NCBI RefSeq assembly: GCF_000160535.1 | Contig: NZ_GG704782.1 | Coordinates: 386,622-450,621, forward strand | DNA length: 64,000 nt | Source of the DNA: Hallella bergensis DSM 17361 | GTDB taxonomy: Bacteria > Bacteroidota > Bacteroidia > Bacteroidales > Bacteroidaceae | Direction: 5' to 3' | Shown: piece by piece, positions 1-64,000 of the stretch | Layout: every line of letters begins with the position of its first letter | Position numbering within the stretch: the stretch's first letter is position 1 | Notes under the pieces: model-generated | What the model was told of the DNA's origin: nothing | Database searches by the model: none | The model's input: the letters and a program-made list of their open reading frames with translations, nothing else | Translations under genes and position numbers: made by a program

Positions 1-83
1 GAAGTCAAGCATCATTCGGCGTTTGTTGTTGATGGGGTCTGCCGATCTGCAGCAGATGTCAGCAACGTGTATGGTCCATCAAA

Positions 84-1052
84 TTATACGTATCTGATAA
101 TTTGACCGGGACGAACTTTCTGATTCCTTTTGTAGCCGTTCAGTCGGCAGAGTTTGTCTACCGTCACGCCACACTTGTTGGCAATAGACTCCAAGGTGTC
201 TCCTTTCACAACTTTATAGTATACTCGTTCGGGCTGATCCATGGCGTTTCTGACGGCCAGGGAAGCAGCTTCCTCGCTATGTCCGGGTGTTCCGTAGATC
301 TGGTCGCGAGTGTATCCGCCATTGCCAACCTTTCCGCGTTCACGTGTAGCAATGTTGGATTCGCGCTGATAGGTGGCTTTGCTATACAGCACTTCGTCGG
401 CCACCACATCCTGATTGCGGAAGTCGAAGAACAAACCTGGATTTAGAGCAACCCCACAGAGCCGCGTCTCAAAGTGCAGGTGCGAACCCGTGCTTCTGCC
501 GGTGTTGCCACCAAGACCGATAGGTTCACCGGCTCTCACAATCTGATTTTCTTTTACCAAATGCTTACTAAGGTGTCCATAGATTGTCTCCAAACCATTG
601 GGATGACGAATGACAACGTAGTTTCCATATCCATTGCGCTCATATCTCACCACACGAACTTTTCCGTTGAAAGCCGACCGGATGGTGTCTCCGATATAAA
701 CCTTGATGTCAAGTCCTTTGTGCTGGCGTCCCCAGCGACTACCAAAGTTGCTGGTTACAACGCGACTTGGGGTGGGCATGCAGAAGTGCCGGAGATTGAC
801 AACAAACGAATCGGGCAATTCGGTGGCTCGGTGTGCGTATCTGTTATCCCATTCGTCTCCGTAAAGCATGGCTGCGGGAGACTGGAGATTTTCTCTTGCA
901 GCAATAGAACGGATCTCAATAGAGTCAAGCTTCTTGGCACGACGATCCACCGGCGCTTGTCTGGCCAAAAGATCCTGGCCGGCAACCGGCTCAGCCGTAA
1001 GAGCAAAAAGGAGAGATATAGTTAATGTCTTTGCTATCTTTCTAAATGTCAT
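84..1052 (-). CDS. Secreted M23 peptidase with C-terminal LysM domain
   Basis: A 322-residue exported peptidoglycan hydrolase or hydrolase activator. Residues 1-25 form a signal peptide. The LytM/M23 zinc peptidase core spans about 95-210 and has the HxxxD motif (His111, Asp115) and the HLH motif at 191-193, so the metal ligands are intact. A single LysM repeat (about 277-322) would anchor it to peptidoglycan. The family usually cleaves stem-peptide cross-links or activates amidases. It is transcribed alone, away from recG, with a promoter-like -7 box about 110 bp upstream. Substrate bond not determinable; family assignment is firm. Confidence 0.93.
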   Translation of the reverse strand: MTFRKIAKTLTISLLFALTAEPVAGQDLLARQAPVDRRAKKLDSIEIRSIAARENLQSPAAMLYGDEWDNRYAHRATELPDSFVVNLRHFCMPTPSRVVTSNFGSRWGRQHKGLDIKVYIGDTIRSAFNGKVRVVRYERNGYGNYVVIRHPNGLETIYGHLSKHLVKENQIVRAGEPIGLGGNTGRSTGSHLHFETRLCGVALNPGLFFDFRNQDVVADEVLYSKATYQRESNIATRERGKVGNGGYTRDQIYGTPGHSEEAASLAVRNAMDQPERVYYKVVKGDTLESIANKCGVTVDKLCRLNGYKRNQKVRPGQIIRYV

Positions 1053-1160
1053 TACTTCGTCATTTATATTTTAGGTATGTTGCGGATGGAAAGTAAGATT
1101 GTTCCTTCCAAAGAAAAAAGAAGAACACAATAGATTGTTCGTCAATTTTCAAAAGACTTC

Positions 1161-1169
1161 GCAAAGATA
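1161..1169 (-). promoter_or_regulatory. -7 promoter box for the M23 peptidase gene
   Basis: On the minus strand this reads TATCTTTGC, matching the Bacteroidetes -7 consensus TAnnTTTG. Predicted transcription start is near 1154, giving a leader of about 100 nt. No clear -33 TTTG box at the usual spacing. Confidence 0.45.
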
Positions 1170-1335
1170 ATAAAAAAATGTGTTTTCTCTCTAAATCAAC
1201 AAGAAAAACAGCGAAGCTTTAACACAAAGCTCGTTTTTTAGCACAATATTAACAGTTTAGCAAATTTATTAGCATAATTGTAATGATTTCATTCATCTAC
1301 TTGATGCATATCAATTGTGCGAGCCGTTTCTGCGG

Positions 1336-3438
1336 TCAGCTTATGGCAGACCAATTGATCTGTGTGTTTCTGAGTTCCTTGAGGTGGTTCCATAACAGGG
1401 AGTACTGTGCTTTTTCACAGTGTGGATCGTCGTCTATAATTTTCTGCGCTTCGTTTCGCGCCAGCTGCACAAGCTGACCATCGCGCGCAATGTCTGCGAT
1501 TTTCAGGTCGAAAGCAATCCCGCTTTGCTGTGTGCCCTCTAGATCACCGGGGCCGCGAAGTTTCAGGTCGGCTTCGGCAATACGGAATCCATCGTTGGTG
1601 TCGCACATGATGTCGATGCGCTTACGCGTTTCGGTGCTCAGCTCATAGCCTGTCACAAGCAGGCAATAGCTTTGGTCGGCTCCTCGCCCTACGCGTCCTC
1701 GTAACTGGTGGAGTTGGGAAAGGCCGAACCTCTGGGCATCGAGAATGACCATGACCGATGCATTGGGAACGTTTACCCCTACCTCGATAACGGTTGTAGC
1801 TACCAGGATTTGGGTCTCCCCGCTTACAAACTTTTGCATCTCGCTTTCCTTTTCGCTCGACTTCATCCGCCCGTGTACTTTGCTTAGTCGGAACTCCGGG
1901 AATATCTCGCATAGTTTCTTGTAGCCGTCTTCGAGGTTTTTCAGGTCACTTTTCTCGCTTTCCTCAATCAATGGGAAAACGATATAGACCTGCCTGCCCT
2001 CACGAACTTGCTGCCGAATACCATTATATAATGAGACGGTTTGGTTGTCGTATTTGTGGATGGTCATAATGGGCTTGCGCCCAGGTGGTAGTTCGTCGAT
2101 CACGCTTACGTCCAGATCGCCGTAGATAGTCATGGCCAGGGTGCGCGGAATAGGTGTTGCCGTCATCACGAGGATGTGCGGCGGATTCTCGCTTTTGGCC
2201 CAAAGTTTGGCGCGTTGTGCCACGCCAAAGCGGTGCTGCTCGTCCACCACGGCCATTCCCAGCCTCTTGAACTGTACGGTATCCTCGATGATGGCATGTG
2301 TGCCCACGAGTATATCGATGTTTCCTTCAGCCAGATTTTGCAGAATTTCCTTTCGCTTTTTCCCTTTCACAATGCCCGTCAACAACTCCACCCTCACGGG
2401 CATATTCCGTAGAAACGTACGTATAGTGTCAAGATGTTGCTCGGCAAGTATCTCTGTCGGAGCCATGATGCACGCCTGAAAGCCATTATCAATGGCAATG
2501 AGCATGGTCATCAGCGCAACCAGTGTCTTCCCGGAGCCCACGTCACCCTGCAACAATCTGTTCATCTGGTGCCCCGACCGCATGTCATCGCGTATCTCAT
2601 GCATTACCCGTTTTTGTGCTTGGGTCAGGTCGAAAGGTAGGTTCTCGTGAAAGAATTGATTAAAAATCGCACCTATCTTGTCAAAGACATATCCCTTGTA
2701 TTTGCGCCGATGTTCCGAGGCATATCGCAGGATGCTGAGCTGCACATAGAACAGTTCCTCGAGTTTCAAACGCACCTGCGCACGTTGTACATCGTCTAAT
2801 GATTTTGGATAGTGTATTTTGCGATAGGCATCTTCGCGTGATATCAGGTTTAATCGGCTAACCATTGATGGTAGCAGCGCTTCTTGAATTGCACCCTCTG
2901 GAATCCTCGACACGAGCGTTTTAGTCAGTCTTTCCACTGCCCTTGACTGCATTCCGCGTTTCTTCATCGTCTCCGTGGTGTTATAGTAAGGTTGCATTCT
3001 CATCTCCTCCGTTTTCAAGTCGGCCACCCGGTCAATCTCCGGGTGTGCGAACTGGTATCGTCCTTGATAGACGGAGGGTTTGCCGAAGACAATGTATTCT
3101 TCGCCCACCTTATAGTTTTTGTAGACATATTGTGCACCGCGGAACCACACCAGGTCTACGATTCCGAATCCGTCTGTAAAGTGGGCCACGACGCGTTTCT
3201 TGCGCGCACTCATCGGAAACTCCTCGAAACTGAGTATCTTTCCCTTGACCTGCACAAAGGGCATCTCGCCCGACAGTTCCATAATGCGGTATATTTTAGT
3301 GCGGTCCACATATTTGTAAGGGTAATATTCCAGCAGGTCGCCCCATGTATGGATGTTGAGTTCCTTGCTCAATATCTCTTTTTTCTTTGGTCCCACCCCG
3401 GGCAGATACATGATGTCTTGGTCAAGGATGCTCGTCAT
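1336..3438 (-). CDS. recG: ATP-dependent DNA helicase RecG
   Basis: A 700-residue RecG, full length for the family. It remodels stalled replication forks and Holliday junctions. The N-terminal wedge/OB region (about 1-160) begins with the helix-hairpin-helix-like segment YLPGVGPKKK. The helicase core has Walker A GDVGSGKT at 298-305, the DEQH box at 399-402 and the C-terminal helicase domain with the QLRGRVGRG motif. It lies 6 bp downstream of the ispD stop codon, so the two are very likely cotranscribed. Cytoplasmic. No odd residues seen. Confidence 0.97.
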   Translation of the reverse strand: MTSILDQDIMYLPGVGPKKKEILSKELNIHTWGDLLEYYPYKYVDRTKIYRIMELSGEMPFVQVKGKILSFEEFPMSARKKRVVAHFTDGFGIVDLVWFRGAQYVYKNYKVGEEYIVFGKPSVYQGRYQFAHPEIDRVADLKTEEMRMQPYYNTTETMKKRGMQSRAVERLTKTLVSRIPEGAIQEALLPSMVSRLNLISREDAYRKIHYPKSLDDVQRAQVRLKLEELFYVQLSILRYASEHRRKYKGYVFDKIGAIFNQFFHENLPFDLTQAQKRVMHEIRDDMRSGHQMNRLLQGDVGSGKTLVALMTMLIAIDNGFQACIMAPTEILAEQHLDTIRTFLRNMPVRVELLTGIVKGKKRKEILQNLAEGNIDILVGTHAIIEDTVQFKRLGMAVVDEQHRFGVAQRAKLWAKSENPPHILVMTATPIPRTLAMTIYGDLDVSVIDELPPGRKPIMTIHKYDNQTVSLYNGIRQQVREGRQVYIVFPLIEESEKSDLKNLEDGYKKLCEIFPEFRLSKVHGRMKSSEKESEMQKFVSGETQILVATTVIEVGVNVPNASVMVILDAQRFGLSQLHQLRGRVGRGADQSYCLLVTGYELSTETRKRIDIMCDTNDGFRIAEADLKLRGPGDLEGTQQSGIAFDLKIADIARDGQLVQLARNEAQKIIDDDPHCEKAQYSLLWNHLKELRNTQINWSAIS

Positions 3439-3444
3439 TGTGCA

Positions 3445-4116
3445 TTACGAATTATGTATTAACAACTCAGCTATCATCATGTCAAACGGGGTGGTGAGCT
3501 TCAGATTCTGCCTGTTTCCCTCCACCATCGTCACCTGGCATCCTAAGCTTTCTATCACGGATGCGTCGTCGGTAAACGTTTCTCGATAGGGCTGGTCGAA
3601 AGCCTGCTTGGCCAGTGATAGGTCGAAGCATTGAGGGGTTTGCACCGAACGAAAGTGGTCGCGCAAAACGTTGTGTCCATGGCCTCGGTCTATGTATCGC
3701 AGCGTGTCGGTAACCGGTACTACGGGGATGGCGGCAAAGTCGTCTCGGGCGGCATCGAAGCAGCGCTCGATCACGTCTGTCGACACAAACGGACGCACGC
3801 CATCGTGTATGGCCACCACGCCCTCATCCTCGTCGGGTATAAGTGCCAGTCCGTTTTTGGACGATTGGAAACGGGTTTCGCCGCCGTCAGCAACTTGGTG
3901 CATGATCTTGAAGTCGTGTTTCTGGCAGAGTTCCTGCCAGAATTCCTGCTGTTCTTTGGGTAGTACAAGGATTATCTTTAGTGCTGGGTCGTACTCGTGA
4001 AACCGCTCCATGGTGCGCATCAGCACCGGTTTGCCGCCTATGGGCAGGAACTGCTTGGGAATCTCGCCCCCCATGCGCAGTCCTTTGCCTCCGGCAACAA
4101 TGATGACATAGTCCAT
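3445..4116 (-). CDS. ispD: 2-C-methyl-D-erythritol 4-phosphate cytidylyltransferase
   Basis: A 223-residue IspD, the third step of the MEP isoprenoid pathway, joining CTP to 2-C-methyl-D-erythritol 4-phosphate. The N-terminal nucleotide-binding loop VAGGKGLRMGGEIPKQF carries the conserved Gly-rich segment, Arg and Lys. HDGVRPFV and TDDASVIE motifs follow, as expected. First gene of a two-gene operon with recG. Its last codons (ending LLIHNS) and the short gap to recG resemble the AT-rich AATTC-type repeats found elsewhere in the window, so its C-terminus may have been altered by repeat sequence; this is inference. Confidence 0.95.
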   Translation of the reverse strand: MDYVIIVAGGKGLRMGGEIPKQFLPIGGKPVLMRTMERFHEYDPALKIILVLPKEQQEFWQELCQKHDFKIMHQVADGGETRFQSSKNGLALIPDEDEGVVAIHDGVRPFVSTDVIERCFDAARDDFAAIPVVPVTDTLRYIDRGHGHNVLRDHFRSVQTPQCFDLSLAKQAFDQPYRETFTDDASVIESLGCQVTMVEGNRQNLKLTTPFDMMIAELLIHNS

Positions 4117-4147
4117 TTATATATTGCTTATGTTGTAAATTCTATAT

Positions 4148-4156
4148 GCAAATATA
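4148..4156 (-). promoter_or_regulatory. -7 promoter box for ispD-recG
   Basis: Minus-strand TATATTTGC fits TAnnTTTG. Predicted start near 4141 gives a 5' leader of about 25 nt before the ispD ATG. Confidence 0.5.
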
Positions 4157-4235
4157 ATGATAATATCCGAGAAAGACACGCCTTGAGAGCATTATAATAC
4201 GCATGTGGGCTGAAGTTGGACAGGGCAAAATGTTC

Positions 4236-4288
4236 GCTCGGCATGTTCGTCGGGGATGCAGATTGCATTCCCGCTGAGCATGCCGAGC
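4236..4288 (-). terminator. Two-tier hairpin after the GH31 gene
   Basis: A perfect 10-bp outer stem (4236-4245 with 4279-4288, GCTCGGCATG) encloses a second 10-bp stem (4251-4260 with 4264-4273) with a 3-nt loop. It lies just past the GH31 stop codon, between GH31 and the ispD promoter, so it probably ends GH31 transcription. There is no long U-run, only a short ATTTT-type flank. Confidence 0.55.
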
Positions 4289-4315
4289 CAATTTTGAGTT
4301 AGATGAAAAGAGAAA

Positions 4316-6790
4316 TTACAAGTCTACGGCAATCTCCTTACCCTTGTAGTCCACACTCTTGGTGACCTTCATAGGGCGGTCTCCGCGTCCGCTGCCAGTT
4401 TCCACCATCACGATGTTGAACTTCCGGTTTCGCAGCATACCATTGAATTTACCCTTGCGTGAGGCAATGACGAGCCGATGTTGCGAGTCATCGTATGTAA
4501 ATTTGATCAACGAATACTTTCCCTTTTCGTAGTTGTAGTTGTCCCCCTCGTCTTCATAGAGCGTGAACGAACCGTCAGCTCCGGGATAGACTCTGATTTC
4601 GAGTTCGTCCCACGGCTTCTCGTTGCTGTATTGAACATCGGGGCCAAAGGGCATCACGGTGCCGGCCTTGACATACACGGGCATAATATCGATGGGGCAG
4701 AGACGCTGAATTTCCTGTCCGCCCTCATGGATGTCGTTTGTCCAGAAGTCAAACCATTTGGTGCCCTTGGGCAGGTAAACATTGACGGGTGCAGCCGCCT
4801 TGCGCGTATCTGGATATATCTCGTGTCCGCGCTTGTCTTTATCCTTCCAGGTGTACATCGCATCGGTGACAGGTTTAACGAGCAAGCTACGCCCAAACAT
4901 ATAGGAGTCGTTGAGTCGCGATGCGTGTTTGTCGTTGGCAAAGTCCATCACCAGCGCGCGCATCATACTGCCGCTGTTGAACACGCAGTCGGCTGCGGTG
5001 CTATAGGTGTAGGGCAACAGTCGGTAGCGCAGCTTGATAAAACTCTTCATCACATCGTATGCCCAGTCGCCCTCTTTTCCAAACCGATAGAGTTCGCTCA
5101 CCATGGGTGAGGAGCAGTGGTTGCGCATGAGAGGCATGAATGTTCCCCATTGCATCCATCGGGTTTGCAGCTCCTGTAGCGCTGGATTCTTGGGGTCTTG
5201 CTCAAATTCCCAGTAGAAGAATCCACCGAGGTCGGTGTTCCAGAACGGAATACCGCACAGCGTATAGTTCAGTCCGGAAGGTATTTGGTTTTTCATCTCT
5301 GCCCAGCTGGCCACCACATCTCCGCTCCACGAAAACGTGCCGTAGTGTTGTATGCCGAAAGCCCCGCTCCTTGTCATCTGGAAAATGCGCCTTCTGTTGC
5401 TCTTCATGGCGCGCTGGTGATTATAGATTCCCCGGTTGTGGACGATGGAAAAAGCATTCTTCACACTGCGCCAAGAGCCGTCTGCTGTCATGTGGTCGTC
5501 GTCGCCGGGCTTCTCCATGTGGTCAGGCTCGGTCGAGTCGGTCCACCATGCGTCAATCCCCATGTTGTAGAGGTTGGTGAGGTGGTTCCAGTAGATTTGG
5601 CGTGCCTTGGGATTGAACACATCGTAGGGCATCACACCCCGTTTGCGCGGCCACGTCTCGAAGGGGTATAGGGCATTGATGGCCTTGAGTTCCCGGTATT
5701 GTTCGGTCCACGGTCCGAAGTTGGCCCAGATGCTTATCATCAGGTGGGCATTGTTATTGTGCACATAGCTCACCATCTCCTCCGGGCTTTTCAACCTTGG
5801 CTGCTGCTGCGTGGGTAGGTCTTTCAAGTCGTTCGGCAAGTATTTTGCCCAAGCCTTGTCGCCCACTTTGTTGATATAGTATGGGTTCATGAACTTCATC
5901 GCATTCCAGTTCGAGTCGCACCCCCAGTACTGCCAGTCCTGCACGATGCCGTCGAGCGGTATCTGCAGCTCACGGTATCGGTCGAGCACAGAGGCCAGTT
6001 CGTCGCTGGTCTTGTAGCGTTCACGACACTGCCAGAATCCCATGGTCCAAAGAGGAAACATCGTGGCTTGTCCGGTCAAATCGCGAATACACGACACAAC
6101 GCCATCCTGAGTGCCGTCCTTGTACATGAAATAATAGTCGATATAGGGCGCAACCTCACTCGTGAAAGTAGTGCCCTGGGCGTTGTCGTCGAAGCTCGAC
6201 CGTCCGGCGTTGTCCCAATACAGGCCGTATCCCTTTTCGCTGGTAAAGTAAGGGATAGAAATATACGTATTGTTGTTCCATATCTTAACGTGCCGGTTGC
6301 GCTGGTTCATGGCCGTGTCGCGCAGCTGTCCGAGTCCGAAGATTGCCTCATCGTGGTCGAGCAGGAAAGTCTGCGACACCTTGAACTTGCCCGAATCCAC
6401 GGCTTTTTCACAAGGCGTGAGACTATTGGCCGTGGCCTTGAGCAGTTGCTCCCCCTCCTTGTTGCTGAAAACGATGTCACCGGTAACCTTGTTGAGCGTC
6501 ACCTTGATATTGTACGACCATATGTGCAAGTTGTCGTTGTCTTTTTTTACCTCAATACTGTTGATGAGTTTCTCACCCGGTTTGAGAATCACGGAGTAGC
6601 TTTTTCTTTCGGCAGGAGTTGCTGTGCCGGGGCTAACCCTTACCCTCACGATGGAGGGTGAACAGAAAGCCACCGATACGGTATTGCCCTTCACCACCTC
6701 CTGCGTGGCAAATCTCAAAACTTTTGCATGTGTTGTGGAGCATGGTGCCAATAGGCAGGCAAGGAAAAAAATGATTCTGTCGATTTTCAT
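4316..6790 (-). CDS. Glycoside hydrolase family 31 (alpha-glucosidase/alpha-xylosidase)
   Basis: An 824-residue exported retaining alpha-glycosidase with a signal peptide (1-22), an N-terminal beta-sandwich (about 25-240), a TIM barrel (about 245-580) and C-terminal beta domains. The predicted nucleophile is Asp418 in DAWWTDSTEPDH; the acid/base Asp is in the WSGDVVASW segment near 490. Specificity could be alpha-xyloside or alpha-glucoside and cannot be settled by eye. It is monocistronic with its own terminator. The leader carries ATAAACCTAAGA just before the ATG, the same 12-mer as in the amylase leader. No LacI-type operator was found upstream. Confidence 0.9.
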   Translation of the reverse strand: MKIDRIIFFLACLLAPCSTTHAKVLRFATQEVVKGNTVSVAFCSPSIVRVRVSPGTATPAERKSYSVILKPGEKLINSIEVKKDNDNLHIWSYNIKVTLNKVTGDIVFSNKEGEQLLKATANSLTPCEKAVDSGKFKVSQTFLLDHDEAIFGLGQLRDTAMNQRNRHVKIWNNNTYISIPYFTSEKGYGLYWDNAGRSSFDDNAQGTTFTSEVAPYIDYYFMYKDGTQDGVVSCIRDLTGQATMFPLWTMGFWQCRERYKTSDELASVLDRYRELQIPLDGIVQDWQYWGCDSNWNAMKFMNPYYINKVGDKAWAKYLPNDLKDLPTQQQPRLKSPEEMVSYVHNNNAHLMISIWANFGPWTEQYRELKAINALYPFETWPRKRGVMPYDVFNPKARQIYWNHLTNLYNMGIDAWWTDSTEPDHMEKPGDDDHMTADGSWRSVKNAFSIVHNRGIYNHQRAMKSNRRRIFQMTRSGAFGIQHYGTFSWSGDVVASWAEMKNQIPSGLNYTLCGIPFWNTDLGGFFYWEFEQDPKNPALQELQTRWMQWGTFMPLMRNHCSSPMVSELYRFGKEGDWAYDVMKSFIKLRYRLLPYTYSTAADCVFNSGSMMRALVMDFANDKHASRLNDSYMFGRSLLVKPVTDAMYTWKDKDKRGHEIYPDTRKAAAPVNVYLPKGTKWFDFWTNDIHEGGQEIQRLCPIDIMPVYVKAGTVMPFGPDVQYSNEKPWDELEIRVYPGADGSFTLYEDEGDNYNYEKGKYSLIKFTYDDSQHRLVIASRKGKFNGMLRNRKFNIVMVETGSGRGDRPMKVTKSVDYKGKEIAVDL

Positions 6791-6947
6791 ATTTGCTCTT
6801 AGGTTTATGATAGCTTTGTCTTGTCTCGGTCAATAACCGGGATTTTGTCTCAGATTTTCATGAGGTAGGTTCCTTGTTAATGCCCGAATACAGTTTGCCA
6901 TAACGTTTTGCTTTGTTTAGGCAAGCTGCATTCGGACTCCATTTTGT

Positions 6948-7514
6948 TTATTTACCCATAAGTTGGGGGTAGAGCATATCCGCCTGTATGGTGGCCGATT
7001 TTTCTTCGCCGGCAAGATAACTGAGGATGCGATAGGCGTAGGGGAGGACGGCTGCCGGGCCTTCGCCGGTGATGATGTTGCCATCTTCTTGAACCAACTT
7101 TGCCGTGTAGGTGGCACCGGTGAGGTGCTTTTCGAAGCCCGGATAACACGTAGCTTGCTTGCCTTCGAGCAGGCCGAGTGAGCCAAGCACCATCGGACCC
7201 GCACAGATGGCGCCGATGCGTTTGCCACGCTTGTGCTGCGCCATGAGCGCTTGTCGCACTCCCTCGTGGTTGTTCAGGTTGCTCGCCCCGGGCATGCCGC
7301 CGGGCAGTAGCATGATGTCGGCATCGTCGAAGTTGGCTGCGTCTTCAAATTTTAGATCAGCCTTGACGGTTACACCATGTGCCGACTCTACGTATTCGGA
7401 GCCTGTGATGCTCACGGTTTTTACTTCCACGCCGCCTCGGCGCAGGATGTCGATAGGAGCCATGGCTTCAATCTCCTCGAAGCCGTTGGCAAGAAATGTA
7501 TAAACTTTAGCCAT
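6948..7514 (-). CDS. DJ-1/PfpI family protein (YajL-like)
   Basis: A 188-residue cytoplasmic DJ-1 superfamily protein. The nucleophile-elbow cysteine lies in AICAGPMVLG, and the conserved glutamate is in the N-terminal ANGFEEIEA segment, the DJ-1/YajL pattern. These proteins are described as glyoxalase III-type or protein-repair enzymes; the exact role is uncertain. Full length, single gene. Its 5' flank holds a block of palindromic 22-bp repeats (7638-7725) between it and mgtC. Confidence 0.9.
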   Translation of the reverse strand: MAKVYTFLANGFEEIEAMAPIDILRRGGVEVKTVSITGSEYVESAHGVTVKADLKFEDAANFDDADIMLLPGGMPGASNLNNHEGVRQALMAQHKRGKRIGAICAGPMVLGSLGLLEGKQATCYPGFEKHLTGATYTAKLVQEDGNIITGEGPAAVLPYAYRILSYLAGEEKSATIQADMLYPQLMGK

Positions 7515-7637
7515 GATTGAGATATTTTGTTTGTTTCCTGCTGATCAGGAGCCCATCAAGGGCATTACAAATTTACAAAAAATAACTGAGAATCGGTGTT
7601 TTAAATGCCATTTTCTTGGCGGATTGTCATTCTTTGT

Positions 7638-7725
7638 TGGCGTATTACGGTCGACAGACAATCGCACACCGGCCGTTATCCAGGTGTCTTGCGGCCGACA
7701 AACAGGTGTACTCCGAACGAAAGAC
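7638..7725. repeat. Four tandem 22-bp palindromic units (block 1)
   Basis: Read on the minus strand, the 88 bp divide exactly into four 22-bp units, each an 18-bp imperfect palindrome around CGGCCG or a close variant plus a 4-bp spacer. The second unit body is GTTTGTCGGCCGCAAGAC. The same family recurs at 20559-20646 and 63834-63921. The block lies between the mgtC stop and the DJ-1 gene start. Function unknown. Confidence 0.8.
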
Positions 7726-7770
7726 GCCGGTTCTTCTGCTTCATTGCGATGTGCATTTGTTCTTGTCGTC

Positions 7771-8424
7771 TCATTCTATGCTTACCATGGTCACGTCGTC
7801 GAACTCCTCCATGTCGTCGAGGATGATCTGGTTGTGGTTGCGCGACTGCACTTTGATTTCCATTTTCACTTCGTACAGGCTTCCCTGCGAGGTGTGGCGG
7901 CTGTGCAGTTCGAACGAATACACCTCCATGCTGTGAGATTTTATCTGTTCGATCACGCGCTGGGCGCTTTCCCGGGTGGGCGATGAAAACGACACCTGCA
8001 ACGTGGTTGTGGTGATCTGCGGAATGATTTCGTTGAGCACTTCAAGCCCCAATAGGATAAGGACGGTGACGATGGCCGCAAGCGCATACATCCCCACGCC
8101 GCACGCCATGCCAATGGCGGCGGTGACCCACAGGCCGGCTGCCGTGGTGAGACCTCGCACCGTGTTGCGCTGAAACACGATGAGGCCGGCACCGATGAAG
8201 CCGATGCCCGACACCACCTGGGCTGCCACACGCGAGCTGTCCTTCACGCCGTCGCCAAAGCCGTATTGCGAAATGATGGTGAACAGGGCAGCGCCGAGAG
8301 CAACCAAGAAGTGAGTGCGGAAGCCCGCATCTTTGGAGCGGTACTCGCGTTCGAGTCCGATGATTCCGCCGAAAAGGAGGGCGGCGACGAGTTTGAGACT
8401 GTTTTCTATGATAAGTTCGTACAT
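7771..8424 (-). CDS. MgtC/SapB family membrane protein
   Basis: A 217-residue inner-membrane protein. The first ~140 residues form the MgtC transmembrane domain (about five helices, with LLFGGIIGLEREY and GIGFIGAGLI hallmark stretches). The last ~75 residues resemble an ACT-like cytoplasmic domain. The family is linked to Mg2+ limitation and ATP-synthase control, but the molecular role here is inferred. The start MYELIIEN at 8424 is preferred over an upstream in-frame start at 8529, which would add a non-conserved extension. Divergent from nadK. Confidence 0.88.
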   Translation of the reverse strand: MYELIIENSLKLVAALLFGGIIGLEREYRSKDAGFRTHFLVALGAALFTIISQYGFGDGVKDSSRVAAQVVSGIGFIGAGLIVFQRNTVRGLTTAAGLWVTAAIGMACGVGMYALAAIVTVLILLGLEVLNEIIPQITTTTLQVSFSSPTRESAQRVIEQIKSHSMEVYSFELHSRHTSQGSLYEVKMEIKVQSRNHNQIILDDMEEFDDVTMVSIE

Positions 8425-8576
8425 TGTTGAAAAGAAATAATAGTGGAAACAGCAAATATATACTATTCTCACGATATATCCAAACCGTTGGGCAACAGAA
8501 TGCAATAAAAGTTGTACGGATGCCGTCAAACTTGTTAATTTAGGGTAAAAACTTTGGAATTAGCCTGCTTGAAAAC

Positions 8577-8607
8577 TTGCTATGTTAACAATTCTATGTA
8601 AATTTGC
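8577..8607 (+). promoter_or_regulatory. Promoter for nadK
   Basis: A -7 box TAAATTTGC at 8599-8607 is preceded 18 bp upstream by TTGC (8577-8580), a weak -33 match. Predicted start is near 8614, about 100 nt before the chosen ATG at 8717. Lies in the 292-bp divergent gap between mgtC and nadK. Confidence 0.45.
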
Positions 8608-8716
8608 AACAGGTGCGACCATGTAACACAGGTGGTGGGCGGGATTGGCTGACGTCATGCTCCCCCGGCTACGGCACGGGTTGTGTGGACGGATATCCCG
8701 AAGATGTATTATCAAC

Positions 8717-9610
8717 ATGAAGTATATGACAAACCGGAAACTGCGTTTTGCGCTTATTGGTAATGAATATCAGGCGCGCAAGTCTGTGACAATTCATCGA
8801 ATTCTTGACTACCTGAAGATGCGCGGGGCAGAGGTGACAATCGACCGAAAATACTTTGACTTCCTCACGCAGGAGCAGCATTTGGACATCGACTGCTCCG
8901 GTGTTTTCGACGATGGTGACTTTGAGGCCGATTTTGTGGTTTCCTTAGGTGGCGACGGTACTTTTCTGAAAGCTGCCGACCGCGTCGGGGGACGCGGCAT
9001 CCCCATTCTCGGCGTGAATATGGGGCGATTGGGATTCCTTGCAGATGTGCTGCCAACGGAAATCGAGTCTGCGCTCGACGAGATCTATAACGGCACTTAT
9101 CATTTGGAGGCACACTCGGTGATCAAGATTGAGGTGGATGGTGAGGAGATTTCAGGCAGTCCGTATGCCCTGAACGACATCGCATTGCTCAAGCGCGACA
9201 ACGCTTCGATGATTTCCATACGTTGCAGCATCAACGGGCAGTTTCTGGTAACCTATCAAGCCGACGGACTGATTATATCCACACCGACAGGTAGCACGGC
9301 TTATAATCTCTCCAACGGCGGGCCTATCATTGTGCCGTCGGCCCATAATCTGTGTATCACTCCGGTGGCACCCCATAGCCTGAACGTGCGGCCGATAGTC
9401 ATCAACGATGATTGTGTGATCGACATTGAGGTGGAAAGCCGCAATCACAACTTCCTCGCAGCCATAGACGGACGGTCGGAAAAGTTGCGTCAGGGGTCGA
9501 GAATTCGCATCATGAAGGCTCCATACCAGATACAAATTGTGAAACAACAGGCCACGCACTACTTCTCTACGCTGCGCGATAAGCTGATGTGGGGAGCGGA
9601 TCAGAGATAG
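8717..9610 (+). CDS. nadK: NAD kinase
   Basis: A 297-residue ATP-NAD kinase that makes NADP+ from NAD+. The catalytic GGDGT motif is in SLGGDGTFLKAADR, followed by NMGRLGFLAD and the NAD-binding stretch TPTGSTAYNLSNGGPI. The ATG at 8717 is preferred; an upstream extension to 8645 has no family resemblance and would overlap the predicted leader. Cytoplasmic. Followed 27 bp later by an ABC transporter gene, so cotranscription is possible. Confidence 0.96.
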   Translation: MKYMTNRKLRFALIGNEYQARKSVTIHRILDYLKMRGAEVTIDRKYFDFLTQEQHLDIDCSGVFDDGDFEADFVVSLGGDGTFLKAADRVGGRGIPILGVNMGRLGFLADVLPTEIESALDEIYNGTYHLEAHSVIKIEVDGEEISGSPYALNDIALLKRDNASMISIRCSINGQFLVTYQADGLIISTPTGSTAYNLSNGGPIIVPSAHNLCITPVAPHSLNVRPIVINDDCVIDIEVESRNHNFLAAIDGRSEKLRQGSRIRIMKAPYQIQIVKQQATHYFSTLRDKLMWGADQR

Positions 9611-9637
9611 CTCTCGGATGGTCTAAAACATGAACGG

Positions 9638-11338
9638 GTGAAAACTTCAAATCCACAACAACATACGACAAGCATCAAGCAGACCATCTTAGATGCTCTC
9701 TCCCGAATGGACTTGGGTAGGCTTCTGCATTGGCTCTGGGACGCTTGGCGCGGCAACAGACTCCAGGCGGCGCTCAATGCGCTTATCGGGTTGGGGTCGG
9801 TAGGTGTGTCGCTGGCTCAGGTTTGGGCCGTTCAGCATGCCATCGACGTGGCTGCGGGGTCGGCCGATGGCTCGCTGTATGCTGCGGTGGGACTTATGGG
9901 CGGACTCGTTTTGTGTGGATTCGCGCTGAACATATCGGGTGTTTGGGTGCGCAACATTCTGGGTGTTCGGGCCCAAAACCGCATGCAGCAGCGTATGCTC
10001 GACCGTATTCTGCGCTCGCAGTGGCACGGCAAGGAGGCGCTCCATTCGGGTGACGTGCTCAACCGATTAGAGGTTGATGTTGGCAATGTGGTGAGCTTTC
10101 TCACCGAGGTTATTCCTAACACGCTGTCGGTGTTGGCACTGTTTATCGGCGCTTTTTGGTATTTGTTCTCGATGGATGCCACGCTGGCCCTCATCACAGT
10201 GGCCATTATCCCTGTGTTTGTCTTGCTCAGCAAGGTGTATGTCAGTAGGATGCGCAAGCTCAACCGTGCCGTCCGTAGTTCGGATTCAGACGTACAAAGC
10301 GTGCTTCAGGAAACCATACAAAACCGTATGCTCATCAAGACATTAGAGAGCGAAGGCCCGATGGTGGACCGTTTGGAGACGACGCAGGGCATATTGCGCC
10401 ATAGGGTGGTGAAGCGCACGGCGTTTTCGGTGCTCAGCAACTTCATTCTCAATTTTGGATTTGCGGCGGGCTATCTCGTGGCTTTCCTTTGGGCAGCCGT
10501 GCGATTAGCCGACCATACCCTGACGTTTGGTGGTATGACGGCATTTTTGCAGTTGGTAAACCGCATCCAAAGTCCTGCGCGCAGCCTGACCAAACTTGTC
10601 CCTGCCTTTGTCTCCGTGTTCACGGCTGTTGAACGACTGATGGAGTTGGAAGAAAATCCGTTGGAGGAACAGGGCACGCCTATCGAACTATCGGCTCCCT
10701 GTGGTGTGAGATTGCAGCGGGTGTCCTATCGTTACGACGATGTGGATGGCGACGTGATCCGCGATCTCGACTTCGACTTCCGTCCCGGGTCGTGCACGGC
10801 AGTGCTGGGCGAGACGGGGGCGGGTAAAACCACAATCGTAAGAATGATTTTGGGACTTGTGACTCCACAGCATGGCACGGTAGAGATTTACAACGATAGA
10901 AAGCATAGGGTGTTGAGCCCTCGACTGCGCTGCAACTTTGTGTATGTGCCGCAGGGCAATACCCTGATGAGTGGCACCATACGCGAAAATCTGCGCTTGG
11001 GCAAGCTCGATGCAACCGATGAGGAGATGGAGGAAGCGTTGAAAAAGAGTTGTGCGGAGTTTGTAATGGAGTTGCCCGAGGGGCTCGACACCGTGTGTTC
11101 AGAGTCGGGTGGGGGACTGTCCGAGGGTCAGGCGCAGCGCATTGCTATAGCCCGTGCGTTGCTTCGCGACCGCAGCATCATGCTCTTTGATGAGGCCACG
11201 TCGGCTCTCGACCCTGAGACCGAACGGCATTTGCTCCAAAACATACTGGCCGCACACGACAAAACCGTGATCTTCATCACCCACCGCCCGGCGGTGGTGG
11301 ACTATTGTGACCAGACCCTGACGATTGAAAAAATATAA
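9638..11338 (+). CDS. ABC transporter, fused permease and ATPase (exporter type)
   Basis: A 566-residue half-transporter with an N-terminal six-helix ABC transmembrane domain (about 40-320) and a C-terminal ATPase domain. Walker A is GETGAGKTT, the signature is LSEGQAQR, Walker B is SIMLFDEATSALD and the H-loop is FITHRPA. It would act as a homodimer or with an unseen partner; substrate unknown. The open frame starts at a GTG (9638); ATG at 9707 (MDLGRL) is a possible alternative. Only 16 bp separate it from the TlpA-like gene downstream. Confidence 0.9.
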   Translation: MKTSNPQQHTTSIKQTILDALSRMDLGRLLHWLWDAWRGNRLQAALNALIGLGSVGVSLAQVWAVQHAIDVAAGSADGSLYAAVGLMGGLVLCGFALNISGVWVRNILGVRAQNRMQQRMLDRILRSQWHGKEALHSGDVLNRLEVDVGNVVSFLTEVIPNTLSVLALFIGAFWYLFSMDATLALITVAIIPVFVLLSKVYVSRMRKLNRAVRSSDSDVQSVLQETIQNRMLIKTLESEGPMVDRLETTQGILRHRVVKRTAFSVLSNFILNFGFAAGYLVAFLWAAVRLADHTLTFGGMTAFLQLVNRIQSPARSLTKLVPAFVSVFTAVERLMELEENPLEEQGTPIELSAPCGVRLQRVSYRYDDVDGDVIRDLDFDFRPGSCTAVLGETGAGKTTIVRMILGLVTPQHGTVEIYNDRKHRVLSPRLRCNFVYVPQGNTLMSGTIRENLRLGKLDATDEEMEEALKKSCAEFVMELPEGLDTVCSESGGGLSEGQAQRIAIARALLRDRSIMLFDEATSALDPETERHLLQNILAAHDKTVIFITHRPAVVDYCDQTLTIEKI

Positions 11339-11354
11339 CACAAAATCATAAGCT

Positions 11355-12305
11355 ATGAAGAAGTATTTGTTTTCGGCAATCCTGTTGTTGGTTGCTGCCC
11401 TCACGGTAAATGCCCAAGGGGAGAAAGAAGATCCCGACGTGAAATATGCTGCCGACCTGCTCCGCCCGGGCACAGTGGCTCCCGAGTTTGTTGTTGACTT
11501 CAAAGATACTACTCAAAATGTCCCTATTAGCAGTTTCCGTGGGCGTTATGTGGTGATCGACTTTTGGGCATCGTGGTGCCCGGACTGCCGAAAAGACATA
11601 GCCAAGGTGAAGGAGTTGCACGATGAATACAGCCTGATGGGTGTGCAGTTCATCGGTGTTTCGTTCGACACCGACCGCGATGCGTGGGCTGGTTGCATCC
11701 AAAAGAACAACATGAACTGGCTGCACTATAGCGAGTTGAAGAAATGGAAGAAGGAGAGTAAGATAGACCAGGACTATCATGTCAATTGGATTCCCACCTA
11801 TTATATAATAGACCCGGACGGCAAAGTGCTGCTTGGCACGGTGGTGTTGGATAAAGTAGAGGATGCGCTACGCAAGCTGAACGAGGAGGGTTTTATATCG
11901 CAGATGCCGATAGATCTTGATAATCCCTCGGGCATGCCCAGCCTTCCGGAGTTTCCCGGAGGAGAGTCGGCACGGCAGACATTCATGGCCAAGAACTTGA
12001 AATATCCCGAAGTGGCACAGAAATATGAAGCTGAGGGTAAGGTGAAAATGGTGTTTGATGTGGACGAGAATGGCAAATGTTGCAATTTCGAAGCCAAGGA
12101 ATGTACCATAACAAGCTATAACAAAACAGCATTTGATAAGTTGACGACTGCCAAGCAGAAGGATTTGAAAAAGGCAATTTCACTTGCTTTTGCCAAGGAA
12201 GCCTATCATGTGATGAAGAAAATGCCTGCGTGGACACCGGGAGCATTGAACGGAAAGCCAGTCAAGACCAAGTGCAACCAGACAATTACCTATTATCTTA
12301 GATAG
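11355..12305 (+). CDS. TlpA-like thioredoxin fused to a TonB C-terminal-like domain
   Basis: A 316-residue exported protein. After a signal peptide (about 1-20) comes a TlpA/AhpC-type thioredoxin fold (about 35-185) with the redox motif WCPDC and a cis-proline loop WIPTYY. The C-terminal third (about 195-316) has the LPEFPGG segment and VKMVFDVDENGK stretch typical of the TonB C-terminal fold of Bacteroidetes energy-transducer-like proteins. Likely periplasmic disulfide or thiol chemistry; the role of the TonB-like part is unknown. It sits between an ABC exporter and the MacAB-like operon, from which a hairpin separates it. Confidence 0.82.
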   Translation: MKKYLFSAILLLVAALTVNAQGEKEDPDVKYAADLLRPGTVAPEFVVDFKDTTQNVPISSFRGRYVVIDFWASWCPDCRKDIAKVKELHDEYSLMGVQFIGVSFDTDRDAWAGCIQKNNMNWLHYSELKKWKKESKIDQDYHVNWIPTYYIIDPDGKVLLGTVVLDKVEDALRKLNEEGFISQMPIDLDNPSGMPSLPEFPGGESARQTFMAKNLKYPEVAQKYEAEGKVKMVFDVDENGKCCNFEAKECTITSYNKTAFDKLTTAKQKDLKKAISLAFAKEAYHVMKKMPAWTPGALNGKPVKTKCNQTITYYLR

Positions 12306-12312
12306 CTGCAGT

Positions 12313-12338
12313 GGCTGCAACTTTTTGCAGTTGCAGCC
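12313..12338 (+). promoter_or_regulatory. Perfect 10-bp hairpin before the ABC ATPase gene
   Basis: GGCTGCAACT (12313-12322) pairs perfectly with AGTTGCAGCC (12329-12338) across a 6-nt loop. It starts 8 bp after the previous stop codon and ends 11 bp before the next ATG. No U-run follows, so an mRNA processing, stability or attenuation role is more likely than a simple terminator. Confidence 0.5.
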
Positions 12339-12349
12339 CGTCAAAGATT

Positions 12350-13072
12350 ATGATGATACATCTCAAAGACATTAACAAGACCTACTTCGGCGCCCAGCCG
12401 CTGCATGTGCTCAAGGGAATCAACCTCGACATCGAGGAGGGTGAGTTCGTTTCGATCATGGGAGCGTCAGGATCGGGCAAGTCGACGCTGCTCAATATCC
12501 TCGGCATCCTCGACAATTATGACAGTGGCGAGTATGTGCTGGCTGGTACACTCATCAAGAATTTGAGCGAGAAACGAAGCGCCGAGTACCGCAATCGGTT
12601 CATAGGCTTCATCTTCCAGAGTTTCAATCTCATTGGCTTCAAGACGGCTGTGGAGAATGTGGAGCTGCCACTGCTCTACCAAGGTGTGTCTCGTCGCAAG
12701 CGCCATCAAATGGCGTTGGAATACCTCGACCGCTTGGAGCTACTGCCTTGGGCCGATCATTATCCCAACGAAATGTCCGGAGGGCAGAAGCAGCGTGTGG
12801 CCATCGCCCGCGCGCTCATCACCAATCCCAAGATTATCTTGGCCGATGAGCCTACCGGTGCGCTCGATTCCAAGACGAGTGTAGAGGTGATGAAACTGCT
12901 CAAGCGGCTCAATTCGGAGGAAGGCAAGACCATTGTGGTGGTGACACATGAGAGCGGTGTGGCCAACGAAACCAACAAAATAGTGCATATCAAGGATGGT
13001 ACGATAGGCAAAATCGAGGAAAATCTTGATCACAAAGCGTCGCCATTCGGAGTGAATGGGCTAATGAAATAG
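12350..13072 (+). CDS. ABC transporter ATP-binding protein (MacB/LolD type)
   Basis: A 240-residue ATPase with Walker A GASGSGKST, Q-loop FIFQSFNLI, signature MSGGQKQR and Walker B ILADEPTGALD. It powers the two FtsX-type permeases encoded next. Starts at tandem ATG ATG (12350/12353). An in-frame GTG at 12311 is rejected because it lies in the hairpin and adds a non-conserved Cys-rich stretch. First gene of an export operon of four: ATPase, permease, permease, adaptor. Confidence 0.92.
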   Translation: MMIHLKDINKTYFGAQPLHVLKGINLDIEEGEFVSIMGASGSGKSTLLNILGILDNYDSGEYVLAGTLIKNLSEKRSAEYRNRFIGFIFQSFNLIGFKTAVENVELPLLYQGVSRRKRHQMALEYLDRLELLPWADHYPNEMSGGQKQRVAIARALITNPKIILADEPTGALDSKTSVEVMKLLKRLNSEEGKTIVVVTHESGVANETNKIVHIKDGTIGKIEENLDHKASPFGVNGLMK

Positions 13073-13081
13073 GAGACCAGT

Positions 13082-14341
13082 ATGTTTGATATTCTCGAAG
13101 AAATATGGGCAACGGCGCGCCGCAACAGGCTTCGTACGGTGTTGACAGGCTTTGCTGTGGCGTGGGGAATATTCATGATTATCTTCCTTTTGGGTGCCGG
13201 CAACGGGTTTATCAACGCTGTTGAACACAATACATCTAATTTTTTGGCCAACTCTATGCAGGTGAGCGGAGGTCGAACGTCCAAGGCTTACGAGGGCATG
13301 AACGAAGGAAGGGAAATCACACTCAACGATCGGGATATGCAAACCACCAAGCATAAGCACACCAATGTGGTCAGGGAGTTGGGCGCTCAGGTCACGCAGA
13401 GCGGTGTTCAAGTGTCTTACGCCACCAATTATGTCAGTGGAACGATATGTGGTGTTTATCCCAACCTAATGCATATCAACAAGATAGAGATGTTGTACGG
13501 ACGCTTTGTCAACGATATGGACAATGATCAGAGGCGCAAAGCAATGGTCATTAGTGAGAATCAAGCCAAGGAATTGGTGGATGGTGACATAGCCACCTTG
13601 GTGGGAAAAGATGTCAAGGTGGACAATTCCGTGTTCCAAATCGTGGGTATTTACAAAAGCGATTTGAGTCAGATGAACACCCAATTCTACAGCCCTTTCA
13701 GCACTGTTCGCACCATATACAACCGTGGTGACGAGGTGGAAAATATCATTTTTTCTTTTGACGGACTGAACAGCGTGCAGGAAAACGAGGATTTTGAGAA
13801 GCTCTACACAACCGATCTGAACGCCAACCACCATGCCGCTCCCGATGATGATAATGCCGTTTGGATTTGGAATAGGTTTACCCAAAATCTCCAAATGAAC
13901 ACGGGGATGTCTATTATCCGCACTGCTCTGTGGGTCATCGGCATTTTTACGTTGCTCTCAGGTATTGTCGGCGTGAGCAATATCATGCTCATTACCGTCA
14001 AAGAGCGTACCCGCGAGTTTGGCGTGCGCAAGGCCATTGGGGCCACGCCCTGGTCCATTCTTCGGCTCATCATTGTCGAGAGCGTCATTATCACCACCTT
14101 TTTCGGATACATAGGCATGCTTCTCGGCATTGGGGCCAATGCCTATTTGGATGCCACCGCAGGGTCAAAGACGGTGGATTCGGGGTTGTTTGAGCTCACC
14201 ATATTTCTAAATCCCACGGTGGGATTAGGTGTTTGTTTGGAAGCCACATTGGTGATGATCGTGGCTGGAACCATTGCCGGACTGGTGCCGGCAAGGCGTG
14301 CGGCGCACATCAAACCTATTGACGCGTTGAGAGCCGAATGA
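13082..14341 (+). CDS. ABC transporter permease, MacB/FtsX type (1)
   Basis: A 419-residue permease with one N-terminal helix, a large periplasmic MacB_PCD domain (about 45-270) and three C-terminal helices of the FtsX domain (about 295-410). The segment VSNIMLITVKERTREFGVRKAIGATP is the family hallmark (quoted here in part of its run). It starts 9 bp after the ATPase stop codon. Probably pairs with the next permease as a heterodimer. Substrate unknown; such systems export lipids, peptides or drugs. Confidence 0.9.
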   Translation: MFDILEEIWATARRNRLRTVLTGFAVAWGIFMIIFLLGAGNGFINAVEHNTSNFLANSMQVSGGRTSKAYEGMNEGREITLNDRDMQTTKHKHTNVVRELGAQVTQSGVQVSYATNYVSGTICGVYPNLMHINKIEMLYGRFVNDMDNDQRRKAMVISENQAKELVDGDIATLVGKDVKVDNSVFQIVGIYKSDLSQMNTQFYSPFSTVRTIYNRGDEVENIIFSFDGLNSVQENEDFEKLYTTDLNANHHAAPDDDNAVWIWNRFTQNLQMNTGMSIIRTALWVIGIFTLLSGIVGVSNIMLITVKERTREFGVRKAIGATPWSILRLIIVESVIITTFFGYIGMLLGIGANAYLDATAGSKTVDSGLFELTIFLNPTVGLGVCLEATLVMIVAGTIAGLVPARRAAHIKPIDALRAE

Positions 14342-14381
14342 GACAAGGCATCACAATAATGATATCAACAGAGTATGAACA

Positions 14382-15626
14382 ATGAAGTTTGACATTGACA
14401 CATATCGTGAAATATTGGATACGCTCACCCGAAACAAGACGCGTTCGTTCCTCACTGGGTTCGGCGTTTTCTGGGGAGTGTTCATGTTGGTCGTACTTAT
14501 TGGTGGTGGCGATGGGCTGGAAGAGTTGTTGTCCAAAAACTTTCAGGGGTTTGCCACAAACTCTGCTTTCACTTTCGCTCAGCCCACCACCAAGCCTTAT
14601 GAGGGCTTCCGCAAAGGGCGTCAATGGAATATGACGTATAGGGATGTGGAGAGATTGCGTGCCCATGTGCCCGAGTTGGACATCGTCACTCCGTTGGTGA
14701 CAGAGTGGGGTAAAACCTTCGTGGCCGGCGATAAAAAGTTTGTGGGCAATGTCAAGGGCATTTATCCCGAATATGCCAAAGTAGAGGAGCCGACCATTTT
14801 ATATGGCCGTTACCTCAATGATATGGACATAGCGGAAGACCGTAAGGTTTGCGTGATAGGCAAGAAGGTTTACAAGACACTCTTCCCCAACGGTGGAGAC
14901 CCGTGCGGACAGCTGGTGCGCGTAGACTCATTGTATTTCAACGTGGTGGGTGTGGATTACAGTCCGGGAAACATGAACATCAATGGCAACGTGCAGGAAA
15001 GTGTCACGATTCCGCTCACTATCATGCAGCGGGTCTATAATTTGGGCGATGTGGTACACATCATTTGTGTCACGGGCAAGCCCGGTGTGACCATGGGCAA
15101 ACTGGCGCAACCCCTGCGAGAAGTCATCGGGAGGGCACATCGTGTAGATCCGACCGATGAGAAGGCTATCTCGGTCTTCAATACCGAGGTGATGTATGGC
15201 ATGGTAGACAGCTTGTTTAAGGGTGTCAACTTCCTGATTTGGCTGGTTGGAATAGGTACGTTGCTGGCTGGGGGCATCGGTGTTTCAAACATCATGATGG
15301 TCACGGTACGCGAGCGCACCACCGAGATTGGCATCAGGCGAGCCATCGGAGCCACGCCCAAGATGATACTGTCGCAAATCGTTTCGGAGAGCATCGCACT
15401 CACCACGGTGGCTGGCATGAGCGGCATACTGCTCGCGGTGTTCGTCTTGCAGATGCTCGAGGTGGCCAATACCACCGACGGCATCATGGCGGCTCACTTC
15501 CAAATCGGATTCTGGGCCGCACTCGGAGCGCTGGCTTTCCTTTGTGTGTTGGGTGTGGTGGCCGGCCTTGCGCCTGCCATCAGGGCCATGAGCATCAAGC
15601 CGGTGGATGCCATGAGAGATGAGTAA
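14382..15626 (+). CDS. ABC transporter permease, MacB/FtsX type (2)
   Basis: A 414-residue paralogue of the upstream permease with the same one-plus-three helix layout and periplasmic domain. The family segment GVSNIMMVTVRERTTEIGIR occurs near residue 305. Its stop codon TAA (15624-15626) overlaps the first heptamer of a 32-bp AATTCAN repeat module, so the 3' end has been reached by a dispersed repeat. Followed about 100 bp later by the adaptor gene. Confidence 0.9.
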   Translation: MKFDIDTYREILDTLTRNKTRSFLTGFGVFWGVFMLVVLIGGGDGLEELLSKNFQGFATNSAFTFAQPTTKPYEGFRKGRQWNMTYRDVERLRAHVPELDIVTPLVTEWGKTFVAGDKKFVGNVKGIYPEYAKVEEPTILYGRYLNDMDIAEDRKVCVIGKKVYKTLFPNGGDPCGQLVRVDSLYFNVVGVDYSPGNMNINGNVQESVTIPLTIMQRVYNLGDVVHIICVTGKPGVTMGKLAQPLREVIGRAHRVDPTDEKAISVFNTEVMYGMVDSLFKGVNFLIWLVGIGTLLAGGIGVSNIMMVTVRERTTEIGIRRAIGATPKMILSQIVSESIALTTVAGMSGILLAVFVLQMLEVANTTDGIMAAHFQIGFWAALGALAFLCVLGVVAGLAPAIRAMSIKPVDAMRDE

Positions 15627-15656
15627 TTCATAATTCACAATTCAAAATTCATAATT
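15625..15656 (+). repeat. 32-bp heptamer module 1 (AATTCAN x4 + AATT)
   Basis: Four heptamers (AATTCAT, AATTCAC, AATTCAA, AATTCAT) then AATT. The first AA belongs to the TAA stop codon of the permease at 15624-15626. Degenerate AATTATA/AATTCAT remnants continue to about 15722, next to the adaptor start codon. Confidence 0.85.
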
Positions 15657-15726
15657 ATTGAGCCTCGGCATTTTGCGCTTTACATACGTAACTTGTAATT
15701 ATAAAACCTATAATTCATAATTGGTG

Positions 15727-16845
15727 ATGAAAAAATACTTCAAATTTATTATTGCGGCATTGGTGCTGCTGATTTTTATCGGAACATTCGTATTCCTCTG
15801 GCAAAAGAGCAGGCCACACCCGGTGACCTACGAGGAGTTTGTGCCGACCATGAAGGATCTGCGCAAAACCGCAGTGGTGACGGGCAAAATAGAACCCCGC
15901 AACGAGGTGAACGTCAAACCACAGATATCGGGCATCATCACCAATATATATAAAGAGGCAGGCGACATGGTGACCTCCGGTGAGGTGATTGCTAAGGTAA
16001 AGGTCATCCCCGACATGAATATGCTCAGCTCGGCACAAGCGAGAGTGCGGTCGGCGAAGATTGTATTAAACCAAGCCAAGGTGGACTACGACCGACAAAA
16101 AACGCTCTACGACAAGGGATTGATAGCCGGAAACGACTATGATCAGGTGCGCAAGGCATACCTGCAAGCCAAGGAAGAGGTGCGGGCCGCTAACGATAAC
16201 CTGCAGGTGGTGCGCGACGGCGTGTCGGCGCAAAACGCCAAAACCAGTAGTACACTCATACGGTCCACCATCAGCGGACTCATCCTCGATGTGCCTGTCA
16301 AGGTGGGAAACACCGTCATCCTGTCCAACACGTTCAACGACGGTACCACCATCGCCTCGGTGGCCAATATGGGCGACCTGATTTTCAGGGGCAATGTAGA
16401 CGAGACCGAAGTGGGACAGATTGTTGTGGGTATGCCCATGAAAATTACCATTGGCGCCATGGAGGGCGAGAAACTCACCGCTTCGCTGGAGTATATCTCG
16501 CCTAAGGCCGTGGAAAACAATGGTGCCAACCAGTTCGAGATCAAGGCAGCAGTGCAAGGAACGAGTGGCACGAAGATTCGTTCGGGCTACAGCGCCAATG
16601 CGGAGATAGTGCTGAAAGAGGCGAAAGGGGTGCTTACCGTGCCGGAGAGCGCCATTGAGTTTGAGGGCACTAACACCTATGTGTACGTTGTTGGCGGCAC
16701 GGACGATAATAAAACATACACCCGCCGCAAGGTTGTGACGGGGCTGAGCGATGGCCTTAACATCCAAATCAAGAGCGGACTGAAGAAGAACGAGAAGGTG
16801 CGCGGACCCAAGAAAGTGAAGCAAGAGGAAACAAAAGAGGAGTAG
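15727..16845 (+). CDS. Efflux periplasmic adaptor subunit (MacA/HlyD type)
   Basis: A 372-residue membrane-fusion protein with an N-terminal membrane anchor (about 5-25), lipoyl/barrel-sandwich halves (VNVKPQISGIITNIY and TIRSTISGLILDV), a central coiled-coil hairpin (about 95-165) and beta-barrel domains. It would connect the FtsX-type permeases to an outer-membrane channel. The ATG at 15727 is chosen over an upstream TTG. No TolC-type gene follows in the window, so the channel must be encoded elsewhere. Confidence 0.9.
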   Translation: MKKYFKFIIAALVLLIFIGTFVFLWQKSRPHPVTYEEFVPTMKDLRKTAVVTGKIEPRNEVNVKPQISGIITNIYKEAGDMVTSGEVIAKVKVIPDMNMLSSAQARVRSAKIVLNQAKVDYDRQKTLYDKGLIAGNDYDQVRKAYLQAKEEVRAANDNLQVVRDGVSAQNAKTSSTLIRSTISGLILDVPVKVGNTVILSNTFNDGTTIASVANMGDLIFRGNVDETEVGQIVVGMPMKITIGAMEGEKLTASLEYISPKAVENNGANQFEIKAAVQGTSGTKIRSGYSANAEIVLKEAKGVLTVPESAIEFEGTNTYVYVVGGTDDNKTYTRRKVVTGLSDGLNIQIKSGLKKNEKVRGPKKVKQEETKEE

Positions 16846-16890
16846 ACAGTTGTAGGCTCATGTAGCCAACCACATTGATAACAGACGATT

Positions 16891-16942
16891 ATAGGCTCTC
16901 ATACGTTCTTGTAGAAATGGATAAGAACGTATGGGAGCCTAT
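16891..16942. terminator. Bidirectional terminator hairpin between adaptor and GH53 genes
   Basis: A 20-bp stem (16891-16910 with 16923-16942, one G-T wobble) with a 12-nt loop in the gap between two convergent genes. Stem core is GAACGTATG. Long and near-perfect, so it probably ends transcription from both sides. Confidence 0.7.
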
Positions 16943-16946
16943 CGTA

Positions 16947-18251
16947 TTATCGGTGAATATGCAGATATTTCTTGCCCCCTGCGATATAGAGGCCTTGCGG
17001 AAGGTTGCCTGAGGCAGAAACACGCTGGCCTTGGAGATTGTAGATGGGGGCTTCTGCGGGAGAAGCGGTAGCGGACTTGGAGGAACGGTTGTTGTTGGGC
17101 ACCCCATCGATAAAGATCTTCGAGATGCCTGTTGGGTCTTTGCCGATAAATCGCTGCAACTCAAACATGGCGGCGAGTGGCTTGCCGGTGTCCTGCGTAT
17201 AGAGCGAAGCATTCCACCAAGAGCTGCGGACAGGATTGGCATTGGCCCAATACTCATTGTCCTCCGGCATCCACCAGAAAAGACCGGTAACCTTCGGATG
17301 TTTGTTGAGCTCGTTGATCAAATCGCTGGTAAACTTCTTCTGCCCGGCCTCAGTGAGCGGCCAAGTCTTTTGCACGATAGATGAATATTTGCTGCCCAAT
17401 GCCCATCTCGCACCATATCCGGTCTCCACAATCATGATGTCTTTATCGCCATGCTTGCTTTCCAACGTATTGAGTGCTGAGGAAAGCGTGCCGAGTGTTC
17501 CGTGATAATCGGGATAATAGCTCAGTCCGATGATGTCATAATCCACCTGATTGCCTAACGTGTTATAGAAGTTCGTAACGTTCCACGGATTGCTCAGCTC
17601 TGTATGGATAACGATTTTTGCCTCCGGACACACCTCCTTGCAACCCTTCACGCCTGCATTCAGATATTTCACGAGGTTGGCGAAGGTGCCGCCCTTATAG
17701 TCTCTACCATCAGGTAGGCAGTGGCCTGTGGGCCACATCATGCCATTGGTGATTTCGTTTCCCGGCTGAATAAAGTCGGGCACCACCCCGTTTTCTTTCA
17801 TATACTTCAAACTTCTGACCGTGTACCGGTAAACGCTGTCGGCCAACACGTTGGGGTCGTTGCTGTCCCAGGCCGAAGGTGTGGAGTGTTGTCCCGGGTC
17901 GGTCCACGTGTCGGAATAATGGAAATCCAACATCAGCGCGTACCCCTCGTCCTTGATGCGTTTGCACAATGCCGTTGCATAGCCGAGGTCTTGCCTCGCT
18001 CCCCATGATTTATGCTCGTCGGGTGCTTTCGACGGGTCTACGAACACGCGGACGCGCATGGCATTCCAGCCAGCCTTTTCACCGAAATATTTCAGCGGTT
18101 CCACCTGCACACCGTCTTGGTCAAGATAATGCACCCCATGCTCCTCGTATGTTGGCAGCAACGAGATGTCACCTCCAACATATTTCTGTTGTGCCTGCGC
18201 CATAAAGGGAAACAAGCAAACTCCAATAACAAATTTGATAATCTTATGCAT
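16947..18251 (-). CDS. Endo-beta-1,4-galactanase, GH53
   Basis: A 434-residue secreted enzyme that cuts beta-1,4-galactan side chains of pectin. It has a signal peptide (1-20) and a GH53 barrel (about 25-370). The acid/base Glu is in FIQPGNEITNG and the nucleophile Glu in IMIVETGYGARW. The last ~35 residues (IYNLQGQRV ... GLYIAGGKK) form a short tail like that of the neighbouring amylase, possibly a secretion/sorting tail. Own promoter at 18275-18304. No SusC/D pair lies next to it, so it is an orphan pectinolytic gene. Confidence 0.93.
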   Translation of the reverse strand: MHKIIKFVIGVCLFPFMAQAQQKYVGGDISLLPTYEEHGVHYLDQDGVQVEPLKYFGEKAGWNAMRVRVFVDPSKAPDEHKSWGARQDLGYATALCKRIKDEGYALMLDFHYSDTWTDPGQHSTPSAWDSNDPNVLADSVYRYTVRSLKYMKENGVVPDFIQPGNEITNGMMWPTGHCLPDGRDYKGGTFANLVKYLNAGVKGCKEVCPEAKIVIHTELSNPWNVTNFYNTLGNQVDYDIIGLSYYPDYHGTLGTLSSALNTLESKHGDKDIMIVETGYGARWALGSKYSSIVQKTWPLTEAGQKKFTSDLINELNKHPKVTGLFWWMPEDNEYWANANPVRSSWWNASLYTQDTGKPLAAMFELQRFIGKDPTGISKIFIDGVPNNNRSSKSATASPAEAPIYNLQGQRVSASGNLPQGLYIAGGKKYLHIHR

Positions 18252-18274
18252 GTTAGTTTATAAATAGGTTGCTG

Positions 18275-18304
18275 CAAATATACGAACAAAACTGCAAATA
18301 CAAA
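18275..18304 (-). promoter_or_regulatory. Promoter for the GH53 galactanase
   Basis: Minus-strand -33 TTTG (18301-18304), 18-bp spacer, then -7 TATATTTG (18275-18282). One of the best matches to the Bacteroidetes consensus in the window. It abuts the U-run of the amylase terminator. Confidence 0.6.
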
Positions 18305-18313
18305 TAAAAAAGA

Positions 18314-18376
18314 GGCGCGGATTAAAACAGGAAGTCATCGAAAAACTTTCGACTGCTGCCCCGCTTAATCCGCGCC
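18314..18376 (-). terminator. Intrinsic terminator of the amylase gene
   Basis: A 12-bp perfect stem GGCGCGGATTAA (18314-18325) with 18365-18376, enclosing a smaller hairpin, followed on the minus strand by CTCTTTTTTATTT. Lies just after the amylase stop codon. Confidence 0.8.
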
Positions 18377-18397
18377 CCGGAAACTAATAGATTATGT

Positions 18398-20395
18398 TTA
18401 CTTAACGATCACTTTTTTTCCATGGTGTATGTAGATACCTTTCTGTGTGGGTCGAGACACTTTTACGCCAGTGAGCGTGTACCACGCGTTGTCGGCAACC
18501 GATGTTTGTGTCAGGCCCTTGATGTCGAGCGTCGGGTCGGATTGTGTGGTGCTCATGTTGTACCATCCTTTGTCACTGAACACCATGTCTGCGGTTTGGT
18601 TTCCGGTTCCGCCACTTCCGTTGTTGAAAATGATTTGGCTCGGTGGAACGGTCTTCGTGCCGTAGTAGCACCACTTCCAGATGTAGCCGCCATCCTTTGA
18701 TTTGCCTACGCGATAAACGTGGTTCTTGTCGCCGGGCCAATGGGCATTGTTGTCGGGCGTGTAGTTGTCGCCACCCTCAATCCATGCCCAGGCATGAACC
18801 TCAATGTCGGCCGACCAAGTTGCCGGGGCAATAAAATTGGCAGAGAAAGTGTAGCCTGCGGGCGGAGTTTCAAAGGTTTCGTCTTCCGGCTTGGCAAACG
18901 TGTAATTGCGGGTGGTGGTCGAGGTCACACTTCCATTCACCAGCAGGCCCACTTTCAGGGTGCAGTTGTCAGAAATGGTGATGCTCGTTCCGCCGGGAAC
19001 AACATTGCCGTTGGTGGCAGAGGGGACGGAGCCATCGGTGGTGTACACCAGTTTGGCATTGCTCTTGGCAGACACCGCTGTCAGTTTGGTTTTGATGGTC
19101 TCGGTGTATGTTCCCGACGGCTTGTCAGCGAAAGCCACCTCTGTATCCGACGAGAGGTAGTAGGCATAGTGATGACCACTGAGAATCTTGACATAGCGGT
19201 TTGCGGCTGGCTCGCTGTAGTTTGCGCCAACCATGACAAGCAGTTTTCCTTTGCTGCCGGTTACAGTATTGCCGAAATAGCTTGCTGCGCTGCGAAAGTT
19301 GGAGTAGGAACTGGTGTTGGTGATGCCGGCAGCCTTGCGGGCATCGATCATGGCTTTTATCTCGTTGGGATAGGCCAGGTAGTGCTTGTAGAACACGCAG
19401 GGCGTGCCCGGCATAGCCAATAGGTAGGCATTGGCTGCCAGCGTATCTCTGCGGATGGGGTCTTGTGAATCTGTGGCAGAGCGGTACTCGGTGTCGTGGT
19501 TTTCCACAAACGTCACGGCATATTGCCGGTAACCCGCATCGTGCACGAGGTTGTTGGTGCTGTTGAGCTTGCTCCAATTGTTTTGATTGATGGCGTCGCG
19601 CACATTATACCTGAATTGGAAGTCGAAGGCCGCACTTCGCTTGCCCGTGGCGTTGATCCAATTCTGAATCGTGGGGTTGCTGTCCCAACATTCTCCCACC
19701 GAAAACTTCACTCCGGCGGCATCGTTGTAGTCGCCCACATGCGAGCCGGCAAAACCTTTCACCATGTCGTATCGGAAGCCGGTATACCCCATGTCGTCTA
19801 CGAGAAACTGCTGATAAGCCTTGACGATATTCTGCACGTTGGCACTCTTGTGGTCCAAGTCGCGCATGCCGTCCCAGCCTTCGCCCTCGTCGCGGTTTGA
19901 GCTGAGGGAAACACCGTCTTTATCGGCTTGCGTTTTCGTTTTGCCGTTGCAGTCATTGGCCACGATGTCTGTGGTTTTCAGCTGATAGGTCACGCCGTTA
20001 TAGATTTCGGCGGGAAATCCCCACCAGCCTTCTGTGTTGTGGTGGTTAATCACCACGTCGGCTATTGTGCCTATGCCATTGGCCTTAAACGTGCCGATCA
20101 TCGACTTCAACTCCTGTTGCGTTCCGAACGAGGAGTTTTGGTCGAAGTAGTAGTAGGGGTCGTAGCCCATCGAGCGGGAGTTGAGGCATTTGCCGCTTTG
20201 CGGCACCCAAACGAGGTCGAAATACCCCTTGAAATCACCGGTCTGCTTCTCGAGTTTGGTCCATGCCGACTGCGAGAAACTATCCCAATAAAATCCCTGT
20301 AACATCACCCCGTCGTAGGCCGAAGGCCAACCTTGTGCCATGATGGTGATGGGCAATGAGATGAGAAAGAGGAAAAGCGTAGATAATTGTTTCAT
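18398..20395 (-). CDS. Secreted alpha-amylase, GH13, with C-terminal starch-binding region
   Basis: A 665-residue endo-acting starch hydrolase. Signal peptide 1-20, then the GH13 barrel with region I DVVINH, region II GFRYDMVKG (nucleophile Asp), region III VGECWD (acid/base Glu) and region IV ENHDTE. A chitobiase-C-like beta module follows (about 435-500), then a CBM26-like starch-binding module (about 510-620). The tail GIYIHHGKKVIVK resembles that of the galactanase. A LacI-type operator identical to that of susC lies upstream, so it belongs to the starch regulon though distant from the sus genes. Confidence 0.93.
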   Translation of the reverse strand: MKQLSTLFLFLISLPITIMAQGWPSAYDGVMLQGFYWDSFSQSAWTKLEKQTGDFKGYFDLVWVPQSGKCLNSRSMGYDPYYYFDQNSSFGTQQELKSMIGTFKANGIGTIADVVINHHNTEGWWGFPAEIYNGVTYQLKTTDIVANDCNGKTKTQADKDGVSLSSNRDEGEGWDGMRDLDHKSANVQNIVKAYQQFLVDDMGYTGFRYDMVKGFAGSHVGDYNDAAGVKFSVGECWDSNPTIQNWINATGKRSAAFDFQFRYNVRDAINQNNWSKLNSTNNLVHDAGYRQYAVTFVENHDTEYRSATDSQDPIRRDTLAANAYLLAMPGTPCVFYKHYLAYPNEIKAMIDARKAAGITNTSSYSNFRSAASYFGNTVTGSKGKLLVMVGANYSEPAANRYVKILSGHHYAYYLSSDTEVAFADKPSGTYTETIKTKLTAVSAKSNAKLVYTTDGSVPSATNGNVVPGGTSITISDNCTLKVGLLVNGSVTSTTTRNYTFAKPEDETFETPPAGYTFSANFIAPATWSADIEVHAWAWIEGGDNYTPDNNAHWPGDKNHVYRVGKSKDGGYIWKWCYYGTKTVPPSQIIFNNGSGGTGNQTADMVFSDKGWYNMSTTQSDPTLDIKGLTQTSVADNAWYTLTGVKVSRPTQKGIYIHHGKKVIVK

Positions 20396-20422
20396 AATTT
20401 TGTGTCTTAGGTTTATCGTTGG

Positions 20423-20430
20423 CTAAGTTA
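20423..20430 (-). promoter_or_regulatory. -7 box of the amylase promoter
   Basis: Minus-strand TAACTTAG, one mismatch to TAnnTTTG. Predicted start near 20416, right where the leader motif ATAAACCTAAGA (20405-20416) begins. It is 56 bp downstream of the LacI operator core. Confidence 0.45.
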
Positions 20431-20483
20431 CGATATTTCTAAATACAAATGAGTGCGTCGAACTGGAATCTTCAGTGTTGTTT

Positions 20484-20500
20484 AATGCAAACGATTGCGC
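20484..20500 (-). promoter_or_regulatory. LacI-type operator upstream of the amylase
   Basis: Minus strand GCGCAATCGTTTGCATT, identical over 17 bp to the site at 45894-45910 between lacI and susC. The near-palindromic 12-bp core is 20487-20498. Confidence 0.7.
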
Positions 20501-20558
20501 CATGTCATTTTACTGACGTTCAACCTGTTCTTTCCTGCGATTCGACCTTGCGAATAGC

Positions 20559-20646
20559 GTCTCACGTTCGACAGACAAGCGTGCGTCGGACGCGAGACGC
20601 GTGTCCGTCGGCCGCAAGACGACCGTCTGTCGGCCGATAGACGTCA
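20559..20646. repeat. Four tandem 22-bp palindromic units (block 2)
   Basis: Four 22-bp units, each with an 18-bp palindromic body; the best is GTCTGTCGGCCGATAGAC at 20625. A weak fifth unit may precede at 20537. Block sits in the 580-bp gap between the divergent amylase and PagL-like genes. Same family as 7638-7725 and 63834-63921. Confidence 0.8.
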
Positions 20647-20729
20647 ACAAAAAGCTCTATGCACGTCAACAGTTGACCGCACTCATGATGTGCGCAATAG
20701 GGACACGCGGGTTTATTTGCATGGTTCCA

Positions 20730-20762
20730 TTTGCAGGTTACACTGGAAAAGCGTATATTTGC
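20730..20762 (+). promoter_or_regulatory. Promoter for the PagL-like gene
   Basis: -33 TTTG at 20730-20733, 20-bp spacer, -7 TATATTTGC at 20754-20762. Predicted start near 20769 gives a leader of about 205 nt. The leader holds two ATGGTATG copies (near 20868 and 20891), each closely followed by ATC. The rest of this gap shows nothing else recognisable. Confidence 0.55.
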
Positions 20763-20975
20763 ATGGTAAAAGAAGGAGCAAAGATCTACAAGATTAAGAT
20801 TGTGCTATCGTTTTTCCAATATTCGAAATAAACATCATCATACCCAAATAAATAATATTCTACATACCTATGGTATGATCTATTAACTACATGGTATGGA
20901 TCATCTTTATCACAACAACCAGTCTTCTATTTTTCTCCAAGCCAACCGCATGAGAGATTTCAATCCACTCACAAC

Positions 20976-22229
20976 ATGAGAAGGGTGATAGCAATCATCA
21001 TAGGAGTTCTCGCAACGTGGTCGGCTCATGCTGCAGGTCGGGATACCACATCCCAATGTCGCTACGGACTGGAATTTGGTGCACAACCTGGATGGGTGAT
21101 TGCCGCTGATTCTTACGAGAAGAAATGGCTGAAAGGAAACTTTGCCATGGCCGTTAATGCCGGCATACGCTATTCGGCATTGCCCTGCGACAGCGATGCC
21201 TACGCCCGTGACTTCGGCTATCCCGTTTTGGCCGTAGGCATCAAATACGGCATGAACCATGGCGTGACGATGCACCGCGAAGAAGATCCAGCGTGGGGGC
21301 TGCTCGAGCCTGTGGACTACATCTCGCGCATGGGTAACACGGTGACGCTGTATGGCTCGTTCGAGCGTCCTTTCTTCCGAAACCGCAGGTGGCAGGCCGA
21401 CTACACGCTGTCGTTCGGAGTGGGGTACAGCAGGTCAAAATATAACACCCACGATGCCATCGACAACGAACTCATCGGTTCGCGATGGCTTATCTATTTC
21501 GGGACAGGACTACACGCTACCTATCGCATAACCCGAGAACTCGGATTGCGAGCCGGCGTGGAATTTTATCATCACAGCAACGGAGCACTGAACCGCCCGA
21601 ACAAGGGGGCGAATGTCGTTGCACCGTCTCTGGGGGTGGTGTACGAGCCTTATGATGAGGAGCTGGCATTGCGTGGCAGGCACCGCAAGTCTACTCCTTT
21701 CAAGCCTTTCACGTTCGTCGACTTTGCTCTGGGCATAGGAGCCAAGACACTCAACGAGGACTGGCAGCACACCCAGTTTGGAACGCCGCCGGGAGACCCA
21801 GACTATCGCACATCGAAATTTAAACGCTATCCTACCTATTCGATGCAGACCTCCATCATGAGGAGATATGCCCGGCGATGGGCGTCGGGTGTAGGATTGG
21901 ACGTCTTCTATGGCTCCTATGCCTCACACGTGAGGGACTTGGAAATGAAAAAAGGTATCAACACCAAGTACAGCCCGTGGTCGTTGGGACTGTCGGCCAA
22001 ACATCGGGTGTACTATCATAACCTGGCCCTGCACACCTCGCTGGGATTCTATCTTTTCAGGCGAATGGGCGACAATGCCAAGCAGGTGGAAGCACCTTAT
22101 TATGAACACATTGGGTTGCACTACAGTTTCCCTTCTCTGCAACAGCTCACTATTGGTATCGACGTGAAGGCACATAGGACCAAGGCTGACTATACAGAAC
22201 TTGTCGTCTCGGTCCCCATACAGCTATAA
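20976..22229 (+). CDS. PagL-like acyloxyacyl hydrolase / outer-membrane protein
   Basis: A 417-residue outer-membrane beta-barrel protein with a signal peptide (1-20). Around residues 197-217 it has EFYHHSNGALN followed by Lys-Gly-Ala-Asn, matching the His-x-Ser-Asn signature of lipid A 3-O-deacylase PagL (His199, Ser201). The PagL catalytic Glu cannot be placed with certainty. Likely modifies or trims lipid A in the outer membrane. The C-terminal half (230-417) forms more amphipathic strands; the whole is much longer than PagL itself, as usual for the Bacteroidetes version. Monocistronic. Confidence 0.75.
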   Translation: MRRVIAIIIGVLATWSAHAAGRDTTSQCRYGLEFGAQPGWVIAADSYEKKWLKGNFAMAVNAGIRYSALPCDSDAYARDFGYPVLAVGIKYGMNHGVTMHREEDPAWGLLEPVDYISRMGNTVTLYGSFERPFFRNRRWQADYTLSFGVGYSRSKYNTHDAIDNELIGSRWLIYFGTGLHATYRITRELGLRAGVEFYHHSNGALNRPNKGANVVAPSLGVVYEPYDEELALRGRHRKSTPFKPFTFVDFALGIGAKTLNEDWQHTQFGTPPGDPDYRTSKFKRYPTYSMQTSIMRRYARRWASGVGLDVFYGSYASHVRDLEMKKGINTKYSPWSLGLSAKHRVYYHNLALHTSLGFYLFRRMGDNAKQVEAPYYEHIGLHYSFPSLQQLTIGIDVKAHRTKADYTELVVSVPIQL

Positions 22230-22285
22230 AATTTCATGGTACATGATGTTTTCCGTTAAAAGACGCATATATCATACTATTTTTG

Positions 22286-22294
22286 TATCTTTGC
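22286..22294 (+). promoter_or_regulatory. -7 box for purL
   Basis: TATCTTTGC fits TAnnTTTG; predicted start near 22301, leader about 30 nt. No purine riboswitch is visible. Confidence 0.45.
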
Positions 22295-22329
22295 ATCGTA
22301 AACATACACCTTATTAAAACAGAAAGATT

Positions 22330-25300
22330 ATGATTCTTTTCTTTAAGACTCCCCAAGAGAATATCATTGCTACAGAGATTGACCATCAACCCAGTGAGCA
22401 GGAAACACAAGCACTTTGCTGGCTTTTTGGTGGTGCCACGCTTTTGAAGTCGGAAAAGCTTGAGGGCTGCTTCGTTGGTCCGCGCCGCGAAATGATAACC
22501 CCATGGAGCACGAATGCCGTTGAGATAACTCAAAATATGAGTCTCGATGGCATTTTGCGTATAGAGGAATATTTCCCCGTGCAGAGTGAGGACGCTGACC
22601 ACGACCCGATGCTGCAGCGGATGTACAAAGGATTGGATCAGACGGTATTCACGGTGAACCATGAGCCAGAACCCATCAAACAAGTGGATAGCCTTGAGCA
22701 GTTCAACGAGCAGGAGGGTTTGGCTTTGAGTCCGGAGGAAATACAATACCTTCATAAAATTGAGAAGCAAAACGGGCGGCCACTGACCGACTCTGAAATA
22801 TTTGGCTTTGCACAGATCAACTCTGAGCACTGCCGTCATAAAATTTTTGGTGGAACATTTATTATAGACGGCGAGGAGCGCGAGTCAAGCCTTTTTGCCC
22901 TCATCAAGAAGACCACCAAAGAGAACCCGGGCAAGATTCTCTCAGCCTATAAGGACAACGTAGCTTTTGCACAGGGTCCGACCGTGGAGCAGTTTGCTCC
23001 GGCTGATCAAAGCACAAGTGACTGGTTCCAGGTAAAACCCATTGAGAGCGTCATCTCGCTGAAGGCCGAAACCCATAACTTCCCTACGACTGTGGAGCCA
23101 TTCAATGGTGCTGCTACGGGAACGGGTGGAGAGATTCGCGACCGCATGGGTGGTGGCGTGGGAAGCTGGCCGATTGCGGGAACAGCTGTCTACATGACCA
23201 GTTACCCGCGTATTGAAAAGGCCAACACCAGTCGTGGTTGGGAAAAGAATATTGAACCAAGGAAGTGGCTGTACCAGACACCGGAGCAAATTCTGATCAA
23301 GGCCTCCAACGGTGCCAGCGACTTTGGCAATAAGTTCGGGCAACCCCTTATCACGGGCTCCGTATTGACGTTTGAATATGAAACAAGTTCGGCCGACAGC
23401 GTAACCTGTCCAAATGGTTCCCCCATTCAGCCAGAGGGACAGGAGACGGCAACCCCACAGATCTACGGTTATGACAAGGTCATCATGTTGGCCAGCGGCG
23501 TGGGCTATGGTAAAAAGCGTGACTGTCTGAAGAAAGAACCACGAAAGGGTAACAAGGTTGTCGTTGTTGGTGGTGACAACTATCGCATTGGCCTGGGCGG
23601 TGGCTCTGTCTCTTCAGTCGACACGGGGCGTTACAGCAACGGTATCGAGTTGAATGCCGTGCAGCGTGCTAATCCAGAGATGCAGAAGCGCGCCTATAAT
23701 TTGATACGTGCCTTGGTGGAGGAAGAGTCCAATCCTGTTGTTTCTGTTCACGACCACGGCTCTGCCGGGCACCTGAACTGCCTTTCGGAGTTGGTGGAAG
23801 AGTGCGGTGGAGAAATTGATATGACACAGCTTCCCATTGGTGATAAGACGCTCAGTGCCAAGGAGATCATTGCCAACGAGTCGCAAGAGCGCATGGGGCT
23901 ACTGATCGATGAGAAGCACCTGGATCACGTGCAGAAGATTGCCGAGCGCGAGCGGGCACCGATGTATGTTGTTGGCGAGACCACGGGCGATGCCCACTTC
24001 AGCTTTATTCAAGGCGATGGCGTGAAACCTTTCGACCTTGACGTGGCCCAGATGTTCGGACATTCGCCCAAGACGGTGATGAAAGATGACACGGTGGTAC
24101 GTCGCTATGAAGACGCAAGCTATTCGGCAGACAAGATAGACGAATACCTCAGCAATGTGCTGCAGTTGGAAGCCGTGGCCTGCAAGGACTGGCTCACCAA
24201 CAAGGTGGACCGTTCGGTAACGGGGAAGGTAGCCCGCCAGCAGACTCAGGGACAGATCCAACTTCCGCTCTCTGACTGTGGTGTCGTGGCCCTCGACTAC
24301 CGCGGCGACAAAGGCATTGCCACCGCATTGGGGCATGCTCCGCAAGTGGCGATGGCAGACCCGGCGGCCGGTAGCGTGATGAGCGTGGCCGAGAGTCTCA
24401 CCAACATTGTGTGGGCTCCCATCGCAACCGATAACGTTCACCCCTCTCCTGTGAGAAACCTGAGTCTATCGGCCAACTGGATGTGGCCTTGCCGCAGTCA
24501 GAAAGGCGAGGATGCGCGTCTCTATGAGGCCGTTCAGGCTTTGTCAGACTTCTGTTGTGACCTCGGCCTGAATGTGCCAACGGGTAAGGATTCTTTGTCG
24601 TTGACCCAGCAATATCCCGATGGTACAAAGATTATAGCACCGGGAACGGTTATTGTTACCAGTGGCGGCGAGGTGAGTGATGTGAGAAAAGTAGTCAGTC
24701 CGGTGATGGTCAACGACAAGAATTCATCGCTCTACTATATTGACTTCTCCTTTGATAAGATGCGACTGGGTGGATCCGCCTTTGCCCAGACACTTGGCAA
24801 GATAGGCAGTGACGTGCCAACCGTGAGGAATGCGGAATACTTTGCCGACTGCTTTAACGCTGTTCAAGAGCTGATCAAGAAAGGTTGGATTATGGCCGGG
24901 CACGACATTTCGGCCGGTGGACTGATTACCACGTTGCTCGAAATGACGTTCGCCAATGTTGAAGGCGGTATGCGTGTGAACCTTTATGACCTGGACGCTG
25001 AAGAGCAAGATGTTGTCAAGATGCTCTTCGCAGAGAATCCGGGTGTGGTTATCCAGGTGTCTGACAATCATAAGAAAGACCTCCGCGAATTTTTCGAAGA
25101 CAATGGTATAGGATATGCCAAGATAGCTTATCCCACGCCATCGGAGCGCAAGATTGTAGTCAAAAAGGGTGACTTTGAACACGAATTTGATATTGATGCC
25201 TTGCGTGATACTTGGTACATGACTTCCTATCTGCTTGACCGGAACCAAAGCATGAACGGCATGGCTGACAAGCGGTTTGCTAATTACAAACACCAACCAC

Positions 25301-26166
25301 TGAAACTGAAGTTCCACGAGGCGTTTAAGGGCACTTTTGAATCGCTGGGCATCAATCCGGACAGATGGAAGAGCAATTCACAATTCACAATTCACAATTC
25401 ACAATTGAAAACTCCGAGGGCGGCTATTATTCGTGAGAAAGGTACCAATGGAGAACGCGAGATGGCCTATACCCTTTGGCTGGCAGGCTTCGAGGTGAAG
25501 GACGTGATGATGACCGACCTCATCAGTGGGCGCGAAACCTTGGAGGATGTCAATATGATCGTGTTCTGTGGAGGTTTCTCTAATTCCGACGTGCTTGGTT
25601 CGGCAAAGGGGTGGGCAGGTGCTTTCCTCTTCAATCCCAAGGCCAAGGAGGCCCTCGATAAGTTCTATGCACGCAAGGATACGTTAAGCCTTGGTATCTG
25701 TAATGGATGTCAGCTGATGGTAGAACTCAACCTGATCAATCCAGAACATGAGCATCGTGCTCAGATGTTGCACAACAAGAGCCAAAAGTTCGAGAGTCAG
25801 TTCCTCGGTCTGACCATTCCGCAGAACAATAGCGTGATGTTGGGAAGCCTCAGTGGGGACAAACTCGGTATCTGGGTGGCCCATGGAGAAGGTCAGTTCT
25901 CGCTGCCAGAATCCGAAGACAAATATAACGTCGTGGCGAAGTACAGCTATGCCGAGTATCCGGGCAACCCCAACGGAAGCGACTACAATGTGGCCGGTAT
26001 TTGCTCGGCCGATGGTCGCCACTTGGCCATGATGCCCCATCCGGAACGTGCCGTGCTGCCTTGGCAGAACGCCTATTACCCTGCTAAACGGCGAGCAGAC
26101 GAGGTGACTCCATGGATGGAAGCCTTTGTCAACGCTCGCAAGTGGGTGGAGGAACGTCTTTCATAA
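22330..26166 (+). CDS. purL: Phosphoribosylformylglycinamidine synthase (large single-chain form)
   Basis: A 1278-residue FGAM synthase, the fourth step of purine synthesis, converting FGAR, glutamine and ATP to FGAM. It is the long fused form: N-terminal PurS-like domain, linker with INSEHCRHKIF, two AIR-synthase-like halves (AETHNFPTTVEPF, GTGGEIRDR) and a C-terminal glutamine amidotransferase domain from about 1030 with nucleophile Cys in GICNGCQLM and a final HPER segment. Residues 1016-1026, between the synthase part and the amidotransferase, are encoded by a 32-bp AATTCAC heptamer repeat read in frame. The enzyme otherwise looks intact. Confidence 0.97.
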   Translation: MILFFKTPQENIIATEIDHQPSEQETQALCWLFGGATLLKSEKLEGCFVGPRREMITPWSTNAVEITQNMSLDGILRIEEYFPVQSEDADHDPMLQRMYKGLDQTVFTVNHEPEPIKQVDSLEQFNEQEGLALSPEEIQYLHKIEKQNGRPLTDSEIFGFAQINSEHCRHKIFGGTFIIDGEERESSLFALIKKTTKENPGKILSAYKDNVAFAQGPTVEQFAPADQSTSDWFQVKPIESVISLKAETHNFPTTVEPFNGAATGTGGEIRDRMGGGVGSWPIAGTAVYMTSYPRIEKANTSRGWEKNIEPRKWLYQTPEQILIKASNGASDFGNKFGQPLITGSVLTFEYETSSADSVTCPNGSPIQPEGQETATPQIYGYDKVIMLASGVGYGKKRDCLKKEPRKGNKVVVVGGDNYRIGLGGGSVSSVDTGRYSNGIELNAVQRANPEMQKRAYNLIRALVEEESNPVVSVHDHGSAGHLNCLSELVEECGGEIDMTQLPIGDKTLSAKEIIANESQERMGLLIDEKHLDHVQKIAERERAPMYVVGETTGDAHFSFIQGDGVKPFDLDVAQMFGHSPKTVMKDDTVVRRYEDASYSADKIDEYLSNVLQLEAVACKDWLTNKVDRSVTGKVARQQTQGQIQLPLSDCGVVALDYRGDKGIATALGHAPQVAMADPAAGSVMSVAESLTNIVWAPIATDNVHPSPVRNLSLSANWMWPCRSQKGEDARLYEAVQALSDFCCDLGLNVPTGKDSLSLTQQYPDGTKIIAPGTVIVTSGGEVSDVRKVVSPVMVNDKNSSLYYIDFSFDKMRLGGSAFAQTLGKIGSDVPTVRNAEYFADCFNAVQELIKKGWIMAGHDISAGGLITTLLEMTFANVEGGMRVNLYDLDAEEQDVVKMLFAENPGVVIQVSDNHKKDLREFFEDNGIGYAKIAYPTPSERKIVVKKGDFEHEFDIDALRDTWYMTSYLLDRNQSMNGMADKRFANYKHQPLKLKFHEAFKGTFESLGINPDRWKSNSQFTIHNSQLKTPRAAIIREKGTNGEREMAYTLWLAGFEVKDVMMTDLISGRETLEDVNMIVFCGGFSNSDVLGSAKGWAGAFLFNPKAKEALDKFYARKDTLSLGICNGCQLMVELNLINPEHEHRAQMLHNKSQKFESQFLGLTIPQNNSVMLGSLSGDKLGIWVAHGEGQFSLPESEDKYNVVAKYSYAEYPGNPNGSDYNVAGICSADGRHLAMMPHPERAVLPWQNAYYPAKRRADEVTPWMEAFVNARKWVEERLS
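25375..25406 (+). repeat. 32-bp heptamer module 2, inside purL
   Basis: Four perfect AATTCAC heptamers plus AATT, in frame, encoding NSQFTIHNSQL. It falls exactly in the interdomain linker before the glutaminase domain, where an insertion is tolerable. Same module as at 15625, 34864, 41558, 44094 and 44695. Confidence 0.9.
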
Positions 26167-26289
26167 GATCACATAGGAGGTACGGGAGCTGGAGAGTGTA
26201 GACAGACGTTGTTTGCTAATCCTGATGCAGCATGCGTTTAGTCTTCACCTTTCAGCTTCTCAACCTTTTGGCTTTATAAACAACAGAAC

Positions 26290-26817
26290 ATGTATAGAAC
26301 CCTTTTCCGAACCTTCTTTAAGATTGGTGCTTTCACCCTTGGCGGTGGATACGCGATGATTCCCATTATAGAAAGTGAGGTGGTGGACAAAAACAAATGG
26401 ATTGACAAAGATGAGTTTCTTGACCTCATTGCCATTGCCCAGAGTTGTCCAGGGGTGTTCGCCATCAACATTTCCACGTTTGTCGGCTATAAGTTGAAAG
26501 GACGATGGGGTGCGCTCTGCACCACGCTTGGCACGGCTCTGCCCTCCTTTCTGATTATTTTGGGCATTGCCATGTTTTTCCATCAATTCATGCAAGTGGG
26601 ATGGATTGCAGCCATGTTTCGGGGCATCAGACCTGCTGTTGTGGCACTTATTGCCGTTCCTACCTTCAATATGGCCAAGAGTGCCCATATAAACCTGTCC
26701 AACTGCTGGATTCCCATAGCTTCTGCCCTGCTCATCTGGGGCTTACATGTTAACCCCATCTGGATTATCATTGCGGCTGGAGTGGGCGGATATGCGTACG
26801 GCAAGGTGTTAAAGTAG
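26290..26817 (+). CDS. Chromate transporter, N-terminal-type half
   Basis: A 175-residue CHR-family membrane protein with the hallmark FKIGAFTLGGGYAMIP at the N-terminus and SCPGVFAINISTFVG. It is the first of a pair of short CHR proteins encoded in tandem (5 bp gap) that probably form one transporter. Known members export chromate; the physiological anion here is unknown. About six helices. Confidence 0.9.
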   Translation: MYRTLFRTFFKIGAFTLGGGYAMIPIIESEVVDKNKWIDKDEFLDLIAIAQSCPGVFAINISTFVGYKLKGRWGALCTTLGTALPSFLIILGIAMFFHQFMQVGWIAAMFRGIRPAVVALIAVPTFNMAKSAHINLSNCWIPIASALLIWGLHVNPIWIIIAAGVGGYAYGKVLK

Positions 26818-26822
26818 TATAT

Positions 26823-27398
26823 ATGATTTTTTTACAGCTTTTTATAACATTCTTTCAGATTGGTCTCTTCGGTTTCGGAGGGGGGTATGGTATGCTCTCC
26901 CTGATTCAAACAGAAACCGTGGTGAACCATAACTGGTTGTCATCGGCAGAGTTCACCAATATTGTGGCTGTTTCGCAGATGACCCCGGGACCAATCGGGA
27001 TTAACTCGGCCACCTATTGCGGCTATACGGCCATTCACAATGCGGGATATGGAGCATCCATGGCCATGCTTGGTTCTCTGACGGCAACCTTTGCGCTGGT
27101 GTTACCCACCTTTATTCTCATGATTCTCATCAGCAAGATGTTCATGAAATATATGAAGACCGCTGCTGTGCAGAGTGTCTTCATTGGGCTTCGCCCAGCT
27201 GTGGTAGGACTACTTGCCGCGGCGACGCTTCTACTTTGTAACACGGAGAATTTCAACTCGCCCATAGTCAATCCTTGGCATTTCTATATCAGTATTGCAT
27301 TGTTCTTAGCCACGTTTGTTGGCACGATGTGGTTAAAAATTAATCCCATCCGCATGATTTGCTTTGCGGCTTTTGCCGGTCTCGTGCTGTTGTATTAA
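26823..27398 (+). CDS. Chromate transporter, C-terminal-type half
   Basis: A 191-residue partner of the previous gene with the parallel CHR motifs FQIGLFGFGGGYGMLSL and MTPGPIGINSATYCG. Membrane protein, about six helices. Tandem short CHR genes are the common bipartite arrangement of this family, so this is not a split pseudogene. Confidence 0.9.
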   Translation: MIFLQLFITFFQIGLFGFGGGYGMLSLIQTETVVNHNWLSSAEFTNIVAVSQMTPGPIGINSATYCGYTAIHNAGYGASMAMLGSLTATFALVLPTFILMILISKMFMKYMKTAAVQSVFIGLRPAVVGLLAAATLLLCNTENFNSPIVNPWHFYISIALFLATFVGTMWLKINPIRMICFAAFAGLVLLY

Positions 27399-27486
27399 GC
27401 ATAACGAAGGGGCGGTGAGTCATGAGGAAGGAGCCGGTATTAGCCCATGAAATCCTGATAAACCCTAACAAAACCAACACAGTAAT

Positions 27487-28524
27487 ATGAAAAGACTAAC
27501 AGCCTTACTCGTTGTCATTCAGATGACAATCGTTATATCTCATGCCCAAACTTTTCAGCGGACACCCTGCCCCATCGTGTTCGACACGGACACTCCATTT
27601 GTCCACGACCCAGTCATGGCTTTCGAGAATGGCACTTATTATGCGTTTTATACGGGACAGAACATTGGATATATGACTTCGAAAAATCGCAAGACATGGA
27701 CTGTTCACCGAGATGGTGTGTTGCGAAATATTCCGGAATGGACTCATGACAGCGTACCGGGATTCAAACGTCATATTTGGGCACCGGATATTATACAATG
27801 GAATGGACGCTGGTGGTTGGCCTATAGCTGCTCTATTTTTGGCAAGAACACCTCAGCCATCGGATTGCTTTCGGCTACATCACTCGAGAAAGGAGATTGG
27901 AAAGATGAGGGTTGTCTGGTATCGAGTCAAGGTAAAAGAGACAACTGGAATGCTATCGATCCTAATTTTATAGAAGACGAGCAAGGAAACCTTTGGCTCA
28001 CATGGGGATCTTTCTGGGAAGGTATTCAACTCGCACCACTTGCCATGAAGCGCACAGAGGGAGGGGGACAATCGCTCCGTCTCTCAGATTATCCGCGTAC
28101 CATAGCCCGCCGATACTATAAAAACACTCCCCAAGGCCTCGTTAATCCCACTTCAAAATACGCTGGTTCCAATGCCATTGAGGCTCCTTTCATGATGAAG
28201 CATGGAGGTTATTATTATCTCTTTGTGAGCTGGGATTACTGCTGCCGAGGCATGGAGAGCAATTATCGTGTTGTCGTAGGGCGGAGCAAAACGGTGAGTG
28301 GCCCCTATATAGATAAGGAAGGCGTACCCATGTATGCTGGTGGTGGCTTGCCGGTTATTGAAGGAGACAAAATAGATTTTGAAGCCATCGGACACAATGC
28401 AGCCTATAGTTTCCCCGATGGCGATATCTTTATCAGCCACGGCTATTCCGTGAAGCATAATGGACAATCCATCCTTGTCCAGCGCAATATCAAGTGGATT
28501 GATGGTTGGCCGGTGCTGGAATAA
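27487..28524 (+). CDS. GH43 arabinan endo-1,5-alpha-L-arabinosidase
   Basis: A 345-residue secreted enzyme with a signal peptide (1-20) and a five-bladed GH43 propeller. The three catalytic acids are visible: Asp41 (VHDPVMA), Asp158 (NAIDPNF) and Glu232 (NAIEAPFMM). The sequence fits the arabinanase branch. It would act on pectic arabinan, like the GH53 galactanase on galactan. It ends 22 bp from the convergent SusA-like gene, with no obvious terminator between. Confidence 0.9.
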   Translation: MKRLTALLVVIQMTIVISHAQTFQRTPCPIVFDTDTPFVHDPVMAFENGTYYAFYTGQNIGYMTSKNRKTWTVHRDGVLRNIPEWTHDSVPGFKRHIWAPDIIQWNGRWWLAYSCSIFGKNTSAIGLLSATSLEKGDWKDEGCLVSSQGKRDNWNAIDPNFIEDEQGNLWLTWGSFWEGIQLAPLAMKRTEGGGQSLRLSDYPRTIARRYYKNTPQGLVNPTSKYAGSNAIEAPFMMKHGGYYYLFVSWDYCCRGMESNYRVVVGRSKTVSGPYIDKEGVPMYAGGGLPVIEGDKIDFEAIGHNAAYSFPDGDIFISHGYSVKHNGQSILVQRNIKWIDGWPVLE

Positions 28525-28546
28525 AAAGTAAGGGATGGGGTTTGAA

Positions 28547-30466
28547 TCAGAACTCCAATATCATCACCCCACAACCTTTCATTGGGATGTCCTTTGTCAG
28601 GTCTACTGCTTGTCCGGTCAGAATGTCTTTTGCCGATGTATGCTTGCCAATCACCTCTGCATATCTCTTCACAGTCATGGTGGCTTCGCTTGACTTGCCG
28701 TTCAATACGGTAAGTACCGTTTTGTCATTATGTTGGCGGGCAATGACATAGATTCCTCCGTATGGGATAAACTGAGTCTGACTGCCTTGGGTAATCACAC
28801 TGTTGTCTTTGCGCCAGTGGAGCACGTTACTTAACCAGTTGAACATCTCGTTCTCGGCTTTTGTGCGTCCCTCCGCTGTGAAGCAGTTGCGTGCGTCACC
28901 CGGGAATCCGCCGGGGAAATCCTTGCGCACGTTGCCGTCGGTCACCTCTTTGGTGCCATTCATCAGCACTTCTGTACCATAGTAAAGTTGTGGGGTGCGG
29001 TTGATGGTGAGTAACAGTGCGAGAGCCTGCTTCAGTGCGGGCACATCTTGTCCGTTGCCAAGGAATCGGTCGGTGTCGTGGTTTTCGATAAAAGCCATTA
29101 CCGACGAGGGGTTGGGGTAAAGATAATCATACACCAAACTATTGTAGATACGGTTGAATCCTTCCCACCAATCGTCTGTTTCCTCGTTTTTGGCTTTGTT
29201 TATTTTCTCAAAGAAACTGAAATCCATCACCGATTTCAAGTAACTGTTCACCTCCGACAATTTCGAATCTTTTTGCCATGCAGCAGTATAGGGCGGCTCG
29301 GTAACCCAAGTTTCGCCCACCACATTGAAGTTAGGGTATTCTGTGTCGAGTGTTTTCATCCATTCTGCCATTGCCTGACGGTCGGCGTAAGGGTAGGTAT
29401 CCATGCGTATGCCGTCAATGCCCACGGTTTCAATCCACCAAATCGAGTTTTGGATGAGATATTTTATCACGTGCGGATTGCGCTGGTTGAGGTCGGGCAT
29501 GGAGGGTACAAACCATCCGTCGACAGTCTCTTTCATATCTACTTTCGAGGCGTAGGAGTCGAGTACCGGTGTGAGCTTGTAGCTTGTCTGCAGGTATTTG
29601 GATTTTGCTTCCGTTCCATCGGGCAGTCCGGTCTGCATGTTGCGACCGGTGTTGCTCCTTTCTCCGAGCCAGTCGGGATAGTTAAACCAGTCGGGCGAGG
29701 GTATCTCGTCTATCCAGGGATGCTCCAAACCGCAGTGGTTGAAAATCATATCCATCACCACTTTCAGCCCCTTTTGGTGGGCTTCGTCGATGAGCCGGCG
29801 GTATTCCTCGTTAGTGCCGAAGCGTGGATCCACCCGATAATAGTCGGTTGTTGCATAGCCATGATAGGTGCTGAAGCCATGGTCGTCAGGAGAATTATTC
29901 TCCAACACGGGAGTGAACCACAGCGCCGTGACTCCCAGTTGATTGAAATAATCCAAGTGCCGACGTATTCCCTCAAGGTCGCCGCCATGACGCAGCGATG
30001 GTTTCGTGCGGTCGCAGACGTACGTGTTCATGCCTTTGATTTGGTCGTTCTTGCCATTACCGTTGGCAAAGCGGTCGGGCATGAGCATGTAGAGCACGTC
30101 GGCATTGGTGAATCCCATGCGTTTATCGCCGCTCATCTCGCGCTCCTTGAGCATGTATTGTACTTTTGTAGTGTTCTTCCCCTTGGTTAGCTTAAGGGTC
30201 ATCGTGCCCGGCTTGACATCCCGCAAGTTGAGATAGGCCAGCAGATAATGTGTGTTGGGCAACGAGACCACACTATCTACGCTTACCCCCGCATAATCGG
30301 TGGTAACGTCAGCGCCCTGCAGATCGTTGCCGTAGAACATGAGTTGCAGACTCGCATCCTGCATGCCCACATACCAGTCGGTGGGATCAATGCGAGTGAT
30401 TTTGACCTTAGCGTTCATACAAAACGCTAGCATTAAAAGACAAAAGATAAATATTACTTTTTTCAT
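28547..30466 (-). CDS. susA: SusA-like neopullulanase / cyclomaltodextrinase, GH13
   Basis: A 639-residue periplasmic GH13 enzyme with a signal peptide (1-19), an N-terminal beta-sandwich of the cyclomaltodextrinase type (about 20-115), the barrel, and a C-terminal beta domain. Catalytic residues: Asp in GIDGIRMDTY, Glu in VVGETWVTEP, Asp in FIENHDTDR. In Bacteroides SusA cuts imported maltooligosaccharides. Last gene of the malQ-GH97-pulA-susA operon; 6 bp after pulA. Confidence 0.92.
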   Translation of the reverse strand: MKKVIFIFCLLMLAFCMNAKVKITRIDPTDWYVGMQDASLQLMFYGNDLQGADVTTDYAGVSVDSVVSLPNTHYLLAYLNLRDVKPGTMTLKLTKGKNTTKVQYMLKEREMSGDKRMGFTNADVLYMLMPDRFANGNGKNDQIKGMNTYVCDRTKPSLRHGGDLEGIRRHLDYFNQLGVTALWFTPVLENNSPDDHGFSTYHGYATTDYYRVDPRFGTNEEYRRLIDEAHQKGLKVVMDMIFNHCGLEHPWIDEIPSPDWFNYPDWLGERSNTGRNMQTGLPDGTEAKSKYLQTSYKLTPVLDSYASKVDMKETVDGWFVPSMPDLNQRNPHVIKYLIQNSIWWIETVGIDGIRMDTYPYADRQAMAEWMKTLDTEYPNFNVVGETWVTEPPYTAAWQKDSKLSEVNSYLKSVMDFSFFEKINKAKNEETDDWWEGFNRIYNSLVYDYLYPNPSSVMAFIENHDTDRFLGNGQDVPALKQALALLLTINRTPQLYYGTEVLMNGTKEVTDGNVRKDFPGGFPGDARNCFTAEGRTKAENEMFNWLSNVLHWRKDNSVITQGSQTQFIPYGGIYVIARQHNDKTVLTVLNGKSSEATMTVKRYAEVIGKHTSAKDILTGQAVDLTKDIPMKGCGVMILEF

Positions 30467-30472
30467 GTCGTA

Positions 30473-32440
30473 TTAATTGGCCGTTCTTATTTTCAATATC
30501 ATGGCTGATTGGGCTGGTACTATCGCCATACCAGCATCCTCGTCAACAAACAGTTTCTCTATTCCGTTCACATCAATCATGCCGTCATAGCATAGCACGT
30601 CGTACACGCCGTATGGCAACTGCACCTCACGTTCGGTCTTGTTGGCATTGAGCAACACGTAGATATAGCTCTGTGTAGGCTCGTCAAACAGTCGGTAGCC
30701 TACCACACATGGCTGAGTTGGCAAGAACGTCAGGTTGCGGCGGACAGCCTCTGCGGTGCCCATACGGAAGGCGCTATACCGCTTTCGCAACTCAATTAGT
30801 TTCTTGTAGTATGCAAAAACCTGCGGATAGCGTTGCAAATTTGCCCAATCGAGACGGTTGATGCTGTCGGGTGACTTGTAGCTGTTGTGCACACCTTTCT
30901 TGTCTCTGAACATCTCCTCGCCGCTGAGCATGAAAGGCACGCCCTGCGATGTAAAGACCGCAGTCTGTGCCAAGAGGTTCAGTCGTATCTGCTCCTCCAT
31001 CGTGAGGTTGGGTATGCTGGCTTTCAGGCGGTCGTTCAGGCACATGTCGTCGTGGCAGCTCACATAGCTGATCATCTGTGTCGGCTCCGCGGCCCACGCC
31101 TCTTTGGCGTAGTTTACCTTGCTCATGTCTACCTGTGGATGTGCTATCGCACCTGCAATGCCAAACTTGATGCTCTCTTCCTGCCCCGCGATGCCAGCGA
31201 GAAACGCCCCCTTGTTGTCGTCCGAGAACGGGCCACGGAGCGCATCGCGCAGTTCGTCGCTGAAAGCACCGATGCGTGGCATCTGTTTAACATTGGCCTT
31301 GAGTGCCAGTTTTTCCGTAGGATAGGCACACGTTCCTGCGCTCCATCCCTCACCATAGATATATATTGATGGGTCTATCTTGTCCATTTCCTCGCGTATG
31401 AGGTTCATCGTCTCTATATCGTGCACACCCATCAAATCCACGCGGAACCCATCGATGTGATATTCCGTAGCCCAATATTTCATGCTCTCAATCATGAATT
31501 CGCGCATCAACGGCTTCTCCGAGGCAGTCTCGTTGCCGCAGCCAGAACCGTCAGAATAGGTGCCGTCGGCATTCTTGCGATAGAAATAATCGGGAAAAGT
31601 ACGTTGGAAATTGCTGCCGACGATGTCGAAAGTGTGGTTATACACTACGTCGAGAATGACACGGATGCCCGCCTTGTGCAGTGCATGCACCATCTGCTTG
31701 AACTCCCTGATGCGCACTTCGGGTTTGTAGGGATCCGTGGCATACGACCCCTCGGGCACATTGTAGTTCAGTGGGTCGTAGCCCCAGTTGTACTGAGGCT
31801 GGTCGAGTTTTGTCTCATCCACCGATGCATAATCGTAGGAGGGGAGGATATGTACGGCATTGACACCCAGCGACACCAAGTGTTCGATGGCTTTAGGCTC
31901 GGTGAGTGCCAGGTATTTTCCTTTGTATTTTAGTCCGGATGATGCATCAATGGAAAAGTCCCTGTGGTGCATTTCATAGATGACAAGGTCTGCAGGCGAT
32001 GCCAATGCCGGCCTGATATCATGTTCCCATCCCACGGGATTGGTAGTCTTCATGTCTATGATAGCTCCCCGTTTGCCGTTCACGCCTACGGCACGGGCAA
32101 ACATTCCCGGCATTTCCACGGGTTGCTTCTTTGTTCCCACTACGTCGAAGGTATAGAACATGCCTTTCAAATCACCCTTCACATCGGCTATCCACCCGAA
32201 ATTCTCTTCCCGCTTCATCTTGATGGTCTTCACTGGCTTACCGCCCAATCCCTCACGATAGAGTCTGATGAGAGGCCGATGCCGTGCATTGTTGGGGGCA
32301 CATAGGAAAAAGGTAGTCTCTGATGACGTGTAGTCAACGTGACTGGTGTAATCTATGGCCGTTGTATCAAGTGACTGCGCGCGCATCCATGCGCACATAA
32401 TTATAAGGAAGGATGTTAGAAACAGTACTTTCAATTTCAT
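30473..32440 (-). CDS. pulA: Type I pullulanase, GH13
   Basis: A 655-residue exported debranching enzyme that cuts alpha-1,6 links. The type I pullulanase signature YNWGYDPLNYNVPEGSY is present, with GFRVDLMG, IYGEGW and SCHDDM active-site regions. The ATG at 32440 (MKLKVLFL, good signal peptide) is preferred to an in-frame start at 32500, which would overlap the GH97 stop. Positioned 22 bp after GH97 and 6 bp before susA in the same operon. Confidence 0.92.
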   Translation of the reverse strand: MKLKVLFLTSFLIIMCAWMRAQSLDTTAIDYTSHVDYTSSETTFFLCAPNNARHRPLIRLYREGLGGKPVKTIKMKREENFGWIADVKGDLKGMFYTFDVVGTKKQPVEMPGMFARAVGVNGKRGAIIDMKTTNPVGWEHDIRPALASPADLVIYEMHHRDFSIDASSGLKYKGKYLALTEPKAIEHLVSLGVNAVHILPSYDYASVDETKLDQPQYNWGYDPLNYNVPEGSYATDPYKPEVRIREFKQMVHALHKAGIRVILDVVYNHTFDIVGSNFQRTFPDYFYRKNADGTYSDGSGCGNETASEKPLMREFMIESMKYWATEYHIDGFRVDLMGVHDIETMNLIREEMDKIDPSIYIYGEGWSAGTCAYPTEKLALKANVKQMPRIGAFSDELRDALRGPFSDDNKGAFLAGIAGQEESIKFGIAGAIAHPQVDMSKVNYAKEAWAAEPTQMISYVSCHDDMCLNDRLKASIPNLTMEEQIRLNLLAQTAVFTSQGVPFMLSGEEMFRDKKGVHNSYKSPDSINRLDWANLQRYPQVFAYYKKLIELRKRYSAFRMGTAEAVRRNLTFLPTQPCVVGYRLFDEPTQSYIYVLLNANKTEREVQLPYGVYDVLCYDGMIDVNGIEKLFVDEDAGMAIVPAQSAMILKIRTAN

Positions 32441-32462
32441 TTCTTCGGGTGTTAAGTATTGG

Positions 32463-34640
<2,178 letters not shown>

Positions 34641-34669
34641 TTAACCTCGGCCTTAACTCCCGTCCAATT

Positions 34670-34895
34670 AATTTTGAATTATGAATTGTGAATTAAAAAG
34701 TCCTCCGCTCGGCTTCGCCGAATCTAAGAATATCCGGAGAATATCTGTTCGTGAGTGCAAAGCTAATCGCAGAAAATCTCACATTCTTGCTTCGCAAGAT
34801 TAATCTTAGAATATCTCCACACCCTACATGTGATAACGAATTTTGAATCACACCGCGCAGCCTAATTGTGAATTATGAATTATGAATTTTGAATT
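34670..34895. repeat. Heptamer-bounded hairpin element between malQ and GH97
   Basis: This fills the 301-bp gap. A 25-bp heptamer array (34670-34694) and a full 32-bp module (34864-34895) flank about 170 bp holding CTTCGCCGAATC, AATATCCGGAGAATATC, TTGCTTCGCAA and AATCTTAGAATATCT. The same motifs occur in the same order at about 41379-41491. The malQ stop codon (34894-34896) overlaps the module. Confidence 0.8.
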
Positions 34896-37575
34896 AAAAA
34901 CCTCTTCCGCTTTGCGCAACAAGTTCCTTCACGCTGTTCATCCACTCCTCATCGGCCATCAGGTCTTCGATGTTGAGGTGCATGCGATAGCGCCAGTAGT
35001 GACGAGGATTAGCGGGAATGTTGATGCGCTCGGCATCGGCATTATCGAGACGCAGGCGCTCGCTCATGGCCAACCAGTCCTGAAGGCTCAGCACGCAGAG
35101 CATGCTCGGAGAGGTGAGCTGGCGTGAAACCACGTCTTGGGCCAACCATCCGGGTAATGGATGAGGAGCAGGACCGCCATGATACAGCATCGAGTTGTAG
35201 TAGTCCTGAGTGCGCTCGTAGTTCTCGTCCCACCACTGCCGCAGAGTGGCCATATCGTGTGTGGAGAACGTGCAGACAGATCGGTAGGGATTGGCCGACA
35301 GATGGCCGAAGCGCACGTGCGGATCCTTGGGCATCGACTGAATTTCCAAAGAAAGGATTTTAAGCTCATGCATCACCCATGGCACACAGTCGGGCACCAT
35401 TCCCAAATCCTCCGCACATACCAGCATCCGTGTGGCCTCAACAAGCCTCGGCAGTTTCTTCATGGCCTCCCGGTACCAGAACTGGTTGTTGCGTCGATAG
35501 AAATAGTCGTTATAGAGTCGGTTGAACGCCGCCTTGTCCTTGTCGTAAAGTGCCTCGTAAGTGAAGTTGAACTGTGCCGAGATGCGTGGATGGAATTCGC
35601 CATCCTTGTCGGCATCGCGCACGAAGAGCACATTCGAGATCAAGGCATAGAGCCCATCGCGCAGGTTAAGCTCGTCTTGCACGGTCTCCTTTTCAAAAGC
35701 CTTCTCCACCTTCTTCTGCGTGTCAAACTCCGGCTTCATCACCCAAACGTCATCGTGAGCATGGTTCAGATATTTCTCTTTCACCTCGCCGGCCCGCTCG
35801 CCGAACATACGGTCGAGAATCCAGTCGGTGATGAATGGCTCGCAGAAATGTTGCTCGTTGAATGGCAGTCCGTACCCTTCAATCTCCTCGCGTGTCATGC
35901 CCAGTGCCGGCTGGAAATGCCCCAGCAGGCCATGGACGGCATGACTGGGAATCTGCCAGATGCGGAAAAAGCCCAACACATGGTCAATGCGGTAGGCATC
36001 GAAGAACTTGGCCATGTTTTGAAAGCGGCGCACCCACCACAGACATCCGTCCTTAAGCATCTCTTCCCAATTATAGGTGGGGAACCCCCAGTTCTGTCCG
36101 TTCACCGAGAAATCATCGGGCGGAGCCCCCGCCTGTCCGTTCAGGTTGAAATATTTCGGCTCCATCCACACGTCGCATCCGTAGCGATTGACCCCAATGG
36201 GGATATCTCCCTTGAGGATGACGTGCCGACGGCGTGCATAGTCGTGAACCTCTTTGAGCTGCGAACTTAATATATATTGTACGAAATACCAGAATGCTAC
36301 CTCTTTATATACCTTGGTACGGGGGTTGGAGAGTGCCTTGCGGTCGGCCTCGTTCCATGTGTTGTGGTCGGGCCACTGCGAGAAGTTTGCCGTGCCGTAA
36401 CTGTCGCGAAGCATCGAATACTGTGCGTAGGGCACTAACCACTGCTCGTTCTCGGCAAAGAAATCCTTAAATGCCTGAGTACTCATCATGGCCTTGCCCT
36501 CCTGTTCAAACAACAGTTGCAGGTAGTTGGTCTTGGCCTTGTTCACGCGCTCATAGTCTATCTGCGGCAGCTGGTTGAGCTGTTCGCGCAGGGCAGCATA
36601 GTCGTTTCGCTGTTTGCCGTCTTTGAGTTGTGGCAACTGGTTGAGGTCGGCATATTGCGGATGCAGCGCAAACACACTGATGCAACTGTAGGGATAGCAG
36701 TCGGTCCAGGTGTGGGTGATGGTCGTGTCGTTGATGGGGAGAATCTGCAGGACGCGCTGCCCGCTCTTCTCCACATAGTCCACCATCTTGCGCAAATCGC
36801 CAAAGTCGCCCACGCCGAAGCTGGTCTTCGACCGCAGTGAGAACACAGGGACGAGCGTTCCGGCCAGCTTGGTGTTGCAGATGGAAAAGAAGGCTTGGTC
36901 TAAATGATACACCACGGCTTCCCCTTCTTGCATCAGCGGTAGTTCGATGGTGCGGTTCAGTCCTGTCTCCCACATGGGCTCCTCGTCGTCCTTCTCGTTC
37001 AGAGCCAAAAACTTGAAGTCAAAGCCGCGGGTTCCGAGTGAGGCTGCATCAAGGTCGATGATCCATTCGTTGAAATTGTGTTCCACCATATTCTTGGCTC
37101 GTGTCGGACTCCAGTTGCCCAGCGCATCGCCCTGTCCTACGAGCAGCAGACGTTCACCGGCACGCAGTTGTGGAGCACGAACCACTAATCTCACGGTTTT
37201 GCCGAATGTCGACGGCTGCAGCCCTGTTCGGTTGCGACGATTCACGCAGTCGGTAAACGCCGAGCTGTAGAGATAGGCATCCTCGGGAATGTCGACCCAG
37301 TGGTCGTATATGGTGTAGTTCTTGGCTCGTTCGGCCGAGAGTTCCAGGCGGTGCGTCACCGTTGTCCATTCGTGTCGCTCTAAGCTGCCCGTGTATTCCA
37401 CACTGTAATAATAGTCCACAACGCCACAGTTGTCAGGCATCAGACACTGGTGTGACCAGCGCGTGCCATCCACCGTGCTCATTCTGTATTTTTTCACAGA
37501 ACCGCCATGACTCAGATTCAGCACAATGTCTTCGCCGAATCGGGTCTGATAATCCACGTTAAATATTAAGTTCAT
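34894..37575 (-). CDS. malQ: 4-alpha-glucanotransferase, GH77, with CBM20 domains
   Basis: An 893-residue amylomaltase of the large Bacteroidetes type. Two N-terminal CBM20-like starch-binding modules (about 1-110 and 125-235) precede the GH77 domain. Active-site segments are AYRIDHVLGFFRIW (Asp), VCAEDLGMVPD (Glu) and TFSTHDMATLRQ (Asp). No signal peptide, so cytoplasmic; it would disproportionate imported maltooligosaccharides. First gene of the starch operon. Its promoter has a -7 box at 37599-37606, a 12-bp palindrome and a LacI-type operator that doubles as the upstream terminator hairpin. Confidence 0.94.
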   Translation of the reverse strand: MNLIFNVDYQTRFGEDIVLNLSHGGSVKKYRMSTVDGTRWSHQCLMPDNCGVVDYYYSVEYTGSLERHEWTTVTHRLELSAERAKNYTIYDHWVDIPEDAYLYSSAFTDCVNRRNRTGLQPSTFGKTVRLVVRAPQLRAGERLLLVGQGDALGNWSPTRAKNMVEHNFNEWIIDLDAASLGTRGFDFKFLALNEKDDEEPMWETGLNRTIELPLMQEGEAVVYHLDQAFFSICNTKLAGTLVPVFSLRSKTSFGVGDFGDLRKMVDYVEKSGQRVLQILPINDTTITHTWTDCYPYSCISVFALHPQYADLNQLPQLKDGKQRNDYAALREQLNQLPQIDYERVNKAKTNYLQLLFEQEGKAMMSTQAFKDFFAENEQWLVPYAQYSMLRDSYGTANFSQWPDHNTWNEADRKALSNPRTKVYKEVAFWYFVQYILSSQLKEVHDYARRRHVILKGDIPIGVNRYGCDVWMEPKYFNLNGQAGAPPDDFSVNGQNWGFPTYNWEEMLKDGCLWWVRRFQNMAKFFDAYRIDHVLGFFRIWQIPSHAVHGLLGHFQPALGMTREEIEGYGLPFNEQHFCEPFITDWILDRMFGERAGEVKEKYLNHAHDDVWVMKPEFDTQKKVEKAFEKETVQDELNLRDGLYALISNVLFVRDADKDGEFHPRISAQFNFTYEALYDKDKAAFNRLYNDYFYRRNNQFWYREAMKKLPRLVEATRMLVCAEDLGMVPDCVPWVMHELKILSLEIQSMPKDPHVRFGHLSANPYRSVCTFSTHDMATLRQWWDENYERTQDYYNSMLYHGGPAPHPLPGWLAQDVVSRQLTSPSMLCVLSLQDWLAMSERLRLDNADAERINIPANPRHYWRYRMHLNIEDLMADEEWMNSVKELVAQSGRGF

Positions 37576-37598
37576 AGTCTTTAGGCTTATTTTATGTC

Positions 37599-37606
37599 CA
37601 AAGTTA
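37599..37606 (-). promoter_or_regulatory. -7 box of the malQ operon promoter
   Basis: Minus-strand TAACTTTG, exact match to TAnnTTTG. Predicted start near 37590, so the leader is only ~16 nt and begins ATAAGCCTAAAGA. The LacI operator core lies 55 bp upstream. Confidence 0.6.
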
Positions 37607-37621
37607 GCAAATTAATTCTTT

Positions 37622-37633
37622 TACACCGGTGTA
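37622..37633. promoter_or_regulatory. 12-bp perfect palindrome in the malQ promoter
   Basis: TACACCGGTGTA occupies the place where a -33 box would be expected, so it may be a second regulator site or a substitute -33 region. Confidence 0.4.
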
Positions 37634-37657
37634 CCCGTATAAAAGGTAATAAAAAAA

Positions 37658-37677
37658 CTGTGCAATCGTTCGCACAG
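37658..37677 (-). terminator. Intrinsic terminator of the AraC gene, overlapping a LacI-type operator
   Basis: Stem CTGTGC/GCACAG (37658-37663, 37672-37677) with an 8-nt loop, followed on the minus strand by seven T. The inner 12 bp GCAATCGTTCGC (37662-37673) differ from the susC operator core by one base. Confidence 0.7.
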
Positions 37678-37727
37678 CTTTTCATTATCATATGTCGTGT
37701 GATGTCATCCTTACTCCTGCCGTTGCA

Positions 37728-38591
37728 TCACATGGCGTGCTCCGGATTCACCTCTCCATTCCTTATTTCGCTTGGTGTTCCACCGAGTGTCTCCTTGCAA
37801 AACGTTGACATACGCTGCACCGAGGAGAACTTAAACTGCCTTGCTATCTCCTCCATCTGGTCGTTGGTGCTGTGCAGAGCCTTGAACAGTGCCTCGCCCT
37901 TCACCTTGTTGACCCAAGCCTTGGGCGTCTCGCCAAAACATTTTTTAAAGTGGCGGATAAACGTCGGGCGACTCATGCAAACCTTGTCGGCCATCTCATC
38001 GATAGACGGATAGGTTTTTGCCATGCGCATAATGGTTTCTTGAAAAGACAGGTTGACCCGAAGCAGCGGACTTAAAAACGGGAGGAGTTCTTCCTTGGGA
38101 TAATACGCTTGCAAGATGGCCGTGAACTCGCGCTGCTTGATCAGTTGGATGTCGCAGCAGAGCAGTCCGTCCATCACGTAGTCGGCTATCTGCCGCGACA
38201 ACACTTTTAGGGGCTTGACCATGTCCATAGCAAACAGCCAATCGTCGCGCTGAGGCGCATTCTTGATCATCTCGTCAGTTAGAATGCTGTGACAAAACCT
38301 GAACTTGCTGTCTATAAAATAGAGCACCAACAGCATGCTGTCCTGAACAAAGGTGATTGAGTTGTCTGTGCCTGCGGGCATGGGAAACATTTGGTTTCGA
38401 CGTACCGTGAATTGAGGAAAACGCTTGCCCGCAACGCTCAACTTTCCTTTTAACAAAAAGATCATGGCCGTTCGCGACGGGTCGGTATGCCTTGTCGCGC
38501 CTTGCTTTTCTGTTACTACTCTGAACCCCGTCGGACTATTGCACTGATAGTGCTCGCACATCAAGTGCTTGTTTAAATAATACACTTGCAT
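37728..38591 (-). CDS. AraC family transcriptional regulator
   Basis: A 287-residue regulator with an N-terminal cupin-like sensing region (about 20-170) and two C-terminal HTH motifs (about 195-280; SIDEMADKVCMSRPTFIRHFK is the first recognition unit, shown partly). It is divergent from the small peptide and fimbrillin-like lipoprotein genes and ends just before the malQ promoter, so either could be its target. It is not a SusR homologue, which is a larger membrane-linked protein. Ligand unknown. Confidence 0.88.
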   Translation of the reverse strand: MQVYYLNKHLMCEHYQCNSPTGFRVVTEKQGATRHTDPSRTAMIFLLKGKLSVAGKRFPQFTVRRNQMFPMPAGTDNSITFVQDSMLLVLYFIDSKFRFCHSILTDEMIKNAPQRDDWLFAMDMVKPLKVLSRQIADYVMDGLLCCDIQLIKQREFTAILQAYYPKEELLPFLSPLLRVNLSFQETIMRMAKTYPSIDEMADKVCMSRPTFIRHFKKCFGETPKAWVNKVKGEALFKALHSTNDQMEEIARQFKFSSVQRMSTFCKETLGGTPSEIRNGEVNPEHAM

Positions 38592-38880
38592 AGGACTCTT
38601 TTTGATAGATATGACCGTGTAAATTTAAAGATATATTACAGAAAATAAAATTAATTTTACATTACATTAACGCATTGTATCTTAAATTAAAAATTATTAA
38701 CTATATTACTACAACTTATAATCATTTCATATTCCTTATTGCTGTTTGATGCTGCGACTCATGGTGCTTCAAAAAGATTATATTTCAATTTTTAAGTTTC
38801 AACAGATGATAACAAATAGATTGATACAAAACGATAACTCAATGATACACTTTGTTACGCCGCTTGAATATAAAGATGCC

Positions 38881-38889
38881 TAACTTTGC
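38881..38889 (+). promoter_or_regulatory. -7 box for the small peptide and lipoprotein genes
   Basis: TAACTTTGC fits TAnnTTTG; start near 38896, leader about 75 nt. The rest of the 380-bp gap (38592-38971) is very AT-rich, with no other recognisable feature. Confidence 0.5.
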
Positions 38890-38971
38890 AAACATAGAAT
38901 TACAGGGACATCATACCCTTAAAAGAAAGTTATAAAAAAGGAGAGTTAAATACATTAACGAGGACTAATTA

Positions 38972-39178
38972 ATGGAAAAGAATATGAAAAAGAACTATGT
39001 ACGTCCAAGAGCGGATATTATTTACACAAATGTAGAGAATGCGCTGCTGGCAGGATCTGGTGATGGTGATGCTACTACACCACCGATTGGTGGTGGTGGA
39101 TCTAAACCCTACAGCGGTGATTTCGATGACTTCACAGATGAATCCTTGTGGGGTGATGAAACAGATGGAAACAACTGA
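38972..39178 (+). CDS. Small acidic peptide with LLAGSG motif
   Basis: A 68-residue product of unknown function. The basic N-terminus (MEKNMKKNYVRPRAD) is followed by ENALLAGSGDGD at about 23-34, a Gly-rich stretch and a strongly acidic C-terminus (DFDDFTDESLWGDETD). Small Bacteroidetes proteins with a KKxYxxP start and LLAGS motif are common, but their role is unclear; the LLAGS may be a leader or cleavage-type site. It lies 26 bp upstream of the lipoprotein gene, with a promoter-like box in front. ATG at 38984 (MKKNY) is an alternative start. Confidence 0.65.
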   Translation: MEKNMKKNYVRPRADIIYTNVENALLAGSGDGDATTPPIGGGGSKPYSGDFDDFTDESLWGDETDGNN

Positions 39179-39204
39179 TAACAATCAATTAATAACGATT
39201 AAAT

Positions 39205-40959
39205 ATGAAAACTGAAATGAAAAAAAGCATTTTTACGTTCATAGCCATTAGTTTGCTGGGTTTCTTGACAGGTTGTTCGGAGAACGATGTGCTGAACGAC
39301 GTACAAGGTGCCGCAGCCGACCAGGCTTCGAGTGTCATTTCTGGAACGGCATCGTTTGACACCGATGCGGTGGATGCCATGTTCAACGCGACTCCAGAGA
39401 CAAGAGCAACATTTCACTACAATAGCCAAAAGAAGTTGAGCTACAGATGGAAAGAGGGTGAGAGAATACCTGTGTTCATGTGCTACAAGCAAGGCAACAA
39501 GCAGAAAGTGGTAGAAGATGAGGTATATGCGGTGAATGGATACAACATAAAGTTCACTATAAATATACCTGCTGGCTTCGACCGGAGGAAAGGTGATCTC
39601 TATATGGGAGCTGTCATGGGCAAGCAGCAAGGCGTGAACAACGGTGCCTGGGCAAGCGGCATGACGGCTGACGGCAAGCTCAAGATAGAGACTTCACATA
39701 CAGCAGATGCAACATCAGACCAGTTTAACCTGCCCTTCTATGCTCCTCTGACGAAAGTCAGCACGCATGGCGATATCTCTCTTCGTTTCAAAGCACTCGG
39801 CAGTTGGATTGTTGTAAGGTTAAATGTGCTGAAAGATATCGACCCTGATTTCATGAATGTAAGCTCTGATGTGGTGTCCACCAATGGCTCACTTGACCTA
39901 TTCTCTTCTGAGAGTGGAATGCCTGCATGGCAACCGGAAGCTACGACGCAGCAGAACATTAGGTTTGATGTGAAAAACTTTCAGGTGAAGGCAAAGCAAG
40001 AGAGTAAGCCATTAACGGTGTGGTTTATGCCTATTCTTAACAAGGAATCACAACAGCCCACAACGGTGAGTATCAAGAAACAGACCACTTACTCAAGCAA
40101 TGTGCGCCAATATTCTAAAGAGGTCATTGGCAAAAATGAACAATTAAAGAATAACAAGGTTTACTATGTTGACATTACTGAAAAAGTTTGTGACAAAGGC
40201 TTGGTGATTACACAGTTCTGGTCAACACGAAAGAGCAGATATTGCAATCGCAATCTTCTTCAGATTACCAATATTAGTGATCATGACATCAGCTTAGAGG
40301 GTTATTACCTCGTTCGCTCTGTATTTGGTAGTGCTGAAACGCCTTCTGGCGTGATTGACTTGGGTAAACTGGAAGAAAACAACGCACAGTTCTTATACAA
40401 CGACCGCAAGAAAAAAGTACTGCCAAGTGGTGGCTCGCTCTTGATTACCGGCTTTAACAGAAGAGTTGCTCAAGGTACATTTGATCGTTGCAAAGACGAA
40501 GTTTATCAGATAGCACTCTTCGGAGAAGATGAAAACCTGTTGCAACAGTTTGTTCCAGAGGGGAATCGTGACTACTATGGTAGAGAGTCGAACTGCCACT
40601 TCTGCAATGCTTATTTCCTGACCTACAATGGTACCGATATCTCGTTGTCGAAGCCGAACGACATTGTAGACAATTTCGGACGTGACGCCTGTGGCAGAAT
40701 CTATAACTTCCAGTTCTGCAACCGTACCTACTATCGCATACCTTATTGTTATATCTATATGGGCGAGCAGGGCCTTGGCGGTGAAGGTACTCATCTTTAC
40801 AAACCAGAGAGACAGGTAAGATATTATGGCTCGTACTGGGGACCGATGGAGATCTTTTCCACATGTGCCTGGAGATTTGAAAACGAGAACAAAATTACCT
40901 CATTAGGTTTCTGGGGAAAATATGGTGACATTCCCATGTTCAGAAATAACATGTATTAA
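39205..40959 (+). CDS. Fimbrillin-like surface lipoprotein with lamin-tail-like domain
   Basis: A 584-residue lipoprotein (lipobox LTGC, Cys24, followed by acidic SEND). The N-terminal half (about 50-330) resembles fimbrillin-family proteins: Thr-Arg-Ala start of the mature domain (ETRATFHYN), SYRWKEGERIPVFM and periodic strands. From about 335 onward, LVITQFW, LLQITNISDHDISLEGYYLV and GGSLLITGF look like a lamin-tail-like domain, here with several Cys residues (including YCNRN, CHFCNAY, FCNRTY). Probably cell-surface exposed. Partner of the small peptide gene. Binding target unknown. Confidence 0.7.
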   Translation: MKTEMKKSIFTFIAISLLGFLTGCSENDVLNDVQGAAADQASSVISGTASFDTDAVDAMFNATPETRATFHYNSQKKLSYRWKEGERIPVFMCYKQGNKQKVVEDEVYAVNGYNIKFTINIPAGFDRRKGDLYMGAVMGKQQGVNNGAWASGMTADGKLKIETSHTADATSDQFNLPFYAPLTKVSTHGDISLRFKALGSWIVVRLNVLKDIDPDFMNVSSDVVSTNGSLDLFSSESGMPAWQPEATTQQNIRFDVKNFQVKAKQESKPLTVWFMPILNKESQQPTTVSIKKQTTYSSNVRQYSKEVIGKNEQLKNNKVYYVDITEKVCDKGLVITQFWSTRKSRYCNRNLLQITNISDHDISLEGYYLVRSVFGSAETPSGVIDLGKLEENNAQFLYNDRKKKVLPSGGSLLITGFNRRVAQGTFDRCKDEVYQIALFGEDENLLQQFVPEGNRDYYGRESNCHFCNAYFLTYNGTDISLSKPNDIVDNFGRDACGRIYNFQFCNRTYYRIPYCYIYMGEQGLGGEGTHLYKPERQVRYYGSYWGPMEIFSTCAWRFENENKITSLGFWGKYGDIPMFRNNMY

Positions 40960-41020
40960 TGATATTGTATTTGCTATCATGCATTGATGAATCAAGAAAA
41001 CAAATACTGATTATTTAAGG

Positions 41021-41118
41021 AAACCTCTGCAAATTCCACCCAAAGCGTTAGGTTATACCTATAACTTATTGCTGCCAATAATGGCTTTCGTACGTGGGCA
41101 GGAATTTGCAGAGCTTTT
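41021..41118. repeat. MITE-like structured element
   Basis: A 13-bp perfect outer inverted repeat CTCTGCAAATTCC (41025-41037) with 41101-41113 encloses two smaller hairpins: AGGTTATA/TATAACTT and GCCA/TGGC around 41050-41085. A run of T follows. It could be a non-autonomous element, a structured RNA, or the terminator of the lipoprotein gene. Confidence 0.5.
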
Positions 41119-41149
41119 GTATTGCCGACAATTAAGAGTGAAGAAAGAA

Positions 41150-41240
41150 GAATATAAGTAAGTGAAGAGGGAAGAATGAAGAATGAAGAGGGAAGAGGGA
41201 AAAGTGAAGAATGAAGAGGGAAGAGAGAAGAATCAACGCG
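41150..41240. repeat. Purine-rich GAAGAGGGAAGAATGAA repeat tract
   Basis: Imperfect tandem GAAGAGGGAAGAATGAAG-type units in a strongly purine-biased stretch; a shorter relative (GAGTGAAGAGTGAAGAAC) is at 41521. No coding potential seen. Confidence 0.6.
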
Positions 41241-41374
41241 TTAGCCTAATTGTGAATTTTGAATTTTGATGAGTTGATGAGCTTGCGAATAATTATGAAT
41301 TGCAAACGCGTTAGCCTAATTGTAAATTTTGAATTTTGACGAGTTCATGAGCTTGCGAATAATTGTGAGTTGAA
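41235..41374. repeat. Two 70-bp tandem repeat units with heptamers
   Basis: Two copies with an exact 70-bp period, each starting AACGCGTTAGCCTAATTG and containing AATTTTG heptamers and GAGCTTGCGAATAATT. The same start motif, CGCG(C/T)AGCC before AATTGTG, also precedes the modules at 34864 and 41558. Confidence 0.75.
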
Positions 41375-41378
41375 TATT

Positions 41379-41491
41379 CCTCCGCTCGTCTTCGCCGAAT
41401 CTTAGAATATCCGGAGAATATCTTTTCTTGAATGAATGGCTCATCGTAGAATATCCTCCCGTTTGCTTCGCAAACAATCTTAGAATATCTG
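41379..41491. repeat. Hairpin-rich element, second copy
   Basis: Shares CTTCGCCGAATC, TTAGAATATCCGGAGAATATC, a TTGCTTCGCAA hairpin and AATCTTAGAATATCTgCC with the element between malQ and GH97, in the same order and direction. (The second motif is given here to 20 informative bases.) Unknown function. Confidence 0.7.
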
Positions 41492-41557
41492 CCCTACCTC
41501 TACCGCGCAGTCCAAATTATGAGTGAAGAGTGAAGAACGAAGAATCAACGCGCAGCC

Positions 41558-41645
41558 AATTGTGAATTGAAAATTGTGAATTGTGAATTGCAAAGGATTG
41601 TGAATTGCAAAGGATTGTGAATTGCAAAGGATTTTGAATTGTATG
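41558..41645. repeat. 32-bp heptamer module 4 plus 17-bp tandem repeats
   Basis: 41558-41589 is a full module in the GTGAATT orientation, identical to the one at 44695-44726. It runs into three copies of a 17-bp unit GATTGTGAATTGCAAAG. The rest of the gap (41646-41940) shows no gene I can support. Confidence 0.8.
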
Positions 41646-41940
41646 TAAAATTCCGAAAAATTAAATGCGCTAAAAAGTGTGCGGTTGCCGAAAAATGGCA
41701 TGAGAGGCTGTGAAAAACACATATCGGACGGAGCGAGAATGCCGAACACATGCGCCGTTGAAGCCTAACGCCGTTGCCAATAAGCCTCATCCGCAACGCG
41801 GATAAGCTTGGATCGCGGTGCCACGAAGCATCAACCGCGATGTCAATACGGCCTAATGACAGCATGAAAAAGCAAGTCTCTTTCTTGCAAAAAGGAAGGG
41901 TGAAGTGTAAAATACTGGTTGTCAGTGTTTTCTAAAAAGT

Positions 41941-41992
41941 GCTGCAAAAATTGAAAAATTCCGTCCATGCGCCTTAATTTTTCAACAACAGC
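41941..41992. terminator. Hairpin downstream of the PAP2 gene
   Basis: TTGAAAAATT (41951-41960) pairs with AATTTTTCAA (41976-41985), with an outer GCTG/CAGC pair. T-runs follow on both strands, so it may end transcription of the leftward PAP2 operon. Confidence 0.5.
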
Positions 41993-42044
41993 CTTTTTGG
42001 GAAGGTGATGTCAAATTAAATCAAAGGAATTTCCTGTTGTTGGT

Positions 42045-42611
42045 TTATAGATTGATAGCTACGGTGACGCCCCCTGGCCCCACGCCGACGCTGTATTGGC
42101 TGTGCTCGCCGGTAATCTTGTCGCCTATCCAATAGCCCAAAATCGTTCCCCCAACACCGATGGCGGCTCCCGCAGCCACGTCGTGCCAATGGTGGCGGTT
42201 GCGCGCCACGCGGTCGACGGCAACGCCTGTGGCCACGGCATAGCCTGCCACACTAATCCATGGAGAAACCTGCCGGAACTCCTTGTCGAGTATCGTGGCA
42301 CCGGCAAAAGCTATGGAGGTGTGGCCGGAGGGAAACGAGCGGCGGTCGGTGTGGTCGGGTCGACGCTCGCGGACGGCAAGCTTTATTGCCCAAGTGGCAG
42401 TGGCTGTGAAGGCCAGGGAAGCTCCGCTATTCACCACGAAGCGCTTCCACGAACTGGCACTCTCCACGCCACACGCTTTCAGCGTGAAAGCTGAGGCTAC
42501 GGGAACAAAGCGCAACCAGTCGTCTGCGCCGTCGCCATGATAGGGCTTTTGCGCATGGGCCGAAATGGTCGCAGCGCAAAAGCCGGTCACGAGCAATGTT
42601 TTAATACTCAT
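42045..42611 (-). CDS. PAP2-family membrane phosphatase
   Basis: A 188-residue PAP2 acid phosphatase with the three family motifs: KLAVRERRP, RSFPSGHTS and the VDRVARNRHHWHDV segment (Arg, His, Asp). Signal or first membrane segment at 1-20, with additional hydrophobic helices. Likely dephosphorylates a lipid pyrophosphate or phosphatidyl substrate at the periplasmic face. Start overlaps the stop of the MFS gene by 4 bp (ATGA), so translation is probably coupled. Why it is joined to a sugar carrier is not clear. Confidence 0.88.
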   Translation of the reverse strand: MSIKTLLVTGFCAATISAHAQKPYHGDGADDWLRFVPVASAFTLKACGVESASSWKRFVVNSGASLAFTATATWAIKLAVRERRPDHTDRRSFPSGHTSIAFAGATILDKEFRQVSPWISVAGYAVATGVAVDRVARNRHHWHDVAAGAAIGVGGTILGYWIGDKITGEHSQYSVGVGPGGVTVAINL

Positions 42612-44107
42612 GCCTTGACATCTTTAATAAGGGGCACCGCCAAGGCTCCTAACGCCAAACTGACGCCGGCCACAATCATCATGTGGCTCTGCACGCTGCC
42701 CACCATACCGAGAATGATTCCTCCGACAGATGCGGCCACAATCTGCGGGATGCAAATCGTGCCATTGAACAGGCCGAGATAGGCTCCCATGTGACCGTAG
42801 CCTTGCAGGGCATTGGTGACGAAGGTGAAGGGCATGGCCAGCATGGCAGCCCATGCACAACCAATTAGCAGGAAGGGAATGAACAGCAGGTAGGGGTCGT
42901 GGACAAAGGCGCACCACACAAAGCCCACACCGCCCAGCAGCAGGCTTGCGGCGTAGGCCATCTTGCGGTTGCTGAACTTGGGCAGGATCGGAGCCCATAT
43001 CACGGAGCCGATGGCTTGCACGGCGAAGAGTATGCCTACCCAGTTTCCGGCCGACTGGTAGCCGGCACTGGTTACGTCGGTGGTGCCCCAGCAGTTGGCG
43101 GCTACCGTTCCGTTGGTGTAGGTCCACATATACATGAACGCAAACCAGCAGAAGAATTGTACAAGGCCGACCTTCCAGAACGTAGAGGGGGCGTTCCGGA
43201 GCATATTGTACACCCATGCAAATGTCTTAAACAATTTTCCGAAGAAGATTTGCCAAATTAGGTTGCCCTCAGATTTCTTCCTAATGTTAATAATTAAGTA
43301 TATAAAATTTACTATAATGAACAATCCTGATAGGCAAAGGAAGAATATCAAATAAAACATATAAGCACCTACCAAATGCATCCCTTTTAGTTCATCTTTA
43401 TATTTGAAATCCTTTTTTTCTTCTTTCGCACCATTGTATGTCTCAAACTCCACAGGCTCCCATTCCTTTACCTTGCTTACCGTATAGAGGACACAGAGGA
43501 TAAGGATGGCGGCACCTACGTAGAAACTGTAGATCACGGAGTCGGGGACAATCCCCTTGGGCGCGGTGTTGGCGATGCCAATAAAAGCAAAGAAGAACGG
43601 GAAGACAAAACCTACCAACGAGCCTGCGTTGCACAGGAAACTTTGAATGGAGTAGGCTTTGGCTTTCTGTTTCTCGTTGACCATATCGCCCACGAGCATC
43701 TTAAAGGGTTGCATGGCCATATTAATCGAAGTGTCAAGAAACATCAGGGCGACAAGTCCAAATATCATGGCCGTAGACACAGCCATGCCAAACGAGCCGG
43801 CGTTGGGCAGTAGGCACATCACCAGGACGGCTGCTGCGGCTCCGATGAAGAGATAGGGGATGCGGCGCCCCCAGCGCGTCCATGTTTTATCGGAGCACGA
43901 ACCGACGATGGGCTGTACGATGATGCCCATCAAGGGTGGTAGAATCCAGAAATAACTCAAACTGTGAGGATCGGCGCCCAAGGTGGCGAAAATCCTCGAA
44001 ATGTTGGCACTCTGCAGGGCATACGCAATCTGCACGCCGAAGAAACCGAAACTGAGGTTCCATAAACCCCAGAAAGACTGGTCGGGCTTTTTTAATTCAC
44101 AATTCAT
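42608..44107 (-). CDS. MFS sugar transporter, SLC45/GPH-like (maltose/sucrose type)
   Basis: A 499-residue inner-membrane carrier of 12 helices. The opening segment SFWGLWNLSFGFFGVQIAYA and DKTWTRWGRRIPYLFIGA are typical of SLC45-like disaccharide carriers of Bacteroidetes. In this starch locus it probably imports maltose or short maltodextrins from the periplasm. The annotated ATG (44107-44105) and residues MNCELK are encoded by a heptamer repeat module (44094-44125), so the native start was apparently replaced or extended. A real start further in cannot be excluded. Confidence 0.88.
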   Translation of the reverse strand: MNCELKKPDQSFWGLWNLSFGFFGVQIAYALQSANISRIFATLGADPHSLSYFWILPPLMGIIVQPIVGSCSDKTWTRWGRRIPYLFIGAAAAVLVMCLLPNAGSFGMAVSTAMIFGLVALMFLDTSINMAMQPFKMLVGDMVNEKQKAKAYSIQSFLCNAGSLVGFVFPFFFAFIGIANTAPKGIVPDSVIYSFYVGAAILILCVLYTVSKVKEWEPVEFETYNGAKEEKKDFKYKDELKGMHLVGAYMFYLIFFLCLSGLFIIVNFIYLIINIRKKSEGNLIWQIFFGKLFKTFAWVYNMLRNAPSTFWKVGLVQFFCWFAFMYMWTYTNGTVAANCWGTTDVTSAGYQSAGNWVGILFAVQAIGSVIWAPILPKFSNRKMAYAASLLLGGVGFVWCAFVHDPYLLFIPFLLIGCAWAAMLAMPFTFVTNALQGYGHMGAYLGLFNGTICIPQIVAASVGGIILGMVGSVQSHMMIVAGVSLALGALAVPLIKDVKA

Positions 44108-44222
44108 AATTTACAATTCACAATTAAAGCATACCGTTAGGTTTGCTATGTGGTTTTTATGTGGTTTTACTTTCATGCTATTTACATTTAAAGCATCACA
44201 CGTGGGGTTTGCTATGTGGAGT

Positions 44223-44594
44223 TTATTTCATTTTATTTTCTTTCGATGTTGATTTTACAATAGACATCAGCAATTTACAAATTTCTACACAGTCATTATT
44301 CATGCTCATGTATTCTTGTTCAGAAATGTATGAAACTTGGAACAATAATTCAAGCCAATAGTTGGACTCTTCTGCTTCGCGCAAAGCAATACTCATTTTT
44401 GCATGAAAATCCGGTCGGCTTTGTGCCCTTAGTGCTTCCCGGGCATTAGCTCCTATGCTCGTGCCACATTTTAATATCTGGCTTGCCAAATCAAATTCAC
44501 AGTATTTTTCACGTAAAAACCGAGCCAATTTCACACTACGAACAGCGAAAGCCATACTTTTCATTATGATAACATTATCACATATTTCCTTCAT
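44223..44594 (-). CDS. Four-helix bundle protein (S23/IVP, bAvd-like family)
   Basis: A 123-residue, mostly helical protein of the family first found in 23S rRNA intervening sequences and related in fold to bAvd of diversity-generating retroelements. Family hallmarks: SMAFAVRSVKLARFL, LASQILKCGTSIGANAREA and the EAEESNYWLELL helix. No reverse transcriptase or rRNA is nearby. It lies inside the repeat-bounded unit 44094-44726, inserted between the LacI and MFS genes. Function unknown; a nucleic-acid-binding role is plausible. Confidence 0.85.
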   Translation of the reverse strand: MKEICDNVIIMKSMAFAVRSVKLARFLREKYCEFDLASQILKCGTSIGANAREALRAQSRPDFHAKMSIALREAEESNYWLELLFQVSYISEQEYMSMNNDCVEICKLLMSIVKSTSKENKMK

Positions 44595-44620
44595 ATCCTA
44601 CTGAATAATTGCGGATTAAA

Positions 44621-44708
44621 AATTCTTTATTATGAATTAGGTAGTGCATTAATTGCGATTTTAAAATTCTTCATTATGAATTAGGTATTGCATTAATTGT
44701 GAATTGAA
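44621..44708. repeat. 44-bp tandem duplication
   Basis: Two copies starting at 44621 and 44665 (AATTCTTTATTATGAATTAG versus AATTCTTCATTATGAATTAG), running into the right-hand 32-bp module. Part of the candidate cassette. Confidence 0.7.
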
Positions 44709-44724
44709 AATTGTGAATTGTGAA

Positions 44725-45750
44725 TTACCTCGTTGTTCCCCGTATCACAAGTCTCGTTCTCACAATTTTCTTCTCCACCTTGTCCATTGGAGTTATGCCT
44801 TCCACCTTGTTAATTAGGATATTGGCAGCCTCTTCCCCGACGCGGACGCCCCGCTGCTCCACAGTGGTGAGCATGGGGTCGCAGGCCACAGCGCGCTGCC
44901 CGTTGGTGAAGCCGCAGATAGAAATGTCCTCCGGAACACGATAGCCCATGCGCTTGGCGGTATAGAGAATGCCAATGGCTGTATCGTCGTTCACGGCAAA
45001 GAAGCTGTCGGGAATCTCTTCCTGCTGAAGGAGCTCGGGAGTGATTGCCTCGGCATCGGCACGGTTGTCGCAGATGCGGAAAAAGTTATCGTTGGGCTTG
45101 AGTCCCTTTCGGAGCATGGCATCACGGTAGCCGTTGTAGCGGTTTTTAGAAATTTCGAGAGTCATCGGCGAACTATAGAATGCAATGCGACGGCAGCCGG
45201 TTTCGATCAGATAAGTCACAGCATTGAAGGCTCCCTGATAGTCATCCACCACCACGCGGCTGCAGTCGACACCGGTGCAGATGCGATCGTAGAACACAAG
45301 GGGCATGCCATGGTCGATGAGTTTTTGGAAATGGTCGTAGCTCTGGGTGTTCTTGGCTTGTGAAACAATCACTCCGCAAACCTTGTGTTCGTAGAACCGC
45401 TCGCAAAGCAACACCTCACGGTTGAACTGCTCGGCACTTTGCCCTACCATCACAATATATCCTCGGGAGGCGGCTTCTTGCTCAATGCCACTCAGGACGG
45501 AGGAAAAATAGAAATGCGTGAGCTGGGGAATAATGACGCCAATGATTTTCAGAGGCTTCTTGCGCCCACTGCGCAAACTCTCCGCCAGAACGTTAGGATA
45601 ATAATTATGCTCCCGCGCGTAAGCCTTTATCCTATCGCGCTGAGGCTTGCTGATGCGGGGACTGTCTTTCAGGGCGCGCGAAACCGTAGCCACAGACACG
45701 CCAAGAGCCTCGGCGATATCCTTCATTGTTATCGGTATAGGTTGTTCCAT
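44725..45750 (-). CDS. LacI family transcriptional regulator
   Basis: A 341-residue regulator with an N-terminal HTH (ITMKDIAEALGVSVATVSRA, residues 7-26), hinge around 50-60 (NVLAESLRSGRK) and a periplasmic-binding-protein-like sensor domain. Divergent from susC. A near-palindromic operator lies midway between its promoter and that of susC and recurs at the amylase and malQ promoters, so it is the likely starch-regulon regulator in place of SusR. Its stop codon TAA (complement 44725-44727) is formed at the edge of a heptamer module. Confidence 0.93.
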   Translation of the reverse strand: MEQPIPITMKDIAEALGVSVATVSRALKDSPRISKPQRDRIKAYAREHNYYPNVLAESLRSGRKKPLKIIGVIIPQLTHFYFSSVLSGIEQEAASRGYIVMVGQSAEQFNREVLLCERFYEHKVCGVIVSQAKNTQSYDHFQKLIDHGMPLVFYDRICTGVDCSRVVVDDYQGAFNAVTYLIETGCRRIAFYSSPMTLEISKNRYNGYRDAMLRKGLKPNDNFFRICDNRADAEAITPELLQQEEIPDSFFAVNDDTAIGILYTAKRMGYRVPEDISICGFTNGQRAVACDPMLTTVEQRGVRVGEEAANILINKVEGITPMDKVEKKIVRTRLVIRGTTR

Positions 45751-45831
45751 GTCTCGTCATTAGGTGTTGAAACAGAGATTGTTCAACAGTTTTTAGGTCG
45801 TGATTTGCTGTACGGGACGAACCCCGTCGAT

Positions 45832-45840
45832 GCAAAAATA
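45832..45840 (-). promoter_or_regulatory. -7 box of the lacI promoter
   Basis: Minus-strand TATTTTTGC. The operator core (45896-45907) is exactly 55 bp upstream. Leader of about 75 nt contains a TGTTGAA/TTCAACA inverted repeat (45765-45788). Confidence 0.55.
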
Positions 45841-45893
45841 GTCAATTGCAGTATAATATGGCGCATGCGAAAAACAAACTTTGTTATTTGATT

Positions 45894-45910
45894 GCGCAAT
45901 CGTTTGCATT
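45894..45910. promoter_or_regulatory. LacI-type operator between lacI and susC
   Basis: GCGCAATCGTTTGCATT; core GCAATCGTTTGC is one base off a perfect palindrome. It is 55 bp from the -7 box of both divergent promoters. The rest of the 353-bp gap is AT-rich leader. Confidence 0.75.
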
Positions 45911-45962
45911 TCCGCATAGCGTGATTTACTGTTAAAAATCATGGAAGTATATAAAATAACCC

Positions 45963-45971
45963 TATTTTTGC
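45963..45971 (+). promoter_or_regulatory. -7 box of the susC operon promoter
   Basis: TATTTTTGC, no -33 TTTG at proper spacing, in keeping with an activator-dependent promoter. Predicted leader about 125 nt. Confidence 0.55.
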
Positions 45972-46103
45972 ATTGTCAAATGGTGCATTATCTACCTCAA
46001 AAGCCACTAAAAACCAATGGGACAGTCAATGTGTACCGACGACATACAAGCCTAAATAGAACAATACAACAACTTAATTGATATAACTTAAAAACCAAAA
46101 AAA

Positions 46104-49100
46104 ATGAAGCAGGTAAGATTGACAATGCCTCGCAGAGCCTTCACATTAGTTTGTGGGCTTGCTCTTGCAACTACCGTCTTTGGACAACAGGTGGTTGTCA
46201 AAGGACATGTAGTGGATGCTACCGGCGAGCCGGTCATTGGCGCCACAGTTCGTGTAGACGGACAGCAGGGTGGTACGGTGACGGACATAGACGGTAACTT
46301 CACGCTAAATGCAAACTCTGGTGCCACGGTAACTGTGGACTACATCGGATATGAAGGTTACAAGGGGTCGGCCACAGCCAACATGAGCATCACGCTCCAC
46401 GAGGGTGGGGAGAAGACTCTGAATGAAGTGGTGGTTATCGGTTACGGTGCCGTGAAGAAGTCGGACCTCACCGGTTCGGTGACAGCTTTGAAGCCGGATT
46501 CCAAGAACAAGGGTCTGGTGGTGAATGCACAGGACATGATCGGCGGTAAGATTGCCGGTGTGAATGTGACGAGCAACAGTGGTTCTCCTGGAGCAGGTGC
46601 AACCATCCGCGTGCGTGGTGGTTCTTCGCTCAACGCTTCCAACGACCCGCTGATTGTTATCGATGGCGTTCCGATGGATAACAATGGTGTGAAAGGTCTG
46701 TCCAATCCACTGTCGTTGGTCAATCCGCAGGACATCGAAAGCTTCAATGTCCTGAAGGACGCATCTGCTACTGCCATATATGGTAGCCGTGGTTCGAATG
46801 GTGTGATCATCATTACCACCAAGAAAGGACGCAAAGGACAGAAGCTCAGCATTAGTTATAATGGTAGTGCAACGGTGAGCATGAAGCGCAAAACCATCGA
46901 TGTGATGAACGGAGATGAGTATCGCGAATTTGTTAAGAAACTCTATGAGGGCAACAGTCGCTATGACGAGGCTGTGGGTGCACTGGGTACGGCCAACACT
47001 GACTGGCAGAACGAAATCTACCAGACGGCCTTCTCGCAGGATCATGGTGTCACCTTGACGGGTTCTGCCGGTGCCACACTGCCTTACCGCGTGTCGTTGG
47101 GCTACACCGGACAGGAAGGTATTTTGAAGACATCAGACTTTAAGCGCTATACCGCTGCGGTGAACCTGAGCCCCAGTCTGTTCGACAATCATCTGAACAT
47201 AAACCTGAACCTCAAGGGCATGTATGCCGACACCAAGTATGCCAAAACTGATGCTATCGGCGCTGCCGTGATGATGGACCCCACAAAACCAGTTTACAGC
47301 ACAGAGGATAAGTACAAAAACTTTGGCGGTTACTATGAGTGGACAATGCCAGGCACGTCGCTCAACGACCCGACATGGCCTTTAACCTACAACGATCAGG
47401 CTACCGCCAACCCTGTAGCCATGCTCCATCTGCACAATGAAAGTGCCAATTCCAAGGACTTCGTGGGTAATATTGACCTTGACTATAAGGTACATGGCTT
47501 CGAAGACCTGCGTTTCCACGCTACGGCTGGTGCCGACATCGCAACTGGTAAGCAAGTGCTCGATGAGAGTCCGGCCTATCCAAGCAGCGAAGGAGTGTAC
47601 TATGGCAACCACGGTTGGGAGAAAATCGACAAGCAGAGCTATACGATGAGTGGGTATACACAGTACTATCATGACTTCAACGACAAGGCCATGAATCACT
47701 TTGACATCATGCTTGGATCGGAATACCAGCGCTTTACAAAAAGCACGCATAACTTTTACTATGGCTATTATCCCGAAACCAACAACGACAAGAAGCTTGC
47801 CGGGACCATTTACAAGCCCAAAGGCAAAGACTATGATGGCGACGGTACCATCGATCCATACTACGACCCGACGGAAAACCGCCTGCTCTCGTTCTTCGGA
47901 CGTGCCAACTGGTCGCTCATGGATAGTCGTTACATGCTTACAGCAACATTCCGTGCAGATGGATCCACACGTTTCAACTGGCTCGAGCCTTATCCCAATC
48001 AGCAGTGGGGATACTTCCCCTCTTTTGCCTTTGCATGGCGTATCAAGGACGAAAAGGAGTTCAAGGAAATTGAATGGCTGTCTAACCTGAAGCTCCGTCT
48101 GGGTTATGGACAGACCGGTCAGCAGGAAGGCATTGATGATTTCAGTTACTATACCTCATACACAATGAACGCCGGACCGGACTCTTACTATCCCATCTCG
48201 GGAGACGGTACGATGGCTCGCCCTGCCGCAGTAAACCATTCGCTGACATGGGAGACCACCACCACCTATAATATAGGTCTGGACTGGGGAATCTTCAAGC
48301 AGAGACTGACCGGTACGGTGGACTGGTATTATCGCAAAACGACCGACTTGCTCAATACGGTGTATGTTCCTGCCGGTGCTAACTTCAAGAATACATTGCG
48401 CTCAAACATCGGTGACATGAAGAATACCGGTGTGGAAGCCAGCTTCCATTGGCTCGCATTGAACACCAAGGACTGGAACTGGACACTCGATTACAACTTC
48501 ACTTACAACCAGAACTCCATCACCAAACTGACCGGTGGCAAGGACGACGATTACTTTGTACCTACGGGTGGGATTTCGTCTGGTGTTGGTGTAAATGCCC
48601 AGGCACACGCCGTTGGACATCCTGCAAGTTCGTTCTATGTGTTCCAGCAGGTGTATGACAAGAATGGCATGCCTCTTGAGGGGGTCGTGGTAGACCGTAA
48701 TGCCGATGGCCAGATTACCGATGCCGACAAGTATTTCTACAAGAGTCCGGCTGCTCCTGTGACGATGGGCTTCGCCTCTCGTTTAGAATATAAGAACTGG
48801 GACTTTGGCTTCTCTCTCCGGGCAAGCATTGGTAACTATGTCTACAACGATGGAATGGCTGGCAAGTCAAACATGAATGTCAGCGAAATCTACAGCAGCC
48901 ACAGCTTCCTTTCTAACCGTCCGAAATATGTTTTGCCCTACAAATGGCAAACCTACGAGACAACCGCCACACTTTCCGACCGTTGGGTACAGAATGGTTC
49001 GTTCCTGAAGTGTGACAATATCACCTTGGGCTATAGTTTCAACAACCTTCTCAAAGGCACGAGCTGGCAGGGAATCAGCGGCCGTTTGTATGGAGCCGTG

Positions 49101-49220
49101 AACAATGCATTCATCATCACCAAGTATGAAGGCATTGACCCGGAGGTGTTTGGCGGCATCGACAACAACCTTTATCCGCGTCCTTTCTCGGCAACTGTTG
49201 GATTAAGTCTTAATTTCTAA
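46104..49220 (+). CDS. susC: SusC/RagA family TonB-linked outer-membrane transporter
   Basis: A 1038-residue porin-like receptor for importing starch oligosaccharides with SusD as lid. Signal peptide 1-28, a carboxypeptidase-regulatory-like domain (about 30-110, VKGHVVDATGEPVIGATV), a plug (about 115-240, with VRGGSSLNASNDPLIVIDG) and a 22-strand barrel ending in NF, as expected for outer-membrane insertion. First gene of susCDEF; 21 bp before susD. The substrate is inferred from the neighbours and shared operator. Confidence 0.95.
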   Translation: MKQVRLTMPRRAFTLVCGLALATTVFGQQVVVKGHVVDATGEPVIGATVRVDGQQGGTVTDIDGNFTLNANSGATVTVDYIGYEGYKGSATANMSITLHEGGEKTLNEVVVIGYGAVKKSDLTGSVTALKPDSKNKGLVVNAQDMIGGKIAGVNVTSNSGSPGAGATIRVRGGSSLNASNDPLIVIDGVPMDNNGVKGLSNPLSLVNPQDIESFNVLKDASATAIYGSRGSNGVIIITTKKGRKGQKLSISYNGSATVSMKRKTIDVMNGDEYREFVKKLYEGNSRYDEAVGALGTANTDWQNEIYQTAFSQDHGVTLTGSAGATLPYRVSLGYTGQEGILKTSDFKRYTAAVNLSPSLFDNHLNINLNLKGMYADTKYAKTDAIGAAVMMDPTKPVYSTEDKYKNFGGYYEWTMPGTSLNDPTWPLTYNDQATANPVAMLHLHNESANSKDFVGNIDLDYKVHGFEDLRFHATAGADIATGKQVLDESPAYPSSEGVYYGNHGWEKIDKQSYTMSGYTQYYHDFNDKAMNHFDIMLGSEYQRFTKSTHNFYYGYYPETNNDKKLAGTIYKPKGKDYDGDGTIDPYYDPTENRLLSFFGRANWSLMDSRYMLTATFRADGSTRFNWLEPYPNQQWGYFPSFAFAWRIKDEKEFKEIEWLSNLKLRLGYGQTGQQEGIDDFSYYTSYTMNAGPDSYYPISGDGTMARPAAVNHSLTWETTTTYNIGLDWGIFKQRLTGTVDWYYRKTTDLLNTVYVPAGANFKNTLRSNIGDMKNTGVEASFHWLALNTKDWNWTLDYNFTYNQNSITKLTGGKDDDYFVPTGGISSGVGVNAQAHAVGHPASSFYVFQQVYDKNGMPLEGVVVDRNADGQITDADKYFYKSPAAPVTMGFASRLEYKNWDFGFSLRASIGNYVYNDGMAGKSNMNVSEIYSSHSFLSNRPKYVLPYKWQTYETTATLSDRWVQNGSFLKCDNITLGYSFNNLLKGTSWQGISGRLYGAVNNAFIITKYEGIDPEVFGGIDNNLYPRPFSATVGLSLNF

Positions 49221-49241
49221 AATTTAAAGGATAGATCAATT

Positions 49242-50864
49242 ATGAAAACCTATATAAAAAATATACTTCCGGCAGCAGCTCTTGCACTGACATTTGGCAT
49301 GTCTTCATGCTCTGATGTGCTGGAGATTTCTCCCAAAGATCCGGATATTGTGACCCAGGTTACGGCAAGCCAGCTGATGAACAAGTGCTATGCAAACATT
49401 GCCATGGCCGGTCAGGGCGGTGCCAATGGTGACTGCGACATCGATGGTCTTGATGGCGGTACAACCGGATATGTGCGCCAGATGTTCAATGCTAACGAGC
49501 TTACGACAGACGAAGCCATCTGCGGATGGGGAGACGAGGGGGTTGCGGCATTCAATTTCAACAGCTACGATGCCTCTCACCCAATGCTTCGCGGTCTCTA
49601 TTATCGCCTGTATTTTGGTGTAACCGTTTGCAACCAGTATCTCATTCAGTTCGCCGAAGAGGACGCGACGATGACCGCAGAAGTTCGTTTCCTGCGTGCA
49701 CTCAACTACTTTATGTTGATGGACTGCTTTGGTAATGTGCCTTTTACAACAGCCATTTCATCAGAAAAACCCAAGCAAATTCAGCGCGCCGACCTTTACA
49801 AATGGATCGAGAGCGAACTGCTCGACATTGAAGGCAAGCTGTCTAAGGCTCAGCCCAAGAAGGAAGGAGAGGCCGGCTACGGCCGCGTGGATCAGGCTGC
49901 CTGCTGGATATTGCTGGCCCGTCTGTATCTGAATGCAGAGGTTTACACCGGAACGCCCAACTGGTCTAAGGCCAAGGAGTATGCCCAGAAGGTGATGAAC
50001 TCTCCCTATAAGCTGTACACCACAGCCAAGAAGGATCCTTCCGGCCAGACGTGGTCTGCCTATCAGCAGTTGTTTATGGGTGACAATGGCACCAATGGAG
50101 CATCTGTAGAAGGTATCTTCCCAATCGTGCAGGATGGTATCACCACCACTTCTTGGGGTACATCCCTATTCCTTATGGCCGGTCCTATAGACAAAGAGGC
50201 TTGCGTAAGGATTGATGGGACTAAGGGAAACAACACCAAAGAGTCCTGGAGCGGTAACCGTTGTCGTCCCGACCTCATCCGCAAGTTCTTCCCGCGCAAC
50301 GACGCACCCAATGTCAATGCATACATGATGCCCGAGGCTGCAGGCGACGACCGTGCCATCTTCGACGGCGAGGGTCGTACCCTCGACAACACCGAGGTAG
50401 GCACGTTCAAGAATGGCTTTGCTACCCTGAAGTTCAATAACTTCAAGACTGACGGCTCTTCCGGTCACAGCAGTCAGTTCCCCGATGCTGACTTTTTCTT
50501 CTTCCGAACAGCCGAGGCTTATCTCATCTTTGCTGAGGCAGATGCTCGCCTCAACGGCAATAAGGTGACAACCGAAGGCATGAACGCACTCAACGCACTG
50601 CGTATACGTGCCAATGCAGAGAAAAAGACCACCTGGACCATGAAGGATCTCTGCGACGAGTGGAGCCGCGAGTTCTACTTCGAGGGAATCCGTCGTCCCA
50701 CCTTGATTCGCTTCGGCTACTTTGGCGGCAACAACAATTATACTTGGCAGTGGAAGGGCGGAGCTTTTGAGGGAACCCAGTTCTCATCCAGCAAGAACGT
50801 CTTTGCCATTCCTACACAGGATATGACTGTCAACGATAACTTGGTGCAGAACAAGGATTACTAA
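49242..50864 (+). CDS. susD: SusD/RagB family nutrient-binding lipoprotein
   Basis: A 540-residue surface lipoprotein (Cys23 in MSSCSD) that caps the SusC barrel and binds glycan. The SusD alpha-helical TPR scaffold is visible in RFLRALNYFMLMDCFGNVPF and the C-terminal AEAYLIFAEADARLN and EWSREFYFEGIRRPTLIRFG segments. Follows susC by 21 bp. Full length. Confidence 0.95.
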   Translation: MKTYIKNILPAAALALTFGMSSCSDVLEISPKDPDIVTQVTASQLMNKCYANIAMAGQGGANGDCDIDGLDGGTTGYVRQMFNANELTTDEAICGWGDEGVAAFNFNSYDASHPMLRGLYYRLYFGVTVCNQYLIQFAEEDATMTAEVRFLRALNYFMLMDCFGNVPFTTAISSEKPKQIQRADLYKWIESELLDIEGKLSKAQPKKEGEAGYGRVDQAACWILLARLYLNAEVYTGTPNWSKAKEYAQKVMNSPYKLYTTAKKDPSGQTWSAYQQLFMGDNGTNGASVEGIFPIVQDGITTTSWGTSLFLMAGPIDKEACVRIDGTKGNNTKESWSGNRCRPDLIRKFFPRNDAPNVNAYMMPEAAGDDRAIFDGEGRTLDNTEVGTFKNGFATLKFNNFKTDGSSGHSSQFPDADFFFFRTAEAYLIFAEADARLNGNKVTTEGMNALNALRIRANAEKKTTWTMKDLCDEWSREFYFEGIRRPTLIRFGYFGGNNNYTWQWKGGAFEGTQFSSSKNVFAIPTQDMTVNDNLVQNKDY

Positions 50865-50884
50865 TTATCTAAAAAAGTTCGAAA

Positions 50885-52039
50885 ATGAAAAATATATTTA
50901 AGTTATTACTGCTGCTTTTCGGTTTTGTTCTCCTCGCTTCCTGTGAGGACGACAATGGCAGCAATCCTGTGCTGACAACACCCACGACATTCGTGCTGAA
51001 TACCCCAAGTATTGCGGCAAACAATGTTATTGACCTGGCCAACTCCAACACCTTGGAGCTCACCTGCTCACAGCCAGACTATGGTTTTCCGGCCGTAACG
51101 TCCTACACTGTAGAGGTGGCTACCAAGAGCGACATGAGCGATGCAACGCCTCTCGCCCAGACGTTCACCTCTGCCAGAATGAACCTTGACGCTGCCGAAC
51201 TGGCCAGTACGCTGACCACCTTGGAATTGAACGCCGGGAAAAAGGATTCCGACTTCCCGATGACCATCCCCGTTTATGTCCGCGCCAAGGCTGTCATGGC
51301 CAGCAAGACAGGTGGTAGCGTGTCGGGTACGTCCATCACATCCAACGTTGTAACGCTGAACAAAGTCAACCTACGTTACTCCTTGCCCCCTGTATCTCTG
51401 CCTGAGAACATCTATATCACGGGTAACTTCAACAACTGGAGCTGGGAGACTTCCTTGGTCATGACTCCTGTTTATGACACCGACAACATGTTCTGGCATC
51501 TGGTCTATATCGATGGAAAAGGTATCAAGTTCAACACCTCCAAAGCATGGGACGGCAACGAAGTAGGCTTCTCCAAGATCGTTGTGAATGCCTCGAGCGA
51601 ACTCGGCAGCGAGATTATCGAAGCTGATGGCAACATCGCCTCGTCCAAGCCGGGCTGGTATTTAATGATCGTCACCACCTCTGTATCCGGTCGAGACATT
51701 GTCTACGATGTGAGATTCAACAAACCCGAGGTATGGCTCATGGGAACTGCAACGGCCGGAGCCGATTGGAAAGAGCTGGAAGAAGGTACGATGTTCACAG
51801 TACCTACAACGGCTGATGGAAACTTTGTGTCACCCGCATTTGCCAACAACACCACAGGTGATGGCGGTCTGCGTGTGTATGTAAAGATTCCTGACTGTGA
51901 CTGGTGGAAGTCTGAGTTTATGGTATTCGACAAGGTCATCAAGTATCGTGGCAAGGGCGGCGACCAAGATCGCGTCCAGGGCTCACAAGGCCAGAAGATC
52001 TATATGAACTTTACATCGGAAACCGGTGAGATCAAGTAA
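50885..52039 (+). CDS. susE: SusE-like starch-binding surface lipoprotein
   Basis: A 384-residue lipoprotein (Cys20, followed by EDDNG, an acidic surface-export type start). The N-terminal Ig-like domain (about 25-160, TTFVLNTPSIAANNVIDLAN) is typical of SusE. Two further beta domains follow, the first with IYITGNFNNWSWET, like the starch-binding modules of SusE/SusF. Probably binds starch at the surface next to SusCD. Confidence 0.85.
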   Translation: MKNIFKLLLLLFGFVLLASCEDDNGSNPVLTTPTTFVLNTPSIAANNVIDLANSNTLELTCSQPDYGFPAVTSYTVEVATKSDMSDATPLAQTFTSARMNLDAAELASTLTTLELNAGKKDSDFPMTIPVYVRAKAVMASKTGGSVSGTSITSNVVTLNKVNLRYSLPPVSLPENIYITGNFNNWSWETSLVMTPVYDTDNMFWHLVYIDGKGIKFNTSKAWDGNEVGFSKIVVNASSELGSEIIEADGNIASSKPGWYLMIVTTSVSGRDIVYDVRFNKPEVWLMGTATAGADWKELEEGTMFTVPTTADGNFVSPAFANNTTGDGGLRVYVKIPDCDWWKSEFMVFDKVIKYRGKGGDQDRVQGSQGQKIYMNFTSETGEIK

Positions 52040-52073
52040 CAATAATCCAAGTTGACTAAAGAAAACAAGAGAT

Positions 52074-53519
52074 ATGAAAAAAATATCATTATATCTGATA
52101 CTCGCTCTTGCAGGACTCTTCACGAGTTCCTGCAGTGACGACTACACCGACTGGGCTGCACCGCAGACCAATCCGCAGGAAGCCGCCATCACCCTTCCTG
52201 GGGTCAAGGCATCGGCCGTAGAGCCGCAGACACTTGCCGAAGGAGTAGACGCCGTTCCGGTGTTTACCCTGACCACGGCCACCCTGCCCGAGGGATATGC
52301 GCTGGGCAAGGCTCGCGTGGAACTTACCCCTCAGGACGCAGGCAACACCAAGGCTACCGTTGTGAACACAACCCTCGACGGACATGCCTCCAAGGCCGAT
52401 CTCCAAGCGCTCATCGAGCAGGCCTTCGGCAAAAACCCTGTCGCTCGCAAGTTTGATGCGCAGGTGTATCTCAATGCAGTGAAAAACGGGCAGGCTGCAC
52501 TCATCGACGCCGGTAAGATTGTTTACACCGTGACCACGGTCAAGCCCGACATCGCAGAGGCTTATTATATCATTGGCGGCCCCAACGACTGGGCAGAATC
52601 GGCAGCAACGAAGCCTTTGAAGTTCAGCCACAGCGAAACCAACGTGTATGACGATCCCGTCTTTACCATCTCTTTCCCTGTAGATGCAACCAAGGACACT
52701 TGGTTTGCTATTGCCGACGACAAGGCCTGCGACGGTATCACCAACCAGAACGACTGGTCAATGCTCCTGGGTACCACCAGCGGCAATGGCAAGAACGGCG
52801 AAACCGGAGCTATGGAGCGTCGAGCCAAACTCTCCGACGACGGTTCATTCATGGTTCCCGCAGGTTCCCGCTATGTGTCTGTGACTATCAACATGATGGA
52901 ATACACCTACACTGTGAAGGGCATCAACTTCTCTGAATTTATCTACGAAGTGGGCAACAACAGCAAATGGGGTGAGCATCCCTACGCTATGTACGGTCCC
53001 AATTTTGACGGCAAGTATTACGGTGCGTTCTATCTCGACGGCGAATTCAAGTTCAAGCCCAACGGTGGCGACGACTGGAGCGGCGACTGGGAATACAACG
53101 GCGAGGGTAAGCTCACGGCAGACGGCAGCAAGAACATCCCTGCCCCCGAGACGGGCTTCTACTTCGTAACCGTAGACCTCACATCCATGTCCTACGAGCT
53201 GAAACCCTTTGAGGAGATGCACGTGGTGGGCGATGCCCTCGTTGGCAACGCTGACCAATGGGGTGCAGGCGTCACCATGACATGGAATGCCACCAACAAG
53301 ACTTGGGAAGCCAAGGGCGTGAAGCTCGAGGCCGGCAAGACCATCAAGTTCAAGGATGAAGACGGCAGCTGGAAAGGTGTGAACCTCGGCGGCTCGCTCG
53401 ACAAGCTCATTCAGGGAAGCAACGACAACATTCCCGTTGTCCAGTCGGGAACCTTCGACATTATTCTCCACATGGAGAACACCGATCGTGCCCCCTATGC
53501 TGAGTTGATTGCACGGTAA
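52074..53519 (+). CDS. susF: SusF/SusE-like multi-domain starch-binding lipoprotein
   Basis: A 481-residue lipoprotein (Cys20 followed by SDDYTD). N-terminal Ig-like domain (about 25-160) and three beta-sandwich modules, starting at YIIGGPNDWAES (about 165), FIYEVGNNSKWGEHP (about 290) and MHVVGDALVGNADQWG (about 380). These resemble SusF-type starch-binding domains, each with aromatic residues suited to glucan. Last gene of the operon, followed by a strong hairpin. Confidence 0.85.
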   Translation: MKKISLYLILALAGLFTSSCSDDYTDWAAPQTNPQEAAITLPGVKASAVEPQTLAEGVDAVPVFTLTTATLPEGYALGKARVELTPQDAGNTKATVVNTTLDGHASKADLQALIEQAFGKNPVARKFDAQVYLNAVKNGQAALIDAGKIVYTVTTVKPDIAEAYYIIGGPNDWAESAATKPLKFSHSETNVYDDPVFTISFPVDATKDTWFAIADDKACDGITNQNDWSMLLGTTSGNGKNGETGAMERRAKLSDDGSFMVPAGSRYVSVTINMMEYTYTVKGINFSEFIYEVGNNSKWGEHPYAMYGPNFDGKYYGAFYLDGEFKFKPNGGDDWSGDWEYNGEGKLTADGSKNIPAPETGFYFVTVDLTSMSYELKPFEEMHVVGDALVGNADQWGAGVTMTWNATNKTWEAKGVKLEAGKTIKFKDEDGSWKGVNLGGSLDKLIQGSNDNIPVVQSGTFDIILHMENTDRAPYAELIAR

Positions 53520-53621
53520 GCCACGCCACACAACAACGATCACAACTGCAAAACGGGGCGTTCACAACACAGTGACACCCCCAGGCAGATGTGAGGAAAA
53601 CAGATTGTTATAATTATTTTT

Positions 53622-53669
53622 ACAGTCCGCTAAACTTTTGGTATTCGTAACAAAAGTTTAGCGGACTGT
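53622..53669 (+). terminator. 19-bp perfect hairpin after susF
   Basis: ACAGTCCGCTAAACTTTTG (53622-53640) pairs perfectly with 53651-53669 over a 10-nt loop. End of the susCDEF operon. No clear U-run follows. The remaining gap to 53938 also has an 8-bp inverted repeat ACGCAACA/TGTTGCGT (53861-53868, 53879-53886) ahead of the OmpA gene. Confidence 0.65.
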
Positions 53670-53938
53670 CATGTTGCTCTCTATTCAGGCGTTACAGCCC
53701 TATTTCCCAGCCTGAATCGTCCTGACCTTATGCTGCAATTCTACAAACTAAGTAGAGGAAAAGGACTTTTGCAAAAGCTTATCTTGGATGTAAAAAGGGT
53801 TTTGCAAAGACATCAGAATAGTTAAAACCGAGGGAAATGTGGTTAAAATATTCTAATCAAACGCAACATTACACGTCGTGTTGCGTCTTTACCATATAGT
53901 ATATACGTGGAAGATATTAACTAAAAATACGAACAAAT

Positions 53939-54793
53939 ATGAAGAAGAACGTTTTTATCATGGCGGTAACGGCTGGCGTGTTGCTCGTTTCGAGCTGCGC
54001 AAGCAAGAAGGAATTGGTGAACTGCCAGAACGAAAATCGTGAGTTGACATCAAACTATCAGTCTGCCAAGGAACAGCTGGCTGCCTCGCAAGCACGCGTT
54101 TCCTCACTCGAGGACCAGTTGAGCCAGCAGAAGCGAGACTATGCTTCGCTGCAAAATAGCCTTGACAAGAGTTTGGCGAACACATCGGACAACAACATCA
54201 ATATATCCAAACTGGTTGACCAGATTAACGAATCGAACCAATACATCCGTCATTTGGTGGATGTGAAGAGCAAGAGCGACTCGCTGAACATGGTGCTGAC
54301 CAACAATCTGACCCGCTCGCTGAGCAGGGAGGAAATGAAGGAAGTGGATGTTCAGGTGCTCAAAGGCGTGGTCTATATCTCTTTGGCCGACAACATGCTC
54401 TATAAGAGCGGTAGCTATGAGATTAACGACCGTGCGGAAGAGACACTGGGTAAGATTGCAAAGATCATCATGGACTACAAGGATTATGATGTGCTCATCG
54501 AAGGAAATACCGACAATGTGCCTATCAACACCTCGTCGGAGCTGATGAAGAATATCCGCAACAACTGGGATCTCTCGGCTCTGCGCGCTTCTTCTGTGGT
54601 GCAGTATCTCATCGACCACTTTGGTGTTGCGCCGGGCAGACTGACCGCCGGAGGTCGTGGCGAGTTCAATCCCATTGCTTCCAATGATACGGCATTAGGC
54701 AAGCAGCGCAACCGCCGTACCCAGATTATCATCACACCGAAGCTCGACCAGTTTATGGACCTCATCGACGAGGCTCCCGAAGAGAATAAATAG
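53939..54793 (+). CDS. OmpA-family lipoprotein with coiled coil
   Basis: A 284-residue periplasmic-facing lipoprotein (Cys20 in SSCASKK, no acidic surface-export motif). A coiled coil (about 25-115) leads into a C-terminal OmpA domain (about 140-270) with the peptidoglycan-binding motif IEGNTDNVPINT and LSALRASSVVQYLIDHFGV. Likely links outer membrane and peptidoglycan. Single gene. Confidence 0.9.
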   Translation: MKKNVFIMAVTAGVLLVSSCASKKELVNCQNENRELTSNYQSAKEQLAASQARVSSLEDQLSQQKRDYASLQNSLDKSLANTSDNNINISKLVDQINESNQYIRHLVDVKSKSDSLNMVLTNNLTRSLSREEMKEVDVQVLKGVVYISLADNMLYKSGSYEINDRAEETLGKIAKIIMDYKDYDVLIEGNTDNVPINTSSELMKNIRNNWDLSALRASSVVQYLIDHFGVAPGRLTAGGRGEFNPIASNDTALGKQRNRRTQIIITPKLDQFMDLIDEAPEENK

Positions 54794-54818
54794 AGCAGGG
54801 ATTCGTCCCGATTTTTGT

Positions 54819-54861
54819 CGCCTCCCTTGTGCATCCTTGAACGGGTTGCGCAGGGGAGGCG
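54819..54861 (+). terminator. Terminator-like hairpin after the OmpA gene
   Basis: CGCCTCCCTTGTGC pairs with GCGCAGGGGAGGCG with wobble pairs, followed by TCAATATTTT. The rest of this 523-bp gap (to 55316) holds a 10-bp inverted repeat GGCGTATTTC (55170-55179) with 55201-55210 and no gene I can support. Confidence 0.5.
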
Positions 54862-55316
54862 TCAATATTTTATCATAAAAACAGGGACATGTCCACTCGC
54901 TGTTCTGGAGAAAAAAGTGGGCAGAAATAGCCGTGGGTACGTAGAGAAATGTTCGAAAAAACCACGGGCTGACGCGATAAAGGTCTTATGGTGGTGCGAC
55001 AAGGCTGGAATCGCAACCCGTTTTGACTTTGGACGCGTGGCGATCAAGCTTCGATCGCACTGCCGTTAGTATCTAATGGCAGGGTGTTTGGAAAACTGTT
55101 TTTTCGGCGAAACTTTGCTTTTTTAGCAAGATTTTGATTATTAAGTCTTTGCAGAAAACCCAAACTTTGGGCGTATTTCGGAAAAGAGATTTGGAATTTT
55201 GAAATACGCCGCTCAGCAGCATCGCTTTGTTGGAATTTTTCATCGCCTTGAGTCGCCCTTGCAAAGACAAGTGCAGTTTGACCGGGGCGATGTCTCCGGC
55301 TGTTGTGATGTAATAC

Positions 55317-55661
55317 TTACTGTTTATTCACTTCGATTGTTGGCGGTGTGTATCGGAAAGAATCCATACTGACAACCCGCCCGTCCCTGAATCCGATGAG
55401 AATGACATCGTAGTTGCCCGCAAGGTCGAAGTTTTTATGATATTCCCACTGTTCCAATCCGTCTTCGGTAAATCGGCGGTAGTTGGGCTCTTTTTTCATG
55501 ATGGATGTAACTTCCTGGTAGGTTTGTCCCTGATGGATTCTTCCGGTCATTTGGACACGGCTGCTACTCATTCCCATGGTGACACAAGAAGACAGTGTTA
55601 TGGCCATGACGAGTGCTGCGATGGCATGAATCAACTTTTCTTTTCGTTTCTGAGTTTTCAT
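55317..55661 (-). CDS. Small BamE/SmpA-like lipoprotein
   Basis: A 114-residue lipoprotein with Cys19 in LSSCVTMG, counting from the ATG at 55661 (MKTQKRK). An upstream TTG (55682) would overlap the yitT stop and is rejected. The mature part has the pattern of the SmpA/BamE fold: GRIHQGQTYQEVTSIMKKEP, then WEYHKN and ILIGFRDGRVVSMDSF. Role likely in the envelope but not established. Directly downstream of yitT (4 bp), so cotranscribed. Confidence 0.7.
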   Translation of the reverse strand: MKTQKRKEKLIHAIAALVMAITLSSCVTMGMSSSRVQMTGRIHQGQTYQEVTSIMKKEPNYRRFTEDGLEQWEYHKNFDLAGNYDVILIGFRDGRVVSMDSFRYTPPTIEVNKQ

Positions 55662-55665
55662 AGCG

Positions 55666-56601
55666 TTAGCTGTTAAGTTCAACCTGTTGTTTGGGAGTGA
55701 GTTTTCTGATGCGACTCTGGCGTGGCTGTCTCACCTTAAACTTGTCGAATCCCTCACCATACACACCGATTACGTTGGTCTGGGTGACGAAAGCCTTGGG
55801 GTCTATCTCGTTGATGATAGAGAATATGATGCTGCTCTCGCGTCGCTTGGCCATGACAAACAGCATCTTCACGTTGTGCCCGGTGTAGAATCCCTGAGCC
55901 TCGATGACGGTTGCACCACGGTGTGGATATTTGGCTATGCGCGAAGCAATCTCCTTGTATTTGTCCGAGATAATGAAAAATTGCACGCTACGCTGCATCG
56001 ACTGTATCACTTGGTCGATACAGAAACCGATGACCAGCAGCACCACATAACCATAGATCACCTTCTCCCAGTCGTGGAATACGAAATAAGTAGACGTAAT
56101 GATGACAATGTCGATAAGCATGATGATGCGCCCAAGGCTGATGTCGCGGTATTTGTTGATAATGGCCGCAATAATATCGGTGCCGCCCGTGGAGCCGCGA
56201 AAGGCAAGTCCGATGCCGACTCCGGAGCCGCAGAATATACCTCCGATGATGCTGGCCATGAAAGGTTCGTTGCTCAACAAATGGGTGTTGGCTGAGTATT
56301 CCTGCATCAGTGCGGTCACCGTGGTGAGCACGGCAACACCAAACATGGTCTTGATGCAAAACTTGAACCCCAAAATACGGAGTGCGATAAGCAGGAGTAC
56401 GGCATTGACAAGGAAATAGGTGAACTGCACGGGAACATCTGCAGCCCAAAAGACAATAGATGCGATACCGGCCACCCCGCCCGTTCCAATGCTGTTGGGC
56501 AGCAGAAAGATGTTCCAACCAATGCTGTAGGAAATCATGGCAATGCCAATCATGACATAATCGCGTATCTCGTTGATGATTTTTTTGTTCTCTGACGTCA
56601 T
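55666..56601 (-). CDS. YitT family membrane protein (DUF2179)
   Basis: A 311-residue membrane protein: five to six helices (about 15-200) of the YitT type, with GTGGVAGIASIV and FRGSTGGTDIIAAIINKY, followed by the cytoplasmic DUF2179 domain (about 215-300, IEAQGFYTGHNVKMLFVMAK). Function unknown in this family. First gene of a pair with the small lipoprotein. Confidence 0.92.
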   Translation of the reverse strand: MTSENKKIINEIRDYVMIGIAMISYSIGWNIFLLPNSIGTGGVAGIASIVFWAADVPVQFTYFLVNAVLLLIALRILGFKFCIKTMFGVAVLTTVTALMQEYSANTHLLSNEPFMASIIGGIFCGSGVGIGLAFRGSTGGTDIIAAIINKYRDISLGRIIMLIDIVIITSTYFVFHDWEKVIYGYVVLLVIGFCIDQVIQSMQRSVQFFIISDKYKEIASRIAKYPHRGATVIEAQGFYTGHNVKMLFVMAKRRESSIIFSIINEIDPKAFVTQTNVIGVYGEGFDKFKVRQPRQSRIRKLTPKQQVELNS

Positions 56602-56848
56602 GGCTTTTTCTTTTTACCTTTACCTTGCTGTCTCAAGCTGGACTGCGAAGAGCCGAACTTGTGAAGCTTCAGTAGGTTTGTTATACGGTTGCAAAGTTAC
56701 GGATAAATCTCATAAAACAAAGTTTTTAGCAATCAAAGTTATAGCAAGTGAGCAAGAGAGCCTTGAGTCATTTTGTGCACCTGCCCAATCCTACGCCCGT
56801 GTAACACCATTGTAACATGCGCGTAAAAATTATGTAACAAGTTCTACT

Positions 56849-56857
56849 TACCTTTGC
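56849..56857 (+). promoter_or_regulatory. -7 box for the PiT transporter gene
   Basis: TACCTTTGC; predicted start near 56863 and leader of about 23 nt. Confidence 0.45.
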
Positions 56858-56885
56858 CGCATAATTTTACGGATATCTCTGATTT

Positions 56886-59132
56886 ATGAGCACCATTTAT
56901 TTATGTATTGTCGTATTCCTGCTGTGTTTGGCAGTGTTCGATCTCTTTGTGGGCGTGAGCAATGACGCCGTGAATTTTCTCCAGTCGGCCGTAGGAGCCA
57001 ACGTGGCCACGTTCCGCACCATACTCATCATTGCATCGTGTGGGGTTGCCTGCGGCGCTGTGCTGTCCTCGGGTATGATGGATGTGGCCCGGCATGGTAT
57101 TATGATGCCCGTGAACTATTCGTTCGAGGAGGTTATCACCATTTTCCTGGCCGTTATGGTGACCGACGTGCTGATACTCGATGTATTCAACACGCTTGGC
57201 ATGCCCACATCGACCACGGTATCGTTGGTTTTTGAATTGCTGGGAGGTACGTTTATTCTTGCGACCATCAAGATGGTTGGCGACGACAGCCTCGACTACG
57301 GCAACCTGCTCAACAGCAGTCATGCGCTGAAAACGATCATTGCCATTTTTGTCAGCGTCGGTATAGCTTTCTTCTTTGGAGTGATTGTGATGTGGATATC
57401 GCGTGTGATATTCACCTTTAACTACAAGTTGCACGCTAAGTTTACCATTGCTGTGTTTGGCGGAATTGCCTTCACGGCATTGGCTTATTTCATTTTCCTC
57501 AAGGGGTTGGGCAAGAGTCCCTATATTTCAGAGGCAACAAGAGACTACATTCAGGCTAACACGGGCATGCTGCTTGTCTATACCTTCATCATCTCGACCA
57601 TTCTGATGGAAATCCTTCATCTGCTGCGTGTGCACATCTTCAAGTTAGTGGTGCTCATGGGAACGTTTGCCTTGGCCATGGCCTTTGCAGGCAACGACTT
57701 GGTGAACTTCATCGGTGTGCCGTTGGCCGGGCTCGATTCCTATCAGGATTTCACGGCCAACGCGGGCGGAGCATCGGCTTCGGAGTTCATGATGGTGTCG
57801 CTTATGGAGAGCGCCAAGACACCCCCTGCCTTCCTGATGGCGGCCGGACTTATCATGATTATAGCCATGGCAACCTCGAAGAAGGCCCACAACGTGATCA
57901 AAACCTCTGTGGACCTGAGCCGACAAGATGAGGGTGACGAGATGTTCGGGTCGTCGAGTGCGGCTCGCAGCATCGTTCGCTTCAGTCAGAACGGTGGATC
58001 GTGGTTTGAACAGGTGCTTCCTTCGCGTATCCGCCAGTGGATTGGCAGCCGGTTTGACAGAAGTGAGGTGATACTCGACGAGGGTGCGGCATTCGACACG
58101 GTGCGGGCATCGGTCAATCTTGTGCTGGCAGCCATGATCATCACCATCGGTACTAACTACAAGTTACCCTTGTCCACAACATACGTCACCTTCATGGTGG
58201 CCATGGGTACCAGCTTGGCCGACCGCGCATGGAGCCGCGAGAGTGCGGTGTTCCGTGTGACGGGTGTGCTGAGTGTCATCGGAGGATGGTTCATTACGGC
58301 GGGAGCGGCTTTCCTTGCCTGTGCAGCGGTGTGTGTGATCATGTTCTATGGCGGCATCATTGTTCAGGTGGCATTTATGGTTTTAGTGATTATTACTCTC
58401 ATTCGCTCCAACCGAAAATATGCCAAGAAAGCTGCAAGGAATAACAAGACCAGTCTGTTCAATCTCATGATGCGCACCCGTGATGCCGATTTGGTGTGGG
58501 ATATGCTGCGCGGACAGGTAACCAAGACGCAGGCATTTGTCAACGGTTTTGCCCAGAAGGAGTTCAACCGCATCATAGACGGCTTTGCCAATCAGGACGT
58601 GCGCTCGTTGCGTCGCAGCAAGAAGGAGCTTGTTAATGAACAGGCGATGCTGAAGAAGTTTCGCCGACAGGAAATGCTGGGATTGAAGAGGTCGCCTGTT
58701 GATGTTGCCATTGAGCGGAACACGTGGTTCCATCTCGGTGCCAACTCTAATCAGCAGTTTATCTACAGTCTTCGCCGCATGCTCGATCCTATCAAGGAAC
58801 ATGTGGACAACAATTTCAACCCACTGCCTCCCGAATATATCAACGAGTTTGAACCCGTGCGCAGAAGAATCAATGAGCTTATGAAGATGGCACAGAACAT
58901 TATCGAGGCCAGACAATATGACAATTATCGGAACGTCTTGGCCGAGGCGGATTTCTGCAGGGATGAGTTGTCGGAGCTGCGGAAACGGCACATCGACCGT
59001 ATTCAGCAGACGGAGAATAACCGGATGCTTCAGGTGTCTCTCGTGTATCTAAATATGTTGCAGGAGAGCCAGGAATTTTTGAATGCCATGCGCCATCAGT
59101 TGCGTGCAGTGAAGAAGTTCATGGAGAATTAA
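56886..59132 (+). CDS. PiT family inorganic phosphate transporter with PhoU-like tail
   Basis: A 748-residue inner-membrane phosphate carrier of the large Bacteroidetes form. The two inverted PiT signatures are GVSNDAVNFLQSAVGA (about 24-39) and AGNDLVNFIGVPLAG (about 269-283). The last ~230 residues (from about 520) are helical and resemble a PhoU-like regulatory domain. Its stop codon lies inside a perfect 22-bp tandem duplication, and a strong hairpin follows. Upstream of a TonB receptor and a beta-helix lipoprotein. Confidence 0.92.
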   Translation: MSTIYLCIVVFLLCLAVFDLFVGVSNDAVNFLQSAVGANVATFRTILIIASCGVACGAVLSSGMMDVARHGIMMPVNYSFEEVITIFLAVMVTDVLILDVFNTLGMPTSTTVSLVFELLGGTFILATIKMVGDDSLDYGNLLNSSHALKTIIAIFVSVGIAFFFGVIVMWISRVIFTFNYKLHAKFTIAVFGGIAFTALAYFIFLKGLGKSPYISEATRDYIQANTGMLLVYTFIISTILMEILHLLRVHIFKLVVLMGTFALAMAFAGNDLVNFIGVPLAGLDSYQDFTANAGGASASEFMMVSLMESAKTPPAFLMAAGLIMIIAMATSKKAHNVIKTSVDLSRQDEGDEMFGSSSAARSIVRFSQNGGSWFEQVLPSRIRQWIGSRFDRSEVILDEGAAFDTVRASVNLVLAAMIITIGTNYKLPLSTTYVTFMVAMGTSLADRAWSRESAVFRVTGVLSVIGGWFITAGAAFLACAAVCVIMFYGGIIVQVAFMVLVIITLIRSNRKYAKKAARNNKTSLFNLMMRTRDADLVWDMLRGQVTKTQAFVNGFAQKEFNRIIDGFANQDVRSLRRSKKELVNEQAMLKKFRRQEMLGLKRSPVDVAIERNTWFHLGANSNQQFIYSLRRMLDPIKEHVDNNFNPLPPEYINEFEPVRRRINELMKMAQNIIEARQYDNYRNVLAEADFCRDELSELRKRHIDRIQQTENNRMLQVSLVYLNMLQESQEFLNAMRHQLRAVKKFMEN

Positions 59133-59158
59133 ACAGAAGTTCATGGAGAATTAAACAG
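59115..59158 (+). repeat. Perfect 22-bp tandem duplication at the PiT stop codon
   Basis: 59115-59136 and 59137-59158 are identical. The first copy holds the last codons and stop (TAA 59130-59132); the second is non-coding. Looks like a recent slippage event. Confidence 0.9.
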
Positions 59159-59193
59159 AATCCTGCCGGCTGGTCATGCAGCCGGCAGGATTC
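59158..59193 (+). terminator. 15-bp perfect hairpin after the PiT gene
   Basis: GAATCCTGCCGGCTG (59158-59172) pairs with 59179-59193 over a 6-nt loop. No U-run, but very stable. Confidence 0.65.
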
Positions 59194-59288
59194 GTAGTAA
59201 CGTGTTTGTAACCTGCCTGTAATCGTCTCTTCAACATCTTGTGAACGTTATGTCAAACGTGTGCAACGCTGCTGTAATATGTTGCGTA

Positions 59289-59297
59289 TAACTTTGC
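59289..59297 (+). promoter_or_regulatory. -7 box for the TonB receptor gene
   Basis: TAACTTTGC; predicted start near 59304, leaving about 18 nt before ATG 59322 (MKDCK) or 6 nt before ATG 59310. Confidence 0.5.
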
Positions 59298-59309
59298 AGC
59301 GTACAAAAG

Positions 59310-62063
59310 ATGATAATCAAGATGAAAGATTGCAAAAGGGGAATGACAGTCGTATTACTGCTATTGATTGCTACCATTCAGGGTATCGCCCAATCGATTG
59401 TGGGCACGGTGACCGACAACAGCACTGACGAACCGTTAATCGGTGCTATGGTTGCTGTAAGAGGAACAGACAATAAGGCCGTAACCGACATTGACGGCAA
59501 ATTCTGGCTGACAGGATTGAAGGCCAACAGTAATTACACGCTGGTCGTAACTTATGTGGGCTACAAAACGCAGACGGTGGAAACCACCTCTATCAGGGTT
59601 GTCTCCGGCGAAGAAGGTATCAGGATTCAGATGACTCCGGACGAACATCAGCTTGGAGAGGTTTCCATTGTCGGCATTGAGCGAAAGAATACCGAGACGG
59701 CCGCCGTTCAGCAGGTAAAGAACAGCGATGTGATTGTGAGCAATGTCTCGGCACAAGAAATAGAGAAAACACAGGACTCCAACGCCGGCGAGGTGATACG
59801 CCGTGTGCCGGGTGTGAGTCTTATCGACGATAAGTTTGTGATGGTGCGCGGCCTGTCACAAAGATATAACAATGTGTGGATGAACGGTGGTGCTGTGCCC
59901 AGCAGCGAGGCCGACAGCCGTGCTTTCTCGTTTGACATCATCCCCAGTCAGCAGATTGATAACCTCACCATTGTGAAGACACCGTCTGCTGAGTATCCTG
60001 CCGACTATACCGGTGGTTTTATCCTTATTAATACCAAGGAAATTCCCGTTTCAAATTCACTTTCCTTCACTGTGGGAGGAAATTGGAACGATGCCTCGTT
60101 GGGCGATTTCTCCACGTTCAGCAAGACCACAAGCAATCTTGACGCCATCGGAACCTCGCTGCTCACGGGTGGTTTCAACAACGACTGGATGGTGAAGTCG
60201 CAAAATGTATATGGCGATTTGAAGCTGGGCATGAACGGTAGCTCTCGCTGGAAGATAGGCCACCACAAACTTGGAATGATTGCTGCGGCCAACTATTCGA
60301 ATGCATACCGCACGTATGCCGACATGCAGAACAACCTCTATGGTGTGTATGATGTGGCTAACGACCGTAGCAACTATTTGCGCCATTCTGTCGACGACCA
60401 GTACAACAACAACCGCAGGTTTGGTGCGATGCTCAACTTCACGCTCCTCTCTCCAACAGGAAACCACAAGCTTGAGCTTAAAAACATCTTCAATCGCCTG
60501 ACCAATCAGCGCTACACTTGGCGTGAGGGTGTGTCGGCACAGGCCAATCTCGAGAACTCCGCCGAATACTATTACCGCAGCCGCACGGCCTACAACGGGC
60601 AGGTCACCGGCAAGCACACCTTCAAGAATGACCAGCTGGACTGGAGCGTGGGCTATGCCTATGCCAACCGACATCTGCCCGACCGTCGTCGCTATTTGGT
60701 CGACGATGCCTTAGAGTCCGGCCAGATTGCCCTGACCACGGGTAACGACATATCGCGCGAATGGACACAACTTGACGAGCATATCATCTCGGGCAACGTG
60801 AACAACAAGATGGACTTCAAGTTCAATACATGGGAACCTAATTTGAAGTATGGTGCCTATGCAGAATACCGCACCCGTGAATACATGGCCCGTGAGTTTA
60901 TCTACCATTGGGATGCTTCCAACCACAGCCTGCCTGACGGGTTCCGTCAGATGGATATCCCGACACTACTGTCGAACGAGAACAATCTGGGCGAGGGGAA
61001 AATGGATGTTCTGGAGCAGGTAAGGTGGAGCAACAACTACAGCGGACACAACACATTAGGCGCAGGCTATCTCACGGCGACTCTCCCCTTTGGTCCTTTG
61101 AGCATCCTCGCCGGTGTCCGCTTTGAGCATAATGACATGGAACTCATTTCCAACACCCGCGATAACGAGCGCAGCGAATCGTCACGCCACTACCGCAGCG
61201 ATGATTTCTTCCCCTCATTCAACGCCACGTATAAGTTCAACGATCGCCACCAGCTGCGTGCCAGCTATGGCCGAACCGTTAACCGTCCGGAGTTTCGTGA
61301 GGTGTCCTCATCGGTGTATTACGATTTCGACCTGGCCTCGAGCGTGCAGGGAAACACCGAGTTGAAGACCTGTCGCGTGGATAATGCGGACCTTCGCTAT
61401 GAGTTCTATCCTTCGCGTGGTGAGCAGATTTCGCTCGCAGCATTCTATAAACATTTCGATTCCCCGATAGAGTGGACCTACACCGTGGCGGGAGGTACCG
61501 ACCTCATCTATTCCTACAAGAATGCGGTCAGCGCCAACAACGTCGGTCTTGAACTGGATATCCGCAAGGATCTCTCGTTCATCGGGCTGAGAAATTTCAG
61601 CTGGTCGTTCAACGGGGCACTCATCCGCAGCCGTGTGAACTTCCCCAGAGGAGCCAAGGAGGAAAACCGGCCCATGCAGGGACAGTCGCCCTATCTTGTC
61701 AACACAGGACTGTTTTATCGCAACGAGGCAAAGCAGTTAAGCGTGGCTCTGCTCTACAATCGCATCGGGAAACGCATCATTGGTGTAGGCCGTTCGGAGG
61801 GAAGCACCGGTGGCGAGGAAACGGCACGCATACCCGATTCCTACGAAATGCCACGCAATGTGCTCGACCTGTCTGCCACAAAGCGATTCGGCAAACGTTG
61901 GGAACTGAAGTTCAACATCCGGGATATACTTGCCGAGAAAATATACTACAAGCAGTTTGCCGAAGTGAATTATTCCGACGGTACCCACAAAACCATAGAC
62001 GAAATCGTGCGTGCTTTCAAGCCTGGCCGCAACTTTGGACTATCGGTTGTCTACAAATTGTAA
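59310..62063 (+). CDS. TonB-dependent outer-membrane receptor
   Basis: A 917-residue receptor with a signal peptide, a carboxypeptidase-regulatory-like domain (about 30-110), a plug (about 130-235; IRRVPGVSLIDDKFVMVRGL) and a C-terminal barrel ending in VVYKL. Not of the SusC type, and no SusD follows. Instead it is paired with a beta-helix lipoprotein 113 bp downstream, next to a phosphate carrier, so phosphate or an organophosphate is a possible ligand (inference). MKDCK at 59322 may be the true start. Confidence 0.9.
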   Translation: MIIKMKDCKRGMTVVLLLLIATIQGIAQSIVGTVTDNSTDEPLIGAMVAVRGTDNKAVTDIDGKFWLTGLKANSNYTLVVTYVGYKTQTVETTSIRVVSGEEGIRIQMTPDEHQLGEVSIVGIERKNTETAAVQQVKNSDVIVSNVSAQEIEKTQDSNAGEVIRRVPGVSLIDDKFVMVRGLSQRYNNVWMNGGAVPSSEADSRAFSFDIIPSQQIDNLTIVKTPSAEYPADYTGGFILINTKEIPVSNSLSFTVGGNWNDASLGDFSTFSKTTSNLDAIGTSLLTGGFNNDWMVKSQNVYGDLKLGMNGSSRWKIGHHKLGMIAAANYSNAYRTYADMQNNLYGVYDVANDRSNYLRHSVDDQYNNNRRFGAMLNFTLLSPTGNHKLELKNIFNRLTNQRYTWREGVSAQANLENSAEYYYRSRTAYNGQVTGKHTFKNDQLDWSVGYAYANRHLPDRRRYLVDDALESGQIALTTGNDISREWTQLDEHIISGNVNNKMDFKFNTWEPNLKYGAYAEYRTREYMAREFIYHWDASNHSLPDGFRQMDIPTLLSNENNLGEGKMDVLEQVRWSNNYSGHNTLGAGYLTATLPFGPLSILAGVRFEHNDMELISNTRDNERSESSRHYRSDDFFPSFNATYKFNDRHQLRASYGRTVNRPEFREVSSSVYYDFDLASSVQGNTELKTCRVDNADLRYEFYPSRGEQISLAAFYKHFDSPIEWTYTVAGGTDLIYSYKNAVSANNVGLELDIRKDLSFIGLRNFSWSFNGALIRSRVNFPRGAKEENRPMQGQSPYLVNTGLFYRNEAKQLSVALLYNRIGKRIIGVGRSEGSTGGEETARIPDSYEMPRNVLDLSATKRFGKRWELKFNIRDILAEKIYYKQFAEVNYSDGTHKTIDEIVRAFKPGRNFGLSVVYKL

Positions 62064-62176
62064 CGCTGTGTTCAAGCGGCTCATCGACAATCTGATATGA
62101 ATATCCCAATCACGACACAACGAAAACATATACTATCAAGAGAAATATTTCAACGTTTAACAAACATTATTTACTT

Positions 62177-63706
62177 ATGAACAAACAATGGATGTATGGA
62201 TGCATGGGCATCCTGATGGTTGCAGCAAGTCTGATTTCCTGCAGTAGCGAAGACGATGGTGAGAAACCGGATCCCACCCCCAGCACCGGTTACACCTGGA
62301 CAACCGACGGCGGTCTCAAGGCTGCATCGGGTATTCTTTTCACTAACGGCAAGGAAGACGCTGCAGGAAAGGAAATAGGAACCGGCGACAAGGAGTTTGT
62401 CTTCACGGGCAAGCAAACCCTGAAAAAGGGAACCTACTTGTTGAAAGGCTGGGTCTACATTGCCAATGGAGCCGAACTCACCATTGAGCCGGGCACTGTG
62501 ATCAAGGGCGACAAGGACACCAAGGCTTCGCTCATCGTGGAACGTGGTGGCAAGCTCATGGCCAAGGGCACGGCTACGGCCCCCATCGTGTTTACTTCGG
62601 CTCAGCCCAAGGGAAATCGCAAACCGGGTGACTGGGGTGGACTGATCATCTGTGGTAAGGCCAAGAACAACCAAAAGGAAATGCAGATTGAGGGTGGTCC
62701 CCGCACGAAGCATGGCGGCGAAGACAATGCCGATAACTCCGGTGTGCTGAGCTATGTGCGCATTGAGTTCGCAGGTTATCCCTTTGAGAAAGACAAGGAA
62801 ATCAACGGCCTGACCTTCGGCTCGGTGGGTTCTGGCACACAGGTAGACCACGTGCAGGTGTCTTATTCCAACGACGACTCCTACGAGTGGTTTGGTGGTC
62901 AAGTGAATTGTAAGTATTTGGTAGCTTTCAAGGGTTGGGACGATGATTTCGATACCGACAACGGTTTCGCCGGTAAGGTGCAGTTTGGTTTGGTTGTCCG
63001 CGACTCCAAGATTGCTGACACGTCACAGAGCAATGGCTTCGAAAGCGACAACTGCGCTGACGGCTCCGCTGTTTCTCCTTACACCACGGCCACCTTCTCC
63101 AACATCACTTTTGTTGGTCCCAAGATGGATGCAGGCTTCCTGAATTCGGTAGACTATATTACCGGCGGTTCGATGAATCCCGGCAATGGCTCGGCACTGG
63201 GCAAGTTCCAGAGCGCCATGCAGATTCGCCGCAACTCTCGTCTGAGCTGCTACAACTCAGTGGCATTGGGCTACCCCATCGGACTGATTCTCGACAATCA
63301 GAAAGGCGACACCCAAGGAGCTGCCACAGCCGGAAAACTTCATGTTAACAATGTGTGGTTTGCAGGTATGGATGTTGTCGGCTCTGACGCCAACAAGATC
63401 TACGATGACGTGCTTGTGACGGGCTACAACGAAAAGAGCAAACCCATATTGGACACGAAGCAGAAGAGCTTCTCCAGCACATGGTTCATGAATCAGAAGG
63501 GCAACAAGGTGCTCAAGGAGATCGTCGAACTCGGCATGGAGTCCAATGGCTATATGCCTAAGGCTGGCAGTGCACTGCTCACGGCGGCTCTCTTTAGTGG
63601 TCTCGACAGCTGGTTCAATCCGGTAAGCTATATCGGTGCATTCAGTGCAGGCGACACTTGGTTGGAAGGTTGGACCAACTTCGATCCCGAGAACACAGAT
63701 TATTAA
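62177..63706 (+). CDS. Beta-helix surface lipoprotein paired with the TonB receptor
   Basis: A 509-residue lipoprotein (Cys22 in LISCSSEDDGE, with an acidic surface-export type start). Repeated short strands such as AELTIEPGTVIKGDKDTKAS, KLMAKGTATAPIVFTS and YVRIEFAG point to a right-handed parallel beta-helix (about 95-400). Similar proteins accompany TonB receptors in Bacteroidetes, but I do not know a function. Likely a surface ligand-binding partner of the receptor upstream. Confidence 0.75.
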   Translation: MNKQWMYGCMGILMVAASLISCSSEDDGEKPDPTPSTGYTWTTDGGLKAASGILFTNGKEDAAGKEIGTGDKEFVFTGKQTLKKGTYLLKGWVYIANGAELTIEPGTVIKGDKDTKASLIVERGGKLMAKGTATAPIVFTSAQPKGNRKPGDWGGLIICGKAKNNQKEMQIEGGPRTKHGGEDNADNSGVLSYVRIEFAGYPFEKDKEINGLTFGSVGSGTQVDHVQVSYSNDDSYEWFGGQVNCKYLVAFKGWDDDFDTDNGFAGKVQFGLVVRDSKIADTSQSNGFESDNCADGSAVSPYTTATFSNITFVGPKMDAGFLNSVDYITGGSMNPGNGSALGKFQSAMQIRRNSRLSCYNSVALGYPIGLILDNQKGDTQGAATAGKLHVNNVWFAGMDVVGSDANKIYDDVLVTGYNEKSKPILDTKQKSFSSTWFMNQKGNKVLKEIVELGMESNGYMPKAGSALLTAALFSGLDSWFNPVSYIGAFSAGDTWLEGWTNFDPENTDY

Positions 63707-63759
63707 TCGTGCACGACCTTTTCTGAAAAGAAAACAGCTGTAAGGTCAAATACAAACGA

Positions 63760-63794
63760 CCCTGCCCGCGCTTCCGTTGCGTGGGCAGGGTTTT
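63760..63794 (+). terminator. Intrinsic terminator after the beta-helix gene
   Basis: CCCTGCCCGCGC pairs with GCGTGGGCAGGG (one wobble), 7-nt loop, followed by TTTT. Confidence 0.8.
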
Positions 63795-63833
63795 CCATAT
63801 GGTTAGCTCTTGTTTTTTACTCTACATGCTATC

Positions 63834-63921
63834 GTCTAACGGCCGCAGTACGCTTGTCTAACGGCTGCAGTACGCTTGTCTAACGGCCGCAGTACACCTG
63901 TATCGCGGCCGTCAGCCCATG
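63834..63921. repeat. Four tandem 22-bp palindromic units (block 3)
   Basis: Unit body GTCTAACGGCCGCAGTAC plus a 4-bp spacer, starting at 63834, 63856, 63878 and 63900 (last copy degenerate). Member of the family at 7638 and 20559. It runs into the stop codon of the leftward gene at the window edge. Confidence 0.85.
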
Positions 63922-64000
63922 GCATTGTCTCTCAATTCCCGGTATAGTCCGTCGACGATCGAGTCGGCCAGGGAGATGTTGGGCACGAAGATGCTGTCGC
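63912..64000 (-). CDS. Partial: C-terminus of a Ppx/GppA-like phosphatase
   Basis: Only the last 28 residues are in the window, ending at TGA (complement 63912-63914). The reading DSIFVPNISLADSIVDGLYR matches the tail typical of exopolyphosphatase/guanosine pentaphosphatase proteins (VPxxxLADGI..LY). This would fit the phosphate-related neighbours. The gene continues beyond base 64000. Too short for a firm call. Confidence 0.5.
   Translation of the reverse strand, partial: DSIFVPNISLADSIVDGLYRELRDNAMG

Follow-up and report, generated by a model that had tools for sequence, protein, structure and literature searches.

Introduction

The STRR of Cyanobacteria are intergenic heptamer repeats, a class of sequence comparable with the arrays described here. 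The TAACTGA repeats of Beggiatoaceae, Cyanobacteria, and Bacteroidetes resemble them as well, being scattered tandem heptamers that occur in the same phyla next to start and stop codons. The accessible part of that work describes such repeats without a settled partner or route of spread, and it names no partner gene or mobile unit (PMC4679880). In RAYT/REPIN systems, as described in the available portion of PMC3116915, a gene is flanked by its own repeat in inverted pairs, many copies lack the gene, and the motif matches the gene. The S23 ORF of the Coxiella-type 23S rRNA intervening sequence is enclosed by terminal inverted repeats, which form a stem by pairing, and is preceded by tandem heptamers; the same source, seen in part, reports the S23 protein Xcc0516 as a homopentamer (PMC4990558). 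VIPR repeat RNAs, which combine a RAMP protein with pentanucleotide repeats, were considered and set aside as a different system (PMC13142463, in the part available). Structures of S23-family proteins became available in 2006 and 2007, with no function assigned. No paper linking S23 to such repeats was found in the open-licence literature, and none of PMC4679880, PMC2700814, and PMC4853749 mentions S23 in its main text.

Results

The window analysed is a 64,000-nucleotide stretch of Hallella bergensis DSM 17361. Its segment at 44094-44726 is not inside a 23S rRNA gene but lies between the ORFs of a lacI-type regulator (44725-45750, minus strand), the upstream neighbour, and an MFS transporter (42608-44107, minus strand), the downstream neighbour. 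Two inverted 32-bp modules bound the segment, with 30 of 32 positions equal, and each comprises five AATT boxes at 7-bp spacing; over an extended length of 39 nt, 92% of positions are complementary. The left end, which is the 5′ end on the transcribed strand (44695-44726, minus strand), is a module of the AATTCAN type whose initial bases supply the end of the lacI stop codon (lacI strand, CGAGG TAA TTCACAATT). The right end (44094-44125, plus strand) is the inverted five-box module and holds the ATG of the minus-strand MFS ORF. A pair of direct repeats, each 44 nt long and with worn boxes (44606-44693, minus strand), lies between the left end and the start of the only ORF in the cassette (44223-44594, minus strand), which encodes an S23/IVP four-helix-bundle protein of 123 aa, assigned to family B. 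A profile search matched this ORF to PF05635 with an E value of 7.1e-25 and 87.7 bits (curated cut-off, 33.8) and to TIGR02436 with 102.1 bits (cut-off, 24). The fold model (pLDDT 89.6) matched the S23 structure 2RLD with a Z score of 19.9 and Avd of the diversity-generating retroelements (4DWL, 8UB7), which has the same fold at 13% identity, with a Z score of 14.5; 2RLD and 2GSC each contain five chains. Neither of the two family scans detected a nuclease or recombinase domain of known type in the protein, and a four-helix bundle as the sole ORF does not meet the RAYT-REPIN criterion of an HuH tyrosine transposase. The preliminary description of this DNA had proposed a single S23/IVP gene between inverted 32-bp repeats, ends that overlap the lacI stop and supply the MFS start, and a fold related to Avd, all of which were confirmed by the profile matches, the fold comparison, and direct inspection of the sequence.

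It had also counted four further modules without the gene in the window, and four solo five-box modules were indeed located, at 15625-15656 and 25375-25406 on the plus strand and at 34864-34895 and 41558-41589 on the minus strand. The first and the third each begin at the stop codon of an ORF on their own strand, plus and minus, respectively. A four-box module was found at 34670-34694 (minus strand), and a worn heptamer array at 3435-3460 (minus strand) contains the stop of an ORF at 3445-4116 and the start of another at 1336-3438, which we take from their proteins to be ispD-like and recG-like, respectively. At the junction matching this array, the relative KA00344 carries a second S23 cassette. 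Throughout the H. bergensis genome, a loose four-box pattern gave 241 forward matches versus 1 for the reversed-pattern control, which excludes chance; one S23 gene was found there, and nearly all arrays lack one. Box number peaked at five in three genomes bearing three motifs (41/50, 28/38, and 18/36 modules, the counts for G331 and G086 being among the matches listed), and the arms beside S23 genes were variable in box number.

S23 genes were present in 175 of 200 genomes of the genus and in 232 of 296 Bacteroidota genomes. From loci taken as score-ranked best matches up to a cap rather than at random, we obtained 166 S23 ORFs encoding 161 distinct proteins, 158 of them flanked by 100 bp to either side; three loci (L187, L190, and L241) yielded no S23 ORF. 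Because same-site copies from several species were retained, the locus counts are not independent. In the genus samples, inverted flanks exceeded the 99th percentile of controls in 78 of 101 S23 genes, and the same threshold was passed by 6 of 511 control genes. These controls include some orthologous copies, the lacI loci and L197-L256 being their source; they replaced a mismatched-pair null, which was dropped because the loci share motifs. The signal was weak in the Bacteroidota sample (14/49) and was seen in 5 of 8 plasmid S23 genes. Among plasmids, 25 records had a match and 10 were fetched, and in all nine that were readable for arrays, from other phyla, period-7 arrays stood on both sides. 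Period 7 was the best upstream period in 28 of 29 family B loci and period 8 in 20 of 30 family A loci. The AATT pattern alone found nothing in 29 of the first 30 family A loci, where arrays appeared once other motifs were allowed, and a clear upstream array was missing in 33 of 159 S23 genes. A period of 9 was rejected, runs of at least four boxes being commoner in control flanks (25/1022) than in S23 flanks (4/318).

The similarity of array motifs tracked that of the S23 proteins (rho 0.30 over 7875 pairs; 0 of 500 permutations), also when only pairs without homologous flanks were kept (rho 0.27, 7609 pairs; 0 of 300 permutations). A left-against-left arm comparison was discarded because the stretches include homologous coding sequence. 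For each of three motifs, genomes whose S23 bears the motif contained more copies of it genome-wide (P = 0.0075, 2.2e-4, and 0.0032), and eight genomes without S23 by profile search had almost no copies of any of the three. For AGTTGAC, the difference between other genomes and S23-free genomes was not significant (P = 0.11). Some motif-matching genomes had few copies (0 in G029 and 6 in G067; for AGTTGAC, 0 in both G016 and G026), and G315, chosen for another motif, had 150 copies of AATTGA. Comparison across genomes thus shows, at the level of sequence, that gene and ends form a unit whose end motif follows the protein and that this motif is scattered as gene-less modules in the genomes whose S23 bears it.

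At the lacI junction, 80 loci were compared: S23 precedes the MFS gene in 8, the MFS gene is present without S23 in 70, and 2 end too early. At the frdA-frdB-like junction, 65 of 70 loci (30 best matches and 40 hand-picked) could be parsed, the copy of H. bergensis itself (L306) not among them; the junctions with an S23 ORF by profile search were the six long ones and no others, and close relatives show clean empty sites. One weak S23 profile match was seen in L279, away from this junction. No target duplication longer than 1 bp was found at the single frdA-frdB-like site that was aligned. Near-identical cassettes occur at different junctions, as in L153 and L155, where the S23 genes are 96% identical and the flanks do not match beyond two short array-like stretches. 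The upstream gene is codirectional with S23 in 96 of 99 cases, and the left array lies within 10 nt of that gene's stop codon in 69 of 91. The polarity of solo modules at gene ends is 18 to 0. By these comparisons, cassettes sit in sense orientation between one gene's stop codon and the next gene's start codon, with clean empty sites in relatives. Inverted ends, one half of a criterion for insertion sequences and MITEs that also asks for a target-site duplication, are present. A comparison with viral contigs (3 stretches) gave no relative. The reading first proposed, of an element with gene-less derivatives, would have failed had relatives shown no empty sites at the lacI-MFS junction or had the modules shown no association with S23 genes across genomes. 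Both outcomes were sought and neither was met, and that reading is supported.

S23 genes show low dN/dS (median, 0.07), and this strong purifying selection suggests that the protein does more than serve a selfish element; low dN/dS and long residence at one site are also compatible with a host function. The modules could belong to a host regulon, in which a ring-shaped S23 acts post-transcriptionally on box arrays in intergenic mRNA and tunes the translation or processing of the next gene, the flanks of S23 itself being autoregulatory and the modules spreading because they are useful. The modules do hug stop and start codons, and a regulator was proposed for the TAACTGA repeats of Beggiatoaceae in the accessible part of PMC4679880. 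However, the module RNA reads AAUUCAN after a stop and NUGAAUU before a start, and one single-strand site would cover only one of these classes. The recurrence of cassettes with their arms as a unit in unrelated contexts and the commonness of empty sites also speak against a regulon, which we regard as unlikely, although it cannot be set aside.

Somewhat less likely still is an intron-like RNA spacer, whose arms would pair in the mRNA so that RNase III cuts out the S23 part and splits the operon message, with the RNA rather than the protein being what matters. In the predicted fold of the cassette RNA, the right arm pairs with 30 of 32 left-arm bases, and the two arms of one cassette agree, a match that persists while the motif changes; the pairing and the agreement of the arms count for a mobile element as well. 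The Coxiella intervening sequence, with its tandem heptamers before the S23 ORF, has a 28-bp terminal stem and is excised by RNase III (PMC4990558, in the part available). Yet a spacer would not account for the strong selection on the protein, for a motif that tracks protein sequence, or for gene-less solo modules, which cannot form such a stem. That short tandem arrays are merely common intergenic filler, with S23 genes lying among them by accident, has in its favour that a score of 17.5 is exceeded by 5% of the upstream flanks of control genes and that arrays of this genome nearly all lack S23, but it is very improbable given the excess of inverted flanks over controls, the agreement of motif with protein, and the near absence of the three tested motifs from S23-free genomes.

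Discussion

We consider it probable, with appreciable doubt remaining, that the segment is a small mobile element of the RAYT/REPIN kind, related to the 23S rRNA intervening sequences, with a putative ring protein that reads the five-box ends; both binding and movement are inferred. It represents a widespread element type, an S23/IVP gene between two inverted modules, often with five short boxes spaced 7 or 8 bp apart. Like a RAYT-REPIN system, it combines a gene between copies of its repeat with further copies of that repeat elsewhere in the genome, but it has no HuH transposase, its repeat is a row of boxes rather than a REP palindrome, and the often-cited inverted doublets are a minority here (6 inverted and 15 direct pairs of neighbouring modules). 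Tandem heptamers between genes in many copies satisfy the definition of intergenic heptamer repeats, and an S23 ORF between ends predicted to pair in RNA satisfies that of an intervening sequence. Unlike the latter, the cassette separates protein genes and adjoins their stop and start codons, each of its ends is a box module, and the genome holds many gene-less modules.

In the mechanism that we propose for such an element, an S23 ring of five would bind a module with one subunit per box, an inference for which there are no binding data. The target may be DNA or an RNA stem formed by the two ends. TRAP, which binds repeat RNA, illustrates the idea that box number equals subunit number, but it is an unrelated protein, and the likeness extends only to that idea, binding not having been shown for S23. 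The bound protein might flag the element so that host enzymes copy or insert it, no movement having been observed. The left end would renew the stop codon and the right end often the start codon, and because of this, insertion at an operon junction should do little harm. Solo modules would relate to the full element as REPINs do to RAYT genes, being derivatives that are decayed or non-autonomous, and 23S rRNA intervening sequences with an S23 ORF would be the same kind of element located in rRNA.

More tentatively, and as a possibility for which the case is clearly weaker, these may be a new kind of mobile element in several phyla, without a transposase of its own, in which a pentameric four-helix-bundle ring recognises ends of five boxes, each subunit taking one box, and directs sense insertion to stop codons, perhaps by way of an RNA copy. 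On this view, the heptamer repeats of Cyanobacteria, Beggiatoaceae, and Bacteroidetes would be the traces it has left, and the 23S rRNA intervening sequences would be those of its members that reside in rRNA, with the box motif drifting along with the protein. If so, this drift would provide a natural ladder of protein-repeat pairs. At present, S23 is a candidate partner for the short intergenic repeats dispersed in bacterial genomes. Should S23 and these repeats prove to be connected, a role would emerge for a gene family that is very common, and both the function of S23 and the partner and spread of the repeats would become testable.

Structure of the cassette and its modules in DSM 17361

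The preliminary description of the segment at 44094-44726 as bounded by inverted 32-bp ends was exact, with 30 of 32 positions matching, and family profile scans found a single S23/IVP ORF, as it had claimed. The cassette adjoins lacI and the MFS gene without any spare DNA between. The reported overlaps were likewise borne out: the lacI stop is formed by a T followed by AATTCAC, the module supplying everything except the T, and the ATG of the MFS ORF lies within the second end. Each end consists of five AATT boxes at 7-bp spacing, and the four additional modules ascribed to the window were recovered as four further five-box modules. In the window and 19 other stretches of this genome, the majority picked by a four-box pattern, 41 of 50 runs of at least four boxes had five boxes, 6 had four, and one each had six, nine and eleven; this peak indicates a fixed module, not random slippage. 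A loose four-box pattern gave 241 forward matches in the whole genome versus 1 for the control, and the genome carries one S23 gene.

Five-box modules frequently stood two or three together in direct orientation, separated by 14-18 bp (stretches L262, L263, L264, L266-L268 and L270), and adjacent pairs in the stretches read from this genome were more often direct (15) than inverted (6). Other repeats in the window were a 95-nt unit in two copies (34684-34778 and 41361-41455, 84% identity) with AATT boxes at the start of each, a period-7 array of AATGAAG type with about 14 copies beside AATT modules (41130-41233), and 22-bp-unit arrays of different sequence (63834-63909, 20573-20643 and 59113-59160).

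Occupied and empty junctions in relatives

If the cassette is an insertion, lacI-MFS junctions without it should occur, and among the best 80 of 380 lacI relatives, 70 had the MFS gene and no S23 gene. In 8 of the 80 an S23 gene preceded the MFS gene, and 2 stopped too early; a profile search returned the identical 8 and none besides. AATT heptamer ends began at the lacI stop in L048, L057, L058 and L060, AATGCAT-type heptamers were mirrored at both sides in L056, L121 (there mixed with AATTCAT) and L125, and the ends of L053 were worn. In two loci without an S23 gene, L059 and L061, the gap was filled by mirrored GTTGACAA-type arrays, as if a cassette of the family-A type had lost its gene. 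Families A and B are a split of S23 genes seen in two genus samples, and the window gene belongs to B.

The lacI-site S23 gene of the relative KA00344 (L048:6282-6539) is truncated by an internal TAA. Its second S23 gene (G282:C61) is intact, in a family-B cassette between ORFs which we take to be ispD-like and recG-like; at this junction the window has only a worn heptamer array (3435-3460), within which one ORF stops and the other starts. Family-A cassettes occupied a junction that we read as frdA-frdB in 15 S23 loci, with motifs varying between species, and left and right arms matched better within a cassette than across species (16.5 versus 8.5, P 6e-6). Of 65 parsed junctions of this kind, 26 had gaps of 1-6 bp, 23 of 7-60 bp, 10 of 61-439 bp and 6 of 451-538 bp, and exactly the last six held S23 ORFs. 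When L276 was aligned with L278, an insert of 533 bp lay at the stop codon, without any target duplication longer than 1 bp, and 4 bp were replaced between L277 and L278.

Three genomes (L153, L154 and L155) carried S23 proteins 86-96% identical with similar arrays. The contexts of L153 and L155 were unrelated, whereas L153 and L154 shared one operon, with the cassette before a nucleotidyltransferase-like gene in one and after it in the other, one gene apart. Most remaining similar S23 pairs represent the same site, inherited. L153 (genome G109) also had a family-A-like ORF one gene upstream of its family-B cassette, in a common operon.

The box motif follows the S23 protein

Among the 126 of 159 S23 genes whose upstream array was clear, protein similarity predicted array similarity (rho 0.30, 7875 pairs, 0/500 permutations), also after exclusion of homologous contexts (rho 0.27, 7609 pairs, 0/300 permutations); with such contexts excluded, the fraction of alike arrays climbed with protein similarity from <1% to 68% (top bin n=19). 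The suggested association of module and S23 gene across genomes was upheld in 54 genomes, motif copies being more numerous where the S23 gene bears the motif. Genomes with a matching S23 gene contained 155, 90, 23, 0, 110 and 6 copies of AATTCA (median 1 in 40 others, maximum 45), 213, 203, 111, 100 and 85 of AATTGA (median 3 in 41 others, maximum 150), and 98, 0, 17, 0, 4 and 6 of AGTTGAC (median 0 in 40 others, maximum 21). In eight genomes for which a profile search had shown no S23, copies totaled 2, 6 and 0, respectively, though one of them (G144) had a weaker S23 match in a protein search (E 2e-6). The motif class of each genome was set by a single S23 locus. Four exceptions, chosen for another motif and without a reading of any further S23 genes (G315, G179, G027 and G134), had many AATTGA copies. 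Judged by these comparisons, the S23 protein and the array motif belong together.

Distribution of inverted arrays around S23 genes

S23 genes were present in 175 of the 200 genomes of the genus and in 232 of the 296 from Bacteroidota. The best upstream period was 7 in 28 of 29 family-B loci and 8 in 20 of 30 family-A loci, the remainder being 6, 7, 9 or 10. Genes were scored by the best inverted match between their 250-bp flanks, with the 99th percentile among 511 controls as threshold. It was exceeded by 78 of 101 genus genes, 14 of 49 Bacteroidota-sample genes and 5 of 8 plasmid genes, versus 6 of the 511 controls; the weaker Bacteroidota sample still differed from controls (median 12.5 versus 8.0, P 9e-22). 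Runs of at least four exact boxes occurred at period 7 in 129 of 318 S23 flanks versus 37 of 1022 control flanks, at period 8 in 23 versus 20, at period 9 in 4 versus 25, at period 10 in 8 versus 6 and at period 12 in 1 versus 0; the 318 S23 flanks had none at periods 5, 6 or 11. Ten plasmid loci were fetched (Cyanobacteria, Treponema, Monoglobus, Bernardetia and Chlorohelix), and all nine readable ones had period-7 arrays on both sides, with motifs different from that of the window. Family-B genes at plasmid loci L187, L192, L193 and L194 lay within defence operons: between HsdS and HsdR, DrmD and PglX, a helicase and an N-6 methylase, and cas2 and cas1 (opposite strand).

Genus S23 genes were codirectional with the upstream gene in 96 of 99 cases and with the downstream gene in 84 of 99, and never antisense to both; in L197-L236 the counts were 37 and 31 of 38, compared with 70 of 103 same-strand neighbour pairs. 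In 69 of the 91 loci passing filters, the upstream stop and the beginning of the left array lay no more than 10 nt apart. The right array overlapped the start of the following gene in 21 of 72 loci and ended 1-30 nt ahead of it in 49. Of 50 modules in the DSM 17361 genome, 12 began at a stop in sense, 6 finished at a start in antisense and none had the reverse polarity; the others lay at neither by crude gene calls. As a matter of arithmetic, a box row covers all frames, since neither 7 nor 8 is divisible by 3, and motifs containing TAA, TAG or TGA therefore stop every frame. Certain motifs, such as AGTTCAC, contain no stop, and the upstream ORF extends into the array (L146 and L150).

A possible correspondence of boxes and subunits

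The fold model of the window protein (pLDDT 89.6) was closest to 2RLD (Z 19.9, 0.9 A over 108), followed by 2GSC (Z 18.2). Avd (4DWL) came next (Z 14.5, 1.7 A over 109; following row Z 11.9), consistent with the fold kinship proposed earlier. S23 genes had a median dN/dS of 0.07 (maximum 0.14, 36 usable pairs), indicating that selection keeps the protein. Xcc0516 (2GSC) is reported to be a homopentamer (PMC4990558), and a Geobacter figure legend describes sites with five tandem heptanucleotide repeats (PMC2700814). Box number also peaked at five in AATTGA arrays of G331 (28 of 38 listed) and 8-bp AGTTGAC arrays of G086 (18 of 36). Box number varied more in arms beside S23 genes than in scattered modules: at period 7, a 3-base core gave four boxes in 29 and five in 43 of 204 arms, and a 4-base core gave 44 and 27. 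One box per S23 subunit is an inference, without binding data.

Interpretation

An element with gene-less derivatives had been proposed, and gene-less relatives and clean empty sites support it: together with the unity of gene and ends, they argue, from sequence alone, that the S23 cassette is an element. Several parts are already known. S23 ORFs occur in rRNA intervening sequences whose ends pair, with heptamers in Coxiella (PMC4990558); heptamer repeats of unsettled partner (PMC4679880) and the RAYT-REPIN organisation (PMC3116915) have also been described. Searches of open-licence literature found no link between S23 genes and such repeats.

We rank highest the reading in which an S23 ring would bind the modules and movement would proceed via host enzymes, both steps being inferred. 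Two further readings are not excluded and may be true alongside it: S23 may tune mRNA via the box arrays, or the arms may pair in RNA and be cut by RNase III. As for the element itself, long residence and strong selection indicate that it is tolerated or useful.
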